Assembly (NCBI RefSeq): GCF_900116565.1
Contig: NZ_FPCJ01000001.1
Span: 1,116,001 to 1,180,000, forward strand
DNA: 64,000 nt
Direction of reading: 5' to 3'
From: Thermoflavifilum thermophilum
GTDB taxonomy: Bacteria > Bacteroidota > Bacteroidia > Chitinophagales > Chitinophagaceae
The notes under the pieces were generated by a model that was not told the DNA's origin, ran no database searches, and saw nothing but the letters and a program-made list of their open reading frames with translations. Made by a program: the position numbers and the translations under genes. Positions 1 through 64,000 of the stretch are shown piece by piece (positions within the stretch are counted from its first letter, which is position 1; each line of letters begins with the position of its first letter).

Positions 1-715
1 TGGCTATGATACCAGCCTGGCGGGTTACTTCTACAAAATGCCCATGATCATTGCGGAACAGATGCCCTCCGCTCACTTCACTGAAATGTGATCTCAAAGA
101 TGTATCACCATACGTTTCAGCAGAATGCACGGCATGGCAAACCAGAAACAAATCCAGATCACCATCATGATCATAATCAAAAAAACTGGCCTGTGTGCAA
201 AAGCCCCGGAAATCCAATCCATAAGCTGCCGATTCTTCTTTGAAAGTACCATTGTGCTGATTGATAAATAGCAAATTATGTCCCTGCAAACCCTGATATC
301 CGCTTACCACACACACGTAAATATCAAGCCATCCATCGCCGTTTACATCTGCCATCACAGCTCCTGTAATCCAATTCGCATCGGTTTCCAATCCTGCCTG
401 GTGGGTAATATCTTTAAAATGCATGTGCCCTTCGTTTTCATACAAACGAATGCCATGTTTATTGGATGTCAGCAAAATATCATCCAGCCCGTCATTATTG
501 ATATCACCCAGTGCTACTCCTCCGCCGTTGTAATAATACATGTAATCGAGGATGTTCATATCTGAACTGTCGTGCACTTCATTAACAAAATCAATTCCGG
601 TTTGATCAGGTTTCAGTGCTACAAAAAGTTTTTCTGAACGTTTGCACGCCACCAAAAGCAAACAATAAGCTGCAAGTGCAAGCCATGTTGATTTGGATGT
701 ATGACCCGATAACAT
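1..715 (-). CDS. FG-GAP/VCBS-repeat lipoprotein (UnbV-like), 3' end beyond window
   Basis: Reading leftward from an ATG at 713-715, an open frame runs to the window edge (238 codons, C-terminus missing). It begins with a lipoprotein signal ending in LLLVAC at about residue 25. FG-GAP calcium-binding repeats follow, such as GGGVALGDINNDGLDD and a later DVNGDGWLDIYV. The start is only 23 bases after the stop of the next UnbV-type gene and both share the opening GIDF...NGGGVA pattern, so this is a tandem paralogue in the same operon. Such lipoproteins commonly accompany SusC/SusD in Bacteroidota and are thought to lie at the outer surface; their ligand is unknown. The missing end should hold the ASPIC/UnbV domain (inference). 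Confidence 0.85.
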   Translation of the reverse strand, partial: MLSGHTSKSTWLALAAYCLLLVACKRSEKLFVALKPDQTGIDFVNEVHDSSDMNILDYMYYYNGGGVALGDINNDGLDDILLTSNKHGIRLYENEGHMHFKDITHQAGLETDANWITGAVMADVNGDGWLDIYVCVVSGYQGLQGHNLLFINQHNGTFKEESAAYGLDFRGFCTQASFFDYDHDGDLDLFLVCHAVHSAETYGDTSLRSHFSEVSGGHLFRNDHGHFVEVTRQAGIIA

Positions 716-738
716 GCATTCGGATTTTATCTGGTTCT

Positions 739-3700
739 TTAAGGTTTATGTTTAGGAATCTGCTGAAACAAGAGGGCATTATCATTGTTTCTTGCCACCA
801 GGATATATTTCGTATGATTTTTTCCTTCCCATGTAGCAAGATCTCTTACTTCGCCGCGTATAAACAATCCACTCTGTTCGGGGATTAGGTAAGTAAAATG
901 TCCTTTCCCATCGCCCTTCAGGAAACATCCATAACTGGCATCATATCGCCCGATTTGAGGCTTTACGCCGTAAAAATTTCCACCCAGGAAAATATCGGGA
1001 TATCCATCACCATCCAGATCTTCTACCAGGGCAGCAAATACAGGAGAAAACTGTGCGCGGATGGGAAGGGCTTCCAGGCGGAAATGTCCATTCCCTTCAT
1101 TCAGCAGCAAAGCCGTTTGCAGGTATTCGGCCTTTTTGATCACTGCATCTTTTAGTTCTTCCGGTTTAAACAGTTGCTGGATGGTTTTCCCAGCATAATC
1201 AGCATATTTTGGAAAGCGCTTGCTCAACATGGGAAATTGCGCATACATTTCATCTTTCATGTAAAATGGATACGACTTTCCATCATCTTTGTAGCTGGTC
1301 AATATGCAATCAATTTGTCCGTTGTGATCAAAATCACCCACGTAAAGTTGCACCGGATGTTGAGGATCGGCTTTAAACTGGCTGTTGAGGCCTAAATTGC
1401 CCAGCACAAAATCTACTTTTCCATCCCCATTCACATCGGCTGCAGTGATACAATGCCACCAACCTTCACTGTGCGGAATTTCCATCCATTTTTTAAAATA
1501 TCCTCCTTCGTTTTTAAAAATGGTAATAGGCATCCATTCGCCCACCACAATCAGGTCGGGTTTTCCATCCTGATCCACATCGGCCCAACAGGCATCTGTG
1601 ACCATGCCTATTCTGGCCAAACCGGGTGCAATTCTTTCCGTAACATCCCTGAAATGACCATGGCCATCGTTTTGCAACAAATAGGATCGGGGATCTGCTC
1701 CATAAATACCCGGCACATCCCGTCCGCCAATGAACAAATCCGGATAACCATCCTGGTTAACATCACACACTTTCACACACGATGCATTCACTGAAATTTC
1801 GGGTGGAAAAGCATCCGGAAGTTTTTTGAAAATACCTTTTCCGTTGTTCAGATATACGCGCGGTTCCAGCCAGCGTGAACCCACATCATCCTCATTACCT
1901 CCGGAAACAACAATCAGATCGGGATATCCATCATGGTTCACATCGGCAAATGCAGCTCCAATATCTTCAAAATGACGATCGGCATCGAGGTCGGGTTCAT
2001 CCACACGCTTAAACTGTCCATTGGAAAGTTGTATAAAAACTTTACCCGGGTCGTCGCGTGCGCCGCCGATAAAGAAATCCGTAAGACCATCACCATTGAT
2101 ATCAGCAGTAGCAATTTTAGGACCTTCGGTAGATAACAATTCAGGCATCAATCGTTCGCGATGAAAATCTACATAAAACAAATCTTCCTGATGTCTGATA
2201 TTACCTATGATTTTGGATGCCGAAACGTTTTCGAAAAACGGATGATACAATGGCGGATGATAAATAAATTGTTGATGCGCATCTTTCTGATACAACGTAA
2301 GCGTTTGATTGACCTTTACATTTTTCAACACCTGCATTTCATGATGGCGATCAGGCCAGATGACTACAATGGAATCAATGATTTTTGCATGCTCCAGCCC
2401 AAATACCAATACAGGGTCTACACTCGATTCAAACCCCCGTTGGGGAAACTCCTCCTGCATTTGTTTGATGCCATTGGCATACACCGTTACCTGTGCGCCA
2501 ACACCAAATGTATTTTCGTCTGAACCCTTCAGTTTGATGCGGATATAGGATGTATGATATTTTTCATTGGTCATGTTGCGGTAAATGAAGCAGGGCATAT
2601 TCACATTATTCACCACCAGGTCCAGATCGCCATCATTATCCAGATCGCCATATGCTGCACCGTTGCTGAATCCGGGCATGCCCAGGCCAAGCGCATAAGC
2701 CTCGTTTTTAAAAGTTAAATTGTGCTGGTTAATGAATGCATAATTAGCAACCGGAGTAGAAGAAATTTTATCCTGAAACTCGCGATAATCAAACTTTCCG
2801 CTTTCGGCCACTCGTTTTTTATTTGCATCGCTGGCAAAATAATTGATAAAATCCTGGTCGGTCAGGTTTTTATAAATGCCATTGCTCACAAACAAGTCTT
2901 TCCATCCGTCGTTGTTCATATCGAATGCCAGTGCGCCCCAGCTCCAGTCAGTAGCATATACGCCGGCCAGCTGTCCGATTTCGCTGAACGTAGTATCGCC
3001 ATTATTCAATTGGAGCATATCGCGCATATATTGATGATGAAAATCATGATTCAATCGTTCTTGATTGACATCATAATCATCAAAATAAGAGGTGGTTTTT
3101 AATCGGTAATCTCCTTCAGGAAGCATATCAGTTGTATAAATATCCTGCCAGCCATCGTTGTTCAAATCGGCCATATCAGCGCCCATAGATGATTGGCTAA
3201 TATGCCCCATGGCGGTATCCAGGATTTCTTCGAATGTGCCGTTGCCACGATTCAGATACAAATAATCGCGTTCAAAAAAATCATTCGATACATAAATATC
3301 CGGCCACATATCCCCATTGATATCTCCCACGCTCACGCCCAATCCAAACCCAATGACACTGCCGTAGATATGGGCAGAATCGCTCACATCCACAAAATGA
3401 CCATTATCGTTCCTCAATAATTTATCTCCGCCATAGGGGTCCCGCTGGTAGCGCAATTGATAGCGATCATATCCAAAGCTGCTAATCGGCCTGAAACTAT
3501 TTTCCAGGATATAACAATCCAGATCACCATCGCCATCATAATCGAAAAAGGAAGCATGGGTAGTAAAACCTCCTTTATCCTGCAAACCATATTGAGCAGC
3601 TTCATCTTTGAAATGCGGAATACCATTCTTATCCACGCCTTGATTCACCCATAATACATTGGCCCGATCGTCACCCGGCAAATTGCCGCTGTTGCATACA

Positions 3701-4137
3701 TAAATATCTAATAATCCATCGCCATTGATATCTACCATGGCCACACCGGTTGACCAATGCAGGCTTGCTGTTTCCAGACCGGCCTGGCGGGTTACGTCCT
3801 GAAAATGCCAGTGACCTTTATTTAAATATAATTTACATTGTCCCTGGTTGGATACTAAAAAAATATCGGCCCAACCATCGTTATTTACATCCCCAATAGC
3901 CACTCCGCCACCATTGTAAAAATTTCGGTAGTTGAACACGTTAAATTGGGCCGTAGGTTTCACTTGATTTTCGAAATCAATACCCGTTTGCCGGGCCGAT
4001 AGTTGAACAAACAACGGATCTGAAGGCGGATGATAATTGGATGAAGATGAATGGCAACCTGCCATAAATACTATGTACAGACAGGCCATGATTATGAGTA
4101 TTTCTCTGCACACGTTCTTTTCCAAACAAAACCTCAT
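739..4137 (-). CDS. FG-GAP repeat and ASPIC/UnbV domain surface lipoprotein
   Basis: A protein of 1132 residues. I chose the ATG at 4137 because it gives a normal lipoprotein signal (lipobox VFMAGC); an upstream start at 4188 would lie inside a hairpin. At least seven FG-GAP repeats come first (for example GVAIGDVNNDGWADIFLV and MVDINGDGLLDIYV), then an ASPIC/UnbV domain at about residues 530-620 (IRIKLKG...FGVGAQVTVYANG), then seven more FG-GAP repeats (DINGDGLTDFFIGG through DLDGDGYPDIFLGG). DxDxDG calcium-binding motifs are frequent. FG-GAP arrays fold as beta-propellers; the two halves suggest two propellers joined by UnbV. It lies downstream of susC-susD on the same strand and probably binds or presents the polymer imported there (inference). 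Confidence 0.9.
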   Translation of the reverse strand: MRFCLEKNVCREILIIMACLYIVFMAGCHSSSSNYHPPSDPLFVQLSARQTGIDFENQVKPTAQFNVFNYRNFYNGGGVAIGDVNNDGWADIFLVSNQGQCKLYLNKGHWHFQDVTRQAGLETASLHWSTGVAMVDINGDGLLDIYVCNSGNLPGDDRANVLWVNQGVDKNGIPHFKDEAAQYGLQDKGGFTTHASFFDYDGDGDLDCYILENSFRPISSFGYDRYQLRYQRDPYGGDKLLRNDNGHFVDVSDSAHIYGSVIGFGLGVSVGDINGDMWPDIYVSNDFFERDYLYLNRGNGTFEEILDTAMGHISQSSMGADMADLNNDGWQDIYTTDMLPEGDYRLKTTSYFDDYDVNQERLNHDFHHQYMRDMLQLNNGDTTFSEIGQLAGVYATDWSWGALAFDMNNDGWKDLFVSNGIYKNLTDQDFINYFASDANKKRVAESGKFDYREFQDKISSTPVANYAFINQHNLTFKNEAYALGLGMPGFSNGAAYGDLDNDGDLDLVVNNVNMPCFIYRNMTNEKYHTSYIRIKLKGSDENTFGVGAQVTVYANGIKQMQEEFPQRGFESSVDPVLVFGLEHAKIIDSIVVIWPDRHHEMQVLKNVKVNQTLTLYQKDAHQQFIYHPPLYHPFFENVSASKIIGNIRHQEDLFYVDFHRERLMPELLSTEGPKIATADINGDGLTDFFIGGARDDPGKVFIQLSNGQFKRVDEPDLDADRHFEDIGAAFADVNHDGYPDLIVVSGGNEDDVGSRWLEPRVYLNNGKGIFKKLPDAFPPEISVNASCVKVCDVNQDGYPDLFIGGRDVPGIYGADPRSYLLQNDGHGHFRDVTERIAPGLARIGMVTDACWADVDQDGKPDLIVVGEWMPITIFKNEGGYFKKWMEIPHSEGWWHCITAADVNGDGKVDFVLGNLGLNSQFKADPQHPVQLYVGDFDHNGQIDCILTSYKDDGKSYPFYMKDEMYAQFPMLSKRFPKYADYAGKTIQQLFKPEELKDAVIKKAEYLQTALLLNEGNGHFRLEALPIRAQFSPVFAALVEDLDGDGYPDIFLGGNFYGVKPQIGRYDASYGCFLKGDGKGHFTYLIPEQSGLFIRGEVRDLATWEGKNHTKYILVARNNDNALLFQQIPKHKP

Positions 4138-4186
4138 GCCAATGTATCGATTATCTGCTCTGTGTGAATAAAATAGATAACAAATC

Positions 4187-4222
4187 ATCAGGCATCTTTA
4201 TCAATATGTAAAGATGCCTGAT
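4187..4222 (-). other. Intercistronic hairpin between susD and UnbV gene
   Basis: A perfect 14-bp stem (ATCAGGCATCTTTA pairing with TAAAGATGCCTGAT) around an 8-base loop lies between the end of susD and the start of the UnbV-type gene. Neither strand has a clear T-run after it, so it is less like a classic terminator than a partial terminator or an mRNA-stability element that lowers expression of the distal genes. The function is inference; the structure is read directly. Confidence 0.6.
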
Positions 4223-4254
4223 GTAAAGTAAATCAAAAATCAGTGATGCTGTTG

Positions 4255-5910
4255 TTAATAGCCTGGATTTTGCTTCAGATTGGGATTGGATGTGATTTGC
4301 TGAGCAGGTATCGGATAGATATAAAGATGATGATCAGCAGGATCGGCTGGTTTGGCTGGTGTACGGGCAGCGCTGAAATAGGGTGTACCCGAGGCCACTT
4401 CAAAACGAATCAGATCCTGACGACGGAAGCCTTCCCAGGCCAGTTCACGAGCTCTTTCGGCTAAGATATTCGGTAAAGTTAAATTGGCTATCGTCCAGTC
4501 GTGCAGGTTGTTTCCATAAGCCCGCTCGCGAATCTGATTCACCAAATTCAATGCATCAGGAAGGTTGATACCCAATCGCACCTCACATTCGGCTTTCATT
4601 AACAGAATATCGGCATAACGGAACAGCACCACATCATTGCTCTGGCTACCTGCCGTGCCAGCTTCCGGAAAGTATTTGATATTGCGCAAGCCAGCAAGCC
4701 TGAAGCTATCTGCGGGATTGGAAAGTTGCAACACGTAAGGTGAAAATTTTAGCGATAGTCCTGTTTGCGCATCTTTTAATGCCAGCGAAGGATCGGCACT
4801 GTCAACATACGTACTGGGTGGATAATGATAAGGAATAGCATATTGCTGACCGATTAAGAACTGACCGGTTCGCTGATCATTGTACGTACGCAGCAATTCG
4901 CCGCTCTGTACGGAGTAAGTAGAAGAAGTATCAAACTGTGCATAATAATCGGCCGTGCTGGAAAATCCATTCCACGGGCTACCCGAAAGGCCAAAAGTTT
5001 TATCACTTTGGTAGTGAAGCGTGGCCATTTCCATATTGTCACCTCCGATATTAGTTTTATCAAAAGGCACTACGAAAATGTTTTCATTGCCTGAACCTAC
5101 CAGATCACTGTTGTTCACGGCGAAATTGTCGAAATAGTTGGGAAGCAAACTATATTTACCGGAATTGATGATGGAATCGCAAGCAGCAATGCAGTCGGCC
5201 CAACGAGGTGTTCCTGTATATACTTGTGCGTTCAAATAGATTTTGGCCAGCAAGGCAAAAGCCATCCATTTGGTGACACGACCATAAGTGCTTGCATCTA
5301 CATTGGTAGGAAGCGAATCAATATTATTTTTAATCTCTGATTCTATGAAATTAAACACGTCTTTTCTGGCGCTGTTGGTTACGGTATTCGGATTCGTATT
5401 GAAATCTGTTACCAGCGGCACATTCCCAAACAGATCCATGGCCAGATAATAATAGTATGCACGCAATAATTTTAGTTCTGCGTTAATTTCCCCGATCGTA
5501 GCAGGTTTATTGGGTAAACTGTTCACTACACTCAAGATAAAGTTTACCTTTCCAATGCCATTATAGATATCGCCCCAGGCACCATTGACCACATTATGAT
5601 TGGTAGGCCAGGTATGCAACCAGAGCTGCTGCCATTGCGCATTATCGTACCAGTCAGCACCCCGCGTCGGTACAATGACTTCATCACTCGATACTTCCTG
5701 AAGATTAAATACATTGCTTGGGTTGCCAGCAATGGCTGTCAAGGCCTGATAGGCAGGAGCCAACCCGGCAGCAATTTGATCGGGTGTCTGATAAAAGTTC
5801 TGAATAGGCGTTACACTATATACATGCTGGCTGAGATCAGTACATGCTTGAAAAGAAAATAATGAGGCAACCAGCAAGAAAATTTTGATGTATGAGCGAA
5901 AAGGTTTCAT
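4255..5910 (-). CDS. SusD/RagB-family nutrient-binding outer-membrane lipoprotein
   Basis: A protein of 551 residues. The ATG at 5910 gives a lipoprotein signal with lipobox FSFQAC; an ATG 13 codons upstream would place charged residues before it. Family features are visible: an N-terminal TPR-like part (YQTPDQIAAGLAPAYQAL, LRAYYYYLAMDLFGNVPLV) and the C-terminal RagB/SusD signature (RYADILLMKAECEVRLG, ILAERARELAWEGFRRQDL). SusD proteins sit as a lid over a SusC pore and capture oligosaccharides or peptides before import. It follows susC by 58 bases on the same strand, so the two form one transport complex. The substrate cannot be read from the sequence. Confidence 0.95.
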   Translation of the reverse strand: MKPFRSYIKIFLLVASLFSFQACTDLSQHVYSVTPIQNFYQTPDQIAAGLAPAYQALTAIAGNPSNVFNLQEVSSDEVIVPTRGADWYDNAQWQQLWLHTWPTNHNVVNGAWGDIYNGIGKVNFILSVVNSLPNKPATIGEINAELKLLRAYYYYLAMDLFGNVPLVTDFNTNPNTVTNSARKDVFNFIESEIKNNIDSLPTNVDASTYGRVTKWMAFALLAKIYLNAQVYTGTPRWADCIAACDSIINSGKYSLLPNYFDNFAVNNSDLVGSGNENIFVVPFDKTNIGGDNMEMATLHYQSDKTFGLSGSPWNGFSSTADYYAQFDTSSTYSVQSGELLRTYNDQRTGQFLIGQQYAIPYHYPPSTYVDSADPSLALKDAQTGLSLKFSPYVLQLSNPADSFRLAGLRNIKYFPEAGTAGSQSNDVVLFRYADILLMKAECEVRLGINLPDALNLVNQIRERAYGNNLHDWTIANLTLPNILAERARELAWEGFRRQDLIRFEVASGTPYFSAARTPAKPADPADHHLYIYPIPAQQITSNPNLKQNPGY

Positions 5911-5968
5911 GTCTACATGTTTTTGATCAATAGAAAATAAATGTTTCATAGCTTCATGGAATTATGGG

Positions 5969-8923
5969 TTATTTAAATGAAACATTTACCCCAAACACCA
6001 CAGATCTGGTTCTCGGGTAGTATCCATCGCTTCCATAATTCGCATCAATGTAGGCTTCGTTGGTATCTGCATTTCTGATTTCAGGATCTAAGCCCCGATA
6101 TGGAGTGATTACAAATACATTGTTAGCCGTGAGATATACATCAATGCTGCCAATGCCTTTCACTTGTTTAAAGGAATACGAAAGCGATACATTATCTAAT
6201 CTTAAGTAAGAAGCGTTTTCCAGCCAGTGATCAGAAGCTACTGCGGCATCTTGTATGCCATTGGTTAGCGCTTCTTTCGTCACATTGTTACCCGGCAAGC
6301 GTTTGATGAATTCTACATCTAACAAAGTATTGTTGAAAATCTTCTGTCCATATACGCCTCTAAAGAAGAAATTCAAGCTCCAGTTGCCGTAATTCAAGGT
6401 GCTTCCCAATCCATAATTAAATTTAGGAGCCGGATCAATGTACCGGAATGTTGCATTACCATAATTAGGAATTTTAACCCCTGCAGAATCAAATAGCTGA
6501 TTGCCATTGGCATCCACTCCTTCCCAGTGTGGTAAATAAAACACATACGGTGAATAACCTACCTTCAGGAAAGTAATGGGATTGCTGCTCAATCCACGTC
6601 CTTCAGCATATCCACCAGGAATATTATCAGTTGATAATTTGTAACCTGCATAAGTGCCGGAAAGGCTGGTTACACGGGTTTTAATAAAAGTAATCTGCCC
6701 GTTTGCTGTCCAGGTAAATTTGCTTCCTTTGATGATCGTTCCGTTCAAAGCAATCTCAACTCCTTTGTTGGTTAGGGTTCCCACATTGGCCAAAATAGTG
6801 TTCACATAGAAAGGCGGAGTAGGAACGGTGTAGTTATACAACAAACTTTTGGTTTTATCATTAAACACATTCACATCACCACCCAGCCGGTCATTGAACA
6901 AAGAGAAATTGGCACCGACGTTAAATCCATGTCTTTCCTCCCATTTCAGATCGGGATTCGCATTCTGGGTAGGCGCATAGGACTGGGGATATGCATAAGC
7001 GGGGTTAACTGGATTGTAATATCTTCCAATGCTTCCTACCAGCAATTGTGTTGCATAAGGAGTAATAGCATCCTGATTACCGGTAACGCCATATCCGATT
7101 TTTAGTTTCAAATCATTGATCCAGGAAATATTTCGCATGAATCCTTCTTCACTGATGCGCCAAGCTGCAGATACTGCGGGGAAATTACCCCAGCGGTTAT
7201 TCACCCCAAACTTGGAAGAACCGTCACGACGGAAGCTCGCATCAATATAATATTTGCCTTTATAGTTGTAGGTGACGCGACCCAGGAAAGAAATGAGTTT
7301 ATATTCTTCCTTGTAAGAAGAAATCTGATTAAATGCCGTGTTGCCATTCTGGAGTGCATTATCCTGATTTTCTTCTACCAGATATTGCTGACCAGCTGCC
7401 CGGAAATTGTCGTATTCAAAATCATTGTACTCATAAACACCTGTGAAATCAAAATGATGCACATTGTTCCAGGTGCGGGTATATTCAATATGAATATTGC
7501 CTTTTTTCGAATTTCTGTTTTCGGCATATTTCGCTCCATTATTAATGTTACCTACACCAGGCAAAGTGGGCTGAAAGAAATCAGTTTGTTTGTTGAAATA
7601 GGATAAAGAACCTAACATACCTAATTTCAAGCCTTTCAACAATTCATAATCAGCGCCCGCACTGTAGATGTTCAGATTTTCATTGCCGCGGTTTAATTGC
7701 AACATTTGTTGAGCTACCGGGTTTTGCTGTTCAAAGTCAAAGTACCCAAAATAGCTCCCATCTGGATTATATACGGGGTAAGTTGGAGGCGTGCTAAATA
7801 CATAAGTGAAAATACTGTAATCCACATATTTCCGGTTGGTGCGGGTGGTCAAGAGGCCATAATTCAGGGTTAACTTATCATCTAATGCTTTTTGTTGGGC
7901 ATTGAAGCGAAGGCCAACTTCTGTTTTCCCGGAGTTGATGACAATACCCTGTTGGTTAATATAGTTGCCAGCAGCCGAATAGGTGAACTTATCTGTTCCA
8001 CCACTGACCATTAAATTATGCGCATGGCTGAAAGCGGTTTGGGTAATGGCTTTTTGCCAATTAGTATTGGCTCCTTTATCCAGGCTGGCTTGATAATTAC
8101 CTAACTGTTTGGTGGCCGTTCTCCATTCATCTGCAGTTAACAGGTCATAATATTTGGCTTGCCAGTCGAGCCCTACATACCCATTGTAAGTTACAGATGT
8201 CTGACCAGCCCGGCCTTTTTTCGTGTTAATGATGATTACCCCATTGGCACCACGCGAACCATAAATAGCTGTTGCAGAAGCATCTTTCAATACGTCATAA
8301 GATTCAATATCTCCCGGTGGAATATTGGCAATCTGCGAAGGATCATCTAATGGCACTCCATCCACTACAATCAAAGGCGTTTGCCCACCTGTGATGGAGG
8401 TTTGTCCGCGTAACCGAATGATTACATTTTGGTTGGGATCCCCGCCCGGTTGGGTAATCACTAAACCCGCCACTTTGCCTTGAATTTGCTGCATCGGGTT
8501 GGTGACGATTCCCTTGTTGAAATCCTTGTTGGAGATGCTGCTGATGGCTGCACTTACGTCCTGTGCACGCTGGGTACCATAACCTACTACCACTACTTCC
8601 TGCAAGGCTTCTCCAGGTTTCAATGATACATTGATCTCATTTCCCGTGATGGGCACTTCCTGATTCTGATATCCTACAAAAGAGAAGATCAATGTTTTGG
8701 CTTCTGCAGGTACATTGAGCTGAAATACACCCTGCGCATTGGTGGTGGTACCCACACCCGATACTTCTTTAACCCTGACAGTAACGCCTGCCATCGAGCT
8801 TCCAGATTGGGCATCTACTACACGCCCACTGATGGTACGGGCCTGGGAGAAAGCAAATTGAGCAAGAGTTAGAAAGAACAATGTGGCCAGCCAGGGCCTG
8901 GTAAAAGTACGACTGTGCATCAT
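5969..8923 (-). CDS. SusC/RagA-family TonB-linked outer-membrane transporter
   Basis: A 984-residue protein of typical SusC length. A signal peptide ends near residue 26 (AQFAFSQ). A carboxypeptidase-regulatory-like domain follows at about 28-105 (ISGRVVDAQSGSSMAGVTV), then the SusC TonB-box/plug start (LQEVVVVGYGTQ) and a plug with DVLKDASATAIYGSRGANG. The rest is a 22-strand-type barrel ending in aromatic-rich VVFGVNVSFK. There is no STN domain, so it is unlikely to signal through a FecR/sigma pair. It imports the ligand captured by the SusD partner, using TonB energy. A palindrome lies 51 bases upstream, and a NrtR-like regulator gene precedes it on the same strand. Confidence 0.96.
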   Translation of the reverse strand: MMHSRTFTRPWLATLFFLTLAQFAFSQARTISGRVVDAQSGSSMAGVTVRVKEVSGVGTTTNAQGVFQLNVPAEAKTLIFSFVGYQNQEVPITGNEINVSLKPGEALQEVVVVGYGTQRAQDVSAAISSISNKDFNKGIVTNPMQQIQGKVAGLVITQPGGDPNQNVIIRLRGQTSITGGQTPLIVVDGVPLDDPSQIANIPPGDIESYDVLKDASATAIYGSRGANGVIIINTKKGRAGQTSVTYNGYVGLDWQAKYYDLLTADEWRTATKQLGNYQASLDKGANTNWQKAITQTAFSHAHNLMVSGGTDKFTYSAAGNYINQQGIVINSGKTEVGLRFNAQQKALDDKLTLNYGLLTTRTNRKYVDYSIFTYVFSTPPTYPVYNPDGSYFGYFDFEQQNPVAQQMLQLNRGNENLNIYSAGADYELLKGLKLGMLGSLSYFNKQTDFFQPTLPGVGNINNGAKYAENRNSKKGNIHIEYTRTWNNVHHFDFTGVYEYNDFEYDNFRAAGQQYLVEENQDNALQNGNTAFNQISSYKEEYKLISFLGRVTYNYKGKYYIDASFRRDGSSKFGVNNRWGNFPAVSAAWRISEEGFMRNISWINDLKLKIGYGVTGNQDAITPYATQLLVGSIGRYYNPVNPAYAYPQSYAPTQNANPDLKWEERHGFNVGANFSLFNDRLGGDVNVFNDKTKSLLYNYTVPTPPFYVNTILANVGTLTNKGVEIALNGTIIKGSKFTWTANGQITFIKTRVTSLSGTYAGYKLSTDNIPGGYAEGRGLSSNPITFLKVGYSPYVFYLPHWEGVDANGNQLFDSAGVKIPNYGNATFRYIDPAPKFNYGLGSTLNYGNWSLNFFFRGVYGQKIFNNTLLDVEFIKRLPGNNVTKEALTNGIQDAAVASDHWLENASYLRLDNVSLSYSFKQVKGIGSIDVYLTANNVFVITPYRGLDPEIRNADTNEAYIDANYGSDGYYPRTRSVVFGVNVSFK

Positions 8924-8973
8924 ATGGTAACGTTTATGGGTAAAGGAATAAATGGCTCAATCGTTAAAAGAAC

Positions 8974-8994
8974 ATTGCGTAACTTAAACGCAAT
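8974..8994. promoter_or_regulatory. 21-bp inverted repeat upstream of susC (probable operator)
   Basis: The arms ATTGCGT and ACGCAAT are perfect inverted repeats around the 7-base spacer AACTTAA. The site lies 51 bases upstream of the susC start and about 85 bases downstream of the regulator gene. NrtR-family Nudix/winged-helix repressors bind palindromes of about this size near the transporter genes they control. Binding by the neighbouring regulator is inference. Confidence 0.5.
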
Positions 8995-9077
8995 TTAAAA
9001 GAAAATGTTTGAAAAGAAAAACGAAAAGCAAAAAAAAATTAAATTTTTTGTTAAGCTCCTTCCACAAGCATCCGGCT

Positions 9078-9809
9078 TTAATCAATGCTATTGACATTCA
9101 AAAACCGGGTGTTTTTCCACATGGCCTTTTCATTGAACTTGTATAGCTTGGCTGGCCGATGACGCACATCATTTTCCACTTCATGCAAATCTTCAATAAG
9201 CCCCATGGAAAGGAATTTTTTCCGAAAATTCCTTCGGTCAAATTTCACTCCCAGCACGGCTTCATAGAGATTTTGCAATTCCCGGAGCGAAAATTTTTTA
9301 GGTAGCAGATTAAAACCTACCGGGTGTTCGATGATACGGTCCTGCAAGCGTTTGACACAGGTATCCAAAATCTGCTTATGGTCAAACGCCATTTGCTTGA
9401 TGTCTTTTACCGCATGCCAGTGCAACCCGAAATCACTGACCCTGAGCTGCACATGATGGATATTCACCAGCGAATAATAAGCCACCGTGATGACGCGGCC
9501 TGCCGGATGCCGGTTCAATGCACCAAAAGTATGTACCTGTTCCATGTATACATTTTCCAGGCCGGTGCGTTCCCGAAGCACCCGATATGCCGCCGCATCC
9601 AGCTCTTCGTCGGGGCGAACAATATCGCCCAGCAATGACCACTTATTTTTATATTGAGCCAGGTCCGACTTGATCAACAATACCTTTAACACACTACCAT
9701 CAAAGCCAAATATGACACAATCCACCGACACGGCCACTTTGAAATAATCCTTGATTTCCGTCAGGTGGGTGTTGATGTTTTTTATGGGAAAGGAAGTATG
9801 GCTTTGCAT
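9078..9809 (-). CDS. NrtR-family regulator: degenerate Nudix domain plus winged helix
   Basis: A 243-residue protein with two parts. Residues about 22-150 are Nudix-like (VDCVIFGFDGSVLKVLLIK, WSLLGDIVRPDEELDAAAYR), and about 160-230 form the NrtR-type winged helix (FSLRELQNLYEAVLGVKFD, RNFRKKFLSMGLIED). The Nudix box ends RVLRERTGL where an active enzyme has REUxEExGU, so key catalytic glutamates are replaced. The domain is therefore probably a ligand sensor, as in NrtR and the sugar-responsive AraR-type members of Bacteroidota. It precedes susC on the same strand, with a palindromic site between them, which suggests local control of the SusCD locus. The effector is unknown. Confidence 0.88.
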   Translation of the reverse strand: MQSHTSFPIKNINTHLTEIKDYFKVAVSVDCVIFGFDGSVLKVLLIKSDLAQYKNKWSLLGDIVRPDEELDAAAYRVLRERTGLENVYMEQVHTFGALNRHPAGRVITVAYYSLVNIHHVQLRVSDFGLHWHAVKDIKQMAFDHKQILDTCVKRLQDRIIEHPVGFNLLPKKFSLRELQNLYEAVLGVKFDRRNFRKKFLSMGLIEDLHEVENDVRHRPAKLYKFNEKAMWKNTRFLNVNSID

Positions 9810-9834
9810 ATTTTATCTGATTTGAGAAAAATCG

Positions 9835-9865
9835 TAAAAATATAGTCTTTTTACCTGTTTGTCAA
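9835..9865 (-). promoter_or_regulatory. Probable promoter of the NrtR-like regulator
   Basis: On the minus strand TTG, 20 bases, then TATTTTTA (7 of 8 to TAnnTTTG) lie just upstream of the regulator ATG and give a leader of about 20 bases. It overlaps the last few bases of the amidohydrolase gene. Confidence 0.4.
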
Positions 9866-11538
9866 TCTCGTGTTCGTGCATATACCAGCTGCCCAGCTTG
9901 ATAGGTTGCCAGTATGGGGTTATGCAAAATTTCCCGTGCTGGTATCTGCATCAGATCTTTTTCCATTACCACAAAATCAGCCCATTTGCCAGGCTCCAAG
10001 CTGCCTTTTTCCTGTTCTTCAAATTGCGCACGAGCCGCCCAGATGGTCATGCCCCGGAGGGCCTGTTCACGCGTCAGGGCATTTTCAGGCTGAAAACCGC
10101 CGGGCGGATAACCGGTACTATCCTGCCGGAACACCGCAGCACAAAAGGTTTTTCGCGGATCGATATCTTCCACCGGAAAATCAGTACCCAGCGGCAACCA
10201 GCCATTTTGCCGGAGCAAATCCTGAAAGGCATAGGCATAACGAAGCCTCTCCTTGCCCAACCGCTCGCCTGCCCAGTACATATCAGAAGTGGCATGGGTG
10301 GGCTGTACAGAAGGCACAATGGCATATTTTCCAAACAACGGCACATCATCGGGATGCACGACCTGGGCATGTTCAATGCGCCAGCGGCGATCATTACCGG
10401 GCTTGAGCACCGATGCATAAATCTGCAACATCACGCGATTGGCAGAATCGCCTATGGCGTGGGTACACATCTGAAATGGGCTGTTGATAAGGACATGCGC
10501 TATGCTGTCAAAATATTTCCTGTCTTTGAGTAAAAAACCATACCACCCGGGTTGATCGCTGTAAGGCTGCAGCAGACAGGCTCCCCGCGACCCCAGTGCG
10601 CCATCTGCAAAGAGTTTAAAAGCACATACATGCATGCGATCGGTTTGATAAGGCCCATGTTTCAGGTAGTAATCATAATTTTCTTTTTCATCAGCTGCCA
10701 TCGCATAGATCCGCATGCGCAGCTTGCCAGCACGCTGCAGGCTGTCCAGAAAGTCAATTGTCTGTTTGGGAAGGCCACAATCGGCTACCGTGGTGAGGCC
10801 CACGGCGAAACAGCGCTGTTCAGCTTCCTGCAAGGCCTTTAGCTTGGTAGCATCATCCAGCGGAGGTATCAGACTGGCTACTTTCTCCACCGCATTATCA
10901 ATCAGCACACCTGTTAGGCGTCCCTGTTTGGTTACAAACAAACCTCCCTCCAGGGTTTTCCCGGGTTTGATACCGGCCTGTTTCAGGGCTTCGCCATTGG
11001 CAATGGCTGCATGCCCGTCAACTCGTGTAAGCAATACGGGCCTATGCGGAAAAATACGATCCAATTCAGCTCTGTCGGGAAACTGCTTGCCGGGCCAATC
11101 ATTCTGATCCCATCCCCGGCCCACAATCCAGCCTTGCGGGTGCGTGGCAGCAAAGGCTTTTACACGTTCCAGCACCTCTTCCCAGCTTCGTGTTCCGGTT
11201 AAATCAACCGACAACAACGATAGAGCGTAGCTATAAAAATGAGCATGGGCATCAATAAATCCGGGATACACAAAATGCCCTTGCAGATCTATTTTTTGCG
11301 GAGCCGAATAGTCGTGCAGAATCTGCTGGTCGCTGCCTACAGCCACGATTTTCCCCTGCCGGATGGCCATGGCCTGAGCCATGCGAAAGTTATCATCTAC
11401 TGTGTAAATAGTGGCATGATACAGGATCAGATCCGCCTGCTGTGTAGAGGTATGACAGCTGAGCATAAAGCCTGATATGATTGGGAATAAAGTATATTTG
11501 ATTGCCTGGATAAAAACAGAAAAGGCTTTCGTATTCAC
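9862..11538 (-). CDS. Exported amidohydrolase, YtcJ-like (amidohydrolase family 3) lipoprotein
   Basis: A 558-residue metal-dependent hydrolase. The start is a GTG at 11538: no in-frame ATG lies before the next upstream stop, and the ATG at residue 25 would cut into the signal peptide. The signal ends in a lipobox (FMLSC, Cys28). Metal-site features are HAH at residues 98-100 (FIDAHAHF), a later His in CTHAIGDSAN and a final Asp in LGTDFPVEDIDP. It has the typical amidohydrolase entry and exit beta-sandwich (ADLILYHATIYTVDD, GKWADFVVMEKDL). Substrates of YtcJ-type enzymes are mostly unknown N-acyl or cyclic amides. Its start is only 40 bases from that of the divergent ligA. A link to the SusCD locus is possible but not shown. 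Confidence 0.88.
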   Translation of the reverse strand: MNTKAFSVFIQAIKYTLFPIISGFMLSCHTSTQQADLILYHATIYTVDDNFRMAQAMAIRQGKIVAVGSDQQILHDYSAPQKIDLQGHFVYPGFIDAHAHFYSYALSLLSVDLTGTRSWEEVLERVKAFAATHPQGWIVGRGWDQNDWPGKQFPDRAELDRIFPHRPVLLTRVDGHAAIANGEALKQAGIKPGKTLEGGLFVTKQGRLTGVLIDNAVEKVASLIPPLDDATKLKALQEAEQRCFAVGLTTVADCGLPKQTIDFLDSLQRAGKLRMRIYAMAADEKENYDYYLKHGPYQTDRMHVCAFKLFADGALGSRGACLLQPYSDQPGWYGFLLKDRKYFDSIAHVLINSPFQMCTHAIGDSANRVMLQIYASVLKPGNDRRWRIEHAQVVHPDDVPLFGKYAIVPSVQPTHATSDMYWAGERLGKERLRYAYAFQDLLRQNGWLPLGTDFPVEDIDPRKTFCAAVFRQDSTGYPPGGFQPENALTREQALRGMTIWAARAQFEEQEKGSLEPGKWADFVVMEKDLMQIPAREILHNPILATYQAGQLVYARTRD

Positions 11539-11578
11539 CCTAACATATTTAATACTTTGCGAATTTAATCTTTATCCC

Positions 11579-13681
11579 ATGTATACGCCAGAGCAAGAAA
11601 AAGAACTTTCCCGGCTGCTGAAGCATCTGCTGGAACAAAAAGCAGAAGATACCGCTCCCGAACAGCATGTTCAGCAATTGCGGCAGGCACTTCGTTATGC
11701 GGAATGGAGGTATTACGTACAGGATGATCCCGTCATTAGCGATTCCGAATATGATCAACTCTTCCATCGGCTGAAACAAATCGAAGAAAAACACCCCGAA
11801 CTGGTTACACCCGATTCCCCCACCCAACGGATTGCCAGCGGACTTACCGAACAATTTCCAACTGTAGTCCATCTTACCCCCATGCTTTCGCTCGACAACT
11901 CATACAATGCCGAAGACCTACGCGATTGGGATCGCCGGGTAAAGGAACTGTCGGGCATTTCAAAGGTGGATTACTGCATTGAACCCAAATACGACGGGGC
12001 CAGCATTTCATTGATCTATGAAAACGATATGCTGGTGCGCGGAGCTACCCGGGGCGATGGAGTACGGGGAGATGAAATCACCACCAATATTAAACAGATT
12101 AAAGCAATTCCCCTAGCCGCGCCATTTTCCTCGCTGGGCATCCGGCGGGTGGAAATCCGGGGGGAAGTACTGATGCACAAAGATACTTTCAAAGCCCTCA
12201 ATCAGCAGCGCCTGGCCGAAAACCTGCCGCCTTTTGCCAATCCACGCAATGCCACCTCGGGTTCTTTGCGCATGATCGATCCGCGCGAAGTGGCCAAACG
12301 AAAACTCCAGGCCGTATTGTATCAGATCAGCTTCGTGGAAATGGCCGATAGCCAACCCTTGCCCCAGGTACTTCACTACCAGTCGGGCGTCATCAAAACC
12401 TTGCACCAATTGGGATTTCCCACCCCTTATCAGCTCATCAAAATCGTTCATCATATCGACGAAGCCATTCAGTACCTCCAGGAATTCGAACACCTGCGCG
12501 ATACTTTGCCTTATGAAATTGACGGCATGGTAATCAAGGTAGATGATCTAAGGCTTCAGGAAAAAATCGGCGCCACCACGCATCACCCCCGCTGGGCCAT
12601 GGCCTATAAATTCAAAGCCCGACAGGCTACCTCCGTATTGCGCAAGGTGGAATTCCAGGTGGGCCGTACGGGCACCATCACCCCCGTTGCGAAAATCGAT
12701 CCGGTGCCGATTGGCGGCGTGACCATCAGCTCCATTTCCCTGTTTAACGAAGATGTCATCCGGGAAAAAGACCTGCGCATAGGTGACACCGTGCTGGTGG
12801 AACGTGCCGGCGACGTGATCCCCTACATCGTAAAACCGGTTGTGGAAATGCGAACAGGCAAAGAAAAACCTATTCAATTCCCCCATCATTGCCCGGTTTG
12901 CGGGGATACACTCGTTAAAACACCCGGCGAAGCTGCCTGGCGCTGTGTCAATATCAACTGCGAAGCCCAGGTACTGGAGCGCATCATCCACTTCGTAAGC
13001 AAAGATGCCATGGATATCAAAAGCCTGGGTGAAGCCAATGTCAGGCGTTTTTACGAACTGGGGTTGTTGCGAAGCATACCCGACATTTACCGACTGGATT
13101 ATGATAAGATTAAACAATTGGAAGGTTTTGGCGAAAAATCCGTACACAATCTGCAACAGGCTGTTGAAGCCTCCAAAAAACAACCCCTCCACCGCCTGAT
13201 CTTTGCCCTGGGCATCCGATACGTGGGCGAAACCACGGCACGAACCCTGGCCCAGGCGATCCATTACTTACCGGATTTGCAGCATTGGTCTGTTGATCAG
13301 CTCACCCAGCTCCCCGATATTGGGCCCAAAGTGGCCGGCAGCATCTACGACTTCTTCCATAATGCTGACAACATTCGTATGCTGCAAGAACTGGAAAAGT
13401 TAGGTGTCAATATGCACAACCAGGCACAGCCATCCAGGCCGGCAGGCAAGCTGGCTGGCAAAACTTTTTTATTTACCGGAACTTTACCCCATCTCAAACG
13501 ACATGAAGCCGAAGCCCTGGTAGAACAGCATGGAGGTAAAATTGCCAATTCGGTAAGTCGTAACCTGGATTATCTGGTCGTGGGTGAGGAGCCAGGGTCA
13601 AAGCTTGAAAAAGCCAGGAAAATGCCATCCGTGAAAATTATCGATGAATCCCAGTTTTTGAAACTCATTGAATCAGCCTGA
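11579..13681 (+). CDS. ligA: NAD-dependent DNA ligase LigA
   Basis: A 700-residue protein; the ATG at 11579 gives the normal LigA N-terminus, while an upstream in-frame start at 11477 would overlap the divergent gene. The order is: Ia domain (YYVQDDPVISDSEYDQLF), adenylation domain with the AMP-accepting lysine K137 in EPKYDGAS, OB fold (FQVGRTGTITPVAKIDPV), a four-cysteine zinc finger from about residue 438 (CPVCGDTL...CVNINC), helix-hairpin-helix repeats, and a C-terminal BRCT domain (LAGKTFLFTGTL). It seals nicks in replication and repair. It starts a same-strand run with tadA (3 bases apart) and a second, ATP-dependent ligase. Confidence 0.98.
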   Translation: MYTPEQEKELSRLLKHLLEQKAEDTAPEQHVQQLRQALRYAEWRYYVQDDPVISDSEYDQLFHRLKQIEEKHPELVTPDSPTQRIASGLTEQFPTVVHLTPMLSLDNSYNAEDLRDWDRRVKELSGISKVDYCIEPKYDGASISLIYENDMLVRGATRGDGVRGDEITTNIKQIKAIPLAAPFSSLGIRRVEIRGEVLMHKDTFKALNQQRLAENLPPFANPRNATSGSLRMIDPREVAKRKLQAVLYQISFVEMADSQPLPQVLHYQSGVIKTLHQLGFPTPYQLIKIVHHIDEAIQYLQEFEHLRDTLPYEIDGMVIKVDDLRLQEKIGATTHHPRWAMAYKFKARQATSVLRKVEFQVGRTGTITPVAKIDPVPIGGVTISSISLFNEDVIREKDLRIGDTVLVERAGDVIPYIVKPVVEMRTGKEKPIQFPHHCPVCGDTLVKTPGEAAWRCVNINCEAQVLERIIHFVSKDAMDIKSLGEANVRRFYELGLLRSIPDIYRLDYDKIKQLEGFGEKSVHNLQQAVEASKKQPLHRLIFALGIRYVGETTARTLAQAIHYLPDLQHWSVDQLTQLPDIGPKVAGSIYDFFHNADNIRMLQELEKLGVNMHNQAQPSRPAGKLAGKTFLFTGTLPHLKRHEAEALVEQHGGKIANSVSRNLDYLVVGEEPGSKLEKARKMPSVKIIDESQFLKLIESA

Positions 13682-13684
13682 TCT

Positions 13685-14137
13685 ATGTCGTCCCTTGAAG
13701 CTGACCAGCGATTCATGCGCGAAGCATTAAAAGAAGCCCGAAAGGCTTACGAAGCCGGAGAAGTGCCCGTGGGTGCCGTTTTAGTCATTGACGGACAAAT
13801 CATTGCCCGCGCCCATAACCAGGTAGAGCTGCTGAACGACTCAACCGCCCATGCTGAAATGCTGGCACTGACAGCTGCATTCCACGCCATCGGGAGCAAA
13901 TACCTGCCCCAGGCTACTCTTTACGTAACCCTGGAGCCCTGCCTGATGTGCACCGGCGCCCTTTACTGGAGCCAGATCGGCCGGGTGGTTTATGCCACTA
14001 CCGACGAAAAAAATGGCTTTCGCATCCACCAACAACGGACACATCCTTTTCATCCCAAAACCACGGTGCAAGGTGGATTATTGGCAGAAGAAAGCATCCG
14101 GCTGCTGAAAAACTTTTTTGCGGAGCGTCGGTTATAA
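13685..14137 (+). CDS. tadA: tRNA-specific adenosine deaminase TadA
   Basis: A 150-residue zinc-dependent deaminase that converts A34 to inosine in the tRNA-Arg(ACG) anticodon. Zinc and catalytic residues are visible: H56 and E58 in TAHAEM, and the PCLMC motif (P85, C86, C89) in LEPCLMCTGAL. The ending HPKTTVQGGLLAEES is typical of TadA rather than cytidine or guanine deaminases. The gene starts 3 bases after ligA and is followed 19 bases later by the ATP-dependent ligase, so it is probably co-transcribed with both. Confidence 0.93.
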   Translation: MSSLEADQRFMREALKEARKAYEAGEVPVGAVLVIDGQIIARAHNQVELLNDSTAHAEMLALTAAFHAIGSKYLPQATLYVTLEPCLMCTGALYWSQIGRVVYATTDEKNGFRIHQQRTHPFHPKTTVQGGLLAEESIRLLKNFFAERRL

Positions 14138-14156
14138 CAGCTAAAGGCCATTGCGC

Positions 14157-15749
14157 ATGAAAGAATTGATTGCCCTGATCCAACGACTCGACCAAACCCA
14201 TAAAACCCTCGAAAAACTGGAAGCTCTTAAAAATTATTTCCAGACTGCCGATCCGCGCGATGCGATCTGGACCCTGGCACTCTTCACCGGCCGGCGGCCC
14301 AGGCGTCCCATTCATTCCACCCAGCTGAAAAATGCGTGCAAAACCTATTTGCAGATGCCCGACTGGCTATTCGAAGAATGTTATCAAACGGTAGGTGACC
14401 TGGCCGAAACCATTGCCTTGTTGATTCCCGATAGCCCTATACTTCCTGATGCGCTTCCTCCCCTGCACCAGATGATGCAACAGCTCCGCCAACTCCAGGG
14501 CGCTTCGGAAGCCGAAAAACAGCAATTCCTAATCAGCTGCTGGCAAACCTTCGACCAGACCGGCCGCTTCGTAATGCACAAACTCCTCACCGGCGCTTTC
14601 CGGGTTGGAGTATCTCAAAACCTCGTGGTACAGGCTATTGCAGAGGTATATGGGCTGGAAAAATCTACCGTGGCGCATTGCATTTCCGGCCAATGGGATC
14701 CCTCACAAACTGAGCTTGACGTGCTGCTGCATCCCTCCACTGAAAATATTTCCAGGCCTTATCCCTTTTGCCTGGCATACCCCCTTGAACAGGACCCCGA
14801 AGCACTGGGCTACCCGGAAGCATGGGCGGCCGAATGGAAATGGGATGGCATCCGCGGACAACTGATCCGGCGAAAAGGCCAAACTTTTCTCTGGTCCAGA
14901 GGCGAAGAGCTAATCAGCGATCGTTTCCCGGAACTGATCACAGCTGCAACCCACTTGCCCGATGGTACCGTACTGGATGGCGAAATACTCCCCTGCCGGG
15001 ACAAAAAGATTTTACCCTTCCAACAACTGCAGACAAGGATCGGTCGCAAACGTATCACTACTCAGTTAATGCAACAGATACCAATAATTTTTATGGCTTA
15101 CGATCTGCTGGAGTTTCAGGGAGCTGACCTGAGAAATCTGCCTTTTACCGAACGCCGTCGGCTGCTGGAAATCTGCATCCAACAAATATCCCACCCTCAA
15201 CTTTGCCTTTCCCCGCTGGTATCTTTTGCGGATTGGGAAGCCCTGTCGCTGGCCCGCCAGCATGCCCGTGGCATGGGTAGTGAAGGATTGATGTTGAAGA
15301 AAAAGGACTCCATTTACCGAACTGGTCGCCATAAAGGCGAATGGTGGAAATGGAAGGTAAATCCATTTTCCCTGGATGCCGTGATGCTGTATGCCCAACG
15401 CGGCCATGGCAGGCGCGCCAGCCTGTATACCGACTATACGTTTGCCTTGCGCGACGGAAATCAACTGGTTCCTTTTGCCCGGGCTTATTCCGGCCTGACC
15501 GACGAAGAAATCCGGGAGGTGGACCGGTTTATCAAAACCCACAGCCGGGAACAATTCGGACCGGTAAAAACTGTGGAGCCCTTGCTGGTATTTGAAATTG
15601 CGTTTGAGGGAGTGGCTCCTTCCCGCCGGCACCGCTCAGGCGTGGCCGTACGTTTTCCCCGCATCCTCCGCTGGCGAAAAGACAAAAAACCCGAAGAAAT
15701 CAATACGCTGGAAGATTTGAAACAACTGCTTAAGCTGTATGGAAGCTGA
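14157..15749 (+). CDS. ATP-dependent DNA ligase of the Lhr-associated type
   Basis: A 530-residue protein. A TTG two codons upstream is also in frame; I chose the ATG at 14157. The N-terminal DNA-binding domain (RFVMHKLLTGAFRVGVSQNLV) precedes the adenylation domain with lysine K228 in EWKWDGIRGQ. Later nucleotidyltransferase motifs include LDGEILP, SEGLMLKKKDSIY and WWKWK, and a C-terminal OB domain follows. It overlaps the next gene, an Lhr-like helicase, by 11 bases. This pairing is the hallmark of the ligase-associated DNA damage response module. The usual exonuclease and PdeM phosphoesterase partners are not adjacent here. Confidence 0.93.
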   Translation: MKELIALIQRLDQTHKTLEKLEALKNYFQTADPRDAIWTLALFTGRRPRRPIHSTQLKNACKTYLQMPDWLFEECYQTVGDLAETIALLIPDSPILPDALPPLHQMMQQLRQLQGASEAEKQQFLISCWQTFDQTGRFVMHKLLTGAFRVGVSQNLVVQAIAEVYGLEKSTVAHCISGQWDPSQTELDVLLHPSTENISRPYPFCLAYPLEQDPEALGYPEAWAAEWKWDGIRGQLIRRKGQTFLWSRGEELISDRFPELITAATHLPDGTVLDGEILPCRDKKILPFQQLQTRIGRKRITTQLMQQIPIIFMAYDLLEFQGADLRNLPFTERRRLLEICIQQISHPQLCLSPLVSFADWEALSLARQHARGMGSEGLMLKKKDSIYRTGRHKGEWWKWKVNPFSLDAVMLYAQRGHGRRASLYTDYTFALRDGNQLVPFARAYSGLTDEEIREVDRFIKTHSREQFGPVKTVEPLLVFEIAFEGVAPSRRHRSGVAVRFPRILRWRKDKKPEEINTLEDLKQLLKLYGS

Positions 15750-18219
15750 ACAGGCCTTGCGTCATACTCCCGGCTTTCAAAAAATCGAACGCTGGATGCT
15801 GGACAAAGGCTGGCAAATTGCCGACTTCCAGTATCAAGCCTGGATACATGTGCTAAAAGGCTATTCCGGACTCGTTCAGGCCCCCACTGGATGCGGAAAA
15901 ACATTTGCCGTATTCCTGCCTGCCGTGGCTCAGTGGATCAACCACCCTTCTTCCACTTCCGCCTCCTCAGGCCTCAGGCTGCTTTGGATAACCCCTCTTC
16001 GGGCATTGGCCAATGATCTGGCTCATACTATGCAACAAACCCTGCATGAGCTGGGACTGCCATGGAAAGTGGGCGTGCGAAACGGAGATACCAGCCCCGC
16101 CATGCGCCAGCAACAACAAAAGCAAATGCCAGAAGTATTGGTTATTACACCCGAAAGCCTGCATCTGTTGTTAACCCATACCCGCCATCCGGATTATTTC
16201 CGTTCGCTCAACATGATCGTAGTCGACGAATGGCATGAACTGCTGGGTAGCAAAAGAGGCGTGCTTGTGAGCCTGGCTTGTGCCTACCTGCAATATCTGC
16301 AAACAACCAAACAGGGTAAGCCTTCCATCCCCATCTGGGCGCTGTCGGCCACCCTGGCAAACCCCGAAGATGCGATGGAAGCCCTCTGGGGCTATCCACC
16401 ACCTGCAAAAAAAATCTTTATCCGGGCACAAATCCAAAAAGCGATTCGCATTGAAACCCTCTACCCGGACGACATTGAAACCTATCCCTGGGCCGGACAT
16501 CTGGGACTAAAACTTATTGACAAAATCATCCCCCTGATCAGGCGAAGCCAATCCATCCTGATATTCATCAACACCCGGGGGATGGCCGAGCGGTGGTATC
16601 AGGCCTTGCTCGATGCCGCACCCGAACTGGCCGGTGCTCTGGCACTTCATCATGGCTCCATGGATCAGGGGCTTCGCCATTGGGTGGAAGAGGCTTTGCA
16701 CGAGGGACGGCTGAAGGCCGTGATTTGCACATCCAGCCTCGATCTGGGAGTAGACTTCCGTCCGGTTGATACCGTAATCCAGGTAGGCAGTCCCAAAAGC
16801 ATTGCCCGCTTTCTTCAACGGGCAGGGCGCAGTGGTCATCAGCCCGGGGCGGTGAGCACCATCTGGTTTCTTCCGACCCATGCGCTGGAACTGGCCGAAG
16901 TGGCCGCCCTGAAATCAGCCATCAACCAGCAGCAAATGGAACAACCCCGCCCCGTGGTGATGGCCTTCGATGTATTGATCCAGTTTCTGACAACCCTATC
17001 CATTGGTACAGGATTCCAGGCTGAAGAAATGCTGCAGGTCGTCCGCCATACTTACGCTTTTCATCAGCTATCCGATGAAGAATGGAACTGGATTCTCGGT
17101 TTCCTTACCCATGGCGGTGAGGCCCTGCAGCATTATGATGAATTTCAAAAACTGGTATCTAAAAACGGGCATTACCACATCGCCCATCGCAAACTGGCCA
17201 TGCGCCATCGTTTGCACATTGGTACCATCGTAAGTGATGCGATGCTGAAAGTGAAAATGCTGCATGGAGACTACATCGGATTGATTGAAGAATATTTCAT
17301 ATCCCGGCTTAACCCGGGCGACCATTTTGTGCTGGCAGGCAAAACCCTGGAGCTGGTGAGAATAAAAGACCTGACCGTGTGGGTAAGAAAATCCAACGCT
17401 GCACAAGCCTGGATTCCCAGCTGGCTGGGCGGACGTATTCCCCTCTCGGGGCCGCTGGCCGCTGAGCTGCGCCAACAACTCACAGCACCCGATACCTCAG
17501 CCGAAGAAATCCGATTTCTTCGTCCCTTGCTGTCCCTGCAGCAGGAAGTATCACACCTGCCCGGGCCAGATGAATTGCTGGTAGAATACATCATTACCCG
17601 CGATGGTCATCATCTGTTTGTCTATCCCTTTGAAGGCCGACAGGTGCATGAGGCCATCGCCAGCCTGCTGGCCTATCGCATTGCCAGGCAACAACCCCGA
17701 ACGTTTTCCATGGCTATGAACGATTACGGCTTTGAATTGCTTACAGATCAACCCCTCCACATCAACGCCTCATCCCTCAAACAATGGCTCCATCCAGCCT
17801 CTTTGCAGGACGATTTGCTGCATAGCATCAATGCCACCGAAATGGCCAAACGAAAATTTCGCGATATAGCCTGCATTGCCGGATTGGTATTTCAGGGCTA
17901 TCCTGGTGCACCCAAACTACAACGTCATCTGCAATCCTCTACCGGGCTGCTGTTTGATGTGCTCCGAGATTACGATCCGGCTAACCTGTTGCTGAAACAG
18001 GCATTGGATGAAGCCTTGCTGGAACAAATAGATCTGCTAAGGCTTCAAAATGCCCTCCATCGCATCCAGCATCAACACATCATCCTGAAAAAACCCGCAC
18101 AGCTGACTCCTTTCAGTTTCCCGATTAAGGTTGACAGCCTTCGGGAAAGCCTGAGCAGTGAAAAACTGGAAGACCGCATCCGGCGCATGCTACGCCAACT
18201 GCATGGCAACAACTCATGA
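15739..18219 (+). CDS. Ligase-associated Lhr-like DEXH-box helicase
   Basis: An 826-residue superfamily 2 helicase. Motifs in order: Walker A APTGCGKT with K54, Ia TPLRALAND, motif II DEWH (residues 163-166), III SATLANP, IV-V ICTSSLDLGVDF, VI QRAGRSGHQPG. A long C-terminal Lhr-core part with winged-helix and beta-barrel domains follows. The DEWH box and length match Lhr-core enzymes, which translocate 3' to 5' on DNA and unwind DNA or RNA:DNA hybrids. The start lies within the ligase gene, so the two are translationally coupled and probably act together on DNA damage. Confidence 0.95.
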   Translation: MEAEQALRHTPGFQKIERWMLDKGWQIADFQYQAWIHVLKGYSGLVQAPTGCGKTFAVFLPAVAQWINHPSSTSASSGLRLLWITPLRALANDLAHTMQQTLHELGLPWKVGVRNGDTSPAMRQQQQKQMPEVLVITPESLHLLLTHTRHPDYFRSLNMIVVDEWHELLGSKRGVLVSLACAYLQYLQTTKQGKPSIPIWALSATLANPEDAMEALWGYPPPAKKIFIRAQIQKAIRIETLYPDDIETYPWAGHLGLKLIDKIIPLIRRSQSILIFINTRGMAERWYQALLDAAPELAGALALHHGSMDQGLRHWVEEALHEGRLKAVICTSSLDLGVDFRPVDTVIQVGSPKSIARFLQRAGRSGHQPGAVSTIWFLPTHALELAEVAALKSAINQQQMEQPRPVVMAFDVLIQFLTTLSIGTGFQAEEMLQVVRHTYAFHQLSDEEWNWILGFLTHGGEALQHYDEFQKLVSKNGHYHIAHRKLAMRHRLHIGTIVSDAMLKVKMLHGDYIGLIEEYFISRLNPGDHFVLAGKTLELVRIKDLTVWVRKSNAAQAWIPSWLGGRIPLSGPLAAELRQQLTAPDTSAEEIRFLRPLLSLQQEVSHLPGPDELLVEYIITRDGHHLFVYPFEGRQVHEAIASLLAYRIARQQPRTFSMAMNDYGFELLTDQPLHINASSLKQWLHPASLQDDLLHSINATEMAKRKFRDIACIAGLVFQGYPGAPKLQRHLQSSTGLLFDVLRDYDPANLLLKQALDEALLEQIDLLRLQNALHRIQHQHIILKKPAQLTPFSFPIKVDSLRESLSSEKLEDRIRRMLRQLHGNNS

Positions 18220-18256
18220 GCTGCATTTGTAAAACAAAAATCCTAACTTCGGCAGC

Positions 18257-19072
18257 ATGTCATCGTCTATCCGCATCTTCAGCTACAATGTGAATGGCAT
18301 CCGCTCCGCACTGAAAAAAGGACTGGCAGACTGGATAGCCACTTCGCCCGGCGAAATCATTTGCCTGCAGGAAACCAAAGCCCAACCGGAAGATATCGAT
18401 ACATCGGCATTCGAAAAAGCCGGATACAACTGTTACTGGTTTTCCGCACAAAAAAAAGGTTACAGCGGCGTAGGCATCCTTACCCAAATCAAACCTGACC
18501 AGGTATTCCATGGCAACGGTTTTCCGCAAAGCGATGCGGAAGGACGTGTACTGCAACTGCAGTTTGGCGATATCCTGCTGATTAATGCCTATTATCCTTC
18601 CGGCACCAGCGGTGAAGAACGCCAGCAATACAAATATCAATGGCTCGATGAATGGTTTGAGTATCTGGAAAAATTAAAAAAGCAATATCCCAAAATCATT
18701 CTCTGCGGCGATTACAACATTGCCCATAAAGAAATTGATATCCACGATCCAAAGGGCAATAAAAATTCATCCGGTTTTCTTCCCGAAGAACGAGCCTGGA
18801 TGGATAAGTTTTTTGCCAGTGGATGGATTGATACCTTCCGCTATATGCATCCTCATGAGGCACACCGCTACAGCTGGTGGAGCATGCGCTTTCCCACCGT
18901 GCGCCAGCAAAACAAAGGCTGGCGCATTGACTACATTGCCGTTACCGAACCCCTGAAGTCCTCTATCATCGATGCCGATATTCTGCCACAGGTACAGCAT
19001 TCCGACCACTGCCCGGTGTATCTGGAATTAAAGTTCCCTCTTAAAACGCAAGATAGCAGGCCTAAAAAATGA
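18257..19072 (+). CDS. xth: Exodeoxyribonuclease III (AP endonuclease, ExoA/XthA type)
   Basis: A 271-residue metal-dependent nuclease of the EEP fold that cuts at abasic sites and trims 3' ends. Visible catalytic motifs are FSYNVNGIRS (N11, N13), LQETKAQ (E39), CGDYNIAH and the final HSDHCPVYLEL with the catalytic His. It begins 37 bases after the Lhr-like helicase on the same strand. It may stand in for the dedicated exonuclease that usually accompanies the ligase-helicase pair (inference). A DUF4286 gene follows after 6 bases. Confidence 0.95.
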   Translation: MSSSIRIFSYNVNGIRSALKKGLADWIATSPGEIICLQETKAQPEDIDTSAFEKAGYNCYWFSAQKKGYSGVGILTQIKPDQVFHGNGFPQSDAEGRVLQLQFGDILLINAYYPSGTSGEERQQYKYQWLDEWFEYLEKLKKQYPKIILCGDYNIAHKEIDIHDPKGNKNSSGFLPEERAWMDKFFASGWIDTFRYMHPHEAHRYSWWSMRFPTVRQQNKGWRIDYIAVTEPLKSSIIDADILPQVQHSDHCPVYLELKFPLKTQDSRPKK

Positions 19073-19078
19073 GGATCC

Positions 19079-19378
19079 ATGATCATCTGCAACATCACCT
19101 GGAATGTGAGCACCGAAGCATTGGAACGATGGCAAAACTGGCTCCGGCACAGCTGGATGCCTGTGCTACAACAAAGAGATGTCAGGCAGTTGCATTTTTG
19201 CAGGCTGCTCCATCAGCCAGATGAAGGATTTACATTCACCCAGCAAATGGGAGTTCAAAATATGGAAGCCTATCAGAAGCTCATGCAGCGGCTTCAACCC
19301 GAACTTCAGGAAATGGCTCAGCTGCTGGGCACATCCGTGGTTTATTTCCAGACCGTTATGGAAGAAATCTCGCTCTGA
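19079..19378 (+). CDS. DUF4286 family protein
   Basis: A 99-residue protein of the DUF4286 family, widespread in Bacteroidota and without assigned function. It has the family opening (ICNITWNVSTEALERWQNWL) and a ferredoxin-like alternation of strands and helices. It has no signal peptide and no membrane segment. It follows exonuclease III by 6 bases, so it is probably its operon partner. Confidence 0.8.
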   Translation: MIICNITWNVSTEALERWQNWLRHSWMPVLQQRDVRQLHFCRLLHQPDEGFTFTQQMGVQNMEAYQKLMQRLQPELQEMAQLLGTSVVYFQTVMEEISL

Positions 19379-19658
19379 AAGGATTTATCCACATGAAATG
19401 CACGTTTTCGGAATGCTTATTGGCAAGATCCTGAAAAAGATACATACAAACAAAAACGGCTGAAATAAGCCACCAGTAGGCATTTTACCAACAAAGTACC
19501 TTTTTGCAATAATCAACTTTTATTACCAAACTGCTATAACCTTTGTCTGTAGCCTGTTTCAGAAAATGAAAAACAGCTTAAAATATTTGGTAATATGCCA
19601 AAACGCTTTAAATTTGCCCAGATCAATTATTTTTCACCATTTAAAAACTGTTCTCACT
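19379..19658. other. Intergenic region upstream of HU
   Basis: This 280-base AT-rich gap holds no gene I can support. Its right part contains the HU promoter (19586-19616). No terminator was found after the DUF4286 gene. Confidence 0.5.
19586..19616 (+). promoter_or_regulatory. Consensus Bacteroidota promoter of HU
   Basis: The -33 element TTTG (19586-19589), a 19-base spacer and the -7 element TAAATTTG (19609-19616) match the Bacteroidota housekeeping consensus exactly. Transcription would start near 19623, leaving a leader of about 36 bases before the HU ATG. Confidence 0.75.
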
Positions 19659-19931
19659 ATGAACAAAGCCGAATTAATTGACAAGATTGCCAAAGATGCT
19701 GGCATCACCAAAGCTCAGGCCAACGATGCTCTGGACGCCTTTACCAGTGCCGTTGTAGAAACCCTGAAGAAGGGTGGCAAGGTTACGCTGGTGGGATTTG
19801 GTACTTTCTCCGTATCCAAGCGTAATGCACGCAATGGCCGCAATCCGCAAACCGGGAAAATCATCAAGATTCCTGCAAAGAAAGTGGCCAAATTTAAGGC
19901 TGGTAAGGCTTTTGCATCCAAGCTCAAATAA
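19659..19931 (+). CDS. HU-family DNA-binding protein
   Basis: A 90-residue histone-like protein. The ATG at 19659 gives the normal HU start ([20 protein letters not shown]); an earlier in-frame ATG at 19566 lies upstream of the promoter and is rejected. The DNA-binding arm shows [20 protein letters not shown] and the body ends [18 protein letters not shown] dimers bend and compact DNA. A strong promoter precedes it and a terminator follows, so it is a single-gene unit. Confidence 0.96.
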
Positions 19932-19953
19932 GCCTTTTCAAACTTCGTTTCCA

Positions 19954-19987
19954 AAAGCAGGGATTTTAATCCTTGCTTTTTTTATTT
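19954..19987 (+). terminator. Rho-independent terminator after HU
   Basis: AAGCAGGGAT and ATCCTTGCTT form a 10-bp stem with one G-T wobble around a 4-base loop, followed by a T-run. It begins 23 bases after the HU stop. Confidence 0.85.
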
Positions 19988-20013
19988 TTGCCTCGCACAA
20001 AAATGAAGGAGCA

Positions 20014-20169
20014 ATGGGAAAAGGAGATATTCGCACCCGCAGAGGAAAAATCTGGAAAGGTACATTTGGCAAATCGCGCCCGGCCAGAAAACAGAATAAG
20101 AAACAATTTCCGGTGGCTAAAACTTCTGCTTCACCTGAGACCTCAGCCAATTCAGTTCAGCAGGCTTAG
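20014..20169 (+). CDS. 30S ribosomal protein THX
   Basis: A 51-residue basic protein starting [20 protein letters not shown], the THX (Thx/bTHX) signature. In Thermus THX binds in the head of the 30S subunit and stabilises it; most Bacteroidota carry it. After the conserved core of about 30 residues it has a low-complexity tail rich in Ser, Ala and Gln. A longer in-frame reading from upstream would run through the HU gene and its terminator and is rejected. Its stop overlaps the stop of convergent pdxH by 4 bases. Confidence 0.92.
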
Positions 20170-20816
20170 GGAGCCAGTCTGCCTATAGTCCACTTACCAC
20201 CTGACTTCTGATAAATGATGCGATCGTGCAGCCGATGTTCGCGTCCCTGCCAGAATTCAAAATAATGGGGTATAAGGCGATATCCTCCCCAGAAAGGCGG
20301 GCAGCTGACAGGTTCATGCTGAAATTGCTTGCGATAGGCTTCTACGGCCGCTTCCAGGGTGGCTCTGTCTGGCACAGGCTGGCTTTGCGGTGAGGCCCAG
20401 GCACTAATCTGACTCTCAAATGGCCGGGATAGAAAATAAGTTTCATTTTCCTTTGCCGTTAGTTTCTCCACCTGCCCCTCGATGCGCACCTGGCGCTCCA
20501 GTTCTCTCCAGTAAAACAACAAAGCAGCTCGTGGATTGGTGGCGAGGTTTCTTGCCTTGCGGCTTTCATAGTGTGTATAAAACACCATTCCCCGTTCATC
20601 AAATTCCTTTAGCAATACAACCCTTGCTGATGGCTGTCCATCTTCGCCGCAGGTAGCCAGCACCATGGCATTGGCATCGAGGATATGGCTCTCAAGTGCT
20701 TGCTGAAACCAGTTTTTAAACTGGACAAAAGGGTTATCAGCTATTTGCGTTTCATCAAGAGCAGCACGGCTGTATTCTCGCCGAAGATCTGAGATATGCA
20801 TATTTTCCTGCTCCAC
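20166..20816 (-). CDS. pdxH: Pyridoxamine 5'-phosphate oxidase PdxH
   Basis: A 216-residue FMN enzyme that oxidises pyridoxamine or pyridoxine 5'-phosphate to pyridoxal 5'-phosphate. Family motifs are [39 protein letters not shown] and the C-terminal RLHDRIIY...W...RLAP. Length and ends match PdxH. It starts 9 bases after pyrH on the same strand and is probably co-transcribed with it. The start could also be the ATG at codon 6. Confidence 0.95.
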
Positions 20817-20825
20817 AAAAAATAT

Positions 20826-21539
20826 TTACCGGGTAACCAATGTACCTATTTTTTCGCCAATCACCACCTTCAGTAAATTGCCAGGCGTATTCATATCAAA
20901 TACGATAATGGGCAGATTGTTTTCCTGGCAAAGGGTGAAGGCTGTCATATCCATAACATTCAGGTTATTGCGGTACACCTCCTCAAATGAGATGGTTCGA
21001 TACAGCGTAGCATGGGCATCCACTTCCGGATCAGCAGAATAAATCCCATCCACACGGGTGCCTTTCAGGATTACATCTGCACCGATTTCCACTGCCCGCA
21101 AAGAAGCTGCGGTATCGGTAGTGAAATAGGGATTTCCGGTACCTGCTCCAAAAATAACCACTCTTCCTTTTTCCAGATGACGAATAGCTCTGCGACGGAT
21201 GTAGGGCTCGGCAATCTGTTCCATCTTGATGGCTGATTGCAAGCGGGTATACAAACCAATTTTTTCCAGCCCGCTTTGCAAGGCCATGCCATTGATCACA
21301 GTAGCCAGCATCCCCATATAATCGCCCTGGGCTCGCTCAATACCGGTTTCTTCACTGTCCATCCCGCGATATATATTGCCACCTCCGATCACAATGGCTA
21401 CCTGCACACCCAGATCGGTGACAGATTTAATGTCCTGGGCGTATTGGGCAATCACTTCGGGATCGATTCCGTAATTGCGCTTGCCCATCAGCGATTCACC
21501 GCTCAGCTTTAATAAGATGCGTTTATACTTGGGAATCAT
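20826..21539 (-). CDS. pyrH: UMP kinase PyrH
   Basis: A 237-residue amino-acid-kinase-fold enzyme phosphorylating UMP to UDP. The ATG at 21539 gives the family start ([16 protein letters not shown]); a longer reading from 21635 would run through GC-rich leader hairpins. Other motifs are [26 protein letters not shown] and [14 protein letters not shown]. In many bacteria pyrH follows tsf and precedes frr; here it follows tsf after a terminator and precedes pdxH. Confidence 0.97.
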
Positions 21540-21570
21540 ATGCGATAGACTTATGATTCGTAAATTTAAA

Positions 21571-21605
21571 CAAGTTGCTTTCAACTTGCCCGCTGCCGGG
21601 CGGGC
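21571..21605 (-). other. Two tandem hairpins in the pyrH leader
   Basis: CAAGTTG/CAACTTG (7 bp, 4-base loop, 21571-21588) and GCCCGC/GCGGGC (6 bp, 6-base loop, 21588-21605) lie side by side between the tsf terminator and the pyrH start. In the minus-strand RNA the second hairpin is followed by TTGTTTAAATTT. They may be an attenuator or may reinforce the terminator; the role is inference. Confidence 0.4.
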
Positions 21606-21635
21606 TGCTTGGATTCTCACCGGTGGGTGGGGCAT

Positions 21636-21665
21636 AAAAAAAGCGGGAAATTCACTTCCCGCTTT
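21636..21665 (-). terminator. Rho-independent terminator after tsf
   Basis: A perfect 10-bp stem (AAAGCGGGAA with TTCCCGCTTT) around a 6-base loop, followed on the minus strand by seven T residues. It begins about 10 bases beyond the tsf stop and closes the ribosomal protein operon. Confidence 0.88.
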
Positions 21666-21674
21666 ACAGATTCT

Positions 21675-22520
21675 TTATCCCAGCGCCACGCGTTTAAAGC
21701 CCATGACACGCAAATCGGGATCTACAGAAGCCAGGAACTGTGCCACCGTTTGCTCGTGATTTTTTACAAACGTTTGGGACAGCAGGGTATTTTCTTTAAA
21801 AAATGCTTCTAGCTTGCCTTCTGCAATTTTTGCCAGGATATTTTCAGGTTTGCCCTGCATCTTGGGATCCTGTTTGATTTGTTCCCATACAATATCTTTT
21901 TCGCGTTGCAGGATTTCCTCGGGCACCTGATCACGATCCACGGCAATGGGTTTCATGGCTGCGATCTGCATGGCCACATCCCTTCCGGCTTGTTCGATAG
22001 TTGGCTCCAGCGCCTTGTTCAAGCCTACCAGTACCCCAACCCGGTTCCCAGCGTGGGTATAGGCTACCACGCCCGGAGCATCGATGCGTTCAAACCGGGT
22101 AAGTTCAATTTTTTCTCCAATCTTAGCCATTTGATCCAGCACGCGATTCTGAACGGGTTCTCCATCCATTTGCACCTGTAGTAAATCCTGGAGTTGGTGC
22201 ACATCCTGTTGAAGCGCTGCCTGGGCAATGGTTTCAGCGAAGCTTACAAAATCCTGGTTTTTGGCCACAAAATCTGTTTCACAGCTTAACAGGACCAACA
22301 CGCCTTTTGTACCCTCAGCATTGGTGCGTGCAATCACCACTCCTTCCTTTGCTTCCCGATCTGAGCGCTGGGCGGCTATTTTTGCACCTTTCTTGCGGAG
22401 ATAATCAATAGCTTTTTCAAAGTCACCATCACTTTCAATCAGGGCCTTGCGGCAATCCATCATGCCTGCCCCTGTTTGTTGCCTGAGTTTATTTACATCT
22501 GCTGCTGTAATCTGAGCCAT
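21675..22520 (-). CDS. tsf: Translation elongation factor Ts
   Basis: A 281-residue nucleotide exchange factor for EF-Tu. The N-terminal UBA-like module shows VNKLRQQTGAGMMDCRKAL, and the core carries LLSCETDFVAKNQDF, the conserved TDFV contact with EF-Tu. It follows rpsB after a 75-base gap with a hairpin, as in the usual rpsB-tsf pair. Confidence 0.97.
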   Translation of the reverse strand: MAQITAADVNKLRQQTGAGMMDCRKALIESDGDFEKAIDYLRKKGAKIAAQRSDREAKEGVVIARTNAEGTKGVLVLLSCETDFVAKNQDFVSFAETIAQAALQQDVHQLQDLLQVQMDGEPVQNRVLDQMAKIGEKIELTRFERIDAPGVVAYTHAGNRVGVLVGLNKALEPTIEQAGRDVAMQIAAMKPIAVDRDQVPEEILQREKDIVWEQIKQDPKMQGKPENILAKIAEGKLEAFFKENTLLSQTFVKNHEQTVAQFLASVDPDLRVMGFKRVALG

Positions 22521-22550
22521 TTTTACGATAATTTTTGATGGTAAATAACC

Positions 22551-22583
22551 CTGCCTGTCAGCATGACTTATGGCTACAGGCAG
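22551..22583 (-). other. Hairpin between rpsB and tsf
   Basis: CTGCCTGT and ACAGGCAG form a perfect 8-bp stem with a 17-base loop in the rpsB-tsf spacer. There is no U-run after it on the minus strand. It could be a processing site or a partial attenuator that sets the S2 to EF-Ts ratio (inference). Confidence 0.4.
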
Positions 22584-22595
22584 CTAAGAATAAGA

Positions 22596-23474
22596 TTAAC
22601 GTCTTGAGGACGGTTTGCGACCTCCACCGCCTGCCAGCGGCACCCTGCGTTTGGGAGGAGCCGGCCGAGAACCCCGCACAGGCTTGGGTACTTCCTCTTC
22701 TTCTGCTTCCAGGCTTAGTTCACGCCTGCCGGTATGTTCATGTATTTCTTCTTCTTCGTGCTGTTCCTCTTTTTCACTTGCCCGCTCAGCCAGACCTTCT
22801 GCAATTGCCGCTGTAACATAATGTATGATGATGGCTATGGATTTGGTTGCATCATCATTGGCGGGGATGGGAAAATCCACTTTGGTAGGATCGGCATTGG
22901 TATCTACCACACCAAAAGTGGTGATATTCAGCCGCCGGGCTTCTGCCAAGGCTATGGCTTCATGGGTAATATCCACAATAAATACGGCTGCCGGCAGCCG
23001 GGCCATCTGGGCCACACCACCCAACACTTTTTCCATTTTTTCTTTTTCCCGCTGCAGCCGCAACCTTTCCTTTTTGGTTACGCTATCCAGCGTTCCATCC
23101 GTAAGCATTTTTTCAATGCTCTGCATTTTCTTTACACTTCTGCGGATGGTAGCAAAATTGGTGAGCATACCTCCCAGCCACCGTTCGGTAACATAAGGCA
23201 TGTTTACCTTTTGAGCGGCTTCTGCTACGATATCTTTTGCCTGTTTTTTGGTTGCCACAAACAGGATTTTCTTCCCGCTTTTGGCAATGGATTTCAGCGC
23301 AGCTGCAGCTTCCTGCAGGCATTCCGTGGTTTTGTTCAGGTCAATGATGTGAATGCCTTTCTTTTCGGCAAAAATGTAGGGAAGCATCTTGGGATTCCAT
23401 TTCTTGCGAAGATGCCCGAAATGGACACCAGCTTCTAAAAGCTGTTGCTGCAAGGATACTGCTGATTCTTCCAT
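22596..23474 (-). CDS. rpsB: 30S ribosomal protein S2
   Basis: A 292-residue protein. The ATG at 23474 is preferred over an in-frame TTG four codons upstream. The S2 core is clear: LLEAGVHFGHLRKKWNPKM, RWLGGMLTNFATIRRSVKKM, FGVVDTNADPTKVDFPIPAN. After the core, about 60 residues form an unusual tail, first acidic (EKEEQHEEEEIHEH) and then basic and proline- or glycine-rich (PAPPKRRVPLAGGGGRK). Acidic tails on S2 are common in Bacteroidota; the basic end is less usual. Confidence 0.97.
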   Translation of the reverse strand: MEESAVSLQQQLLEAGVHFGHLRKKWNPKMLPYIFAEKKGIHIIDLNKTTECLQEAAAALKSIAKSGKKILFVATKKQAKDIVAEAAQKVNMPYVTERWLGGMLTNFATIRRSVKKMQSIEKMLTDGTLDSVTKKERLRLQREKEKMEKVLGGVAQMARLPAAVFIVDITHEAIALAEARRLNITTFGVVDTNADPTKVDFPIPANDDATKSIAIIIHYVTAAIAEGLAERASEKEEQHEEEEIHEHTGRRELSLEAEEEEVPKPVRGSRPAPPKRRVPLAGGGGRKPSSRR

Positions 23475-23518
23475 AAATACCTGCAATCTTTGGTGATAGG
23501 ATTGATAAAAAATAATCT

Positions 23519-23908
23519 TTAACGTTTGGAGAACTGGAAGCTCCGGCGAGCTTTCTTTCTGCCCGGTTTTTTACGCTCCACTGCACGGGGATCGCGGGTG
23601 AGCAGACCGGCTTTTTTCAATACGGGCCTGTAGTCCGGATTCAGCTCGCACAATGCACGCGCTATTCCCAACTTAACAGCTTCGGCCTGGCCTTTTTTCC
23701 CTCCGCCCTGTACGTTTACCACCACATCAAACTGATCTGCAGCTTCAATGGTTTTCAACGGCAAGGTTACCTGATGCTGCAGGTAAAGAATGGGAAAATA
23801 GGTGGCAAACGGCTTATCATTCACTGTAATCTGGCCGGTGCCCTTGCGGATGACCACCCTGGCAACGGCTTCTTTGCGACGACCAACTTTGATGAGTTGT
23901 TTTTCCAT
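23519..23908 (-). CDS. rpsI: 30S ribosomal protein S9
   Basis: A 129-residue protein with S9 signatures: VGRRKEAVARV, VQGGGKKGQAEAVKLGIARA and the C-terminal positively charged tail ending FQFSKR, which reaches the P-site tRNA. It is 5 bases after rplM, the standard L13-S9 pair. Confidence 0.98.
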   Translation of the reverse strand: MEKQLIKVGRRKEAVARVVIRKGTGQITVNDKPFATYFPILYLQHQVTLPLKTIEAADQFDVVVNVQGGGKKGQAEAVKLGIARALCELNPDYRPVLKKAGLLTRDPRAVERKKPGRKKARRSFQFSKR

Positions 23909-23913
23909 GTGCT

Positions 23914-24366
23914 TTATTTGGTTAATAACTGAATGGGTTCAGGTTTTTGAGCTTGGTGCGGATGTTCAGGACCGGCATACACAAATAACTTGCGAAACAG
24001 CTGGCGCCCCAACCTGTTTTTGGGTAACATGCCTTTTACAGCTCTTTCAATAACAGCTTCTGGCCTGCGATGAAGCAAACTGATGGCAGATTCTTTTTTC
24101 TGCCCACCCGGATAACTTGTAAAACTGATATATTCCTTCGTTTTCCATTTCTTTCCGGTAAGGGCCACTTTTTCTGCATTGATGACAATTACATAATCAC
24201 CACAATCCACATGGGGCGTAAAATAGGGCTTGTTCTTTCCTCTCAGGATAGCTGCAATTTGCGAACAAAGCCTGCCCAAAGTCTGATTGGTGGCATCAAC
24301 CACATACCAGCGGTGCTCTACGGTAGCAGCATTGGCTGATATTGTTTTAAATGTATTTTTTTCCAT
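23914..24366 (-). CDS. rplM: 50S ribosomal protein L13
   Basis: A 150-residue protein, first gene of the rplM-rpsI-rpsB-tsf operon. L13 motifs: [53 protein letters not shown] and [15 protein letters not shown] consensus promoter lies 26 bases upstream. Confidence 0.98.
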
Positions 24367-24392
24367 AATGCGGCACTTTCAAAATGGGGTTG

Positions 24393-24424
24393 CAAAGATA
24401 GCGTGCCGATCGAATTTCGACAAG
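24393..24424 (-). promoter_or_regulatory. Promoter of the rplM-rpsI-rpsB-tsf operon
   Basis: On the minus strand CTTG (24424-24421), 20 bases and TATCTTTG (24400-24393) match the Bacteroidota consensus, with an exact -7 element. The start would be near 24386, giving a 20-base leader. Confidence 0.7.
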
Positions 24425-24492
24425 AAAATGCATGAAATTTTTTATCATGCACGCATAAAATGCTGATAATCAGCATCAAAATGGCTCAGCTT

Positions 24493-25179
24493 TTAATTCC
24501 GATTTCGTCCGCTCAGAAAAATACTGATGTAATAAAACAAGGTAATCAGGGAGTTAATAGCTGCCACCACATAGGTCATGGCTGCCCACCACAGGGCATC
24601 GCGGGCTTTTTCATATTCAGCTGGTGTGGTAATATGGGCTGTGGTAAGCCAGGCCAATCCGCGTCGGGATGCATCAAATTCCACTGGAAGGGTAATCAGG
24701 GCAAACAATGTGATCACAGCAAAAAGAATAATTCCTATCAGCAGCAATTGTGGGAAAACACGGAAGGTAAGAATACCGGCCAGCAAAATCCAGTTCACAA
24801 TGCCGGCACTGAATTGAACCACAGGCACCAGCTGCGAGCGCAGCATCAGCATGCTGTAAGCCTTTGCATGTTGTACAGCATGCCCGCATTCATGAGCAGC
24901 TACTGCAGCCGCCGCTACACTGCTTCCATGATATACATCCGGACTTAAATTTACCGTTTTGTTGATCGGGTTGTAATGATCCGTGAGCATGCCCTCTACG
25001 GAAACTACCTGCACATCGTATATGCCGTTATCGTGTAACATCTTTTCGGCAACTTCCTTTCCTGTAAGTCCTGCCTGAAGAGGAATTTTGCTGTATATAT
25101 GAAACTTGCTTCGTAATTGCAGGCTGATCAGCAATCCAGCACCTGCTACCAGAATCATCAGAAAAAACCATCCGGCCAT
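24493..25179 (-). CDS. Membrane zinc metallopeptidase, YugP family
   Basis: A 228-residue protein with an N-terminal membrane segment (AGWFFLMILVAGAGLLISLQ), a zinc-binding HECGH in VAAHECGHAVQHAK, and two or three C-terminal membrane helices (WILLAGILTFRVFPQLLLIG). These are the features of the YugP/neutral zinc metallopeptidase family, with the protease site facing the cytoplasm or membrane. The start at 25179 puts the first helix at the N-terminus; an ATG ten codons upstream is also possible. It is monocistronic here and its substrate is unknown. Confidence 0.88.
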   Translation of the reverse strand: MAGWFFLMILVAGAGLLISLQLRSKFHIYSKIPLQAGLTGKEVAEKMLHDNGIYDVQVVSVEGMLTDHYNPINKTVNLSPDVYHGSSVAAAAVAAHECGHAVQHAKAYSMLMLRSQLVPVVQFSAGIVNWILLAGILTFRVFPQLLLIGIILFAVITLFALITLPVEFDASRRGLAWLTTAHITTPAEYEKARDALWWAAMTYVVAAINSLITLFYYISIFLSGRNRN

Positions 25180-25398
25180 AAGACAAAAATTAAATGTTAA
25201 GTTGTACAAATCTATTATTCAAAAAGCTTTCCGAAAGGCGTATCTCCATGAATTTAACCATTTTTTCAACAAAAATCTGCCAGAGTGACATAGAAATCCA
25301 GCGAACAAAACCGCCAGATTGGCTATATTTAATTAAATCAGGGAAAATCTGTAATAATTTTAAAAAATAATTCATAAATGATTAATAAACAAATAAAT
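25180..25398. other. AT-rich intergenic region upstream of the mini-ORF
   Basis: Part of a 411-base gap between the metallopeptidase and radA. It is markedly AT-rich. No recognisable gene, RNA or consensus promoter is seen; a 61-codon minus-strand frame here has no familiar features. Confidence 0.4.
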
Positions 25399-25482
25399 AT
25401 GAAAGAAGTAAAACTATATTTTTTCTTTTTCTCAATTGTAATGTTTTTCTTTGGGAAAAATTTATCGGGAATCCTGAAATAA
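25399..25482 (+). CDS. Possible 27-residue hydrophobic membrane peptide
   Basis: An ATG preceded by an A-rich stretch (AATAAACAAATAAAT, a favourable initiation context in Bacteroidota) opens a 27-codon frame. It encodes a lysine-flanked hydrophobic, phenylalanine-rich core (LYFFFFSIVMFFFG). A strong terminator hairpin begins 55 bases downstream, so the unit looks like a very small gene with its own 3' end. Alternatives are a chance ORF inside a leader or a small RNA. I do not recognise a family. Confidence 0.35.
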   Translation: MKEVKLYFFFFSIVMFFFGKNLSGILK

Positions 25483-25537
25483 AACTTTTTTATTCCTGCC
25501 CCTTTTCCTAATTTAGTCCTGAATTTAATGGGTTAGT

Positions 25538-25580
25538 AAGTAAAAAGAGTCAGTCTTGGTGCTGGCTCTTTTTACTTTTT
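25538..25580 (+). terminator. Strong terminator-like hairpin just before radA
   Basis: A 16-bp stem with one wobble (AAGTAAAAAGAGTCAG with CTGGCTCTTTTTACTT) around an 8-base loop, ending in a T-run. It is symmetrical enough to work on both strands. It ends only 10 bases before the radA ATG, so it either terminates the mini-ORF transcript or acts as an attenuator for radA. Confidence 0.7.
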
Positions 25581-25590
25581 GTAACGATTT

Positions 25591-26943
25591 ATGGCCAAAA
25601 CCAGAGTAGCTTTTTTCTGCCAGCACTGTGGTTACGAGAGTCCCAAATGGCTGGGGAAATGCCCATCCTGCGGACAATGGAACAGCTTTGCCGAAGAAAT
25701 TGTAACCCCCATCGCCCGCAATTCCACATCCACGCGTAAATCCGCCTCGCCTGTATCTCTGGAACTGGTTCGCACCGCAGAGGAAGATCGCATTCCGATT
25801 CCGGATGAAGAATTAAACCGGGCATTGGGCGGCGGACTGGTGCGGGGAAGCCTGGTATTGCTGGCGGGTGAACCCGGCATTGGCAAATCCACACTTCTGC
25901 TGCAAACCGCTTTGCAGCTGCAGCATCTGCAAATCCTCTATATCACGGGAGAAGAAAGCGAGCAGCAAATCCGCATGCGTGCCGATCGAATCGGACTCAC
26001 CCATCCGGCCTTTTATCTGCTTGCTGAAACAGACATGCAGGCTATCCTGAAAATCCTGCACCAGCTAAAGCCCGATCTCGTTTTTGTGGATTCTATCCAG
26101 ACAATGACTTCATCCATGCTGGGGTCGCCGGCAGGCAGTGTAGGACAAATACGGGAGTGCGCCGCCATCTGGCAGGAATTTGCCAAATCAAGCCATACGC
26201 CGGTTGTCCTGGTGGGTCATATCACCAAAGATGGACTGATCGCTGGACCCAAAGTGCTGGAACACATCGTGGATACGGTACTGCAATTTGAGGGCGACAG
26301 ACAATATGTATATCGTTTGTTGCGCACGGTGAAAAACCGGTTTGGGGCTTCCTTTGAGTTAGGTGTATATGAAATGGCAGAGCGTGGACTCAGGCCTGTA
26401 AGCCAGCCTTCAGCCTTGTTTCTGCATCAGAAAGAAGAGGTATTCAGCGGAAGCGCTGTTGCCGCCACACTGGAAGGCATACGGCCATTGCTGGTCGAAG
26501 TGCAGGCACTGGTCACCCCATCTTTGTACGGTACCCCCCAACGCACAGTAAGCGGACTTGATCTGAGAAGGTTGCAATTGCTGCTGGCAGTACTGGAAAA
26601 AAGAGGCGGATTTCATCTGCATAAGCAGGATGTATTTCTGAATATCGTGGGCGGCCTGCACATTGAGGATCCGGCATTGGATCTGGCCGTGGTGGCAGCT
26701 TTGCTCTCTTCTTTTGAAGATCTATCGATTTCTCCCAGTACCTGCTTTGCCGGTGAAATTGGTCTCAGTGGCGAAATCCGGGCTATCAGCCGCCCAGCCC
26801 AGCGCATAGCCGAAGCCGCACGCCTGGGCTTTCGGCGTATCTATCTTTCCCGTTACAATCAGGACATTCCGCCTCACCCTGAAATCGAAGTGATTCCCGT
26901 GGGTAGGGTGGAAGAGCTCTACCAGCAGCTGTTTCAGGGATAA
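25591..26943 (+). CDS. radA: DNA repair protein RadA (Sms)
   Basis: A 450-residue RecA-like ATPase that helps branch migration during recombination. It has the N-terminal zinc finger (C10, C13, C24, C27), Walker A GEPGIGKST with K99, Walker B-type LVFVDSIQT, the RadA-specific KNRFG motif and a C-terminal Lon-like domain (FLNIVGGLHIEDPALDLAVV, GEIGLSGEIRAI). Full length. The start is fixed by the zinc finger and lies 10 bases after a terminator hairpin. comF follows after 42 bases. Confidence 0.97.
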   Translation: MAKTRVAFFCQHCGYESPKWLGKCPSCGQWNSFAEEIVTPIARNSTSTRKSASPVSLELVRTAEEDRIPIPDEELNRALGGGLVRGSLVLLAGEPGIGKSTLLLQTALQLQHLQILYITGEESEQQIRMRADRIGLTHPAFYLLAETDMQAILKILHQLKPDLVFVDSIQTMTSSMLGSPAGSVGQIRECAAIWQEFAKSSHTPVVLVGHITKDGLIAGPKVLEHIVDTVLQFEGDRQYVYRLLRTVKNRFGASFELGVYEMAERGLRPVSQPSALFLHQKEEVFSGSAVAATLEGIRPLLVEVQALVTPSLYGTPQRTVSGLDLRRLQLLLAVLEKRGGFHLHKQDVFLNIVGGLHIEDPALDLAVVAALLSSFEDLSISPSTCFAGEIGLSGEIRAISRPAQRIAEAARLGFRRIYLSRYNQDIPPHPEIEVIPVGRVEELYQQLFQG

Positions 26944-26985
26944 CATCCTGTGCATATTTGACCGAAAATTGTAATCATTGCCTGG

Positions 26986-27705
26986 ATGAAATTTGCTTCT
27001 TATTTTTCATCCGTGTTTTCTATTCTGGAAGAAATCATCCACGTATTGCTCCCTGTACGCTGTGCCAATTGTGGCAGAGAAATTTCTTATGCTTTAAAGC
27101 AATGGCTTTGTTATGAGTGCATATCATCCCTGCCCGCGACTGATTTTCATCTGGTGCCTTTGAATCCCGTCTTTCAATTGTTTATGCATCATCCCGAAGT
27201 GAAATTTGCAACGGCTTGTTATTTTTTTCACCATGATGGCATATTGCAACGCATTATTCACCAGATCAAATACCAGCACCACCAGCAATTAGCCCGAAGC
27301 ATGGGCAGATTGATGGCCCAGATGTTGAAACCAGGTTTAGCCTCGATAGATTATATCATACCGGTGCCCTTACATCCCCGCAAAGAACGTCAAAGAGGCT
27401 ACAATCAGGCTGCGATACTGGCCTATGGCTTGGCAGATGATTTGCAAAAACCAGTCATCCATCATCTGCTGAGGCGAAAAAAATTTACCGAAAGTCAAAC
27501 CCGTAAGGGCCGGCAAGCCCGTCAGCAAAATGTTCAACATGCATTCCAGCTGGCTGCTCATGCAAATGTATTAACGGGCAAACATCTGTTGCTGATAGAT
27601 GATGTGGTCACTACCGGCGCTACATTAAATGCTTGCATTGATACACTTATTCAGTTACCCGGAGTACAGATAAGTATTGCTACCCTCGCTATTGCGGAGT
27701 CATAA
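26986..27705 (+). CDS. ComF-family phosphoribosyltransferase-like protein
   Basis: A 239-residue protein with an N-terminal zinc ribbon (RCANCG...WLCYECISSLP) and a C-terminal phosphoribosyltransferase fold whose PRPP loop reads LLLIDDVVTTGATLNAC. ComF homologues take part in uptake or processing of transforming DNA (known for Bacillus and Haemophilus). It follows radA on the same strand and both families are linked to natural transformation. Confidence 0.9.
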   Translation: MKFASYFSSVFSILEEIIHVLLPVRCANCGREISYALKQWLCYECISSLPATDFHLVPLNPVFQLFMHHPEVKFATACYFFHHDGILQRIIHQIKYQHHQQLARSMGRLMAQMLKPGLASIDYIIPVPLHPRKERQRGYNQAAILAYGLADDLQKPVIHHLLRRKKFTESQTRKGRQARQQNVQHAFQLAAHANVLTGKHLLLIDDVVTTGATLNACIDTLIQLPGVQISIATLAIAES

Positions 27706-27742
27706 ATCCAGGCTTTGCCTGATATTGAGGTTGAATGCATGT

Positions 27743-28972
27743 TTACCGAAAATCCCATGTACGACATATCACAGCCGAATGCCTTCCCTGCTGCCAGGTA
27801 TAGGCCATGAACAGCTGATGACGGTTTACAGGCAACAGGACCGGAAACTGCAGATCCCCGGTACTATCAGCTATGTACCAGGTTTTAATCCATTTGCCAT
27901 TCGTATCCCTGAGCTGTAAACCAATGCGTTGATGGGCTTTTGTACTATGCAGCGGATATTCATCCCAGGCTATCACAAGCCGTCCATCCGGCAAAGCTGC
28001 AATCTGCGCATGTTTTGCCGACACGTTCCTATCACTCACCTGTTGTTTGTAAGTAAAAACTCTATCATCTGTTGTGCGAGCATAGAAAATGCCCCGACCA
28101 TCGCCCAGCGTGTACCATACGATATGCAGTTGGCCGGCATAACAAACCATTGAAGGGCCACTGTGCGGACAGGCATCCACAACCCAGTTGTCAAAACTTA
28201 CTCTTTGAGGTTCCTGAAAAGTTTGACCCTGATCAAACGATACCATATGCATGATATCACGGATGCTGTCGTGAATGATTTGCCGGAAAGCAATGTGCAA
28301 TGCATGTTTCGTTGAATCGTAAATCATGGCTGTGCGACAACAGGGACAAAGTTGATATGCAATGGGCTTTTCATTTAAAACACCTCTTGCCGGACTAAGT
28401 TCTGCCAAATACAATGTTGAACCGTCTGCTTTTGTTTTCAAACGATCGTCCATCCAGATGATGAGAAAGCGATTGTCTGAAAATGATATCAGCGAAAAAT
28501 AACGCTGATCATGGCTGGTTGTGTCGTTTACCAGTGGATACGCTTCAGACCAGTGTTTGCCAGCATCTGTGGAAACCACATATTTTACTTCACCTGCATA
28601 AGGATTGGATGAACGATGGGCAGGTGTGCCGAAAGCCAATACCCAGGTGCCTTTGGATGTACAGGCCAGTTTGGGCAGATTTTCGCCGTGTGGATACACG
28701 CCCACTGTATGCGGCACGGGAGCAACATCCTGCAGTTGCAGCGTTTGCCTGTTGAATCTGGCCATCCATATCTGGCTATGCGTCCCGGAACTATCCATAC
28801 CAGCCCAGGTAAGCAAAATATGACCTTGTGAATCAGAAGTGAGAAAGGGGCAGGAAAAATTCCAGCCTCCTTGTTGAAAAATCCGTTCAACATGCTTTTC
28901 GGAATGTGTGCAGGATACCCATCCCATCAAACCCATAATCAAAAGAACATGAAAGATGTTGCGTATCATCAT
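27743..28972 (-). CDS. Sialidase-fold (Asp-box/BNR) lipoprotein with CPCC and CPH motifs
   Basis: A 409-residue lipoprotein (lipobox GWVSC) predicted to be a six-bladed propeller, with Asp-boxes STDAGKHW and SFDQGQTF. The arginine triad of true sialidases is not obvious. It contains two cysteine motifs, CPCCRTAM (about residue 210) and DACPHSGPS (about 268), which could form a metal site. It is the last gene of an operon with a TonB receptor (9 bases away) and a small cysteine-motif protein. A role in metal capture is inferred from this context; the family has no firm assignment that I can cite. Confidence 0.75.
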   Translation of the reverse strand: MMIRNIFHVLLIMGLMGWVSCTHSEKHVERIFQQGGWNFSCPFLTSDSQGHILLTWAGMDSSGTHSQIWMARFNRQTLQLQDVAPVPHTVGVYPHGENLPKLACTSKGTWVLAFGTPAHRSSNPYAGEVKYVVSTDAGKHWSEAYPLVNDTTSHDQRYFSLISFSDNRFLIIWMDDRLKTKADGSTLYLAELSPARGVLNEKPIAYQLCPCCRTAMIYDSTKHALHIAFRQIIHDSIRDIMHMVSFDQGQTFQEPQRVSFDNWVVDACPHSGPSMVCYAGQLHIVWYTLGDGRGIFYARTTDDRVFTYKQQVSDRNVSAKHAQIAALPDGRLVIAWDEYPLHSTKAHQRIGLQLRDTNGKWIKTWYIADSTGDLQFPVLLPVNRHQLFMAYTWQQGRHSAVICRTWDFR

Positions 28973-28981
28973 GATTTGTTT

Positions 28982-31273
28982 TTAAGATTTCGGATTACCC
29001 GTAAAATCATAACTAATACCGATTTGCCAGGTGCGTGGAATGCCGGCCCGATAAGTGTTTCCATAGCTGGCATAATCAACGGTAGTAGCATAAATAGTAT
29101 TCATCACATTCAATACATTGAGCCATACACCGAGGCGGTTCCATTGATATCCCGATCGGATATGAAACAAATCATAGCCTTTGTATATCTGCGTATTGGC
29201 CGGATCAATGTAATATTTACCGAGATGCTGCCAGTCAAAAGCTATATAAGCATTCCTCAAAAATCCAGGATGATAGCTGATTTCAGCAAAATATAGAATC
29301 CTGGGAGCAGCATTCATTTGTGTATGGCTATAATCCTTTCCGTTGATTTGATATTCCAGAAACTCATGATAAGCCCAGGTACCATTCCATTTTAATTGCA
29401 CACCCGTAAAAGGGCTATATGCAATTGTATATTCAATACCTTCATGCAAGGTTTTTCCCGCATTTTCATTTTGATAGGATCCATCGTCCTGTCGCACTGT
29501 AATTATCTCATGAGTTCCCATCATGCGATATACATCTGCCTGTATGCTTCCCTTCCCCTGCTGCCACATGAACCATCCTCCTGCTTCATAATTCATGTAA
29601 ACAGCAGGTTTTAAATAAGGTACTTTTACACCGTTGTATAAATCCGTAATATCGGGTGGCGCAAATCCCTGGCTGATATTGGCATAAAAACCCGAACGGG
29701 GAGAAAAATGATAAGTCAGACCAATTTTAGGCGTAACATGCGAAAACACATTGATGCTGGAAGGCGCTCCTGTATAAGCCGAGGGGGACAAGTGGTTCAC
29801 AAAATGATATGCCAGCCGGTCATACCTGATTCCACCTACCACATACAATGCATGTATCGGTTCCCATTTCAGCTGCACATAAGCAGCTTCATTATCAATC
29901 CCAGCATGGTAATCAGTAAGTACGGAATCCGTAGGTGTAAAACTGATATAATAACCGGCCGTATCTTTCTGAATCTGAATAAACTGAGCATGATAATTCA
30001 ATGGACTATATTCTGCATTGATTCCAAAAATTGCCTGAAGATGCGAGGAGGCGTTTTTTAAAGTGTGCTGCATCAGCAAACCATAACTTGTAAACCGGTT
30101 ATCATTGATTTCGCCGGTTGCCTTCAACGGATCAGCTGTGCATTTAATCCGGTATGTAGGATTCTGGCCTATATCATTGTACCGAAAATAAGCTGTGGCA
30201 AAGCCCTCCCCCAGATTACCTTTTTTATAATGCAAACTGCTTGCAAAACGAATGGCTTTTACGCTCCGGTAATTGAATGTATAATAGCTCGCATAGTTTT
30301 TCTTATAAAAATCAAGGCTATCTAGCCCACCGTTCATATCAGATCTATAATCAATAATTGAAAGTTCATTCTCCCATTTTACATAATCATTGATATATAC
30401 ATCACCTTTCAGTGTGACAGCAAGTTTATGAAAATCATTATGTTGATGATAGGTATCATGTTGATTGGCATAATATCCGTATAAACCAACTCCCATCTTG
30501 TTTTTTGTACTCGATACCTGAAACTGCGCACGTCGATAACCGATAGATGAACCATCCACAGAAAGCTTTGCTGCAGGAACTGCAGATGGATCATAGGTGA
30601 TAAAATTCACCGCCCCGCCTATGGCATCACTGCCATATATAGATGAACCCGGACCACGAATGATTTCAATATTCTTTACTGCTGCACTGTTGATTTCAAT
30701 CAATGCATTATGATTGAAATTACCCACCGTACGGATGGGAATACCATCTTCCAGATACAAATACACACTCCGATATCCGATGGGCTGGCGAATAGCCATA
30801 GTATGTTGTTCATTTCCCAGATCAACCATGTACACACCTGTAACCTGATTGAGCAGTTGATCTAAAGTAATGGCATGGGTTTGCTGCATCATACGGGATG
30901 AAATCACACTCAGCGCCACAGGAACGGTTGCACGTTGTTCACCTTCGCGGCTGGCCGTAACCACCATCTCCTGTAATGCAGTAGCAGCAGGCTTGAGATA
31001 TAATGTACCCAATGCAGCCATGGCTGGTATTTTTAAAGTTTCATATCCAACACATGAAATCACAAGGCTATCTGCATCAGTGGAGGGAAAGCTGAATCTG
31101 CCCTGGGCATCTGTAAGCGCTATCACTTTATTCTGCGAATCACGGATCGCAGCACCAGCAACAGCCTCCAACGTAGAAGCATTGATCAAGATACCCTGTA
31201 TAGCAGATGACGATTGTGCCAAGGCATACAATAACACGAAATTGAGTATGAAAGAAAGGAAAACATGTTTCAT
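28982..31273 (-). CDS. TonB-dependent outer-membrane receptor with carboxypeptidase-like N-domain
   Basis: A 763-residue protein: signal peptide (LLYALAQSS), carboxypeptidase-regulatory-like domain (QGILINASTLEAVAGAAIRD), TonB box region (LQEMVVTASREGEQR), plug with IEIIRGPGSSIYGSDAIGGA, then a barrel ending WQIGISYDFTGNPKS. Its size and plug resemble CirA/BtuB-type receptors rather than SusC. No SusD partner is present. The flanking genes encode cysteine-motif proteins, which suggests a metal or metal-complex ligand (inference). The upstream 176-base spacer shows no riboswitch I can recognise. Confidence 0.92.
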   Translation of the reverse strand: MKHVFLSFILNFVLLYALAQSSSAIQGILINASTLEAVAGAAIRDSQNKVIALTDAQGRFSFPSTDADSLVISCVGYETLKIPAMAALGTLYLKPAATALQEMVVTASREGEQRATVPVALSVISSRMMQQTHAITLDQLLNQVTGVYMVDLGNEQHTMAIRQPIGYRSVYLYLEDGIPIRTVGNFNHNALIEINSAAVKNIEIIRGPGSSIYGSDAIGGAVNFITYDPSAVPAAKLSVDGSSIGYRRAQFQVSSTKNKMGVGLYGYYANQHDTYHQHNDFHKLAVTLKGDVYINDYVKWENELSIIDYRSDMNGGLDSLDFYKKNYASYYTFNYRSVKAIRFASSLHYKKGNLGEGFATAYFRYNDIGQNPTYRIKCTADPLKATGEINDNRFTSYGLLMQHTLKNASSHLQAIFGINAEYSPLNYHAQFIQIQKDTAGYYISFTPTDSVLTDYHAGIDNEAAYVQLKWEPIHALYVVGGIRYDRLAYHFVNHLSPSAYTGAPSSINVFSHVTPKIGLTYHFSPRSGFYANISQGFAPPDITDLYNGVKVPYLKPAVYMNYEAGGWFMWQQGKGSIQADVYRMMGTHEIITVRQDDGSYQNENAGKTLHEGIEYTIAYSPFTGVQLKWNGTWAYHEFLEYQINGKDYSHTQMNAAPRILYFAEISYHPGFLRNAYIAFDWQHLGKYYIDPANTQIYKGYDLFHIRSGYQWNRLGVWLNVLNVMNTIYATTVDYASYGNTYRAGIPRTWQIGISYDFTGNPKS

Positions 31274-31449
31274 GTGTAAAACATTTAATAACTGAATGAA
31301 TCACAAATAGATTCCTCCGGCTCTACTTGCCGCGAACAAAATACATAACGTGTATTACGCTAAATCATCAAGCCGGATAGGAAAGGCCAGCACAAACAAC
31401 ATCGTTTATGTGCCACCTCAACATACAAAATCCGGTAAGCATGATGTAC

Positions 31450-31815
31450 TTAACACATGGCAGGAGGATGAAAAATACGGTTGTGAATACCGGTTAAATA
31501 AAAGGGAACAAAGTGAAGAAATTGAAAAGGTTGTGAATCTAAAACTGGCGCAAGTAAACGGAAATGGCAATCACAAAATGGAACATCTGGAGCAGATTTA
31601 CCAGCGGGTACACCAGCGGGATTGCGACGCTGATCTTTTTCCAGCTCTTTTTTCAAGAAACATTTGCCCTCGCAATGTAGTTCAGGATGATTTCGGTTAA
31701 CACATAAATGTGTAGCAATGTATTTAATATTCAAATGATAGTCAAGAATAATGAGATTCTTACTAAAAGCCTGCAATAACACGGCTAAAAACCATATGAA
31801 AGCAAGCAATCTCAT
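31450..31815 (-). CDS. Small conserved Bacteroidota protein with CxGKC motif
   Basis: A 121-residue protein with an N-terminal hydrophobic segment (MRLLAFIWFLAVLLQAF), the motif CVNRNHPELHCEGKCFLKKE, and an ending of IFHPPAMC. The pattern (a Cys-rich CNG/EGKC motif and a terminal FHPP) recurs in a Bacteroidota family of unknown function that often sits beside TonB receptors. The cysteines could bind a metal. It is the first gene of the operon and has a consensus promoter directly upstream. The mature part is probably exported. Confidence 0.72.
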   Translation of the reverse strand: MRLLAFIWFLAVLLQAFSKNLIILDYHLNIKYIATHLCVNRNHPELHCEGKCFLKKELEKDQRRNPAGVPAGKSAPDVPFCDCHFRLLAPVLDSQPFQFLHFVPFYLTGIHNRIFHPPAMC

Positions 31816-31834
31816 GCTGCTACAATATACGTAG

Positions 31835-31863
31835 CAAAGTTACATTCCGTTTATTGAAAACAA
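31835..31863 (-). promoter_or_regulatory. Promoter of the cysteine-motif TonB operon
   Basis: An exact -7 element TAACTTTG (31842-31835, minus strand) is preceded by TTG at 18 bases, with a second TTG at 21 bases. Transcription would begin near 31828, about 12 bases before the ATG of the small CxGKC gene. Confidence 0.6.
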
Positions 31864-31872
31864 CAATTTTTT

Positions 31873-32892
31873 TTAAAACCCATTAAACCGGATGCCAAAA
31901 GCATAAGGATATTGCTTAACACCGTATTGATGCAGGGGTGTAAGGCTGTATGTCACATAAAACGACCAGCTATGCCAGCCAAAAGCGAGCTCAGGCGACA
32001 CCCGGAATGTACTGAGATTGAAATTATCATTGGTCTTCACCTTCCCACGGGCATCGCTTACTTGCTTGGTACGCGATTTAAAAAGATACCCGAAATTGGA
32101 ACCGACTTTAACTTGAAAACCTTCATCGCCCCTGCCTGACAGATGAAAACAAAGGAATACAGGCACGGTAAGGTATTCAGTAAACAACTTGTTTTTCCGG
32201 AATGAAATACTATCCCGAATCACCACTGTATGGCTTCCCTGATTTACATAAGTAATGTTTCTCCGGTAGCGGAAATTGTTCATCAGCAAACCCAATCCAT
32301 ATTCCATGCCTATCTTATTGTTTCGCAGATAACGCTGCTGGTGGAAAATCCAGATGTTCACATTGACCGATTTTTCCGGTATCAATGAAAATTCCGATGC
32401 CGTGAGCGGATCACTTGGTGGGCGGGGTGCAAATGTATATAAACCCTGTGCCGAATAATCATAAGCCTTTACATTAGGATCCACACCAGAAAGACCTGCA
32501 TAATCACTCCGATCCACAAAATTGTTCCAACCAAAATCAAACCCCAGCCAATGGGTAAACACGTGCTGGGAGGCCGGCTTGGGAACCCGGTAAATATCAG
32601 TATATGAATGCCCCCCCGGAGATTCGCGATGAATGATGCGCCAGCGCCCTACAATCACCGTATCTTCTTCAACGGATGGAATGCTGTCTTTTACCCGACT
32701 GGCTTTGGAAAATGTGCTATCGCCCAACAGATTAATTTCTGTTTCACCATTTTCATCAACAGCATATACATGTACGCCATTACGGGTTTCTACCTTTACC
32801 CATTGCTTTTGCTGGCCCTGGGCGGAGGATTGCAGCATCAGCAACACAGAAATACCTGCAGCAATTGAAAATGTTTTGTGCAATATATCCAT
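31873..32892 (-). CDS. Predicted outer-membrane beta-barrel protein
   Basis: A 339-residue exported protein. The signal peptide ends near LLMLQSSAQGQ. The second half has alternating amphipathic strands and a C-terminal AFGIRFNGF, typical of a small Bacteroidota outer-membrane barrel. It is the last gene of an ECF sigma operon (2 bases after the anti-sigma-like gene), so it may be a target or sensor of that system. I do not recognise a named family. Confidence 0.7.
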   Translation of the reverse strand: MDILHKTFSIAAGISVLLMLQSSAQGQQKQWVKVETRNGVHVYAVDENGETEINLLGDSTFSKASRVKDSIPSVEEDTVIVGRWRIIHRESPGGHSYTDIYRVPKPASQHVFTHWLGFDFGWNNFVDRSDYAGLSGVDPNVKAYDYSAQGLYTFAPRPPSDPLTASEFSLIPEKSVNVNIWIFHQQRYLRNNKIGMEYGLGLLMNNFRYRRNITYVNQGSHTVVIRDSISFRKNKLFTEYLTVPVFLCFHLSGRGDEGFQVKVGSNFGYLFKSRTKQVSDARGKVKTNDNFNLSTFRVSPELAFGWHSWSFYVTYSLTPLHQYGVKQYPYAFGIRFNGF

Positions 32893-32894
32893 AG

Positions 32895-33740
32895 TTAATG
32901 ATTTTCCTGCTGAAGTTCAATACGAATATGATCAGACGCAAACAACGATTCCTGAATCTTATGAGCATTATCTACCGTTCGTGCCACAGCCAGTATGATT
33001 CGGTTAAATGTGCGGGGGCTGCGTGCCGAAAGAAGCAAAACCGGCGCATCTGCTGCGTTTGATGCCGGTGTGGAATTGATATGAATTTGAATTTTATGAT
33101 TGTTTATCACCATGCTTGTATCGGCTTTGGCATGCAAATCGGTAATGGCGGCTAACCTGTCCAATGGTAATACATCAGCCTCATTTCCCGTCTGTGCAAT
33201 GTTTATTGTTTGCATAATTGTTTCCTGTGAAACCGTATCATGTATGGACAATGATTGTTGTTTTGCAGAAGTTTTTGAAACAATCGGTTGATGTGAAACA
33301 ACAGAATGATATGTATGGGGATGATGGAATGAATCAATACCCGCACGGGTAGTTGAAGAGATCACATCTGATTTTTGTTTTTCTTCCTTTGGAATGAAAA
33401 TCGCCGATGTGGAAACTTGCGGCTGATCTACTGCCCAATTGCTGACAGGATGGATTGCAGACATAAACATTTTTCCCAAGATCCATAGACCCGCAATGCA
33501 GGCTGCTGCAGCCATCCCATACAGATATTTCATCCGTTTTCTGCTGTGGCGATATAGTTGCTGCTTGTCAGGATAAGTGCATGTTTCTGCAGGCAACCGG
33601 GTCAATTGCCATTTCTCCCATTCGGCCTGTAATTCCGGATGTGCGGCAAGATAGGCCTGCAGCTCTTTCCATTCTTCTTTGGAAAGTTCATCATCCAAAG
33701 CCCGTATCATCAATTCTTCCAACCGTTCTGAATTCATCAT
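32895..33740 (-). CDS. Predicted transmembrane anti-sigma factor
   Basis: A 281-residue protein. The N-terminal cytoplasmic part (about 1-70) is helical and charged (LEELMIRALDDELSKEEWKE, LAAHPELQAEWEKW), like anti-sigma domains without a zinc site. One membrane segment lies at about residues 72-92 (YLYGMAAAACIAGLWILG), and a low-complexity periplasmic part follows. It starts 8 bases after the ECF sigma gene. Binding and inhibition of that sigma factor is inferred from gene order and topology. Confidence 0.72.
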   Translation of the reverse strand: MMNSERLEELMIRALDDELSKEEWKELQAYLAAHPELQAEWEKWQLTRLPAETCTYPDKQQLYRHSRKRMKYLYGMAAAACIAGLWILGKMFMSAIHPVSNWAVDQPQVSTSAIFIPKEEKQKSDVISSTTRAGIDSFHHPHTYHSVVSHQPIVSKTSAKQQSLSIHDTVSQETIMQTINIAQTGNEADVLPLDRLAAITDLHAKADTSMVINNHKIQIHINSTPASNAADAPVLLLSARSPRTFNRIILAVARTVDNAHKIQESLFASDHIRIELQQENH

Positions 33741-33748
33741 TTCATGAT

Positions 33749-34231
33749 TTAGGATACAAAATATTTTTCCAATACCTGCTTCAGGCTTTTCCTTGCCCGA
33801 TGCAGATACACCTTCACCTGCGCCAGGCTTAAACCGGTAATCTGCGCAATTTCTTCATACCGATAACCTTCATAATCCTTCAGCATGATTAGCATTTTCT
33901 GGGTTTGATCCAACTCATTCAACGCTTTTTCCACGATATGCTTTACTTCCCATTCTGTCCGGGGTTGCTGTACAAAAGCCTCGGGATGCAAGGGTACATG
34001 ATGGCGAAACCTATTAACGCGCAGATGATCAATCATGGCATGATACGCAATGGTAAATAAATATGATTTTGCTTTGGCAAATGCCACCTCTTTGCGATGT
34101 TGCCAGAGCCTCTCAAAACTCACCTGCACCAGATCCCGCGCCGTTTCTTCCTGCCCCAGATTTTTCACCACAAAACGATACAGCCTGTCGGCATAGAGAT
34201 CCACACAATCATTATACTCTTTTTCCGTCAT
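33749..34231 (-). CDS. ECF-type RNA polymerase sigma factor
   Basis: A 160-residue sigma-70-family protein with region 2 (ARDLVQVSFERLWQHR, AKSYLFTIAYHAMIDHLR) and region 4 (LKDYEGYRYEEIAQITGLSL, VKVYLHRARKSLKQVL) but no regions 1 or 3. It is the first gene of a sigma, anti-sigma, outer-membrane-protein operon. It probably directs transcription in response to an envelope signal and often its own operon. No consensus housekeeping promoter is clear upstream, which would fit autoregulation. Confidence 0.92.
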   Translation of the reverse strand: MTEKEYNDCVDLYADRLYRFVVKNLGQEETARDLVQVSFERLWQHRKEVAFAKAKSYLFTIAYHAMIDHLRVNRFRHHVPLHPEAFVQQPRTEWEVKHIVEKALNELDQTQKMLIMLKDYEGYRYEEIAQITGLSLAQVKVYLHRARKSLKQVLEKYFVS

Positions 34232-34440
34232 CAGAATCAGATGTAAAACTTTGTACGCATCCGTAAAACGAATGGGATATGCATAAGGTTACAGTTCATC
34301 CAAAATAAATGGCTTTTGTTTTGTCTGGCTTTATCATTTTTCCGAAATCGTATGAAATTTCGAAAAGATACAGAATCGTTTCGCCCACTGTATCAGGAAT
34401 GCAGATGAATTCCGACTTTTGTGATGAAAAATCAGCCATC

Positions 34441-35631
34441 ATGGACACTACTTTTCTGGAACGCCTGCAAAAAGAATTAGCTGATATCCAGGCTTCCGGC
34501 CTGTACAAAAGGGAACGGATTATTGAATCGCCTCAGGATGCGGTGATCCGGGTCAATGGCCGCGAGGTCATCAATTTCTGTGCAAACAATTATCTGGGAC
34601 TATCCAATCATCCGCGGGTAAAGGAGGCCGCCAAGAAAACCATAGATGAACGTGGCTACGGACTGAGCAGTGTGCGTTTTATTTGCGGCACCCAGGATAT
34701 CCACAAAGAGCTGGAACGCAAATTAAGCGAATTTCTGGGCACGGATGATACCATTCTGTATGCTGCCTGTTTTGATGCCAATGGTGGCGTGTTTGAACCG
34801 CTGCTCAACGAGCAGGATGCCATTATTTCCGATGAACTAAATCATGCCTCCATTATTGATGGCATACGCCTGTGCAAAGCCCAGCGCTACCGGTATAAGC
34901 ACAATGACATGGCTGATCTGGAAAGCAAACTCCAGGAAGCCGCCGGTGCCCGCACCCGGCTGATTGCTACCGACGGCTGTTTCAGCATGGATGGTACCAT
35001 TGCCCAGCTCGATAAAATTGTGGAACTGGCCGACAAATACCGGGCCCTAGTGATGGTAGATGATAGCCATGCCACCGGATTTTTAGGCAAAACTGGACGG
35101 GGTACGCATGAATACCGGGGCGTCATGGGCAAAATAGATATCATCACAGGCACCCTGGGCAAAGCATTGGGTGGAGCATCCGGAGGTTTTACCAGCGGAC
35201 GCAAGGAAATTATTGAAATGCTCCGCCAGCGTTCCAGGCCTTATTTGTTTTCCAATACCCTGGCTCCGGCCGTGGTAGGCGCTTCCATAGCCGTCATGGA
35301 CATGCTCAGCGAAACCACGCAGCTCCGCGACAAGCTGATGGAAAACACCCGTTATTTCCGGGAAAAAATGCAGCAGGCCGGATTTGACATCAAGCCCGGC
35401 GAACATCCCATCGTGCCTGTCATGCTTTATGATGCCGTGCTTGCCCAACGTTTTGCAGATGAGTTGTTGAAAGAAGATATTTACGTGATCGGCTTTTTCT
35501 ATCCGGTAGTGCCCAAAGGACAGGCCCGCATCCGCGTGCAGCTGAGCGCTGCCCATGAACGGAAACACCTCGATAAGGCCATCGATGCCTTTACCCGTGT
35601 AGGAAAACAATTGGGCATATTGAAATCCTGA
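34441..35631 (+). CDS. kbl: Glycine C-acetyltransferase (2-amino-3-ketobutyrate CoA ligase)
   Basis: A 396-residue PLP enzyme. The ATG at 34441 gives the normal length and start ([13 protein letters not shown]). Visible motifs are [47 protein letters not shown] and the PLP lysine K241 in [13 protein letters not shown]. The enzyme joins glycine and acetyl-CoA, or runs in reverse in threonine breakdown. The spacing and STG-like region favour Kbl over serine palmitoyltransferase or BioF. The next gene starts 5 bases downstream. Confidence 0.92.
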
Positions 35632-35636
35632 TTCAC

Positions 35637-36425
35637 ATGCATAAGCATCCATATCTATTGCTGGTTCTGCTCTGGGCGGGCTTTTCCATGGGTTGCCACT
35701 CCGGCATCAAAGAAAAAAAATCCTGGCAATCTTACCTCGATAGCGCACAGGCAACGGGTTGCCTGATGCTTTATGATAACATGCACGATCAGGTAAGCGT
35801 ATATCCTGTTGAAAAGGCGCGCCAGCGCTATGTTCCCGGATCGGGATTTGTTGTATTCAGCTCACTGGTGGCGCTGGAATCTGGACTGGTAGCTGATACC
35901 AGCAGCATGATCCAAATTTCGGATATCGATTCCATGTCTATGGGTGATTTATTCCGCCAGCATCCGGCAACCCTGAACCAGTGGCTTTCTACCCATATCC
36001 GCAAAGCAGTTATGCAATTCTGGCTCGACTCCGTTCATTATGGCAACCGGGTTTACATAGACACCATACAACCATTCTGGGAAAACGGTACGCTGCGCAT
36101 ATCCCCGGATGAACAACTGGGCTTGCTGATTCATTTGTATTTCCATGAACTTCCCTTCCACGAACGCCCGCAACGACTGGTCCAGCAAATCATGCTACAG
36201 GAAAATACTCCCCAATATTCACTAAGTTACGTTACGGCGGCTATTCATACCGACACCACGGCACAGGCCTGGATGCTGGGCTGGGAAGAAGAAAACCGGC
36301 ATCCTTATTTTTTTACGGTATTTCTGGAATCTAAACAACAAAGCCCGGAACAATTGCGTGAGAAAATCTTAGCTCTTGTCAGAAAATGGCTTAGTGATCA
36401 AGGATTTTTTCAAGGCAATAAATAA
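35637..36425 (+). CDS. Class D beta-lactamase-like lipoprotein lacking catalytic residues
   Basis: A 262-residue lipoprotein (lipobox FSMGC). The OXA-type fold is suggested by RYVPGSGFVVFSSLVALESG, HYGNR (Y135-G-N137), FWENGTLRISPDEQ and a late LGWEEE. The three catalytic motifs are changed: SxxK reads S69-G-F-V72 (no lysine), SxV reads K123-A-V, and KTG reads H204-T-D206. Only YGN remains. It cannot work as a normal serine beta-lactamase; a binding or sensory role is possible. It follows kbl by 5 bases. The family assignment rests on motif alignment by eye. Confidence 0.72.
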   Translation: MHKHPYLLLVLLWAGFSMGCHSGIKEKKSWQSYLDSAQATGCLMLYDNMHDQVSVYPVEKARQRYVPGSGFVVFSSLVALESGLVADTSSMIQISDIDSMSMGDLFRQHPATLNQWLSTHIRKAVMQFWLDSVHYGNRVYIDTIQPFWENGTLRISPDEQLGLLIHLYFHELPFHERPQRLVQQIMLQENTPQYSLSYVTAAIHTDTTAQAWMLGWEEENRHPYFFTVFLESKQQSPEQLREKILALVRKWLSDQGFFQGNK

Positions 36426-36612
36426 ATATCTCATCGAATTTTTAATCATTATTCATACATGTACAATAACACGGCATGGTTAACTTTTAATAACTCATAT
36501 TTGGCAACGGATAGACTCAAGAAATCCTACCAACATTCATCATTTGAAAAATAACAGTAGGCATCCATTATGCTTTGCTAATTTTCCTTCTTACACCAAA
36601 TGGAGAGAAGGA

Positions 36613-37803
36613 TTATACGCGAAATTTAGAAAAAATGTATTTGCGCTTTGCTTTCTTCTTTCTCTTTCCTAACCAAATAACGAAACCCGTAACCGGAAGA
36701 CTTGCACATATCAAACTTCCGAAGAAAGCAATGATTTTTCCTGCAATCCCTCCTATAGCCCCTACATGAATATCATAATTCATCTGAAGGATTTTTTCAC
36801 CCAAGGTTTTTGTTGAGAAAGCTTCTTCTGATAATAGTCTTCCTGTTCTTGAATCAAATGCAAATGTGCGGGCGTCATAGTACACTTCATTCCGGAAATA
36901 AACATTCAAATATATAGGTGAAGTGCTGTCAGCAGGAAGTTGAAGAATAAATCGTTTCGCTTCCGGAAAATGTTTCCGTACAGCCTGGAATATTTGATCA
37001 GGAAGATCATTTCTGGGTTGTGGATTGAGCAAATAATGAAATGTTTTCGTCTCAATTCTGGAACGCGAATGTTTGGCATCTGAAAACATACTTCTTAACC
37101 ATCCGAATGCAAATAGCATTCCCGTAAAAGCCAGAATCAATGCTATACTGAAAATATAAAATCCCAGCACATTGTGCAAATCATAGTTTACGCGTTTCCA
37201 CCGACTTCTCCACGCTATGGTAAATGCTTTTTTAATTTCATGGCGATTCCATTTACCAGGAAACCATAAAATCAAACCCGTAATTAATATCAATATAAAG
37301 ATCAATGTGCTCCACCCTACAATGGGCTGACCATAAATGGTATTCAGAAATAAGCTCCAGTGAATGTATTTGATAATGACAAAAAAATCTTTCTTGTAAT
37401 TGATTTTGCCGGTAACTGCACCTGTGTAAGGGTTTACAAATGCTGATTCATAATAACGGAGCGTATTTGGAAAAAAGACTGATTTCGGATCACCAGGTGC
37501 ATATGCCATTAATTCCCATGTTCTCGACGGGTCAGTGTAAACGGTTATATAAGTAATTTGCTTATCACTACCCAATGCCGATTGCGTACGATTTATAAGT
37601 ACACGGAGTGGGAGAGTACTGGTAGAATGTTGCCTGCTGATGAAAAAAATTTTTTTTCGGGTTAGTTCTGAAATTTCTTTCTGAAAAACAAACAAGCATC
37701 CGGTAAAGGAAACAATAAAAACAATCAGGCCAGAAATCAAGCCTGGCCACAAATGCAGCCAGGATATGATACGAAGAAAAGGTGATTTTTTATTTACAGG
37801 CAT
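36613..37803 (-). CDS. PepSY-domain inner-membrane protein (siderophore-reductase type)
   Basis: A 396-residue membrane protein with four helices: near the N-terminus (HLWPGLISGLIVFIVSFTGC), two in the middle (GWSTLIFILILITGLILWFP, FYIFSIALILAFTGMLFAFG) and one near the C-terminus (IGGIAGKIIAFFGSLICASL). PepSY parts lie between them. Conserved histidines in helix regions (SWLHLWPG, DLHNVLGF) resemble haem-binding sites of PepSY-TM ferric-siderophore reductases. It lies 3 bases after a siderophore receptor on the same strand, so it probably reduces or releases the imported iron. Confidence 0.88.
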   Translation of the reverse strand: MPVNKKSPFLRIISWLHLWPGLISGLIVFIVSFTGCLFVFQKEISELTRKKIFFISRQHSTSTLPLRVLINRTQSALGSDKQITYITVYTDPSRTWELMAYAPGDPKSVFFPNTLRYYESAFVNPYTGAVTGKINYKKDFFVIIKYIHWSLFLNTIYGQPIVGWSTLIFILILITGLILWFPGKWNRHEIKKAFTIAWRSRWKRVNYDLHNVLGFYIFSIALILAFTGMLFAFGWLRSMFSDAKHSRSRIETKTFHYLLNPQPRNDLPDQIFQAVRKHFPEAKRFILQLPADSTSPIYLNVYFRNEVYYDARTFAFDSRTGRLLSEEAFSTKTLGEKILQMNYDIHVGAIGGIAGKIIAFFGSLICASLPVTGFVIWLGKRKKKAKRKYIFSKFRV

Positions 37804-37806
37804 AAA

Positions 37807-39975
37807 TCAAAAACGATATGAAATGCCGAGTTTATAATTTCGGGGTGCTTCTGTCTGCCAGTAGTAAAAATTGGCATAAGCGCCTCCGGAATACAGGTAA
37901 GCATTCAAAATATTATTTACCGTCAGATTTATTTTCAGTTGATTGATTTGCCAAAAAACACCGCCATCAAGCCTGAAATAGTCAGACAATGGCCTGTAGG
38001 GAACTGCTGCTTGAAAAATTCCTGACCAGCCAATCCGATCTTTCTGATAAGAACAACCGGCAGATACACCGAAACCTTTCCATTTACCGTTCTGGGATTG
38101 ATATGTAAGCCATGAGTTGATGATGTGGTGTGCATATCCTGGTAATGGTTGGCCTACCTTATTTTTATCAACATCTTTTGTGATGCTGGCTTCAGTGTAA
38201 GCATAATTGACTACTGCCTGTAAATTTTTTAGAATCTGCCCACGAATATCGAGTTCAAAACCTTTTGCCACTGATTGACCTATTTGCAAAGAATAGCGGT
38301 TGTTGGGATTATCTGTAGTATCCGGATCATTTACCAGCAATCCATTCTTTTGAATTCGGTAAACAGATACCGTTGCGTTCCACAAGCCATTTCTGAAATC
38401 TTTTTTAATTCCGAATTCCAGATTATTCCCTGTTTGAGGTTTAGGAAGCTTATTGCCACGCAACAGACCCGATTGAGGTAGAAATGACTGATCAAATAAT
38501 GCATACACGGATGCGTCATTACTGAGCGATACACTTAATCCAACACGGGGCGTGAAGTGATCAGCCTGATAAGGCGTACCATAATCTGATTGCTGGGCTT
38601 TGGTATAACGACCTGCCAGGGTAAGCCTGATTTTGTCTTCAGCAAATCCCAGCTCATCCTGTACATACAGCGCAGAATAAGATTGATTGATGGTGTTATT
38701 ACCCGCGCGTTGTCTGATGCTTTTTGATCTGTCAAATGTTGGAAGACCATTGGATGGGGATCCATAAACCGGCTGATAAATATTAAACGGATGATCTTGG
38801 GTGTCCAGTTCATGATATTGACTCCAGTCATACCAGTTTTGTTTATTACCCAGATCTAACCCAGTTAATATATGATGCGAAATATGTCCCGTGGAAAGTT
38901 GCCCATTCAAAAATATTTGACCAAATGCATATTGGCTAAGAACATCAAAATTGTAAACTCCTCTAATCATGTTTCCGGCACTATCTATAGATGAAGGCCA
39001 TATATCGGAAGCTTGTTGCCTATAATCAAAATAAGCCGATTGCACAGTCAGCATCCAGTTTTCATGAATATGATGATGAAAATAAAAAAAGAAATTTTGC
39101 TCGGAAATATGAGCTGGATCTAATCCGGGTTCCAATGTAGTAAAGCTTCTTGGCACATCAGCATAGTTTTTGGGAGAATAAGCATAAGGCGATCCCACAT
39201 CAGACATGTTTACAGATTGCAGGGTATATTCTGCTGTAAAATCTGTTTTGTCATTTATCTTATAAGTAATAACCGGATGGAAACTCAATCTCTTGTTAAA
39301 TTCGTAAGGACGGAATGAATTTTGTGTTTGTCCAATCAGATTCACACGATATAATAACTTTTCATTTTTATCGAATCTGCCATTTTTATCTATAGCTATT
39401 CTATACAGATCATAACTTCCAAACATAAGTGACAATTCGCCCTGATCTATGCCTGTTGGTTTTTTGGTAACAATATTCATGATAGCACCCGGCTCACCAT
39501 TCGACATTAGAAAACCTGCAGGTCCTTTTACAAATTCTATGCGATCAACCAATCCCATATCCAGCGAAAGCGGCCCCCATGTGGAAGTGATATTCATTCC
39601 ATTGCGAAATTCCGAAGCACGCGTGGCTCTCATATTGATTCGGGTGTACATGCTCCAGTGCTCAAGCCGTACAGCCCCGCTCACATCTCTGATAATATCA
39701 TTCCCCATTGTTGTAATTTGTTGATCATTGAGCACATCCTGTGTAATTACCTGAATATTTTGTGGTAATTTTTGCAAAGGGGTTAACAAACGAAGGGATG
39801 ATGAAAGATTATTCGCCTGATAAGAATGTTTCTGATCAGTAACAATCACTTCTTGTAAATGATGAACCCGATGCATTTTCAGGCTATCCTGCAAAGGGGA
39901 AACGGAATCTATTTGTTGTGCAAATCCGATATGGATGATGCATATAGCTGCAACAGAGAGATATAATTTTTTCAT
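37807..39975 (-). CDS. TonB-dependent siderophore receptor (FhuE/FpvA-like)
   Basis: A 722-residue receptor. The ATG at 39975 gives a normal signal peptide (KKLYLSVAAICIIHIGFAQQ). The plug shows LQEVIVTDQKHSYQANN, QKLPQNIQVITQDVLNDQQ and VKGPAGFLMSNGEPGAIMN, the pattern of the ferric-siderophore subfamily. The barrel ends YKLGISYRF. There is no STN signalling domain. It is co-transcribed with the PepSY protein and divergent from katG; the shared spacer contains an inverted repeat and an OxyR-like site. Confidence 0.93.
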   Translation of the reverse strand: MKKLYLSVAAICIIHIGFAQQIDSVSPLQDSLKMHRVHHLQEVIVTDQKHSYQANNLSSSLRLLTPLQKLPQNIQVITQDVLNDQQITTMGNDIIRDVSGAVRLEHWSMYTRINMRATRASEFRNGMNITSTWGPLSLDMGLVDRIEFVKGPAGFLMSNGEPGAIMNIVTKKPTGIDQGELSLMFGSYDLYRIAIDKNGRFDKNEKLLYRVNLIGQTQNSFRPYEFNKRLSFHPVITYKINDKTDFTAEYTLQSVNMSDVGSPYAYSPKNYADVPRSFTTLEPGLDPAHISEQNFFFYFHHHIHENWMLTVQSAYFDYRQQASDIWPSSIDSAGNMIRGVYNFDVLSQYAFGQIFLNGQLSTGHISHHILTGLDLGNKQNWYDWSQYHELDTQDHPFNIYQPVYGSPSNGLPTFDRSKSIRQRAGNNTINQSYSALYVQDELGFAEDKIRLTLAGRYTKAQQSDYGTPYQADHFTPRVGLSVSLSNDASVYALFDQSFLPQSGLLRGNKLPKPQTGNNLEFGIKKDFRNGLWNATVSVYRIQKNGLLVNDPDTTDNPNNRYSLQIGQSVAKGFELDIRGQILKNLQAVVNYAYTEASITKDVDKNKVGQPLPGYAHHIINSWLTYQSQNGKWKGFGVSAGCSYQKDRIGWSGIFQAAVPYRPLSDYFRLDGGVFWQINQLKINLTVNNILNAYLYSGGAYANFYYWQTEAPRNYKLGISYRF

Positions 39976-40095
39976 AGCATTTGTTTTTAAAATGTGGAAG
40001 CAAAATTGCCCGTCCATTGAGAAAATCCATATTCAAATCGGGAATTTTATTTTCGAGAAACGTAATTTTGATGGTTATCCGACTTTTTGAAATAA

Positions 40096-40110
40096 ATAGA
40101 TGAAAACTAT
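40096..40110. promoter_or_regulatory. OxyR-like half-site upstream of katG
   Basis: ATAG, seven bases and CTAT (ATAGATGAAAACTAT) match the OxyR half-site pattern ATAGntnnnanCTAT at all ten fixed positions. It lies 21 bases upstream of the -33 element of the katG promoter, the place expected for activation. The second half-site is poor. The assignment is inference. Confidence 0.42.
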
Positions 40111-40130
40111 TTTTCTATAAAAATTATCAG

Positions 40131-42419
<2,289 letters not shown>

Positions 42420-42443
42420 AAAACCAATATGCTCCATGTTCCC

Positions 42444-42480
42444 AACAGGCTGTTGATCCTAAGCAACAGCCTGTTTTTTT
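42444..42480 (+). terminator. Rho-independent terminator after katG
   Basis: A perfect 12-bp stem (AACAGGCTGTTG with CAACAGCCTGTT), 8-base loop and a following T-run. It ends at the stop codon of the convergent M1 peptidase gene. Confidence 0.9.
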
Positions 42481-44431
42481 ATGGATTGATTGCAGATGTC
42501 CATACATTATTCTTCCTATCCACATCCGGAAGCAGGTGATCGGGATCAATCTCCACCTGCCGGATCGGCACATGAGTGGGAAGCTTTACCTGATAGATTG
42601 CCCCACGCTCCCAGATTTCCACCGGTAACCGATAACGCAGGGTATCTCCATTTTCCAGACTGACTTTCAACACCACGGGCATGACCATTTGATCTTTATT
42701 TTCGAGCGTGAGCAAAGCCCCCTGTGAAGGATCATTTTGCCCATATTCCACCCGGGTAATTGCCTGATCAAGCAGCCAATTATGCTGAAACCAGCCTCGC
42801 CAGAACCAGCCTAAATCTTCGCCCGACACATTTTCCATGGTTCTGAAAAAATCATTGGGTGAAGGATGCTTAAAAGCCCAGCGGCGAATATAAATGCGAA
42901 AAGCAGAGTCGAAGCGCTGATGCCCCAGAATCAGTTCGCGCAAGAGCACCAGCCCGTATGCCGTTTTGAAATACTCTACCGGATGCAGATATTGCGGGGG
43001 AATCAGGTCGGCGTGGGTCATGATGGGCGGCACCGCTTTATTGGTAATAAAAGGGATGAGTTCATCAGCCGGATTGCCTCCATGCGGAGCATATTCGCCA
43101 TCACGTTTGGGCGCATATTCGCCATGATGAAAGATTTCAGAAGCGTACACATCGATAAATGTATTGAAACCCTCATCCATCCAGGCATTTCGCCGTTCAT
43201 CGCTGCCCACAATCATGGGAAACCAGTTATGACCAATTTCATGGGCCAGCAGCGCCCATAAATCTTTTCCTTTTTCTTTCCAATAATCAAAGGTAATACC
43301 CGGAAATTCCATGCCGCCGACAGGCCCGGCCACATTGATAGCTACGGGATAGGGATAGGGAAACCATTGCCGGGAAAAGATTTCCACGGCTCCCTTCAGG
43401 TATTCTGTTGCGCGCCCCCAGGCACTGTCGCCCGCACTTTCTTCGGGATATACGCTCATGGCCAGCGCTGATTTGCCATCGGGTAAAAGAATACGGGCCG
43501 CATCCCAGATAAAGGCTGATGACATAGCCCAGGCTACATCACGCGTGTTAGACATGTGAAAGTGCCAACTCAGCTCACCACCTCGGGCACGGGTAGCTGG
43601 TTCAGCTGCATGGCGAATCAGCACCGTTTGGTCGCTCTGCCGGGCTTTTTCCAGTCGCTCCAGTTCAAGCGGTGTCAGCACCTGTGCCGGGTTCTGCAGG
43701 ACGCCCGAGCCTACCACCAGCATATTAGCCGGCACGGTAACCGTGTAGTCGATATCCCCATAATCCATATAAAACTCGCCTTCGCCCAGGAACGGCAGGG
43801 TATTCCAACCATGAAGATCATCGTACACACACATGCGGGGATACCAGTAAGAAAATTCATAGATCCGGCCCCGCCGGGTATCCAGATACCCCGAACGATC
43901 GCCACCACTGCGCGGCAGCAAATGATAGGCATAGGATATTTTTAGTCGAATTTCCTGATGGGGGATTAATGGCTGCGAGAGCCAAACTTGCATACGGGTA
44001 CCTTCGACCCGGTAATGTAAATCCTTCCCGCCCGATTGCACCGCATAAAAAATAAATCCCGTACCGGTGTCGGACGGCAGAACTTGTCCGTGTTCAATTT
44101 GCTGAAGCATGTCTGGCCGATCGTAATTCTGGTCGAGCTCCAGCCACAAAAATGCAAGTGTGTCCGGGCTGTTGTTGACATAATGAATCCATACATCGCC
44201 CGATAATCGAAGAGAAGCTGTATCAAATCGTGCATGCACGGTATAATCAGCCCGGTTCTGCCAGTATGCAGGTCCGGGCGAACCATCGGCCGAACGATAT
44301 GGATTGCCATGTTGTGTATAAAATCCGGATGCAAAAGCCTGATAGGGATCGTATTGTTGGGCAGAGACCCAAGTAAAAGTCAATAAGCCTGCGATTGTCC
44401 AACAAAAGATAAAACAACGAAAACGGTGCAT
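42479..44431 (-). CDS. M1-family zinc metallopeptidase (exported aminopeptidase)
   Basis: A 650-residue exported enzyme. The ATG at 44431 gives a signal peptide (FIFCWTIAGLLTFTWVSAQQ). M1 hallmarks: VGGMEFPGITF (the GxMEN-type substrate motif, here GGMEFP) and the zinc site HEIGHNWFPMIVGSDERRNAWMDEGFNTF region, with HExxH and a glutamate 18 residues on. The changed GxMEN motif is typical of the Bacteroidota exported M1 subgroup. It probably trims peptides in the periplasm or outside. The gene stands alone, convergent with katG. Confidence 0.92.
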   Translation of the reverse strand: MHRFRCFIFCWTIAGLLTFTWVSAQQYDPYQAFASGFYTQHGNPYRSADGSPGPAYWQNRADYTVHARFDTASLRLSGDVWIHYVNNSPDTLAFLWLELDQNYDRPDMLQQIEHGQVLPSDTGTGFIFYAVQSGGKDLHYRVEGTRMQVWLSQPLIPHQEIRLKISYAYHLLPRSGGDRSGYLDTRRGRIYEFSYWYPRMCVYDDLHGWNTLPFLGEGEFYMDYGDIDYTVTVPANMLVVGSGVLQNPAQVLTPLELERLEKARQSDQTVLIRHAAEPATRARGGELSWHFHMSNTRDVAWAMSSAFIWDAARILLPDGKSALAMSVYPEESAGDSAWGRATEYLKGAVEIFSRQWFPYPYPVAINVAGPVGGMEFPGITFDYWKEKGKDLWALLAHEIGHNWFPMIVGSDERRNAWMDEGFNTFIDVYASEIFHHGEYAPKRDGEYAPHGGNPADELIPFITNKAVPPIMTHADLIPPQYLHPVEYFKTAYGLVLLRELILGHQRFDSAFRIYIRRWAFKHPSPNDFFRTMENVSGEDLGWFWRGWFQHNWLLDQAITRVEYGQNDPSQGALLTLENKDQMVMPVVLKVSLENGDTLRYRLPVEIWERGAIYQVKLPTHVPIRQVEIDPDHLLPDVDRKNNVWTSAINP

Positions 44432-44555
44432 GGTAGAAGAATTTGGCGCAACTAAAGTAGCGAAAAGGCTGCAGAATTTATTTTTCACCGATTTGTGTTT
44501 TCATCATCCCCTCGCAGATTCATGTATTTTTGCTTGTCTGCAAACGACCCATTGC

Positions 44556-45692
44556 ATGTTATTTTCTTCTCTCATCAACCAGCAAAAAGCCCGGGATGCG
44601 CTGCTGCAAATGGTAAAACAGCAACGCCTGGCTCACGCGCTGCTGTTGCGCGAGCCCGAGGGCAGCGGCGGATTGTTGCTGGCTCTGGCCTTTGCCACCT
44701 ACCTGATGTGTGAACAGCCCGGTGATAACGATGCCTGCGGCCAGTGTCCCAGCTGCCAAAAGATGGCACAGCTTATCCATCCCGACGTGCATTTTGCTTT
44801 TCCGGTGGTATCGCGCAAACCGGGCAGCGAGCCCACCAGCGATGATTACATGCAAGAATGGAGAGAATTTGTCCGGGAATTTCCCTATGGAGATTTGCAG
44901 GACTGGCTGCAGCTGATCCACGCCGAAAACCGCCAGGCCAACGTTACAGCCGCTGAATGCCGGGAAATTGTTCGCAAGCTGAGCTTAAAATCGTTTGAAG
45001 GCCGCTACAAAATACTCATCTTCTGGCTTCCCGAATACCTGGGCCAGCAAGGCAATCGCCTGCTGAAACTGGTGGAAGAACCACCCGACGATACACTTAT
45101 GCTTTTCGTCAGCCAGCAGCCCCAGCGCATATTAAGCACTATTGCCTCCCGCCTGCAAACCGTTCAGCTGAATCCCTTGCCCGCCGAAGAAATCACACAG
45201 GCCCTTATCACACGGGCGCAGGCTGATCCACAAATGGCTACCCGAATAGGCCTGGCTGCCAACGGAAACTACCGGATGGCGCTGCGATTGCTGCACGACG
45301 CCCATGCCGACTGGCTGGAAATGCTGCGCTCCTGGCTCAACAGCATAGCCAAACAGCAAATACCCGCCCTGGTACAATGGATCGATGAAATGGGCAGTAC
45401 CAAAAACGGAAGAGAGCAACAAAAATTCTTCCTGCAATATTTCCTGAACTTAGTGGAAAAAACCATCCAGGCGCACTATCTCCTGCCTGAGCAGCTTCAC
45501 CTGCCAGAAGCCGAACAGGATTTTGTAAACCGGCTTAAGTCCCAGTTTTCCTTTTCCCAGCTTTGCACCCTCAGCGAGCGACTCAATGCAGCTATCTACC
45601 ATATTGAACGTAACGCCTATGCAAAACTGGTCTTTCACGCCCTCACCCTATACATGCAGGAACTCCTGGTTCGACCTCAGGTAAATGCATGA
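44556..45692 (+). CDS. holB: DNA polymerase III subunit delta' (HolB)
   Basis: A 378-residue clamp-loader subunit. The ATG at 44556 gives the usual opening (LINQQKARDALLQMVKQQRL AHAL region). The zinc module is CGQCPSCQKM. The P-loop position reads EGSGGLLL without the lysine, as expected for the non-ATP-binding delta' subunit. Later motifs are KILIFWLPEYLGQQGNRLLK and LKLVEEPPDDTLMLFVS. A possible -7 element (TATTTTTG, 44525-44532) lies just upstream but lacks a well-spaced -33. ricT follows, the same order as holB-yaaT in Bacillus. Confidence 0.9.
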   Translation: MLFSSLINQQKARDALLQMVKQQRLAHALLLREPEGSGGLLLALAFATYLMCEQPGDNDACGQCPSCQKMAQLIHPDVHFAFPVVSRKPGSEPTSDDYMQEWREFVREFPYGDLQDWLQLIHAENRQANVTAAECREIVRKLSLKSFEGRYKILIFWLPEYLGQQGNRLLKLVEEPPDDTLMLFVSQQPQRILSTIASRLQTVQLNPLPAEEITQALITRAQADPQMATRIGLAANGNYRMALRLLHDAHADWLEMLRSWLNSIAKQQIPALVQWIDEMGSTKNGREQQKFFLQYFLNLVEKTIQAHYLLPEQLHLPEAEQDFVNRLKSQFSFSQLCTLSERLNAAIYHIERNAYAKLVFHALTLYMQELLVRPQVNA

Positions 45693-45713
45693 ACCCTATT
45701 TCGGGAATAACTT

Positions 45714-45721
45714 TATCTTTG
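45714..45721 (+). promoter_or_regulatory. Possible -7 element upstream of ricT
   Basis: TATCTTTG matches TAnnTTTG exactly and lies 85 bases before the ricT ATG. No -33 element sits at the right distance, so this is weak. Confidence 0.25.
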
Positions 45722-45805
45722 TAAGCTGCATGCAGATGTTGCATGAGGTAAAAATTGCCTTACAGCATCCATGCATATCATCTTTGACAGTAAAAAATCA
45801 TTCAG

Positions 45806-46933
45806 ATGGGATGTGGACAATGTGGGTCCGGCGGATGTGGAGGATGCAGCAGAATGGATGTATGGAACTGGTTGGCCGAAATACCGTTATCACCGTACGA
45901 TAAGCCTTTTGACATTGTTGAAGTAAGTTTTAACAACGGTAGCCGCAAAGATTTTTATCGAAATACTACCCGGCACAGTTTTGAGAAAGGCGACATGGTC
46001 ACCGTGGAGGGCATGAATGGGTTTGACGTAGGTATGGTGAGCCTCACCGGTGAACTGGTAAAGCTGCAAATGAAAAAAAAGCGCGTTGCCGACACACCGG
46101 ACCTAAAAAAAATACTTAGGCGCGCAACGGCCGACGACCTCGCCAAAATGGAGGCCTCCAAAAAACGGGAAAAAGAAGTGCTGATCCGAAGCCGGGCTAT
46201 TGCCCGGAATATGGGGCTGGAGATGAAGTTAACAGAAGTGGAAATTCAGGCCGATGGGAAAAAAGCCACCTTTTATTACACCGCTGATGAACGGGTGGAT
46301 TTCCGTGAATTGATCAAGGTGTATGCCAGCGAATTCCGCGTCAAGGTGGAAATGCGGCAGATCGGCGCCCGCCAGGAATCGGCCAAAGTGGGGGGCATTG
46401 GCACCTGTGGCCGTGAATTATGCTGTTCCACCTGGTTGTCTGATTTTAAATCGGTAAGCACCACAGCGGCTCGTTATCAAAATCTGTCCATCAACCAGGC
46501 TAAACTTTCCGGTCAATGTGGCCGCCTGAAATGTTGCTTGAACTATGAATTGGATACTTATCTCGACGCCCTGAAAGATTTTCCGGAAGAAGCCGATGTA
46601 CTGCAAACCGTTTCCGGCCCAGCGCTGCTCCAAAAAAGAGATATTTTCAAAAACCTCATGTGGTATGCCTATGAGCATAATCCTACCAAACCTTATGCTC
46701 TTACCATAGAACGGGTAAAGGAAATTCTGGAACTTAACAAGCAGGGGATTGCTGTAGAAGAGCTGAAACCAGTGGAAGAATTACCTGCTAAAGGCAAAGC
46801 AGAAGAGCATGAATTTGTGGACGTGGTGGGGCAAATCAGCCTGAAATCGCTGGAAAAATCCAGCAAACGCCGAAAACAAAAACAGAAAAAATCACAACAA
46901 CCACAGCAACAAAAGAAAAGAAATAATTCCTGA
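45806..46933 (+). CDS. ricT: PSP1-domain protein RicT (YaaT)
   Basis: A 375-residue protein. It begins with a cysteine- and glycine-rich segment (MGCGQCGSGGCGGCSR), then the PSP1 domain with GTCGRELCCSTWL and GQCGRLKCCLNYE, whose cysteines help hold iron-sulfur clusters in the RicA-RicF-RicT (YmcA-YlbF-YaaT) complex of Bacillus. The end is a lysine- and glutamine-rich tail. In Bacillus the complex affects mRNA maturation and sporulation or competence; in Bacteroidota the role is not settled. The upstream neighbour holB is conserved across phyla. Confidence 0.9.
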   Translation: MGCGQCGSGGCGGCSRMDVWNWLAEIPLSPYDKPFDIVEVSFNNGSRKDFYRNTTRHSFEKGDMVTVEGMNGFDVGMVSLTGELVKLQMKKKRVADTPDLKKILRRATADDLAKMEASKKREKEVLIRSRAIARNMGLEMKLTEVEIQADGKKATFYYTADERVDFRELIKVYASEFRVKVEMRQIGARQESAKVGGIGTCGRELCCSTWLSDFKSVSTTAARYQNLSINQAKLSGQCGRLKCCLNYELDTYLDALKDFPEEADVLQTVSGPALLQKRDIFKNLMWYAYEHNPTKPYALTIERVKEILELNKQGIAVEELKPVEELPAKGKAEEHEFVDVVGQISLKSLEKSSKRRKQKQKKSQQPQQQKKRNNS

Positions 46934-46958
46934 ATGCAAACCCATCTTGCGGTAAGTA

Positions 46959-47642
46959 TCAGGATTCACGCCTGATAATCTGAATGCTGCCATCAGCACG
47001 GGCAATGATGGCTTCTGTGGCCAGATTGAGGAATAATCCGGTTTCTACCACACCCGGAATCTGATGCAAGCTTATGTTTAAAGCATGTGCATCTTCAATT
47101 TTCCCGAAATAGCAATCCAGGATGTAATGGCCATGATCGGTCACGAAAGGTTGCGGATTACCCCGTAGTTCTACCCGGCTGCAATTCATCTCGAGGATGC
47201 GGCGGCGGACATGTTTCCATCCGGCAGGGATCACTTCCACCGGCAAGGGAAAGGCGCCCAGTTGCTGCACCTGCTTACGCTCATCGGCCACAATTACAAG
47301 CCTGCGCGAAGCGGCAGCCACCATCTTTTCCTGCAGCAAGGCACCTCCACCACCTTTGATAAGCCGCAGCTGCGGATCCACCTCATCGGCCCCATCAACC
47401 GTAAGCACAATCTCATCTACATCGTTTAACTCCAGTATCGGAATCTGAAGTGCAGATGCTAATTGTGCACTCTCCTTGGAAGTGGCTACTGCCCGAATTT
47501 GCAATCCCTGCTTCACTCTTTCGCCCAATGCCTGAATAAACCAGTAAGCCGTGGATCCGGTACCAATGCCGATGAGCATGTGAGGCTCCACATAACGGGC
47601 TGCAAATTCACCCGCAGCTTTCTTCATTGTCAAAGCATCCAT
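46959..47642 (-). CDS. rpiA: Ribose-5-phosphate isomerase A
   Basis: A 227-residue pentose phosphate enzyme interconverting ribose 5-phosphate and ribulose 5-phosphate. Motifs: GIGTGSTAYWFIQAL, VDGADEVDPQLRLIKGGGGA (catalytic Asp/Glu region) and LPVEVIPAGW. It is the last gene of a minus-strand run after the MlaF/MlaE-type pair, 16 bases away. Confidence 0.96.
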   Translation of the reverse strand: MDALTMKKAAGEFAARYVEPHMLIGIGTGSTAYWFIQALGERVKQGLQIRAVATSKESAQLASALQIPILELNDVDEIVLTVDGADEVDPQLRLIKGGGGALLQEKMVAAASRRLVIVADERKQVQQLGAFPLPVEVIPAGWKHVRRRILEMNCSRVELRGNPQPFVTDHGHYILDCYFGKIEDAHALNISLHQIPGVVETGLFLNLATEAIIARADGSIQIIRRES

Positions 47643-47658
47643 GGAAAAAAATTGAAAT

Positions 47659-48447
47659 TTATCCAGTGCCGGATCGCTGATTCAGCAGCTCTTGCTGCCG
47701 CATTTCCTTGGCATCCTGCAAAAACTGAGAAGCAAAAATAAATTGATTCAATTTCTCATCCTTGCTGAAGATGATGTCTTTATTAGATCCTTCCCATTGC
47801 TTTTTACCTTCATACAAATACACGATATGATCTCCAATTTCCATCACCGAGTTCATATCATGCGTATTGATGACGGTGGTGATGTTGTACTCCACCGTAA
47901 TTTCATGAATCAACTTATCAATGAGCATGGAGGTTTGCGGATCCAGGCCGGAGTTGGGCTCATCGCAGAACAAATACTTGGGATTCAGCACAATGGCCCT
48001 GGCTATGCCCACACGTTTCTTCATACCACCGCTGATTTCAGCCGGATATTTTTTATGGGCATCCTGCAGATTTACACGTGCCAGACAGGCATCCACTCGC
48101 TTTTTTCGCTCTCTATAACTCAGGTTTGAAAACATTTCCAGCGGAAACATCACGTTTTGTTCCACCGTCATGCTATCAAACAGGGCTGCACCCTGAAACA
48201 ACATTCCGATTTCTTTGCGGATATGTTTGCGTTCAGCATTGCTCATGGAAGAAAAAGAAATGCCGTCGTAAAGAATTTCACCGGCATCTACTTCCAGCAA
48301 TCCCACCATGCATTTCATCAACACGGTTTTGCCACTGCCGCTGGCTCCTATAATCAGATTGGCCTTGCCGGCTTCCATGATCGCTGAAATACCTTTCAGG
48401 ATTTCTTTATCGCCAAATCGTTTGCAAACATTCTTTAATTCAATCAT
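47659..48447 (-). CDS. mlaF: ABC transporter ATPase, MlaF type
   Basis: A 262-residue ATPase with Walker A GASGSGKTVLMK, signature ISGGMKKRVGIARA and Walker B YLFCDEPNSGLDP. The MKKR-containing signature and the MlaE-type permease next to it identify the lipid-transport (Mla/Mce) group. It powers phospholipid movement between the membranes. The MCE-domain partner (MlaD) is not adjacent here, so it would have to be encoded elsewhere. Confidence 0.9.
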   Translation of the reverse strand: MIELKNVCKRFGDKEILKGISAIMEAGKANLIIGASGSGKTVLMKCMVGLLEVDAGEILYDGISFSSMSNAERKHIRKEIGMLFQGAALFDSMTVEQNVMFPLEMFSNLSYRERKKRVDACLARVNLQDAHKKYPAEISGGMKKRVGIARAIVLNPKYLFCDEPNSGLDPQTSMLIDKLIHEITVEYNITTVINTHDMNSVMEIGDHIVYLYEGKKQWEGSNKDIIFSKDEKLNQFIFASQFLQDAKEMRQQELLNQRSGTG

Positions 48448-48467
48448 GTAGTGCTGTTATTGCTGGT

Positions 48468-49211
48468 TCAACCGTTTTTCAACAACAAAGCTGCCAATCC
48501 ATAATCGGCCAGCAAAATCAGAATGCAACTGATCACAACGGCTTTGGTACTGGCCTGGCCTATTTCCAGCGCTCCTCCCTGCACATGATATCCGAAATAA
48601 GCAGGTATGGACGAAATAATAAAAGCAAATGTATACGATTTGGCCAGTGCAAACACAATATTAAAAGGTTTGAATTCCAGCACCAGTCCCTGCATGTATT
48701 GCTGTGCAGACAGAATGCCCGAAACTACGCCTGCTATTTTTCCACTCCAGATACCCACAAATCCGGATATCACCACCAGCATGGGTACTACCAGCAGCGC
48801 TGCTAATATCTTCGGCAAAATCAGATAGCTCTTGGTGTTGATACCCATGATTTCCAGCGCATCAATTTGTTCAGAAACCCGCATATTACCTAATTCGGAT
48901 GCAATCTTGGATCCCACCACACCGGCTAATACAATGCTGGTGATGGTAGGACAAAACTCCAATATCATGGTGTCGCGCACTACCTGGCCAATGGTGGATT
49001 TGGGAATGATGGGGCTGACAAGCTGATAAGCCGTCTGAATGGTGGATACACCGCCGATAAATACAGAAATAATCAGCACAATGCTCAATGAGCCAATGCC
49101 TATATCCACACATTGCCGCATAAACTCCTTCCAATACATGCGCCAATTTTCCGGCCGGGTAAACATCCCTTTCAACATCAGCATATACCTGCCAATATGT
49201 GTAAGCAACAT
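48468..49211 (-). CDS. mlaE: Lipid-transport ABC permease, MlaE type
   Basis: A 247-residue membrane protein with five or six helices. MlaE landmarks are GSLSIVLIISVFIGGVSTIQ, TSIVLAGVVGSKIASELGNM, EQIDALEIMGINTKSYLILP and the late GYHVQGGALEIGQASTKAVV. The ATG at 49211 is preferred over one 11 codons upstream. It lies 20 bases upstream of the ATPase gene, and the two form the transporter core. Confidence 0.9.
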   Translation of the reverse strand: MLLTHIGRYMLMLKGMFTRPENWRMYWKEFMRQCVDIGIGSLSIVLIISVFIGGVSTIQTAYQLVSPIIPKSTIGQVVRDTMILEFCPTITSIVLAGVVGSKIASELGNMRVSEQIDALEIMGINTKSYLILPKILAALLVVPMLVVISGFVGIWSGKIAGVVSGILSAQQYMQGLVLEFKPFNIVFALAKSYTFAFIISSIPAYFGYHVQGGALEIGQASTKAVVISCILILLADYGLAALLLKNG

Positions 49212-49293
49212 ACAACGCCATTTTGCAACTGATAAAATTAGCAAATTATGACCTGACTCTGAAACTGTCTAATATTTATTTAAATGCAACAGG

Positions 49294-49689
49294 TTATGCA
49301 TGCCCTGTAAACAGGTTTTCATCGAAATGAATTTCGATACCATCTTTGGTCTTCCTGTAAAAAATCACCGGATAAGGGATTTCCTCTGGCAAAGAAGCCA
49401 TAGCCGCATAACTGATGGGCTTGATGCTCACCGGATGCTCGCCAATATAGCCATCTATGCCCTTTGATTCTTCATCTGGTGATGCCATCCTGTATGATAA
49501 TTTCAACTCTGATGATACTTGCTTAAGAATAGCTTCCTGGAATTTTAACCCAATAAAAGTTTTCACAATCACCCAATCTTTTACCCATTTTTCAATCATT
49601 TCTTCATCAATTTTTTCCATAGCTTCTTTTAATGCATGGAGCATGTCTTCAAAATCCTTGCTAGCTTTATTCAATAAATTTCTACTCAT
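49294..49689 (-). CDS. MjaI-type restriction endonuclease, N-terminally truncated
   Basis: A 131-residue reading frame from the ATG at 49689 (an in-frame GTG at 49725 is possible). It resembles the C-terminal part of MjaI-family (CTAG-type) restriction enzymes: KIDEEMIEKWVKDW, KTFIGLKFQEAILK, DEESKGIDGYIGEHPVSIKP. The last segment carries a PD-(D/E)xK-like core with Asp and the SIK lysine. Family members as I recall them carry roughly 70-80 more N-terminal residues; none is encoded upstream. A methyltransferase remnant lies just upstream on the same strand. It is probably a decaying gene, without proven activity. Confidence 0.65.
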   Translation of the reverse strand: MSRNLLNKASKDFEDMLHALKEAMEKIDEEMIEKWVKDWVIVKTFIGLKFQEAILKQVSSELKLSYRMASPDEESKGIDGYIGEHPVSIKPISYAAMASLPEEIPYPVIFYRKTKDGIEIHFDENLFTGHA

Positions 49690-49961
49690 AAAAATGAAAC
49701 GAAATGATTCATCATGATTCGTCACCGCAAACCACTATTAATCAGATGTACATGATATTTGCGGATACGTATATGCAAGTAAAATATTGCCTGATCACAT
49801 ATTTCATATCCTTATCCGGTATCAGCTTTTTTCTAACTACTTTTCATTTTAGAAAGTTTATTGCCAGTTGTTTTTGATAATGCTGCATAATCATTTGAAT
49901 AAATTTTACCTAAACATCATTATCTGGCTGGATTATTTTCAGGGTAAAATTTCTTAATCTT

Positions 49962-50048
49962 TCAATCGTCCATCAAATGCACGGAATGATTTTCCACTTC
50001 TGTCATTTGCCTGCTATCCCCATGGATGATAATATGATGTGTTTTCAT
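49962..50048 (-). pseudogene. N-terminal remnant of a DNA methyltransferase
   Basis: An ATG at 50048 opens a 28-codon frame reading MKTHHIIIHGDSRQ and later NHSVHLMDD before a stop. GDSR followed by a SVHL stretch is the usual lead-in to the TSPPY catalytic motif of N4-cytosine/N6-adenine methyltransferases. Here the frame stops where that motif should begin. It points toward the truncated restriction enzyme, so both look like ends of one deleted restriction-modification locus. The 49690-49961 stretch between them is AT-rich and has stops in all three minus-strand frames. Confidence 0.55.
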
Positions 50049-50121
50049 GGGTAAACTTTCTTTCAAAAGTACCAAATCTTCATCTTACCTGTTTACACTT
50101 AACTCGTGCTGATATGCATGA

Positions 50122-51267
50122 TCATGCCTGCTGCAATGCCTGTTCCAGATCGGCAATCAAATCATTTACATCTTCAATGCCTACACTTAATCGGATTAGC
50201 GAATCAGATAAACCCGATTTCAATCGTTCTTCCCGCGGGATAGAAGCGTGGGTCATAGAAGCGGGATGGCCAATCAGGGATTCCACCCCTCCGAGACTCT
50301 CGGCCAAGGCAAACAACCGGGTAGAAGATAACACGCGATGGGCTGTTTCAATGCGATCATCTTTCAGGACAAACGACATCATAGCACCAAAATCGCGCAT
50401 CTGCCTGCGGGCAATTGCATGATTGGGATGATCGGGAAAACCGCACCAATGGACCTGCTGCACCTTAGGATGCCGACGGAGAAATGCTGCAATCTGCCGG
50501 GCATTTTCACAATGTCTTTGCATGCGCACGTGCAGGGTCTTCATGCCGCGCAATACCAGCCAGCAGTCGTGCGGACCCGGCACAGCACCGGCACTGTTCT
50601 GAATGAAATGCAACTGTTCGGCCAGCGATTCATCTTTTACCACCACCACACCCAATACCACATCGCTGTGTCCACCTAAATATTTCGTAGCCGAATGCAC
50701 AACGATATCGGCTCCCCAGTCGAGTGGATTTTGCAGCCAGGGGGATGCAAAAGTATTGTCGACACACAGCAAAGCTCCATGTGCATGGGCAATCTCAGCG
50801 CAGGCCTGAATATCCACAATCCGAATAAGCGGATTGGTGGGCGTTTCAATCCAGATTAGCCGGGTACGCTCATCAGCAAACTGTTCCAGACGGCCTGCAT
50901 CTTGCAGATCCACAAACTGAAACTCGATTCCATATTTAGCAAATATGCGGGTAAATAACCGATAGCTGCCACCGTACAAATCATTGGAGGCAATCACCTT
51001 ATCGCCGGGTCGCAAAGTATGCAATACAGCTTCAATAGCGGCCATACCACTGCTGAAAGCAATGCCATATTTGCCATTTTCAATCGCAGCGATGGCATTC
51101 TCCAATACAGTACGGGTGGGATTTTGTGTCCGGGCATATTCATAACCTTTGTGTTTGCCTGGTGCTTCCTGTACATAAGTGGAAGTCTGATAAATAGGCG
51201 TCATAATGGCTCCCGTAGCCGGATCGGGCTCTATACCCGCATGAATCAGTTTGGTGGCTAATTGCAT
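50122..51267 (-). CDS. Cystathionine gamma-synthase / gamma-lyase family PLP enzyme
   Basis: A 381-residue PLP enzyme of transsulfuration. The ATG at 51267 gives the family start (MQLATKLIHAGIEPDPATGA); a reading from 51411 would be too long and would run through the promoter. The PLP lysine is K195 in HSATKYLGGHSD. Other motifs are YEYARTQNPTR, IETPTNPLIRIVDIQ and SLGGVESLIGHPASMTHASI. Sequence alone does not separate MetB (synthase) from cystathionine gamma-lyase; YARTQNPT is seen in both. A promoter lies 24 bases upstream. Confidence 0.9.
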   Translation of the reverse strand: MQLATKLIHAGIEPDPATGAIMTPIYQTSTYVQEAPGKHKGYEYARTQNPTRTVLENAIAAIENGKYGIAFSSGMAAIEAVLHTLRPGDKVIASNDLYGGSYRLFTRIFAKYGIEFQFVDLQDAGRLEQFADERTRLIWIETPTNPLIRIVDIQACAEIAHAHGALLCVDNTFASPWLQNPLDWGADIVVHSATKYLGGHSDVVLGVVVVKDESLAEQLHFIQNSAGAVPGPHDCWLVLRGMKTLHVRMQRHCENARQIAAFLRRHPKVQQVHWCGFPDHPNHAIARRQMRDFGAMMSFVLKDDRIETAHRVLSSTRLFALAESLGGVESLIGHPASMTHASIPREERLKSGLSDSLIRLSVGIEDVNDLIADLEQALQQA

Positions 51268-51290
51268 ACCATGAAAATTGAATGTTGTTC

Positions 51291-51321
51291 CAAAGATAAG
51301 ATGAGCCCGATGGAAAATAAA
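51291..51321 (-). promoter_or_regulatory. Promoter of the transsulfuration gene
   Basis: The -7 element TATCTTTG (51298-51291, minus strand) is exact. A TTTA with one mismatch to TTTG lies 19 bases upstream (51321-51318). The leader would be about 17 bases, too short for a riboswitch. Confidence 0.55.
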
Positions 51322-51451
51322 ACCGTTGATGATTTCTGTTTGCTGCCTGCCACATCTTAAATCATCCATCACATGCTTGTGGGATATCAAGTTAAAAACA
51401 TCATTACACACTCACATACATTCAAATACATTCCTCTGCATATACAAAAAA

Positions 51452-53221
51452 TTATTGTCCGGATTTATGCCATGGAATGAATATCCGCCACCACGGCCTG
51501 CGGGAAGCGGGAGCTTTTCGAGACGGGGATGATGATTGCCATAAGTCCATGTTGACCGATATGGGTATATGAGTCAGTACAGGTGTGTGATAATCGAGCA
51601 TGGAAATATTTTTCAGCGGATACAGATGTTCGCGCAAACGATATTCAAATTTCGAACGAGGCCATACGCTCAGCCAGGCTGATGGTACACTTTCATTATC
51701 CAACCGATCCAGTGCCGTGATAGCGTATGCATAATTCATGTCAGCCATGGCCGTAGTATCGGTAACATGATACAGGGCATGATTTATCTCAGCAGATGAA
51801 ATATCCGGAACAATGGCTACAATATGCCGGGGATCGTTAAAATCAGGATTGGCATCATCCGCGTCAAAACGATAAATCACAAAACTTTTCACCTGGCTGG
51901 TGGTATCCGCATTTTCCCACCAAAGCGTAAAGCCTTTTTCTGCGGGGGTTATCATCATCAGCCTGGGAGAAGCGGGTGGAATAGGGTCTTTCCACGGCAT
52001 GGGAGGCACAATGGCCGGGTACCGGTAAAAATGATGACGCAGGGAATCATCAAACCCCAGCGGATTTCGGTAAAACACGCTGGCACTGAAATAGACCTGA
52101 CCCTGCACCTGCGGGTAACTGCGGCTGGCCAGCAACTGCCGTGGCAACTCATCCGGATCGCTCCAGGCACCACGTCCACCTACACGGTATAGCGCCATGC
52201 CAATGTACAAGGCACGGCCATAGGTGTGACGTGCCCACCAGTCGAGCAGCACACCATAATCCGCCGCACGAAATCCAAACTCCCAATACAGCTGCGGCAC
52301 CACATAATCAATCCAACCTTTTCTTAGCCATTTCAATACATCGGCATACAAATCATCGTAATCCGTTTGTCCGGCATAGGTTTGCGAGCCTTCCGGATCG
52401 CGGCTCTGGTTACGCCATACCCCAAACGGACTGACTCCAAACTTTACCCATGGTTTGATAGCCTGAATCGTATCATGAATCATTTCAATGACGGTATCCA
52501 CATTATGCCGGCGCCAGTCATCCAGGCTCATGCCGCGTCCATAGGTTGCATACGTGAGCTGATCGGGAAATTCCTTGCCCGGAATGCGATAGGGATAAAA
52601 ATAATCGTCAAAATGAATACCATCCACATCATAACGCCGCACCACATCGGCAATGATGCCGGTCAGATAATGCCACACAGCCGGTAATCCAGGATTGAAA
52701 TACATTTTATCCCCATAAGTCAAAAACCATTGCGGTGCCCGGCGGGTAATATGATTGGCTGCCACTTTGCTGGTATGAATGTTAAACACTGCGCGATATG
52801 GATTCAGCCAGGCATGAAATTCCATGCCTCTTTTGTGCGCTTCTTCAATCATAAACTGCAGCGGATCATAAAGCGGATAAGGCGGTTTGCCCTGTTCGCC
52901 ATTTAACCAGTAACTCCACGGTTCCTGATCGGATGGATAAAATGCATCGGCAGCCGGACGTATCTGCACAAACACAGCATTGATACCCAGGTGCTGCAAT
53001 GAATCAAGCAACTGTACATATTCTGCCTTTTGTCGATCGGCCGGCAGTCCGGGTTTGGATGGCCAGTCAATATTCCCGACAGTGGCAATCCAGGCCCCCC
53101 GCAATTCCCATTTGGGCGGCACCTGTGCAAATATTTTCCCTGTGCATAATGCCATCATCACCCACACCCCCCAACACACACCCCGGCAAGCGTTTCGCGC
53201 AAACGTTTTCCTGTTCAGCAT
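51452..53221 (-). CDS. GHL10-family (DUF187) exported glycosyl hydrolase-like protein
   Basis: A 589-residue exported protein. The ATG at 53221 gives a signal peptide (WVMMALCTGKIFAQV). The GHL10/YngK-type TIM-barrel is recognised by ELRGAWIATVGNIDWPS, INAVFVQIRPAADAFYPS, MEFHAWLNPYRA and YDVDGIHFDDYFYPY. A C-terminal fibronectin-III-like part follows (GFTLWWENADT, YAITALDRLDNES). Members act on bacterial surface or wall glycans, but substrates are poorly defined. It is divergent from the DUF1080 gene, with 48 bases between starts. Confidence 0.87.
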   Translation of the reverse strand: MLNRKTFARNACRGVCWGVWVMMALCTGKIFAQVPPKWELRGAWIATVGNIDWPSKPGLPADRQKAEYVQLLDSLQHLGINAVFVQIRPAADAFYPSDQEPWSYWLNGEQGKPPYPLYDPLQFMIEEAHKRGMEFHAWLNPYRAVFNIHTSKVAANHITRRAPQWFLTYGDKMYFNPGLPAVWHYLTGIIADVVRRYDVDGIHFDDYFYPYRIPGKEFPDQLTYATYGRGMSLDDWRRHNVDTVIEMIHDTIQAIKPWVKFGVSPFGVWRNQSRDPEGSQTYAGQTDYDDLYADVLKWLRKGWIDYVVPQLYWEFGFRAADYGVLLDWWARHTYGRALYIGMALYRVGGRGAWSDPDELPRQLLASRSYPQVQGQVYFSASVFYRNPLGFDDSLRHHFYRYPAIVPPMPWKDPIPPASPRLMMITPAEKGFTLWWENADTTSQVKSFVIYRFDADDANPDFNDPRHIVAIVPDISSAEINHALYHVTDTTAMADMNYAYAITALDRLDNESVPSAWLSVWPRSKFEYRLREHLYPLKNISMLDYHTPVLTHIPISVNMDLWQSSSPSRKAPASRRPWWRIFIPWHKSGQ

Positions 53222-53269
53222 GCTGCAATCTCCGTAAATGTTTTGTATTTTGGTTGAAAATTCATTTGC

Positions 53270-53983
53270 ATGAGCTCTTATTTGCACTTAGGATTAACGA
53301 CCTTATTGCTCGCTGTATTTTTCATTGCCGGTACTGCTCAAACCAATAACACCCTTGCCAACCAAGAAAAACAAGAGGGATGGCAATTGCTGTTTAACGG
53401 CCGAAATCTTGATGGCTGGCATGGCTATCAGCACCAGCCCGCAACAGCCTGGGATGTGGTGGATGGAACCCTGCATTGCAAAGGAAAAGGTCCCGGATTC
53501 GCACCCGTGGACCTGGTTACGGACGACAGCAGTTTTTCCAGTTTTCATCTGAAAATAGATTGGAAAATCGCTCCCCGCTCCAACAGCGGCATCCTCTACC
53601 TGGTTCGGGAAACACAACCTGCCTCATATTACACAGGCCCTGAGTTTCAGATTATCGACGACGAACATTACCCCGAAAAGCTGGAACCCTGGCAACATAC
53701 GGGTGCCGATTATGCCATGCATGTGCCACAAATCCGCCCCGTACATCCGGCCGGCGAATGGAATCATACCGAAATCATCGTCAATCACGGCCATGTGCAA
53801 TACTGGCTGAACGGGAAAAAAATTTTGGAATTTGATATGTGGACGCCTGAATGGTATAAACTGAAAAACGAAGGCAAGTGGAAAGATTATCCCGATTATG
53901 GAAAATACCACAGCGGACATATTGCATTGCAGGATCATGGTGATGAAGTGTGGTTCCGGAATATCAAAATCAAAAAACTGTAA
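53270..53983 (+). CDS. DUF1080 / 3-keto-disaccharide hydrolase domain protein
   Basis: A 237-residue exported protein with a signal peptide (LLLAVFFIAGTAQ) and the DUF1080 jelly-roll: GWQLLFNGRNLDGWHGY, FHLKIDWKIAPRSNSGILYL, YTGPEFQIIDDEHYPE and HSGHIALQDHGDEVWFRNIK. Some members hydrolyse 3-keto-glycosides, and most act on plant or microbial sugars outside the cell. It is the first of three plus-strand genes (DUF1080, GH97, amidase). Confidence 0.9.
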   Translation: MSSYLHLGLTTLLLAVFFIAGTAQTNNTLANQEKQEGWQLLFNGRNLDGWHGYQHQPATAWDVVDGTLHCKGKGPGFAPVDLVTDDSSFSSFHLKIDWKIAPRSNSGILYLVRETQPASYYTGPEFQIIDDEHYPEKLEPWQHTGADYAMHVPQIRPVHPAGEWNHTEIIVNHGHVQYWLNGKKILEFDMWTPEWYKLKNEGKWKDYPDYGKYHSGHIALQDHGDEVWFRNIKIKKL

Positions 53984-54052
53984 TTCCCAACAGCTATGGG
54001 ATGAGCAAGCTGTTTGTTAGCTCGGAATACATTCCTCTTTCAACGATTCGCT

Positions 54053-54060
54053 TATTTTTG
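54053..54060 (+). promoter_or_regulatory. Possible -7 element upstream of GH97
   Basis: TATTTTTG matches TAnnTTTG exactly and lies 31 bases before the GH97 start. No well-spaced -33 element is seen, so transcription may also come from the upstream gene. Confidence 0.3.
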
Positions 54061-54091
54061 AATTCACTTGTTGATCTGAAAATCTATTTGC

Positions 54092-56050
54092 ATGAAATAT
54101 CTGCTTAGTGCCATTTGTTTGATTTTTCTGACACAAACCACCCGTGCACAATCGTATGAATTGCATTCGCCCGATGGCAACACACGAGTAGCAATAAAAA
54201 GCCAGCAAGGTATCCATTTCACCGTATGGCGCCATGGACGCGTCTGGATTCCCGATGTGCAGATAGGCCTGGTGATTGATCACGATACGCTGGGTAATGA
54301 TCGGATTCAGCGCTCAACAACCAATCGCATTCAGCAGATCATTACACCTGTAGTAGCCATCAAAAACAAACAAATCCCTGATACCTGCCATGTGCTGACT
54401 TTATTCTTCCGGAATGGCTATCGCCTGGAATTCCGGGTGTACAATGATGCCATGGCTTATCGGTTTGAAACGGCATGGAAACAAGATTCTGTTACCGTAC
54501 AAAATGAAATATGCACCCTTCACATGCCACAAGCTACCACCGCTTATTTTGCCTGGGCTCCCCGCTGGATGAACAACTATGAACACGTATATCAACTGCT
54601 GCCACTCGATAGCTTGACAAATAAGAAAACAGCCCAGTTACCACTTTTGATGAATTTACCTGACAGCGGCAAAATCTTGTTTACAGAATCTGATTTATTT
54701 GATTATCCCGGCATGTACTTCACAGGCAATGGAAAAGGCCTGATAGAGGCTATTTATCCGCTTGCTGTGAAATCGGATTCCACTCCGCAAAAGCCGCAGT
54801 GGGGCTGGGACCGGGAAGTATATCCCCGCGAAACATATCCATACATTGCCCGCACATCGGGACAAAGAGCTTACCCCTGGCGTATCCTGGCCTTTGCATA
54901 TCAGGACAAAGATTTGTTGAACAATGAAATTGTATACAAACTTGCCAAACCCAATCAGATTGAAAACACCCATTGGATTGAGCCCGGACAGGTGGCCTGG
55001 GACTGGTGGAACGACTGGGATATTACGGGTGTGGATTTCAAAGCAGGAATCAATACCGAAACGTATAAATACTATATCGATTTTGCGGCCCGTCATCACA
55101 TCCCCTACATCATCATGGACGACGGCTGGTATGTATTGGGCGATTTGACGCGCGTGGTACCAGATATTGACATGCCTGCCCTGCTGAACTATGCTCAACA
55201 AAAAGGCGTGGGCATCATCCTCTGGTGCGCCTGGCATACCCTCGATCAGCAGATGGATACTGTGTTACCCCTGTTTGCCAAATGGGGTATCAAAGGCATC
55301 AAGGTCGATTTCATGGATCGCGACGACCAGGCCGTGGTGAATTTCTACTGGCGTTGTGCGGCTGCTGCGGCCAAATACCATTTGCTGGTAGATTTTCACG
55401 GTGCACACAAGCCTGCAGGCTTGCAGCGCACCTATCCGAATGTGGTAAACTTTGAAGGTGTTCCAGGTCTGGAACAGGATAAGTGGTCGCCATCTATTGC
55501 AACCTCCACCATGGCGGTGACCCTGCCATTCATCCGCATGTTTGCCGGCCCCATGGACTATACGCCGGGAGCCATGCGCAATGCCCAACCGCGCGATTTT
55601 GCGCCCATTTACCGCCATCCCATGAGCCTGGGGACGCGCTGCCAGCAGCTGGCCATGTATGTGCTCTACGACGCACCCCTGCAAATGTTGAGCGATAACC
55701 CGGTGGCTTATGAAAAAGAACAGCCCTGCCTGAATTTCATCACCTCCGTGCCCACCACCTGGGACGAAACCCTGCCACTGGATGCTGAAGTAGGAAAGTA
55801 TGTGCTGATGGCACGCAAAAAAGGCAATACCTACTTCATTGGCGCGATGACCAATGAACAAGCACGTGACCTGACGCTTTCTTTTTCGTTTCTTCCGCCC
55901 GGCACTCATCATATCGTGTATTATGCCGATGGAATAAATGCCGATCGCAATGCCAACGATTATGTCGTGAAAGAAGCCACCGTGCAGGCAGGCGATGTCT
56001 GGCATATTCACCTGGCGCCGGGTGGAGGCTGGGTAGCGCGGATTGAATGA
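54092..56050 (+). CDS. Glycoside hydrolase family 97 (alpha-glycosidase)
   Basis: A 652-residue exported enzyme with signal peptide (SAICLIFLTQTTRAQ). GH97 order: N-terminal beta-sandwich (YELHSPDGNTRVAIKSQQG), TIM-barrel (WDWWNDWDITGVDFKAGINT, YIIMDDGWYVLGD, GIILWCAWHTLD) and C-terminal sheet. An aspartate in GIKVDFMDRDDQ (D406) and a glutamate in NFEGVPGLEQ (E455) are placed like the nucleophile and acid/base of retaining GH97 alpha-galactosidases rather than the two glutamates of inverting SusB. The exact sugar is not known. The calcium-dependent family acts in the periplasm. Confidence 0.93.
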   Translation: MKYLLSAICLIFLTQTTRAQSYELHSPDGNTRVAIKSQQGIHFTVWRHGRVWIPDVQIGLVIDHDTLGNDRIQRSTTNRIQQIITPVVAIKNKQIPDTCHVLTLFFRNGYRLEFRVYNDAMAYRFETAWKQDSVTVQNEICTLHMPQATTAYFAWAPRWMNNYEHVYQLLPLDSLTNKKTAQLPLLMNLPDSGKILFTESDLFDYPGMYFTGNGKGLIEAIYPLAVKSDSTPQKPQWGWDREVYPRETYPYIARTSGQRAYPWRILAFAYQDKDLLNNEIVYKLAKPNQIENTHWIEPGQVAWDWWNDWDITGVDFKAGINTETYKYYIDFAARHHIPYIIMDDGWYVLGDLTRVVPDIDMPALLNYAQQKGVGIILWCAWHTLDQQMDTVLPLFAKWGIKGIKVDFMDRDDQAVVNFYWRCAAAAAKYHLLVDFHGAHKPAGLQRTYPNVVNFEGVPGLEQDKWSPSIATSTMAVTLPFIRMFAGPMDYTPGAMRNAQPRDFAPIYRHPMSLGTRCQQLAMYVLYDAPLQMLSDNPVAYEKEQPCLNFITSVPTTWDETLPLDAEVGKYVLMARKKGNTYFIGAMTNEQARDLTLSFSFLPPGTHHIVYYADGINADRNANDYVVKEATVQAGDVWHIHLAPGGGWVARIE

Positions 56051-56054
56051 ATAA

Positions 56055-56918
56055 ATGAGATTCATTGTGAAAATACAAGTTCGTCCATGGATAACCAGTT
56101 GGCTGGTTTTAGCGCTGGCCTTATTGTGGAGCTGCAATGCACACCTCTACCCCCTTAATTCACAAGTTCGCAGTGCCTATCACCGGCAACTCCGTGATAT
56201 GCGCAAAATATATCGGCATTTTGTTCCCATCCAGCTGCCGCTCGATTCCCTGCAACAAGCTTTCTGGATAGCACCCTCACCCAATTTCAATATCCGCCAG
56301 CCCGATCTGGTGATCATCCATCAAACCGAAGAGCAAAGCTGTGCCCAGTCGCTGACCACCCTCACCGATCCACACCGGGCCGGCCGGGTAAGCAGTCATT
56401 ATCTGATCTGCAAAGACGGTACTATCTTTCAACTCGTGCCCGATGTGTATCGAGCCTGGCAGGCGGGCGTTTCCCGCTGGGGAGCTATCCGCGATGTGAA
56501 TTCGGTATCGATTGGCATTGAGCTTGACAACACCGGAAAGGAGCCTTTTCCGGAAACGCAGATCCATTCGCTCCTGGTGTTGTTGCATATCCTGCAGCAA
56601 CGTTATCATCTGGATACCGCCAATTTTGTGGGCCATGCCGATATTGCGCCCACCCGCAAGCAGGATCCCAGTGTGTATTTTCCGTGGAATGAACTGGCTG
56701 CTCATGGATTTGGCTATTGGCGCGACAGTGTGCTGGCCGATCCGCCGGCTGATTTTCATCCCTGGGATGCCCTGCGCATCATCGGCTATGATCTGAGCGA
56801 TACCACTGCATCACTGGTGGCTTTCAAACGTCATTTCATCCAGACCAACCTCACGCCTGTCTGGGATTCGCTTTCACTCAAAGTCTTGTATAACGTTTAT
56901 CAGAAATACCGGCGGTAA
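56055..56918 (+). CDS. N-acetylmuramoyl-L-alanine amidase (amidase_2), probable lipoprotein
   Basis: A 287-residue exported zinc amidase that would cut the lactyl-peptide bond of peptidoglycan or muropeptides. The signal ends with a lipobox-like LLWSC. Zinc and catalytic residues: His in VIIHQTEEQS, Glu in SIGIELDNTGK, His and Asp in GHADIAPTRKQDP. The start is 4 bases after GH97. An outer-membrane or periplasmic location suggests recycling of released wall fragments. Confidence 0.9.
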   Translation: MRFIVKIQVRPWITSWLVLALALLWSCNAHLYPLNSQVRSAYHRQLRDMRKIYRHFVPIQLPLDSLQQAFWIAPSPNFNIRQPDLVIIHQTEEQSCAQSLTTLTDPHRAGRVSSHYLICKDGTIFQLVPDVYRAWQAGVSRWGAIRDVNSVSIGIELDNTGKEPFPETQIHSLLVLLHILQQRYHLDTANFVGHADIAPTRKQDPSVYFPWNELAAHGFGYWRDSVLADPPADFHPWDALRIIGYDLSDTTASLVAFKRHFIQTNLTPVWDSLSLKVLYNVYQKYRR

Positions 56919-56921
56919 AGT

Positions 56922-57443
56922 TTATATACGCGAATGCTGCTGTAGTTTTTCCGGATATTCAAAAAACCAGAGTTTTTTCTCCGCTGGCCAGAAGCGTGCC
57001 CATTCCGATGTTTGCACATGAAAAGCCACCACACCACAGGTAGGAATATGCTGAATGTTGTACGCCGTCAGTGCATTGGCAAACAAGGTGATACCGGGAT
57101 TATGCGAAACCAGGCCAATAGATTTCCAGGTATCGGGTAAGGCTGTAATGGTCTCGATAAAATCAGTAAGATCGGCCTGATACAGCCTGGGCTGCCACTG
57201 AATGACATCTTCAGGATAATTCCATTCACGCGCCATGATGCGCGCTGTGGTAGCTGCCCGCAATGCAGGACTGCTAATAAGTAGTTCCGGTACGGCTTTG
57301 AGCTGCTGAAGACGTTGTGCCATCCGCACAGCATCTGCTTCACCGCGCTCAGTGAGCGGACGATCGCGATCTGTAGCATTTGCCGGTGCTTTACCTTCCG
57401 GCCAGTCGGCCTTAGCATGGCGGATGACCAACAATGTTTTCAT
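56922..57443 (-). CDS. sixA: SixA-type histidine phosphatase
   Basis: A 173-residue phosphatase of the RHG family with the catalytic motif LVIRHAKADW and a second His in LVSHNPGITLF. The short length and the RHA variant fit SixA, which removes phosphate from histidine-containing phosphotransfer proteins in Escherichia coli; in Bacteroidota the target is unknown. It is convergent with the amidase gene, 3 bases apart. A possible -7 element TAAATTTG lies at 57500-57507 upstream. Confidence 0.88.
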   Translation of the reverse strand: MKTLLVIRHAKADWPEGKAPANATDRDRPLTERGEADAVRMAQRLQQLKAVPELLISSPALRAATTARIMAREWNYPEDVIQWQPRLYQADLTDFIETITALPDTWKSIGLVSHNPGITLFANALTAYNIQHIPTCGVVAFHVQTSEWARFWPAEKKLWFFEYPEKLQQHSRI

Positions 57444-57542
57444 GCTATCTCATCCCGTTAAAACTGTCTTTTGGCAGACAGAAATAAAAAATGTATGTAC
57501 AAATTTACAAATCCGACGCACCCAAATATATTTAAGGATAAA

Positions 57543-57575
57543 TTTGCTTTTCGTCTCAATATTCTGTTATTTTTG
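57543..57575 (+). promoter_or_regulatory. Consensus promoter of the small lipoprotein gene
   Basis: TTTG (57543-57546), 21 bases and TATTTTTG (57568-57575) match the consensus exactly. The start would be near 57582, about 47 bases before the ATG. Confidence 0.65.
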
Positions 57576-57628
57576 AATACTCAATTTGAATCCACATCCG
57601 CTGTTTGTAAATCATAAGTAATTACACA

Positions 57629-58072
57629 ATGCATCGCTTCATCCCACATACGCTGGCTTATGTTTGCATCGTGATGCTTATTGCCAGCTGTCATTCGCAC
57701 AATCAACAATCCGCGCAAACCAGTCAGCAGGACAGCCTGCAAGCGCTGGAAAATCAGATTCTGCATGTGCACGATAGCCTGATGGGAAAAATTGGAGATT
57801 TGCGCCGGGCCAGTGCCACGATGCAGCATCTGCGCGATTCCCTGCATTTGCAAAATGCTGTATGGGATAGAATTATCAATCAGCTAAGCCTGGCCGACAG
57901 CGCCATGTTCAACTGGATGGGACAGTTTGACATTGATAAAGATACAGCACAGCCTGATCTGCGCAAGCAATATTTAATTACCCAGCTGCAATATGTTGAA
58001 CAGGTAAAAGACAGCATGTATCGTGCTTTGGACAGTGCGCAGATCTTACTCAAGCCTTACACCGAACGATAA
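57629..58072 (+). CDS. Small coiled-coil lipoprotein of unknown function
   Basis: A 147-residue protein with a lipoprotein signal ending LIASC (Cys21). The rest is hydrophilic and helical with heptad-like leucines (LQALENQILHVHDSLMGK, MQHLRDSLHLQ), suggesting a coiled coil. It resembles a Bacteroidota group often annotated as hypothetical or viral A-type inclusion-like proteins. It has its own promoter, and its 3' end overlaps nagA on the other strand by 16 bases. Confidence 0.72.
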   Translation: MHRFIPHTLAYVCIVMLIASCHSHNQQSAQTSQQDSLQALENQILHVHDSLMGKIGDLRRASATMQHLRDSLHLQNAVWDRIINQLSLADSAMFNWMGQFDIDKDTAQPDLRKQYLITQLQYVEQVKDSMYRALDSAQILLKPYTER

Positions 58073-59157
58073 AGCAATTCAAAATTATCATCAAACACAA
58101 TTAAGCCGGAATGATAACCCGGCTGCAGCAAACCTGCCTGCTGATCCATACCCATGGCTTTTGCCGGATACCAGGATGCCATGCGTAAAGCTTCATCTAA
58201 TGCAATACCTACCTGTTGCACACAATAAGCTACTGCTTTTAGCATGGTGAGTGTAGAACCAGCCAGCACCCCTTCCTGATTCACATATCGGTCTTTTTGC
58301 CGCAAATAAATATAAGGCTCGTTTTTGCTTTCTTCCACAGCATCTGTAATCAAAAACAACCTGTTGCCCATGATAGCTTTGCTTATGCGGATATTGGCCG
58401 GATGCACGTGAATTCCATCGGCAATGATGCTGGCATATACTGCTGGATCTTCAAAAATAGCGCCCACCAACCCCGGATCGCGTGTTTGCAAGGGCGACAT
58501 AGCATTGAACAGGTGAGTAGTCAACCGGATTCCGGTTTTTGTAAATGCCTGCCTGGCTTGTTCATAACTTGCAGCACTGTGTCCGGCCGAAACCCTGATA
58601 CCCGCCTGCAGCAATATTTCTACACATGCCGCATCACAACACTCCGGTGCCAATGTAAGGGTACGAAGGGCATCTTGGTGTTCCGTCAGCTGTTTGGCTT
58701 CATCCTTTTGCAGGGGACGAATGTATTTCTCCACATGGGCACCTCGTTTTTGCGGGTTGATGAAAGGTCCTTCCCAATGCACGCCTATAGCTGCTTTTCC
58801 GCCACGATCCCGATATTGCCGGTAAGCCTCCAGAGCTTTTTGCATCAGTCCGGGTTCATTGGTTGCTATGGTAGGCTGAAAATACAAGGCTCCTCCTGCC
58901 TTGCAATATTGTTCGGTAGCTAAAATTGTCGATACATCCGGATACAGGGAAAACAATTGACCATTGCCACCATAAATCTGCAAATCAATCAAACCGGGAG
59001 CTATGTGATTTCCCTGCACATCTATCCGTTGAAAGCCTTCCGGAATGGCGCTTTCCGGGACAATATCCAGTACTTCATAGCCATCCATCAGCACGGCAAG
59101 ATGTTTCAGTATTTCTTTACCCGTGTAAATGAAACCATTGTAGTAAGCCTGTCGCAT
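58057..59157 (-). CDS. nagA: N-acetylglucosamine-6-phosphate deacetylase NagA
   Basis: A 366-residue amidohydrolase that removes acetate from GlcNAc-6-phosphate in amino-sugar recycling. Metal and substrate residues: HWEGPFINPQKRGAH, SAGHSAASYEQA, LTTHLFNAMSPLQ and the catalytic Asp in FLITDAVEES. It is the last gene of the uvrD-recX-nitrilase-nagA run, 8 bases after the nitrilase. Amidase and nagA in one neighbourhood fit wall recycling. Confidence 0.94.
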   Translation of the reverse strand: MRQAYYNGFIYTGKEILKHLAVLMDGYEVLDIVPESAIPEGFQRIDVQGNHIAPGLIDLQIYGGNGQLFSLYPDVSTILATEQYCKAGGALYFQPTIATNEPGLMQKALEAYRQYRDRGGKAAIGVHWEGPFINPQKRGAHVEKYIRPLQKDEAKQLTEHQDALRTLTLAPECCDAACVEILLQAGIRVSAGHSAASYEQARQAFTKTGIRLTTHLFNAMSPLQTRDPGLVGAIFEDPAVYASIIADGIHVHPANIRISKAIMGNRLFLITDAVEESKNEPYIYLRQKDRYVNQEGVLAGSTLTMLKAVAYCVQQVGIALDEALRMASWYPAKAMGMDQQAGLLQPGYHSGLIVFDDNFELLYRSV

Positions 59158-59165
59158 AGATAAAC

Positions 59166-59993
59166 TTATTCATGATTCAGAATGGTAAAACGATCCCTGT
59201 CGCGCAGAAAAGGAAAATGCTTGCGCACCTGTTGCAGATGCTGTGCCGAAAGGGTATGGGTAATAATTTCAGGTTGTGGATGAGTGGAATGATAAAGCCA
59301 TTTCCCTACAGGATCCACGATAGCAGAATGACCTGGATATTGTGTTCCATGCGAAGCATGCGGTGTAGCCGGTGGTTCTTCTCCTACACGGTTTACACCT
59401 ATCACATAAGCCTGATTTTCCAGAGCACGAGCCCGCAACAAAAGATCCCATGCTTCAATGCGCGATGCCGGCCAACTGGCAATAACAGCCAGTACATCGT
59501 AAGCTGCCGATCCATCGTCCGTAGGCTGCTGGGCACACCATACCGGAAAACGCAAATCATAACAAATGCATAAAGCAATCCGCCATCCGTTAACCTGCAC
59601 AATCAACTGGCGGTAACCCGGTGTGTAATACTTGTTTTCCTCCGCATAGGCAAACAAATGCCGCTTATCATACGTACCAAAATTACCATCTGGCTGCATC
59701 CAGATCAGGCGATTCCAGTAGTTACCCTCGTCGTAAATAATCACACTGCCGCATAGAATGATCCGATGCTGGTAAGCCAGTTCTCTCATCCACTGCACAA
59801 TTTTTCCATTCATAGGTTGCGCCAGCTTTTCAGCATGCATGCTAAATCCGGTTGCAAACATCTCCGGAAGAAATACAACCTCTGTTTCACCGGGAAGTGT
59901 GGCAAGTTGTTGTGCGATCTGTTGCAAATTTTCATCTATCTGCTCCCACTGTATGTCAATCTGCATCAAAGCTATGTGAAGATGTGATTTCAT
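59166..59993 (-). CDS. Nitrilase-family amidohydrolase (omega-amidase-like, YafV type)
   Basis: A 275-residue carbon-nitrogen hydrolase. The Glu-Lys-Cys triad is visible: VVFLPEMFATGFSM (Glu), TYDKRHLFAY (Lys) and ALCICYDLRFPVW (Cys). The MFATGFS context and length are typical of the YafV/omega-amidase group, which deaminates alpha-keto-glutaramate or similar and repairs deaminated glutathione-type metabolites. It lies between recX and nagA with gaps of 3 and 8 bases. Confidence 0.9.
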   Translation of the reverse strand: MKSHLHIALMQIDIQWEQIDENLQQIAQQLATLPGETEVVFLPEMFATGFSMHAEKLAQPMNGKIVQWMRELAYQHRIILCGSVIIYDEGNYWNRLIWMQPDGNFGTYDKRHLFAYAEENKYYTPGYRQLIVQVNGWRIALCICYDLRFPVWCAQQPTDDGSAAYDVLAVIASWPASRIEAWDLLLRARALENQAYVIGVNRVGEEPPATPHASHGTQYPGHSAIVDPVGKWLYHSTHPQPEIITHTLSAQHLQQVRKHFPFLRDRDRFTILNHE

Positions 59994-59996
59994 GGT

Positions 59997-60482
59997 TTAT
60001 TCATCCTGTAAATCCTGAATATGATTCCAAATCTGTTCAATGTATTCTGCTTCATATCCTTTTTGCAAAAAATAAGACATAATTTTTTGTTTCAGCAGAG
60101 GAGCACTCAGATTTCTACCAGCAGCTATTTTGGATTGCATTTGTTTTTCCAACACTTTCAAATATTGATCCGTATCTATCTGTGCCAGTGCTTTTTTGAT
60201 CAGATATGGCGAAATTTGTTTTTGCTGAAGGGCCGAAGCGATTTTTCGTTTACCCCATTTGTTGATGTTGAATTTGCCAAGGGCAAACTGAATAGCAAAA
60301 CGTTCTTCATTCAGATAATTTTCCTCTATCAAACAGGCGATATATGTTTCTGCCTGTTGACCATACACACCCAGCTGATATAATTTTTGCTTTACTTCCT
60401 GATGGCATCGCTCCTGATAAGCACAGTAATGTGTAATTTTTTTCCAGATTACAGATTGTTTGATATGCTGACAATCCGACAT
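59997..60482 (-). CDS. recX: RecX-type regulatory protein
   Basis: A 161-residue three-helix-repeat protein that modulates RecA. RecX motifs: YCAYQERCHQEVKQKLYQLG, LIEENYLNEERFAIQFALGK, KWGKRKIASALQQKQISPYL and the ending of YFLQKGYEAEYIEQIW. It is 9 bases after uvrD on the same strand, which links two recombination-control functions. recA is not in the window. Confidence 0.92.
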   Translation of the reverse strand: MSDCQHIKQSVIWKKITHYCAYQERCHQEVKQKLYQLGVYGQQAETYIACLIEENYLNEERFAIQFALGKFNINKWGKRKIASALQQKQISPYLIKKALAQIDTDQYLKVLEKQMQSKIAAGRNLSAPLLKQKIMSYFLQKGYEAEYIEQIWNHIQDLQDE

Positions 60483-60491
60483 GTTGTTGCA

Positions 60492-62783
60492 TCATTGAGT
60501 ATCTGTTTCATCTGTGCGCACAATCCGCAGGCGTGCATAATTCAGCATGATTTTCTTTTCACCACTTAATTCAAAACGGATAGTTGCAATCGGGTTAGAT
60601 GCATTCCCATCAATGGAAAGAATCATCCCATATCCGAATTTCTGATGTTCCACTTTCATTCCTTCTTTCATTAATCGGAAATCATCAGGTTTAAAATCTG
60701 GTGAGGGCGTATGCACAGCAGTTGCAGGTTTGTGCTGAGAAAATGATAAGTTGCCGGAAGAAGGAGATTTTCTCTGTGTTTGATGCTGCCAAAAGCTACT
60801 GCCGTGATTTGTTCTATAATCCCTGCCTAATGGTTTTTCAACATAATCCGATGGTAGTTCCGATATAAAACGGCTGGGATCATTTTGTACAAAATTGCCA
60901 AAGCGATATCGGTTCATGGCATAAGTAAGCCATAGTTTTTCTTTCGCACGTGTAACGGCCACATAAAACAGTCGCCGTTCTTCTTCCAGTTCATCGCGTG
61001 TGTTAATTGACATAGCATTGGGGAAAAGTCCCTCTTCCAAACCTACCACAAATACACAAGGAAATTCAAGTCCTTTTGCTGCGTGAATAGTCATGAGCTT
61101 TACGGTATCACTCTCTTCTTTTTCATCATCTGCATCGGTGAGCAAGGTAATCTGCTGCAGGTAGCTTCCCAGGTCCTTATCTGCCAGTTCACCTTCACTG
61201 TCGGGCGTTTCTGTAAACTCTTTAATGGCATTCAGCAATTCCTGCACATTCTCATACCGGGCAATGCCTTCCACACTCTGATCATTGTACAATTCCTTTA
61301 CCAGTCCGGATGCTTTACCTGCCTGCACAGCCACGGTATAGGCATTTTCCTTGCTGAGCAGCAGCTGCAGGTTTTTAATCATCACTACAAAATCTTCAAT
61401 CTGGTTAACCGCGGCCGAACGCAGGTCATATTTCCTGATATTTTCCAGCACCTCCCAAAGTGATATTCCCTGTTCACGGGCCACCAACAAACATTTTTGC
61501 AGGGTTTGCTCGCCAATACCACGCGCAGGATAATTAATAATCCTTAATAAGCTTTCTTCATCTTTAGGATTAACAATCACACGCAGATAAGCAAGGAAAT
61601 CCTTGATTTCCTTTCGTTGATAAAAAGATATGCCTCCGTAAATTTTATAAGGAATATTCAACCTGCGCAGATGTTCTTCAAAGCTTCGGCTTTGTGAATT
61701 GGTACGGTACAGCACGGCAAAATCCTTGTTGGCATAGTGATTTCGTAGTTTTTGTTCGGCAATGGTATCGGCTACAAAGCGAGCTTCATCATGTTCTGAC
61801 AGCAGGGAAATCAATTTAATTTTTTCTCCTTCATCATTTTGTGTCCACAGCACTTTGGGGAGCTGGCGCTTGTTATAGGCAATCACTTCATTGGCTACAG
61901 AGAGAATACTACGCGTACTGCGATAGTTTTGTTCCAGTTTTACCACCTTCACATCTTCATAATCTTTTTCAAACTGCAGGATATTCTGAATGGTGGCTCC
62001 GCGGAAAGAATAAATGCTTTGTGCATCATCACCCACTACACAAATATTTTCATGCACGGCGCCCAGCAGCTTGATGATAGCATATTGCGCTGGATTGGTA
62101 TCCTGATATTCATCAATCAGGATATACTGAAACTTATGCTGGTATTTATGCAACGCATCCGGGAAACGGGTAAGCAGCACATACATCTGATACAACAAAT
62201 CATCAAAATCCATAGCCCCGTTCTGAAAACAACGTTTAGCATACCATTCAAAGATCTTTCCGATCATAGGCCTTCCAGCCCGTGTATCTTCCTGTATAAA
62301 TTCCGGATATTGCTGATATTCTTCCCAACCGATCAGGCTGTTTTTTGCATTGGAAATGCGGTTATACACCATGCCGGGGCGATAATGTTTATCATCAAGC
62401 TTCAGTTCTGCTATGATTTTTTTCAATACATTTTTGGAATCGTCTGTATCATAAATAGTAAAATTAGACGGATATCCAAGCCTGTGGGCATCTGCGCGCA
62501 ATAAACGTGCAAATACCGAGTGAAAAGTGCCGATATATAAATTACGAGCTTCTGTACTGCCCAGCATCCGTTCAATGCGGGCTTTCATTTCATTGGCTGC
62601 CTTGTTGGTAAATGTCAAGGCCAGGATGTGAAAGGGATCTACTCCCTGTTCTATCAGGTAGGCAATGCGGGCAGTGAGCACTTTGGTTTTGCCAGAACCG
62701 GCACCGGCAATTACCATGAGTGGCCCATCGATATGTTGTACTGCTTCACGCTGGCGTTCATTGAGTTCGTCAAGAAAATGCAT
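60492..62783 (-). CDS. uvrD: UvrD/PcrA-family ATP-dependent DNA helicase
   Basis: A 763-residue superfamily 1 helicase that unwinds 3' to 5' in excision and mismatch repair. Motifs: Q-motif LNERQREAVQ, Walker A AGAGSGKT (K32), II YILIDEYQDTNPAQ, III GDDAQSIYSFRGA, IV LEQNYRSTRSIL, V MTIHAAKGLEFPCV, VI FYVAVTRAKEKLWL. The C-terminal Tudor-like segment (EGMKVEHQKFGYGMILSIDG) marks UvrD/PcrA. It heads a four-gene operon. Confidence 0.96.
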   Translation of the reverse strand: MHFLDELNERQREAVQHIDGPLMVIAGAGSGKTKVLTARIAYLIEQGVDPFHILALTFTNKAANEMKARIERMLGSTEARNLYIGTFHSVFARLLRADAHRLGYPSNFTIYDTDDSKNVLKKIIAELKLDDKHYRPGMVYNRISNAKNSLIGWEEYQQYPEFIQEDTRAGRPMIGKIFEWYAKRCFQNGAMDFDDLLYQMYVLLTRFPDALHKYQHKFQYILIDEYQDTNPAQYAIIKLLGAVHENICVVGDDAQSIYSFRGATIQNILQFEKDYEDVKVVKLEQNYRSTRSILSVANEVIAYNKRQLPKVLWTQNDEGEKIKLISLLSEHDEARFVADTIAEQKLRNHYANKDFAVLYRTNSQSRSFEEHLRRLNIPYKIYGGISFYQRKEIKDFLAYLRVIVNPKDEESLLRIINYPARGIGEQTLQKCLLVAREQGISLWEVLENIRKYDLRSAAVNQIEDFVVMIKNLQLLLSKENAYTVAVQAGKASGLVKELYNDQSVEGIARYENVQELLNAIKEFTETPDSEGELADKDLGSYLQQITLLTDADDEKEESDTVKLMTIHAAKGLEFPCVFVVGLEEGLFPNAMSINTRDELEEERRLFYVAVTRAKEKLWLTYAMNRYRFGNFVQNDPSRFISELPSDYVEKPLGRDYRTNHGSSFWQHQTQRKSPSSGNLSFSQHKPATAVHTPSPDFKPDDFRLMKEGMKVEHQKFGYGMILSIDGNASNPIATIRFELSGEKKIMLNYARLRIVRTDETDTQ

Positions 62784-62830
62784 GGTATGAAATTAGAAAT
62801 TTTTTATTGGCATGAATATCCATCTCCCGG

Positions 62831-62875
62831 CAAATTTAACAAACTCCCGTCCAATAAAGACACACTAAAGTGTGT
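62831..62875 (-). promoter_or_regulatory. uvrD promoter region with inverted repeat
   Basis: An exact -7 element TAAATTTG (62838-62831, minus strand) lies 48 bases upstream of the uvrD ATG. At the -33 position an inverted repeat with arms ACACACT and AGTGTGT spans 62860-62875, where no TTTG is present. Its 2-base centre is too small for a hairpin, so a protein-binding dyad is likely (inference). Confidence 0.45.
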
Positions 62876-62890
62876 ATTCCGACAATGATT

Positions 62891-64000
62891 TTAATCTTCT
62901 ATCCTGTTTTTCATTTTGCCCAAAATAGCAAAAGCATTTCCTGCAGCAACCTGCAACCGAAGCCATTGTTCTGGCTTCACATCAGGCAACGCAATCCATC
63001 CGCTATCTGCTTTACCTGTTCGCACGGGTGTAAGCACAAATGTATGATTATCATGTGCCACAAAAACATAATCTTTTCCCTGATAGTGAACCACGGCATG
63101 ATCCGGTACGGCTACAGAACGTTCATGACCCAATGTAAAATTTCCCGATACATACATGCCAGGCAACAAACCGGATGCATCCTGCAAAAAATGGCAATGC
63201 AAAAGACCGGCCCTGTTGCTATCCACATTCCGCGTGATGAGCACCACTTCCACATCATAAAATTTTCCGGGCTGATTAGGTAAATACACTTTTCCACGGA
63301 TCCCGGGTTTAAATAAATCTATATCTTCCTGAAAAACAGTCATGGCTGCATGGATATCACGGGGATCAACCAATTGAAACAATACATCCGTGGGCATCAC
63401 ATATTTTCCGATGTTAACATTTACAGAAGCTACATATCCGTTGATAGGCGAACGAAGCCGAATGATAGAAGAAAGCTTATCGGGTGTAAGTGAATCAGGT
63501 TCAATACCCATCAAACGTAGTTTGGCAGCCAATGCATGAAACTGAATTTGCTGAGCCTGATATTCGCTTAATATTTGCTGATAATTTTTCTGGCTGGTTG
63601 CCTGATTTTCACTCAATGCCTGCTGGCGATTCAACTCCTGCTGTAGAAAGGCCAGACGTGTTTTTGCAGTAAGATAATCCTGCTGCATCTGAATATATTG
63701 CATGTCCTGCAGTTCAGCTATTACTTCCCCTTTTTTAACATGATCGCCAGGAAGCAAATGGGTATATTTCAAAAATCCACCCACGGGCGATGAAATAGAA
63801 ATCAGGTTTTGCGGAGGTACATCTATTTGTCCGTTCAGTTTCACCTGAGTATAAATATCTCTAATCTCAGGATGCACAAGCTGTATTCCTGCATTTTGCA
63901 ATTCCACATCACTCATTGTAACCACGCTATCCTGCTCATTTGCAGCTATTGCTTCGCTTTGTGTTGATGGGCGTGAGGGCGATGAACAAGATGTCCACGC
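62891..64000 (-). CDS. RND efflux periplasmic adaptor (CusB/HlyD type), 5' end beyond window
   Basis: The minus-strand frame runs to the right edge (370 codons inside), so the start is missing; an internal GTG at 63925 is not the real start. The visible N-terminus AWTSCSSPS looks like a lipobox near the edge. Next come a barrel-sandwich part (ISISSPVGGFLKYTHLLPGD), an alpha-helical hairpin (TKTRL-like region, LNRQQALSENQATSQKNYQQ), the return lipoyl half (IIRLRSPINGYVASVNVNIG) and a membrane-proximal domain (GMYVSGNFTLGHERSVAVP). The type is that of heavy-metal RND adaptors such as CusB/CzcB; the metal is not known. Pump and outer-membrane channel would lie beyond the window. Confidence 0.9.
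   Translation of the reverse strand, partial: AWTSCSSPSRPSTQSEAIAANEQDSVVTMSDVELQNAGIQLVHPEIRDIYTQVKLNGQIDVPPQNLISISSPVGGFLKYTHLLPGDHVKKGEVIAELQDMQYIQMQQDYLTAKTRLAFLQQELNRQQALSENQATSQKNYQQILSEYQAQQIQFHALAAKLRLMGIEPDSLTPDKLSSIIRLRSPINGYVASVNVNIGKYVMPTDVLFQLVDPRDIHAAMTVFQEDIDLFKPGIRGKVYLPNQPGKFYDVEVVLITRNVDSNRAGLLHCHFLQDASGLLPGMYVSGNFTLGHERSVAVPDHAVVHYQGKDYVFVAHDNHTFVLTPVRTGKADSGWIALPDVKPEQWLRLQVAAGNAFAILGKMKNRIED

What the first reader, a model, noticed from the sequence alone, without database searches (positions are those of the whole stretch)
49294..50048. Decayed MjaI-type restriction-modification locus between mlaE and the transsulfuration gene
A truncated frame with MjaI-family endonuclease features (GLKFQEAIL, EESKGIDGYIG, VSIKP) lies downstream of a 28-codon frame that looks like the start of a methyltransferase (HIIIHGDSRQ...SVHLM) and stops just before the expected TSPPY motif. 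Both are on the minus strand in an AT-rich gap. Together they look like the two ends of a restriction-modification pair after an internal deletion. The surviving 131-residue piece keeps its reading frame and PD-(D/E)xK-like residues, which raises the question of whether it is retained for a purpose.
Basis: partly seen in the sequence, partly recalled or inferred. Interest (0 to 1): 0.7.

Follow-up and report, generated by a model that had tools for sequence, protein, structure and literature searches.

The report
Decayed MjaI-type restriction-modification locus
This stretch is the wreck of a bacterial DNA-cutting defence pair (a cutting enzyme and its protective DNA-marking partner); related species keep the pair whole, half or not at all at the same spot, so it is an ordinary but well-documented case of gene decay.

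Summary
Window 49294-49725(-) encodes the C-terminal part of an MjaI-type endonuclease (PF09568 positions 46-164 of 164, E 5e-39). 50048-49971(-) is the first 26 codons of its methyltransferase (77% identical to an intact congeneric one). So two deletions are seen, not one.

Five congeneric genomes show different states at this one site: intact pair (G001); methyltransferase fused to the last ~20 endonuclease residues (G003); fragments (window, G004); nothing recognisable (G002). Endonuclease alleles fall into two lineages although the flanks are ~90% identical.

The fragment keeps the predicted PD-(D/E)xK core but lacks residues 1-71, with four of the family's five invariant columns. No cognate methyltransferase was found elsewhere in the genome. 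Recent truncation explains the open frame; retention for a purpose is not needed but not excluded. In passing: an exported-looking MjaI subfamily without an adjacent methyltransferase.

The parts
49971..50048 (-). First 26 codons of the methyltransferase (the frame runs on 2 codons to a stop at 49962-49964)
   Evidence: 77% identical to G003, 69% to G001; E 1.9e-6 in the whole-genome search; keeps 11 of 11 columns that are at least 90% conserved among methyltransferases
49787..49942 (-). Decayed remnant of the methyltransferase C-terminal SNase domain, two stops inside the matched stretch
   Evidence: profile 332-383 of 424, 12.0 bits, 0 of 500 shuffles as good; pairwise match to G003 extends to about 49972-49766, 18 of 67 residues identical; the intact enzyme is PF01555 plus PF00565
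49294..49725 (-). C-terminal part of the MjaI-type endonuclease, open frame; homology from about 49680 (residue 72 of the intact 199-residue G001 protein) to the stop
   Evidence: PF09568 46-164, E 5.2e-39; 52% to G001 over 128 residues; keeps 28 of 30 near-invariant columns
49681..49786 (-). Junction between the methyltransferase remnant and the endonuclease fragment: methyltransferase end and endonuclease residues 1-71 lost
   Evidence: no endonuclease profile match in 49726-49830 (119 of 300 shuffles as good); methyltransferase profile 1.0 bit there, 3 of 300 shuffles as good, left open
50122..51411 (-). Flanking gene: cystathionine gamma-synthase-like, start more likely near 51267
   Evidence: PF01053 E 4.7e-160; NF005871 above its cut-off; same neighbour in G001, G002, G003; in G004 on another contig
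48468..49244 (-). Flanking gene: MlaE-type permease
   Evidence: PF02405 E 2.3e-63; same neighbour in all 5 congeneric genomes

Best explanation
The locus is a dead Type II restriction-modification pair of the MjaI kind. Shown: an intact congeneric pair at the same site encodes an N4/N6-type methyltransferase with a C-terminal SNase domain, overlapped by 4 bases by an MjaI-family endonuclease; in the window the catalytic two thirds of the methyltransferase and the first 71 endonuclease residues are gone. Inferred: the pair once cut foreign DNA, probably at CTAG, while the methyltransferase protected the host. The endonuclease must have been disabled before or together with the loss of protection; the deletion that removed its N-terminal helical module would do that. 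The remaining 131-codon frame encodes the predicted nuclease core without that module and is most likely an inert, recently truncated leftover whose frame has not had time to break.
For: Profile matches to both genes and the C-terminal methyltransferase remnant. Intact pair in the same order at the same site in G001; a methyltransferase-only state in G003 with the last ~20 endonuclease residues fused in frame (79% over 14 residues to the window); a second broken copy in G004. No other cognate methyltransferase: the G003 enzyme finds only the stub and a 66-residue motif match in G000, and the only PF01555 match is a 758-residue frame. The fragment lacks N30, G45, W62 and Y66, four of five invariant columns of 35 family members. 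Recent truncation: 28 of 30 near-invariant columns kept, 11 of 11 in the stub, and a neutral frame of this length would be expected to carry a stop (95%) only after about 63 substitutions, 0.16 per site. In 62.9 kb aligned with the sister G001, CTAG was newly found 25 times in G001 only and 5 times in the window only, none shared, as if pressure against CTAG ended later in the window lineage. No promoter excess was found in the gap.
Against: The methyltransferase C-terminal remnant is far more decayed (6 of 17 conserved columns) than the endonuclease fragment (28 of 30; Fisher p 4e-5), so the pieces did not decay evenly; that could mean constraint on the fragment. The fragment keeps the predicted catalytic residues and has a usable start. 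G004 keeps a similar core in frame. CTAG as the target rests on relatives and is not shown; CTAG depletion does not track the system across relatives (6 bearing .05-.42, 12 without .05-.76, p 0.12), and CTAG is avoided in most prokaryotes anyway (PMC4687349, passages read).
Confidence: 0.92

Rival explanations
1. The 131-residue core is kept for a purpose, for instance as an inert subunit that blocks or tunes another nuclease, or as a separable DNA-binding or nicking module.
For: Frame open while the methyltransferase remnant is ruined (28 of 30 against 6 of 17 conserved columns); G004 keeps a similar core (25 of 30); core-only MjaI frames with their own ATG and a shared 365-residue partner frame exist in two distant genomes (G078 and G275).
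Against: Recent truncation gives the same picture. The G004 frame has a stop just upstream and its first standard start is a TTG giving 113 residues. No promoter excess in the gap. In the phylum sample (62 of 395 genomes matched) no other clean core-only match passes the cut-off. The G078 and G275 cores belong to a different branch of the family.
Confidence: 0.07
2. A stable independent short MjaI-like family, never part of a pair here.
For: G004 has a similar short frame and no intact methyltransferase.
Against: Methyltransferase pieces flank the frame in the window and one was found at the G004 contig end; intact pair at the site in G001; the two short frames are of different allele lineages, G001 with G004 at 99.7/100 support.
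Confidence: 0.01
3. Assembly or sequencing artefact.
For: None found; not tested with reads.
Against: Window genome is 2 contigs at 100% estimated completeness and 0 contamination, and the locus lies inside a 2.85 Mb contig; the gap has only short chance-like matches elsewhere in the genome.
Confidence: 0.01

Closest known systems
MjaI / MthZI-type Type II restriction-modification (PF09568 endonuclease with an m4C-type methyltransferase, target CTAG)
   Same: Endonuclease family match; 50% identity over 122 residues to the MjaI-family endonuclease of Methanothermobacter plasmid pFZ1. Linked methyltransferase in the sister species.
   Different: Window copy truncated, methyltransferase dead. 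The congeneric methyltransferase is of another subfamily (35% over 285 residues to the pFZ1 one) and carries a C-terminal SNase domain. That pFZ1 encodes MthZI is recalled; M.MthZI as a CTAG m4C enzyme is from passages of PMC5867850.
Solitary and truncated restriction endonucleases (Ershova et al. 2012, PMC3488263; passages read)
   Same: They report 272 solitary endonuclease genes, 99 likely fragments, 74 with corrupted methyltransferase genes nearby; this locus is that kind of object.
   Different: Here both genes are fragments and a five-species series at one site shows intermediate states.
Traces of lost R-M systems as site avoidance (Rusinov et al. 2015, PMC4687349; passages read)
   Same: CTAG is strongly under-represented in the window genome (23 observed, 280 expected in 364 kb).
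   Different: They name CTAG as the one site under-represented in most genomes whatever their R-M content, and my own controls do not separate the groups.

Membership tests
RE_MjaI endonuclease (PF09568) | Match above the curated cut-off | tested here: met
   134.2 bits against 22.7
RE_MjaI endonuclease (PF09568) | Full-length domain (164 positions) | tested here: not met
   46-164 only
RE_MjaI endonuclease (PF09568) | Invariant N-terminal columns N30, G45, W62, Y66 | tested here: not met
   invariant in 35 of 35 aligned members; absent from the fragment, which starts at residue 72
RE_MjaI endonuclease (PF09568) | PD-(D/E)xK-like residues (EES..GIDG, IKP) and core fold | tested here: met
   residues conserved; fragment model mean pLDDT 86.2. 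For the intact model the best solved match is I-Ssp6803I, Z 6.7, 3.4 A, 86 residues, over 109-199; Z under 8 is weak, and Foldseek found nothing at E <= 0.001. Which residues are catalytic is recalled, not tested
RE_MjaI endonuclease (PF09568) | Cleavage at CTAG | not testable with these tools
   needs an assay
Type II R-M system | Linked functional methyltransferase | tested here: not met
   26-codon stub plus decayed C-terminal remnant
Type II R-M system | Cognate methyltransferase elsewhere in the genome (separated pair) | tested here: not met
   only a 39% match over 66 residues, in a 758-residue frame; an unrelated enzyme of the same specificity is not excluded
Stable short MjaI-like family | Core-only frame recurring in relatives without methyltransferase traces | tested here: not met
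   start positions 38-46 in 3 of 12 matched relatives (window, G004, G078), each with methyltransferase pieces nearby; in 62 matched of 395 phylum genomes the window is the only such clean match above cut-off

The most novel reading that the evidence does not exclude
The C-terminal nuclease core of MjaI-type endonucleases is a separable module that is repeatedly kept without its N-terminal helical module after the methyltransferase is lost: in the window and G004 independently (two allele lineages), and, with its own start codon and a shared 365-residue partner frame of no known family, in two distant genomes. It would then have a new, non-restriction role.
Probability: 0.07. Interest if true: 0.65.

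Novelty: new member of a known kind. Interest (0 to 1): 0.33.

Why it matters
One intergenic site in one genus holds an intact pair, a methyltransferase with an endonuclease tail, two kinds of fragment and no trace, with two endonuclease allele lineages. That is a compact natural series for asking in what order an R-M pair dies, whether dead pieces are ever reused, and how quickly a genome regains the avoided site. The wider lesson, that R-M pairs decay and leave fragments, is already known.

Tried and rejected
Rejected: remnant of endonuclease residues 56-61 (TGNKLS) in the gap. The short match lies inside the stretch that fits the methyltransferase better, in another frame, and the endonuclease profile finds nothing there.

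Rejected: pairwise dN/dS as a test of retention. Synonymous sites between the endonuclease alleles are saturated or undefined. The flanking-gene values were made in a wrong frame for one gene and are replaced.

Tried: CTAG avoidance as a marker of the system. Within the genus it looks telling: observed/expected window 0.08, G003 0.15, G001 0.40, G002 0.67, and G004 0.11 on only 16.8 kb. Across relatives it fails: 6 genomes with the endonuclease .05-.42, 12 without .05-.76, p 0.12. Left out of that test before the count: G000, G001, G003, G004, G078, G011, G127. G011 and G127, with weak matches, are at 0.00 and 0.01; G001, with an intact pair, is at 0.40. So the CTAG clock is only suggestive.

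Tried: remnants in the G002 gap (470 bases). Endonuclease profile 0.6 bits, 14 of 300 shuffles as good; methyltransferase profile -1.1 bits, 106 of 300: nothing claimed.

Tried: solved relatives by sequence. None for the window fragment or for the family profile at a meaningful E-value. One search is a second look at Foldseek's own list; families not listed there are not excluded.

Not done: codon-model branch tests, strain-level comparison, read-level checks. The G004 site is split over two contigs, so sequence between the two pieces is not seen.

Full report
WHAT IS THERE. On the minus strand between mlaE and a cystathionine gamma-synthase-like gene, the frame 49294-49725 matches PF09568 RE_MjaI at E 5.2e-39 over profile positions 46-164 of 164. 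The 28-codon frame from 50048 matches PADLOC Type II methyltransferases at E 3.8e-4 at best and the intact congeneric enzymes over codons 1-26 with 77% (G003) and 69% (G001) identity. The AT-rich stretch between them (GC 0.30 against 0.46 for the window) is not empty: 49942-49787 fits the methyltransferase C-terminus with 12.0 bits, where 500 dinucleotide shuffles reach at most 9.6. The intact enzyme is PF01555 plus a C-terminal SNase domain PF00565 (E 3.1e-9), and the remnant is of that domain. So two deletions are needed, one inside the methyltransferase (about codons 27-322) and one from the methyltransferase end to endonuclease residue 71.

THE SITE IN FIVE CONGENERIC GENOMES. G001: methyltransferase of 431 residues and endonuclease of 199 residues, overlapping by 4 bases, both open, same order, same neighbours. 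G003: methyltransferase open (447 residues from its ATG), endonuclease absent except for its last ~20 residues, fused in frame to the methyltransferase end; 14 of these residues are 79% identical to the window's. G004 (contigs broken here): endonuclease from about residue 63 with one stop at about 66, and on another contig a decayed methyltransferase piece beside the neighbour gene (14.2 bits, 0 of 300 shuffles). G002: about 470 bases, GC 0.26, no recognisable remnant. The window is the fifth. Flanking genes put the window and G001 together (100/100) with 90% base identity over 624 codons.

TWO ALLELE LINEAGES. The endonuclease tree (25 sequences, 128 columns) groups G001 with G004 (99.7/100) and puts the window with other Bacteroidota proteins L002 and L013 (84/83). 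The window fragment is 67/126 identical to G001 and 73/124 to L002, although the flanks are nearly the same. Stub and tail similarities suggest that G003 shares the window's lineage, on little sequence. The likely reading is allele replacement at a fixed site; accelerated change after decay could add to the distance.

WHAT WAS LOST AND KEPT. Among 35 family members, five columns are invariant: N30, G45, W62, Y66, G146. The fragment has only the last. The model of the intact G001 protein (mean pLDDT 94.9) has six helices before residue 73 or so, then two long helices and the strand core; the fragment model (86.2) starts with the helix that begins at residue 73. Weak solved matches of the nuclease kind (I-Ssp6803I, Hjc, NhoI, DpnI and others; best Z 6.7) cover residues 97-199, all inside what is kept; Foldseek itself gave nothing at E <= 0.001. 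So the core is predicted to remain while the most conserved module is gone.

IS IT KEPT FOR A PURPOSE? For: the fragment keeps 28 of 30 near-invariant columns, the methyltransferase remnant only 6 of 17 (Fisher p 4e-5), while the worst intact enzyme in a leave-one-out check kept 12 of 17 (that alignment holds 30 rows, the G003 enzyme twice). G004 keeps 25 of 30. Against: the methyltransferase stub is as well kept as the fragment (11 of 11), so the SNase part may simply have died earlier; the frame is short enough that about 63 neutral substitutions would be needed for a 95% chance of a stop; no promoter excess lies in the gap; the G004 frame has no good start; and in a phylum sample 62 of 395 genomes match PF09568 and, above the cut-off, only the window starts at positions 30-60, apart from the second piece (30-67) of one broken copy in G675. 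In 62.9 kb aligned with G001, CTAG occurs 25 times in G001 only, 5 times in the window only, never in both; of the 25, none is CTAG in G003 (14 differ, 8 equal the window, 3 unaligned), while eight control palindromes differ at most about 1.6-fold. That fits a nearly CTAG-free ancestor with pressure ending later in the window lineage, hence a young wreck. The weight of this is limited: CTAG avoidance does not track the system across relatives and is common everywhere (PMC4687349, passages). I put retention at 0.07.

TARGET AND PARTNER. No cognate methyltransferase was found elsewhere: the G003 enzyme finds in the window genome only the stub and a 66-residue motif match, and PF01555 finds one 758-residue frame. 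CTAG as target is inferred: the nearest named relative by plasmid search is the MjaI-family endonuclease of Methanothermobacter plasmid pFZ1, 50% over 122 residues; M.MthZI, M.BfaI and M.MjaI are described as CTAG enzymes in passages of PMC5867850.

KNOWN OR NEW. Solitary and fragmentary endonucleases beside ruined methyltransferases are a known kind (PMC3488263, passages). PMC6471742 (passages) cites work in which orphan methyltransferases neighbour degraded endonucleases, as in G003. This locus is a new member of a known kind.

SIDE FINDING. In the order of G196 (loci labelled Desulfobacteraceae or Desulfococcaceae), 29 of 242 genomes match PF09568. Of 27 loci whose N-terminus could be read, 10 start with a signal-peptide-like stretch (12-residue hydropathy above 2.5), and 0 of these 10 has a related methyltransferase in the held flanks (about 1.5 kb a side, less at contig ends); of the other 17, 15 do. 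All are full length for PF09568 where tested, and eight pairs have dN/dS of about 0.09-0.24. However, 7 of the 10 genomes carry elsewhere a methyltransferase of the subfamily that sits beside MjaI-type endonucleases in other genomes, one more has a piece, and two have none of that kind. They may thus be separated pairs, exported nucleases, or both. The one literature search on this (8 of 13 titles seen) listed nothing on it.

Noticed in passing
L026:3689-4363, L027:3689-4378, L022:2789-3472, L020:3707-4360, L032:3647-4381; L070, L072-L077: MjaI-family proteins with a signal-peptide-like N-terminus and no adjacent methyltransferase (0 of 10 loci, against 15 of 17 without such an N-terminus), in five loci directly downstream of trpA (L026, L027, L072, L073, L074), dN/dS about 0.09-0.24 in eight pairs. 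7 of 10 genomes have an unlinked methyltransferase of a fitting subfamily. Possible exported restriction-type nuclease.
   Followed up: partly
L010:60-2013 and L094:1414-3411: Two distant genomes share one arrangement: truncated MjaI-type methyltransferase, a 365/366-residue frame (70% identical to each other, no Pfam family above cut-off, best PADLOC E 0.0026), then an ATG-started MjaI endonuclease core lacking the N-terminal module, with 2-base spacers on either side of the core's upstream neighbour in L010. No plasmid match and no confirmed viral-contig match for the 366-residue frame.
   Followed up: partly
L055:1386-2729 (G003): Methyltransferase whose stop is lost and which ends in the last ~20 residues of the deleted endonuclease, in frame.
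   Followed up: yes
L053:1452-2744 (G001) and relatives: The MjaI-linked methyltransferase carries a C-terminal SNase domain (PF00565, E 3.1e-9); its role is unclear, and in the window this is the most decayed part.
   Followed up: partly
window and sampled stretches of G000, G001: Sister species with a roughly five-fold difference in CTAG density (23 in 364 kb against 96 in 300 kb) and no shared CTAG in 62.9 kb of alignment.
   Followed up: partly
G127 and G011 (L174-L179, L217-L219): CTAG nearly absent (1 of 147 and 0 of 37 expected) in genomes with only weak MjaI-family matches; G127 in the first 40 kb is also poor in GGCC and GATC.
   Followed up: no
phage records H4-H13: Ten cyanophage records (Synechococcus hosts) encode MjaI-like endonucleases 37-43% identical to the fragment.
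   Followed up: no
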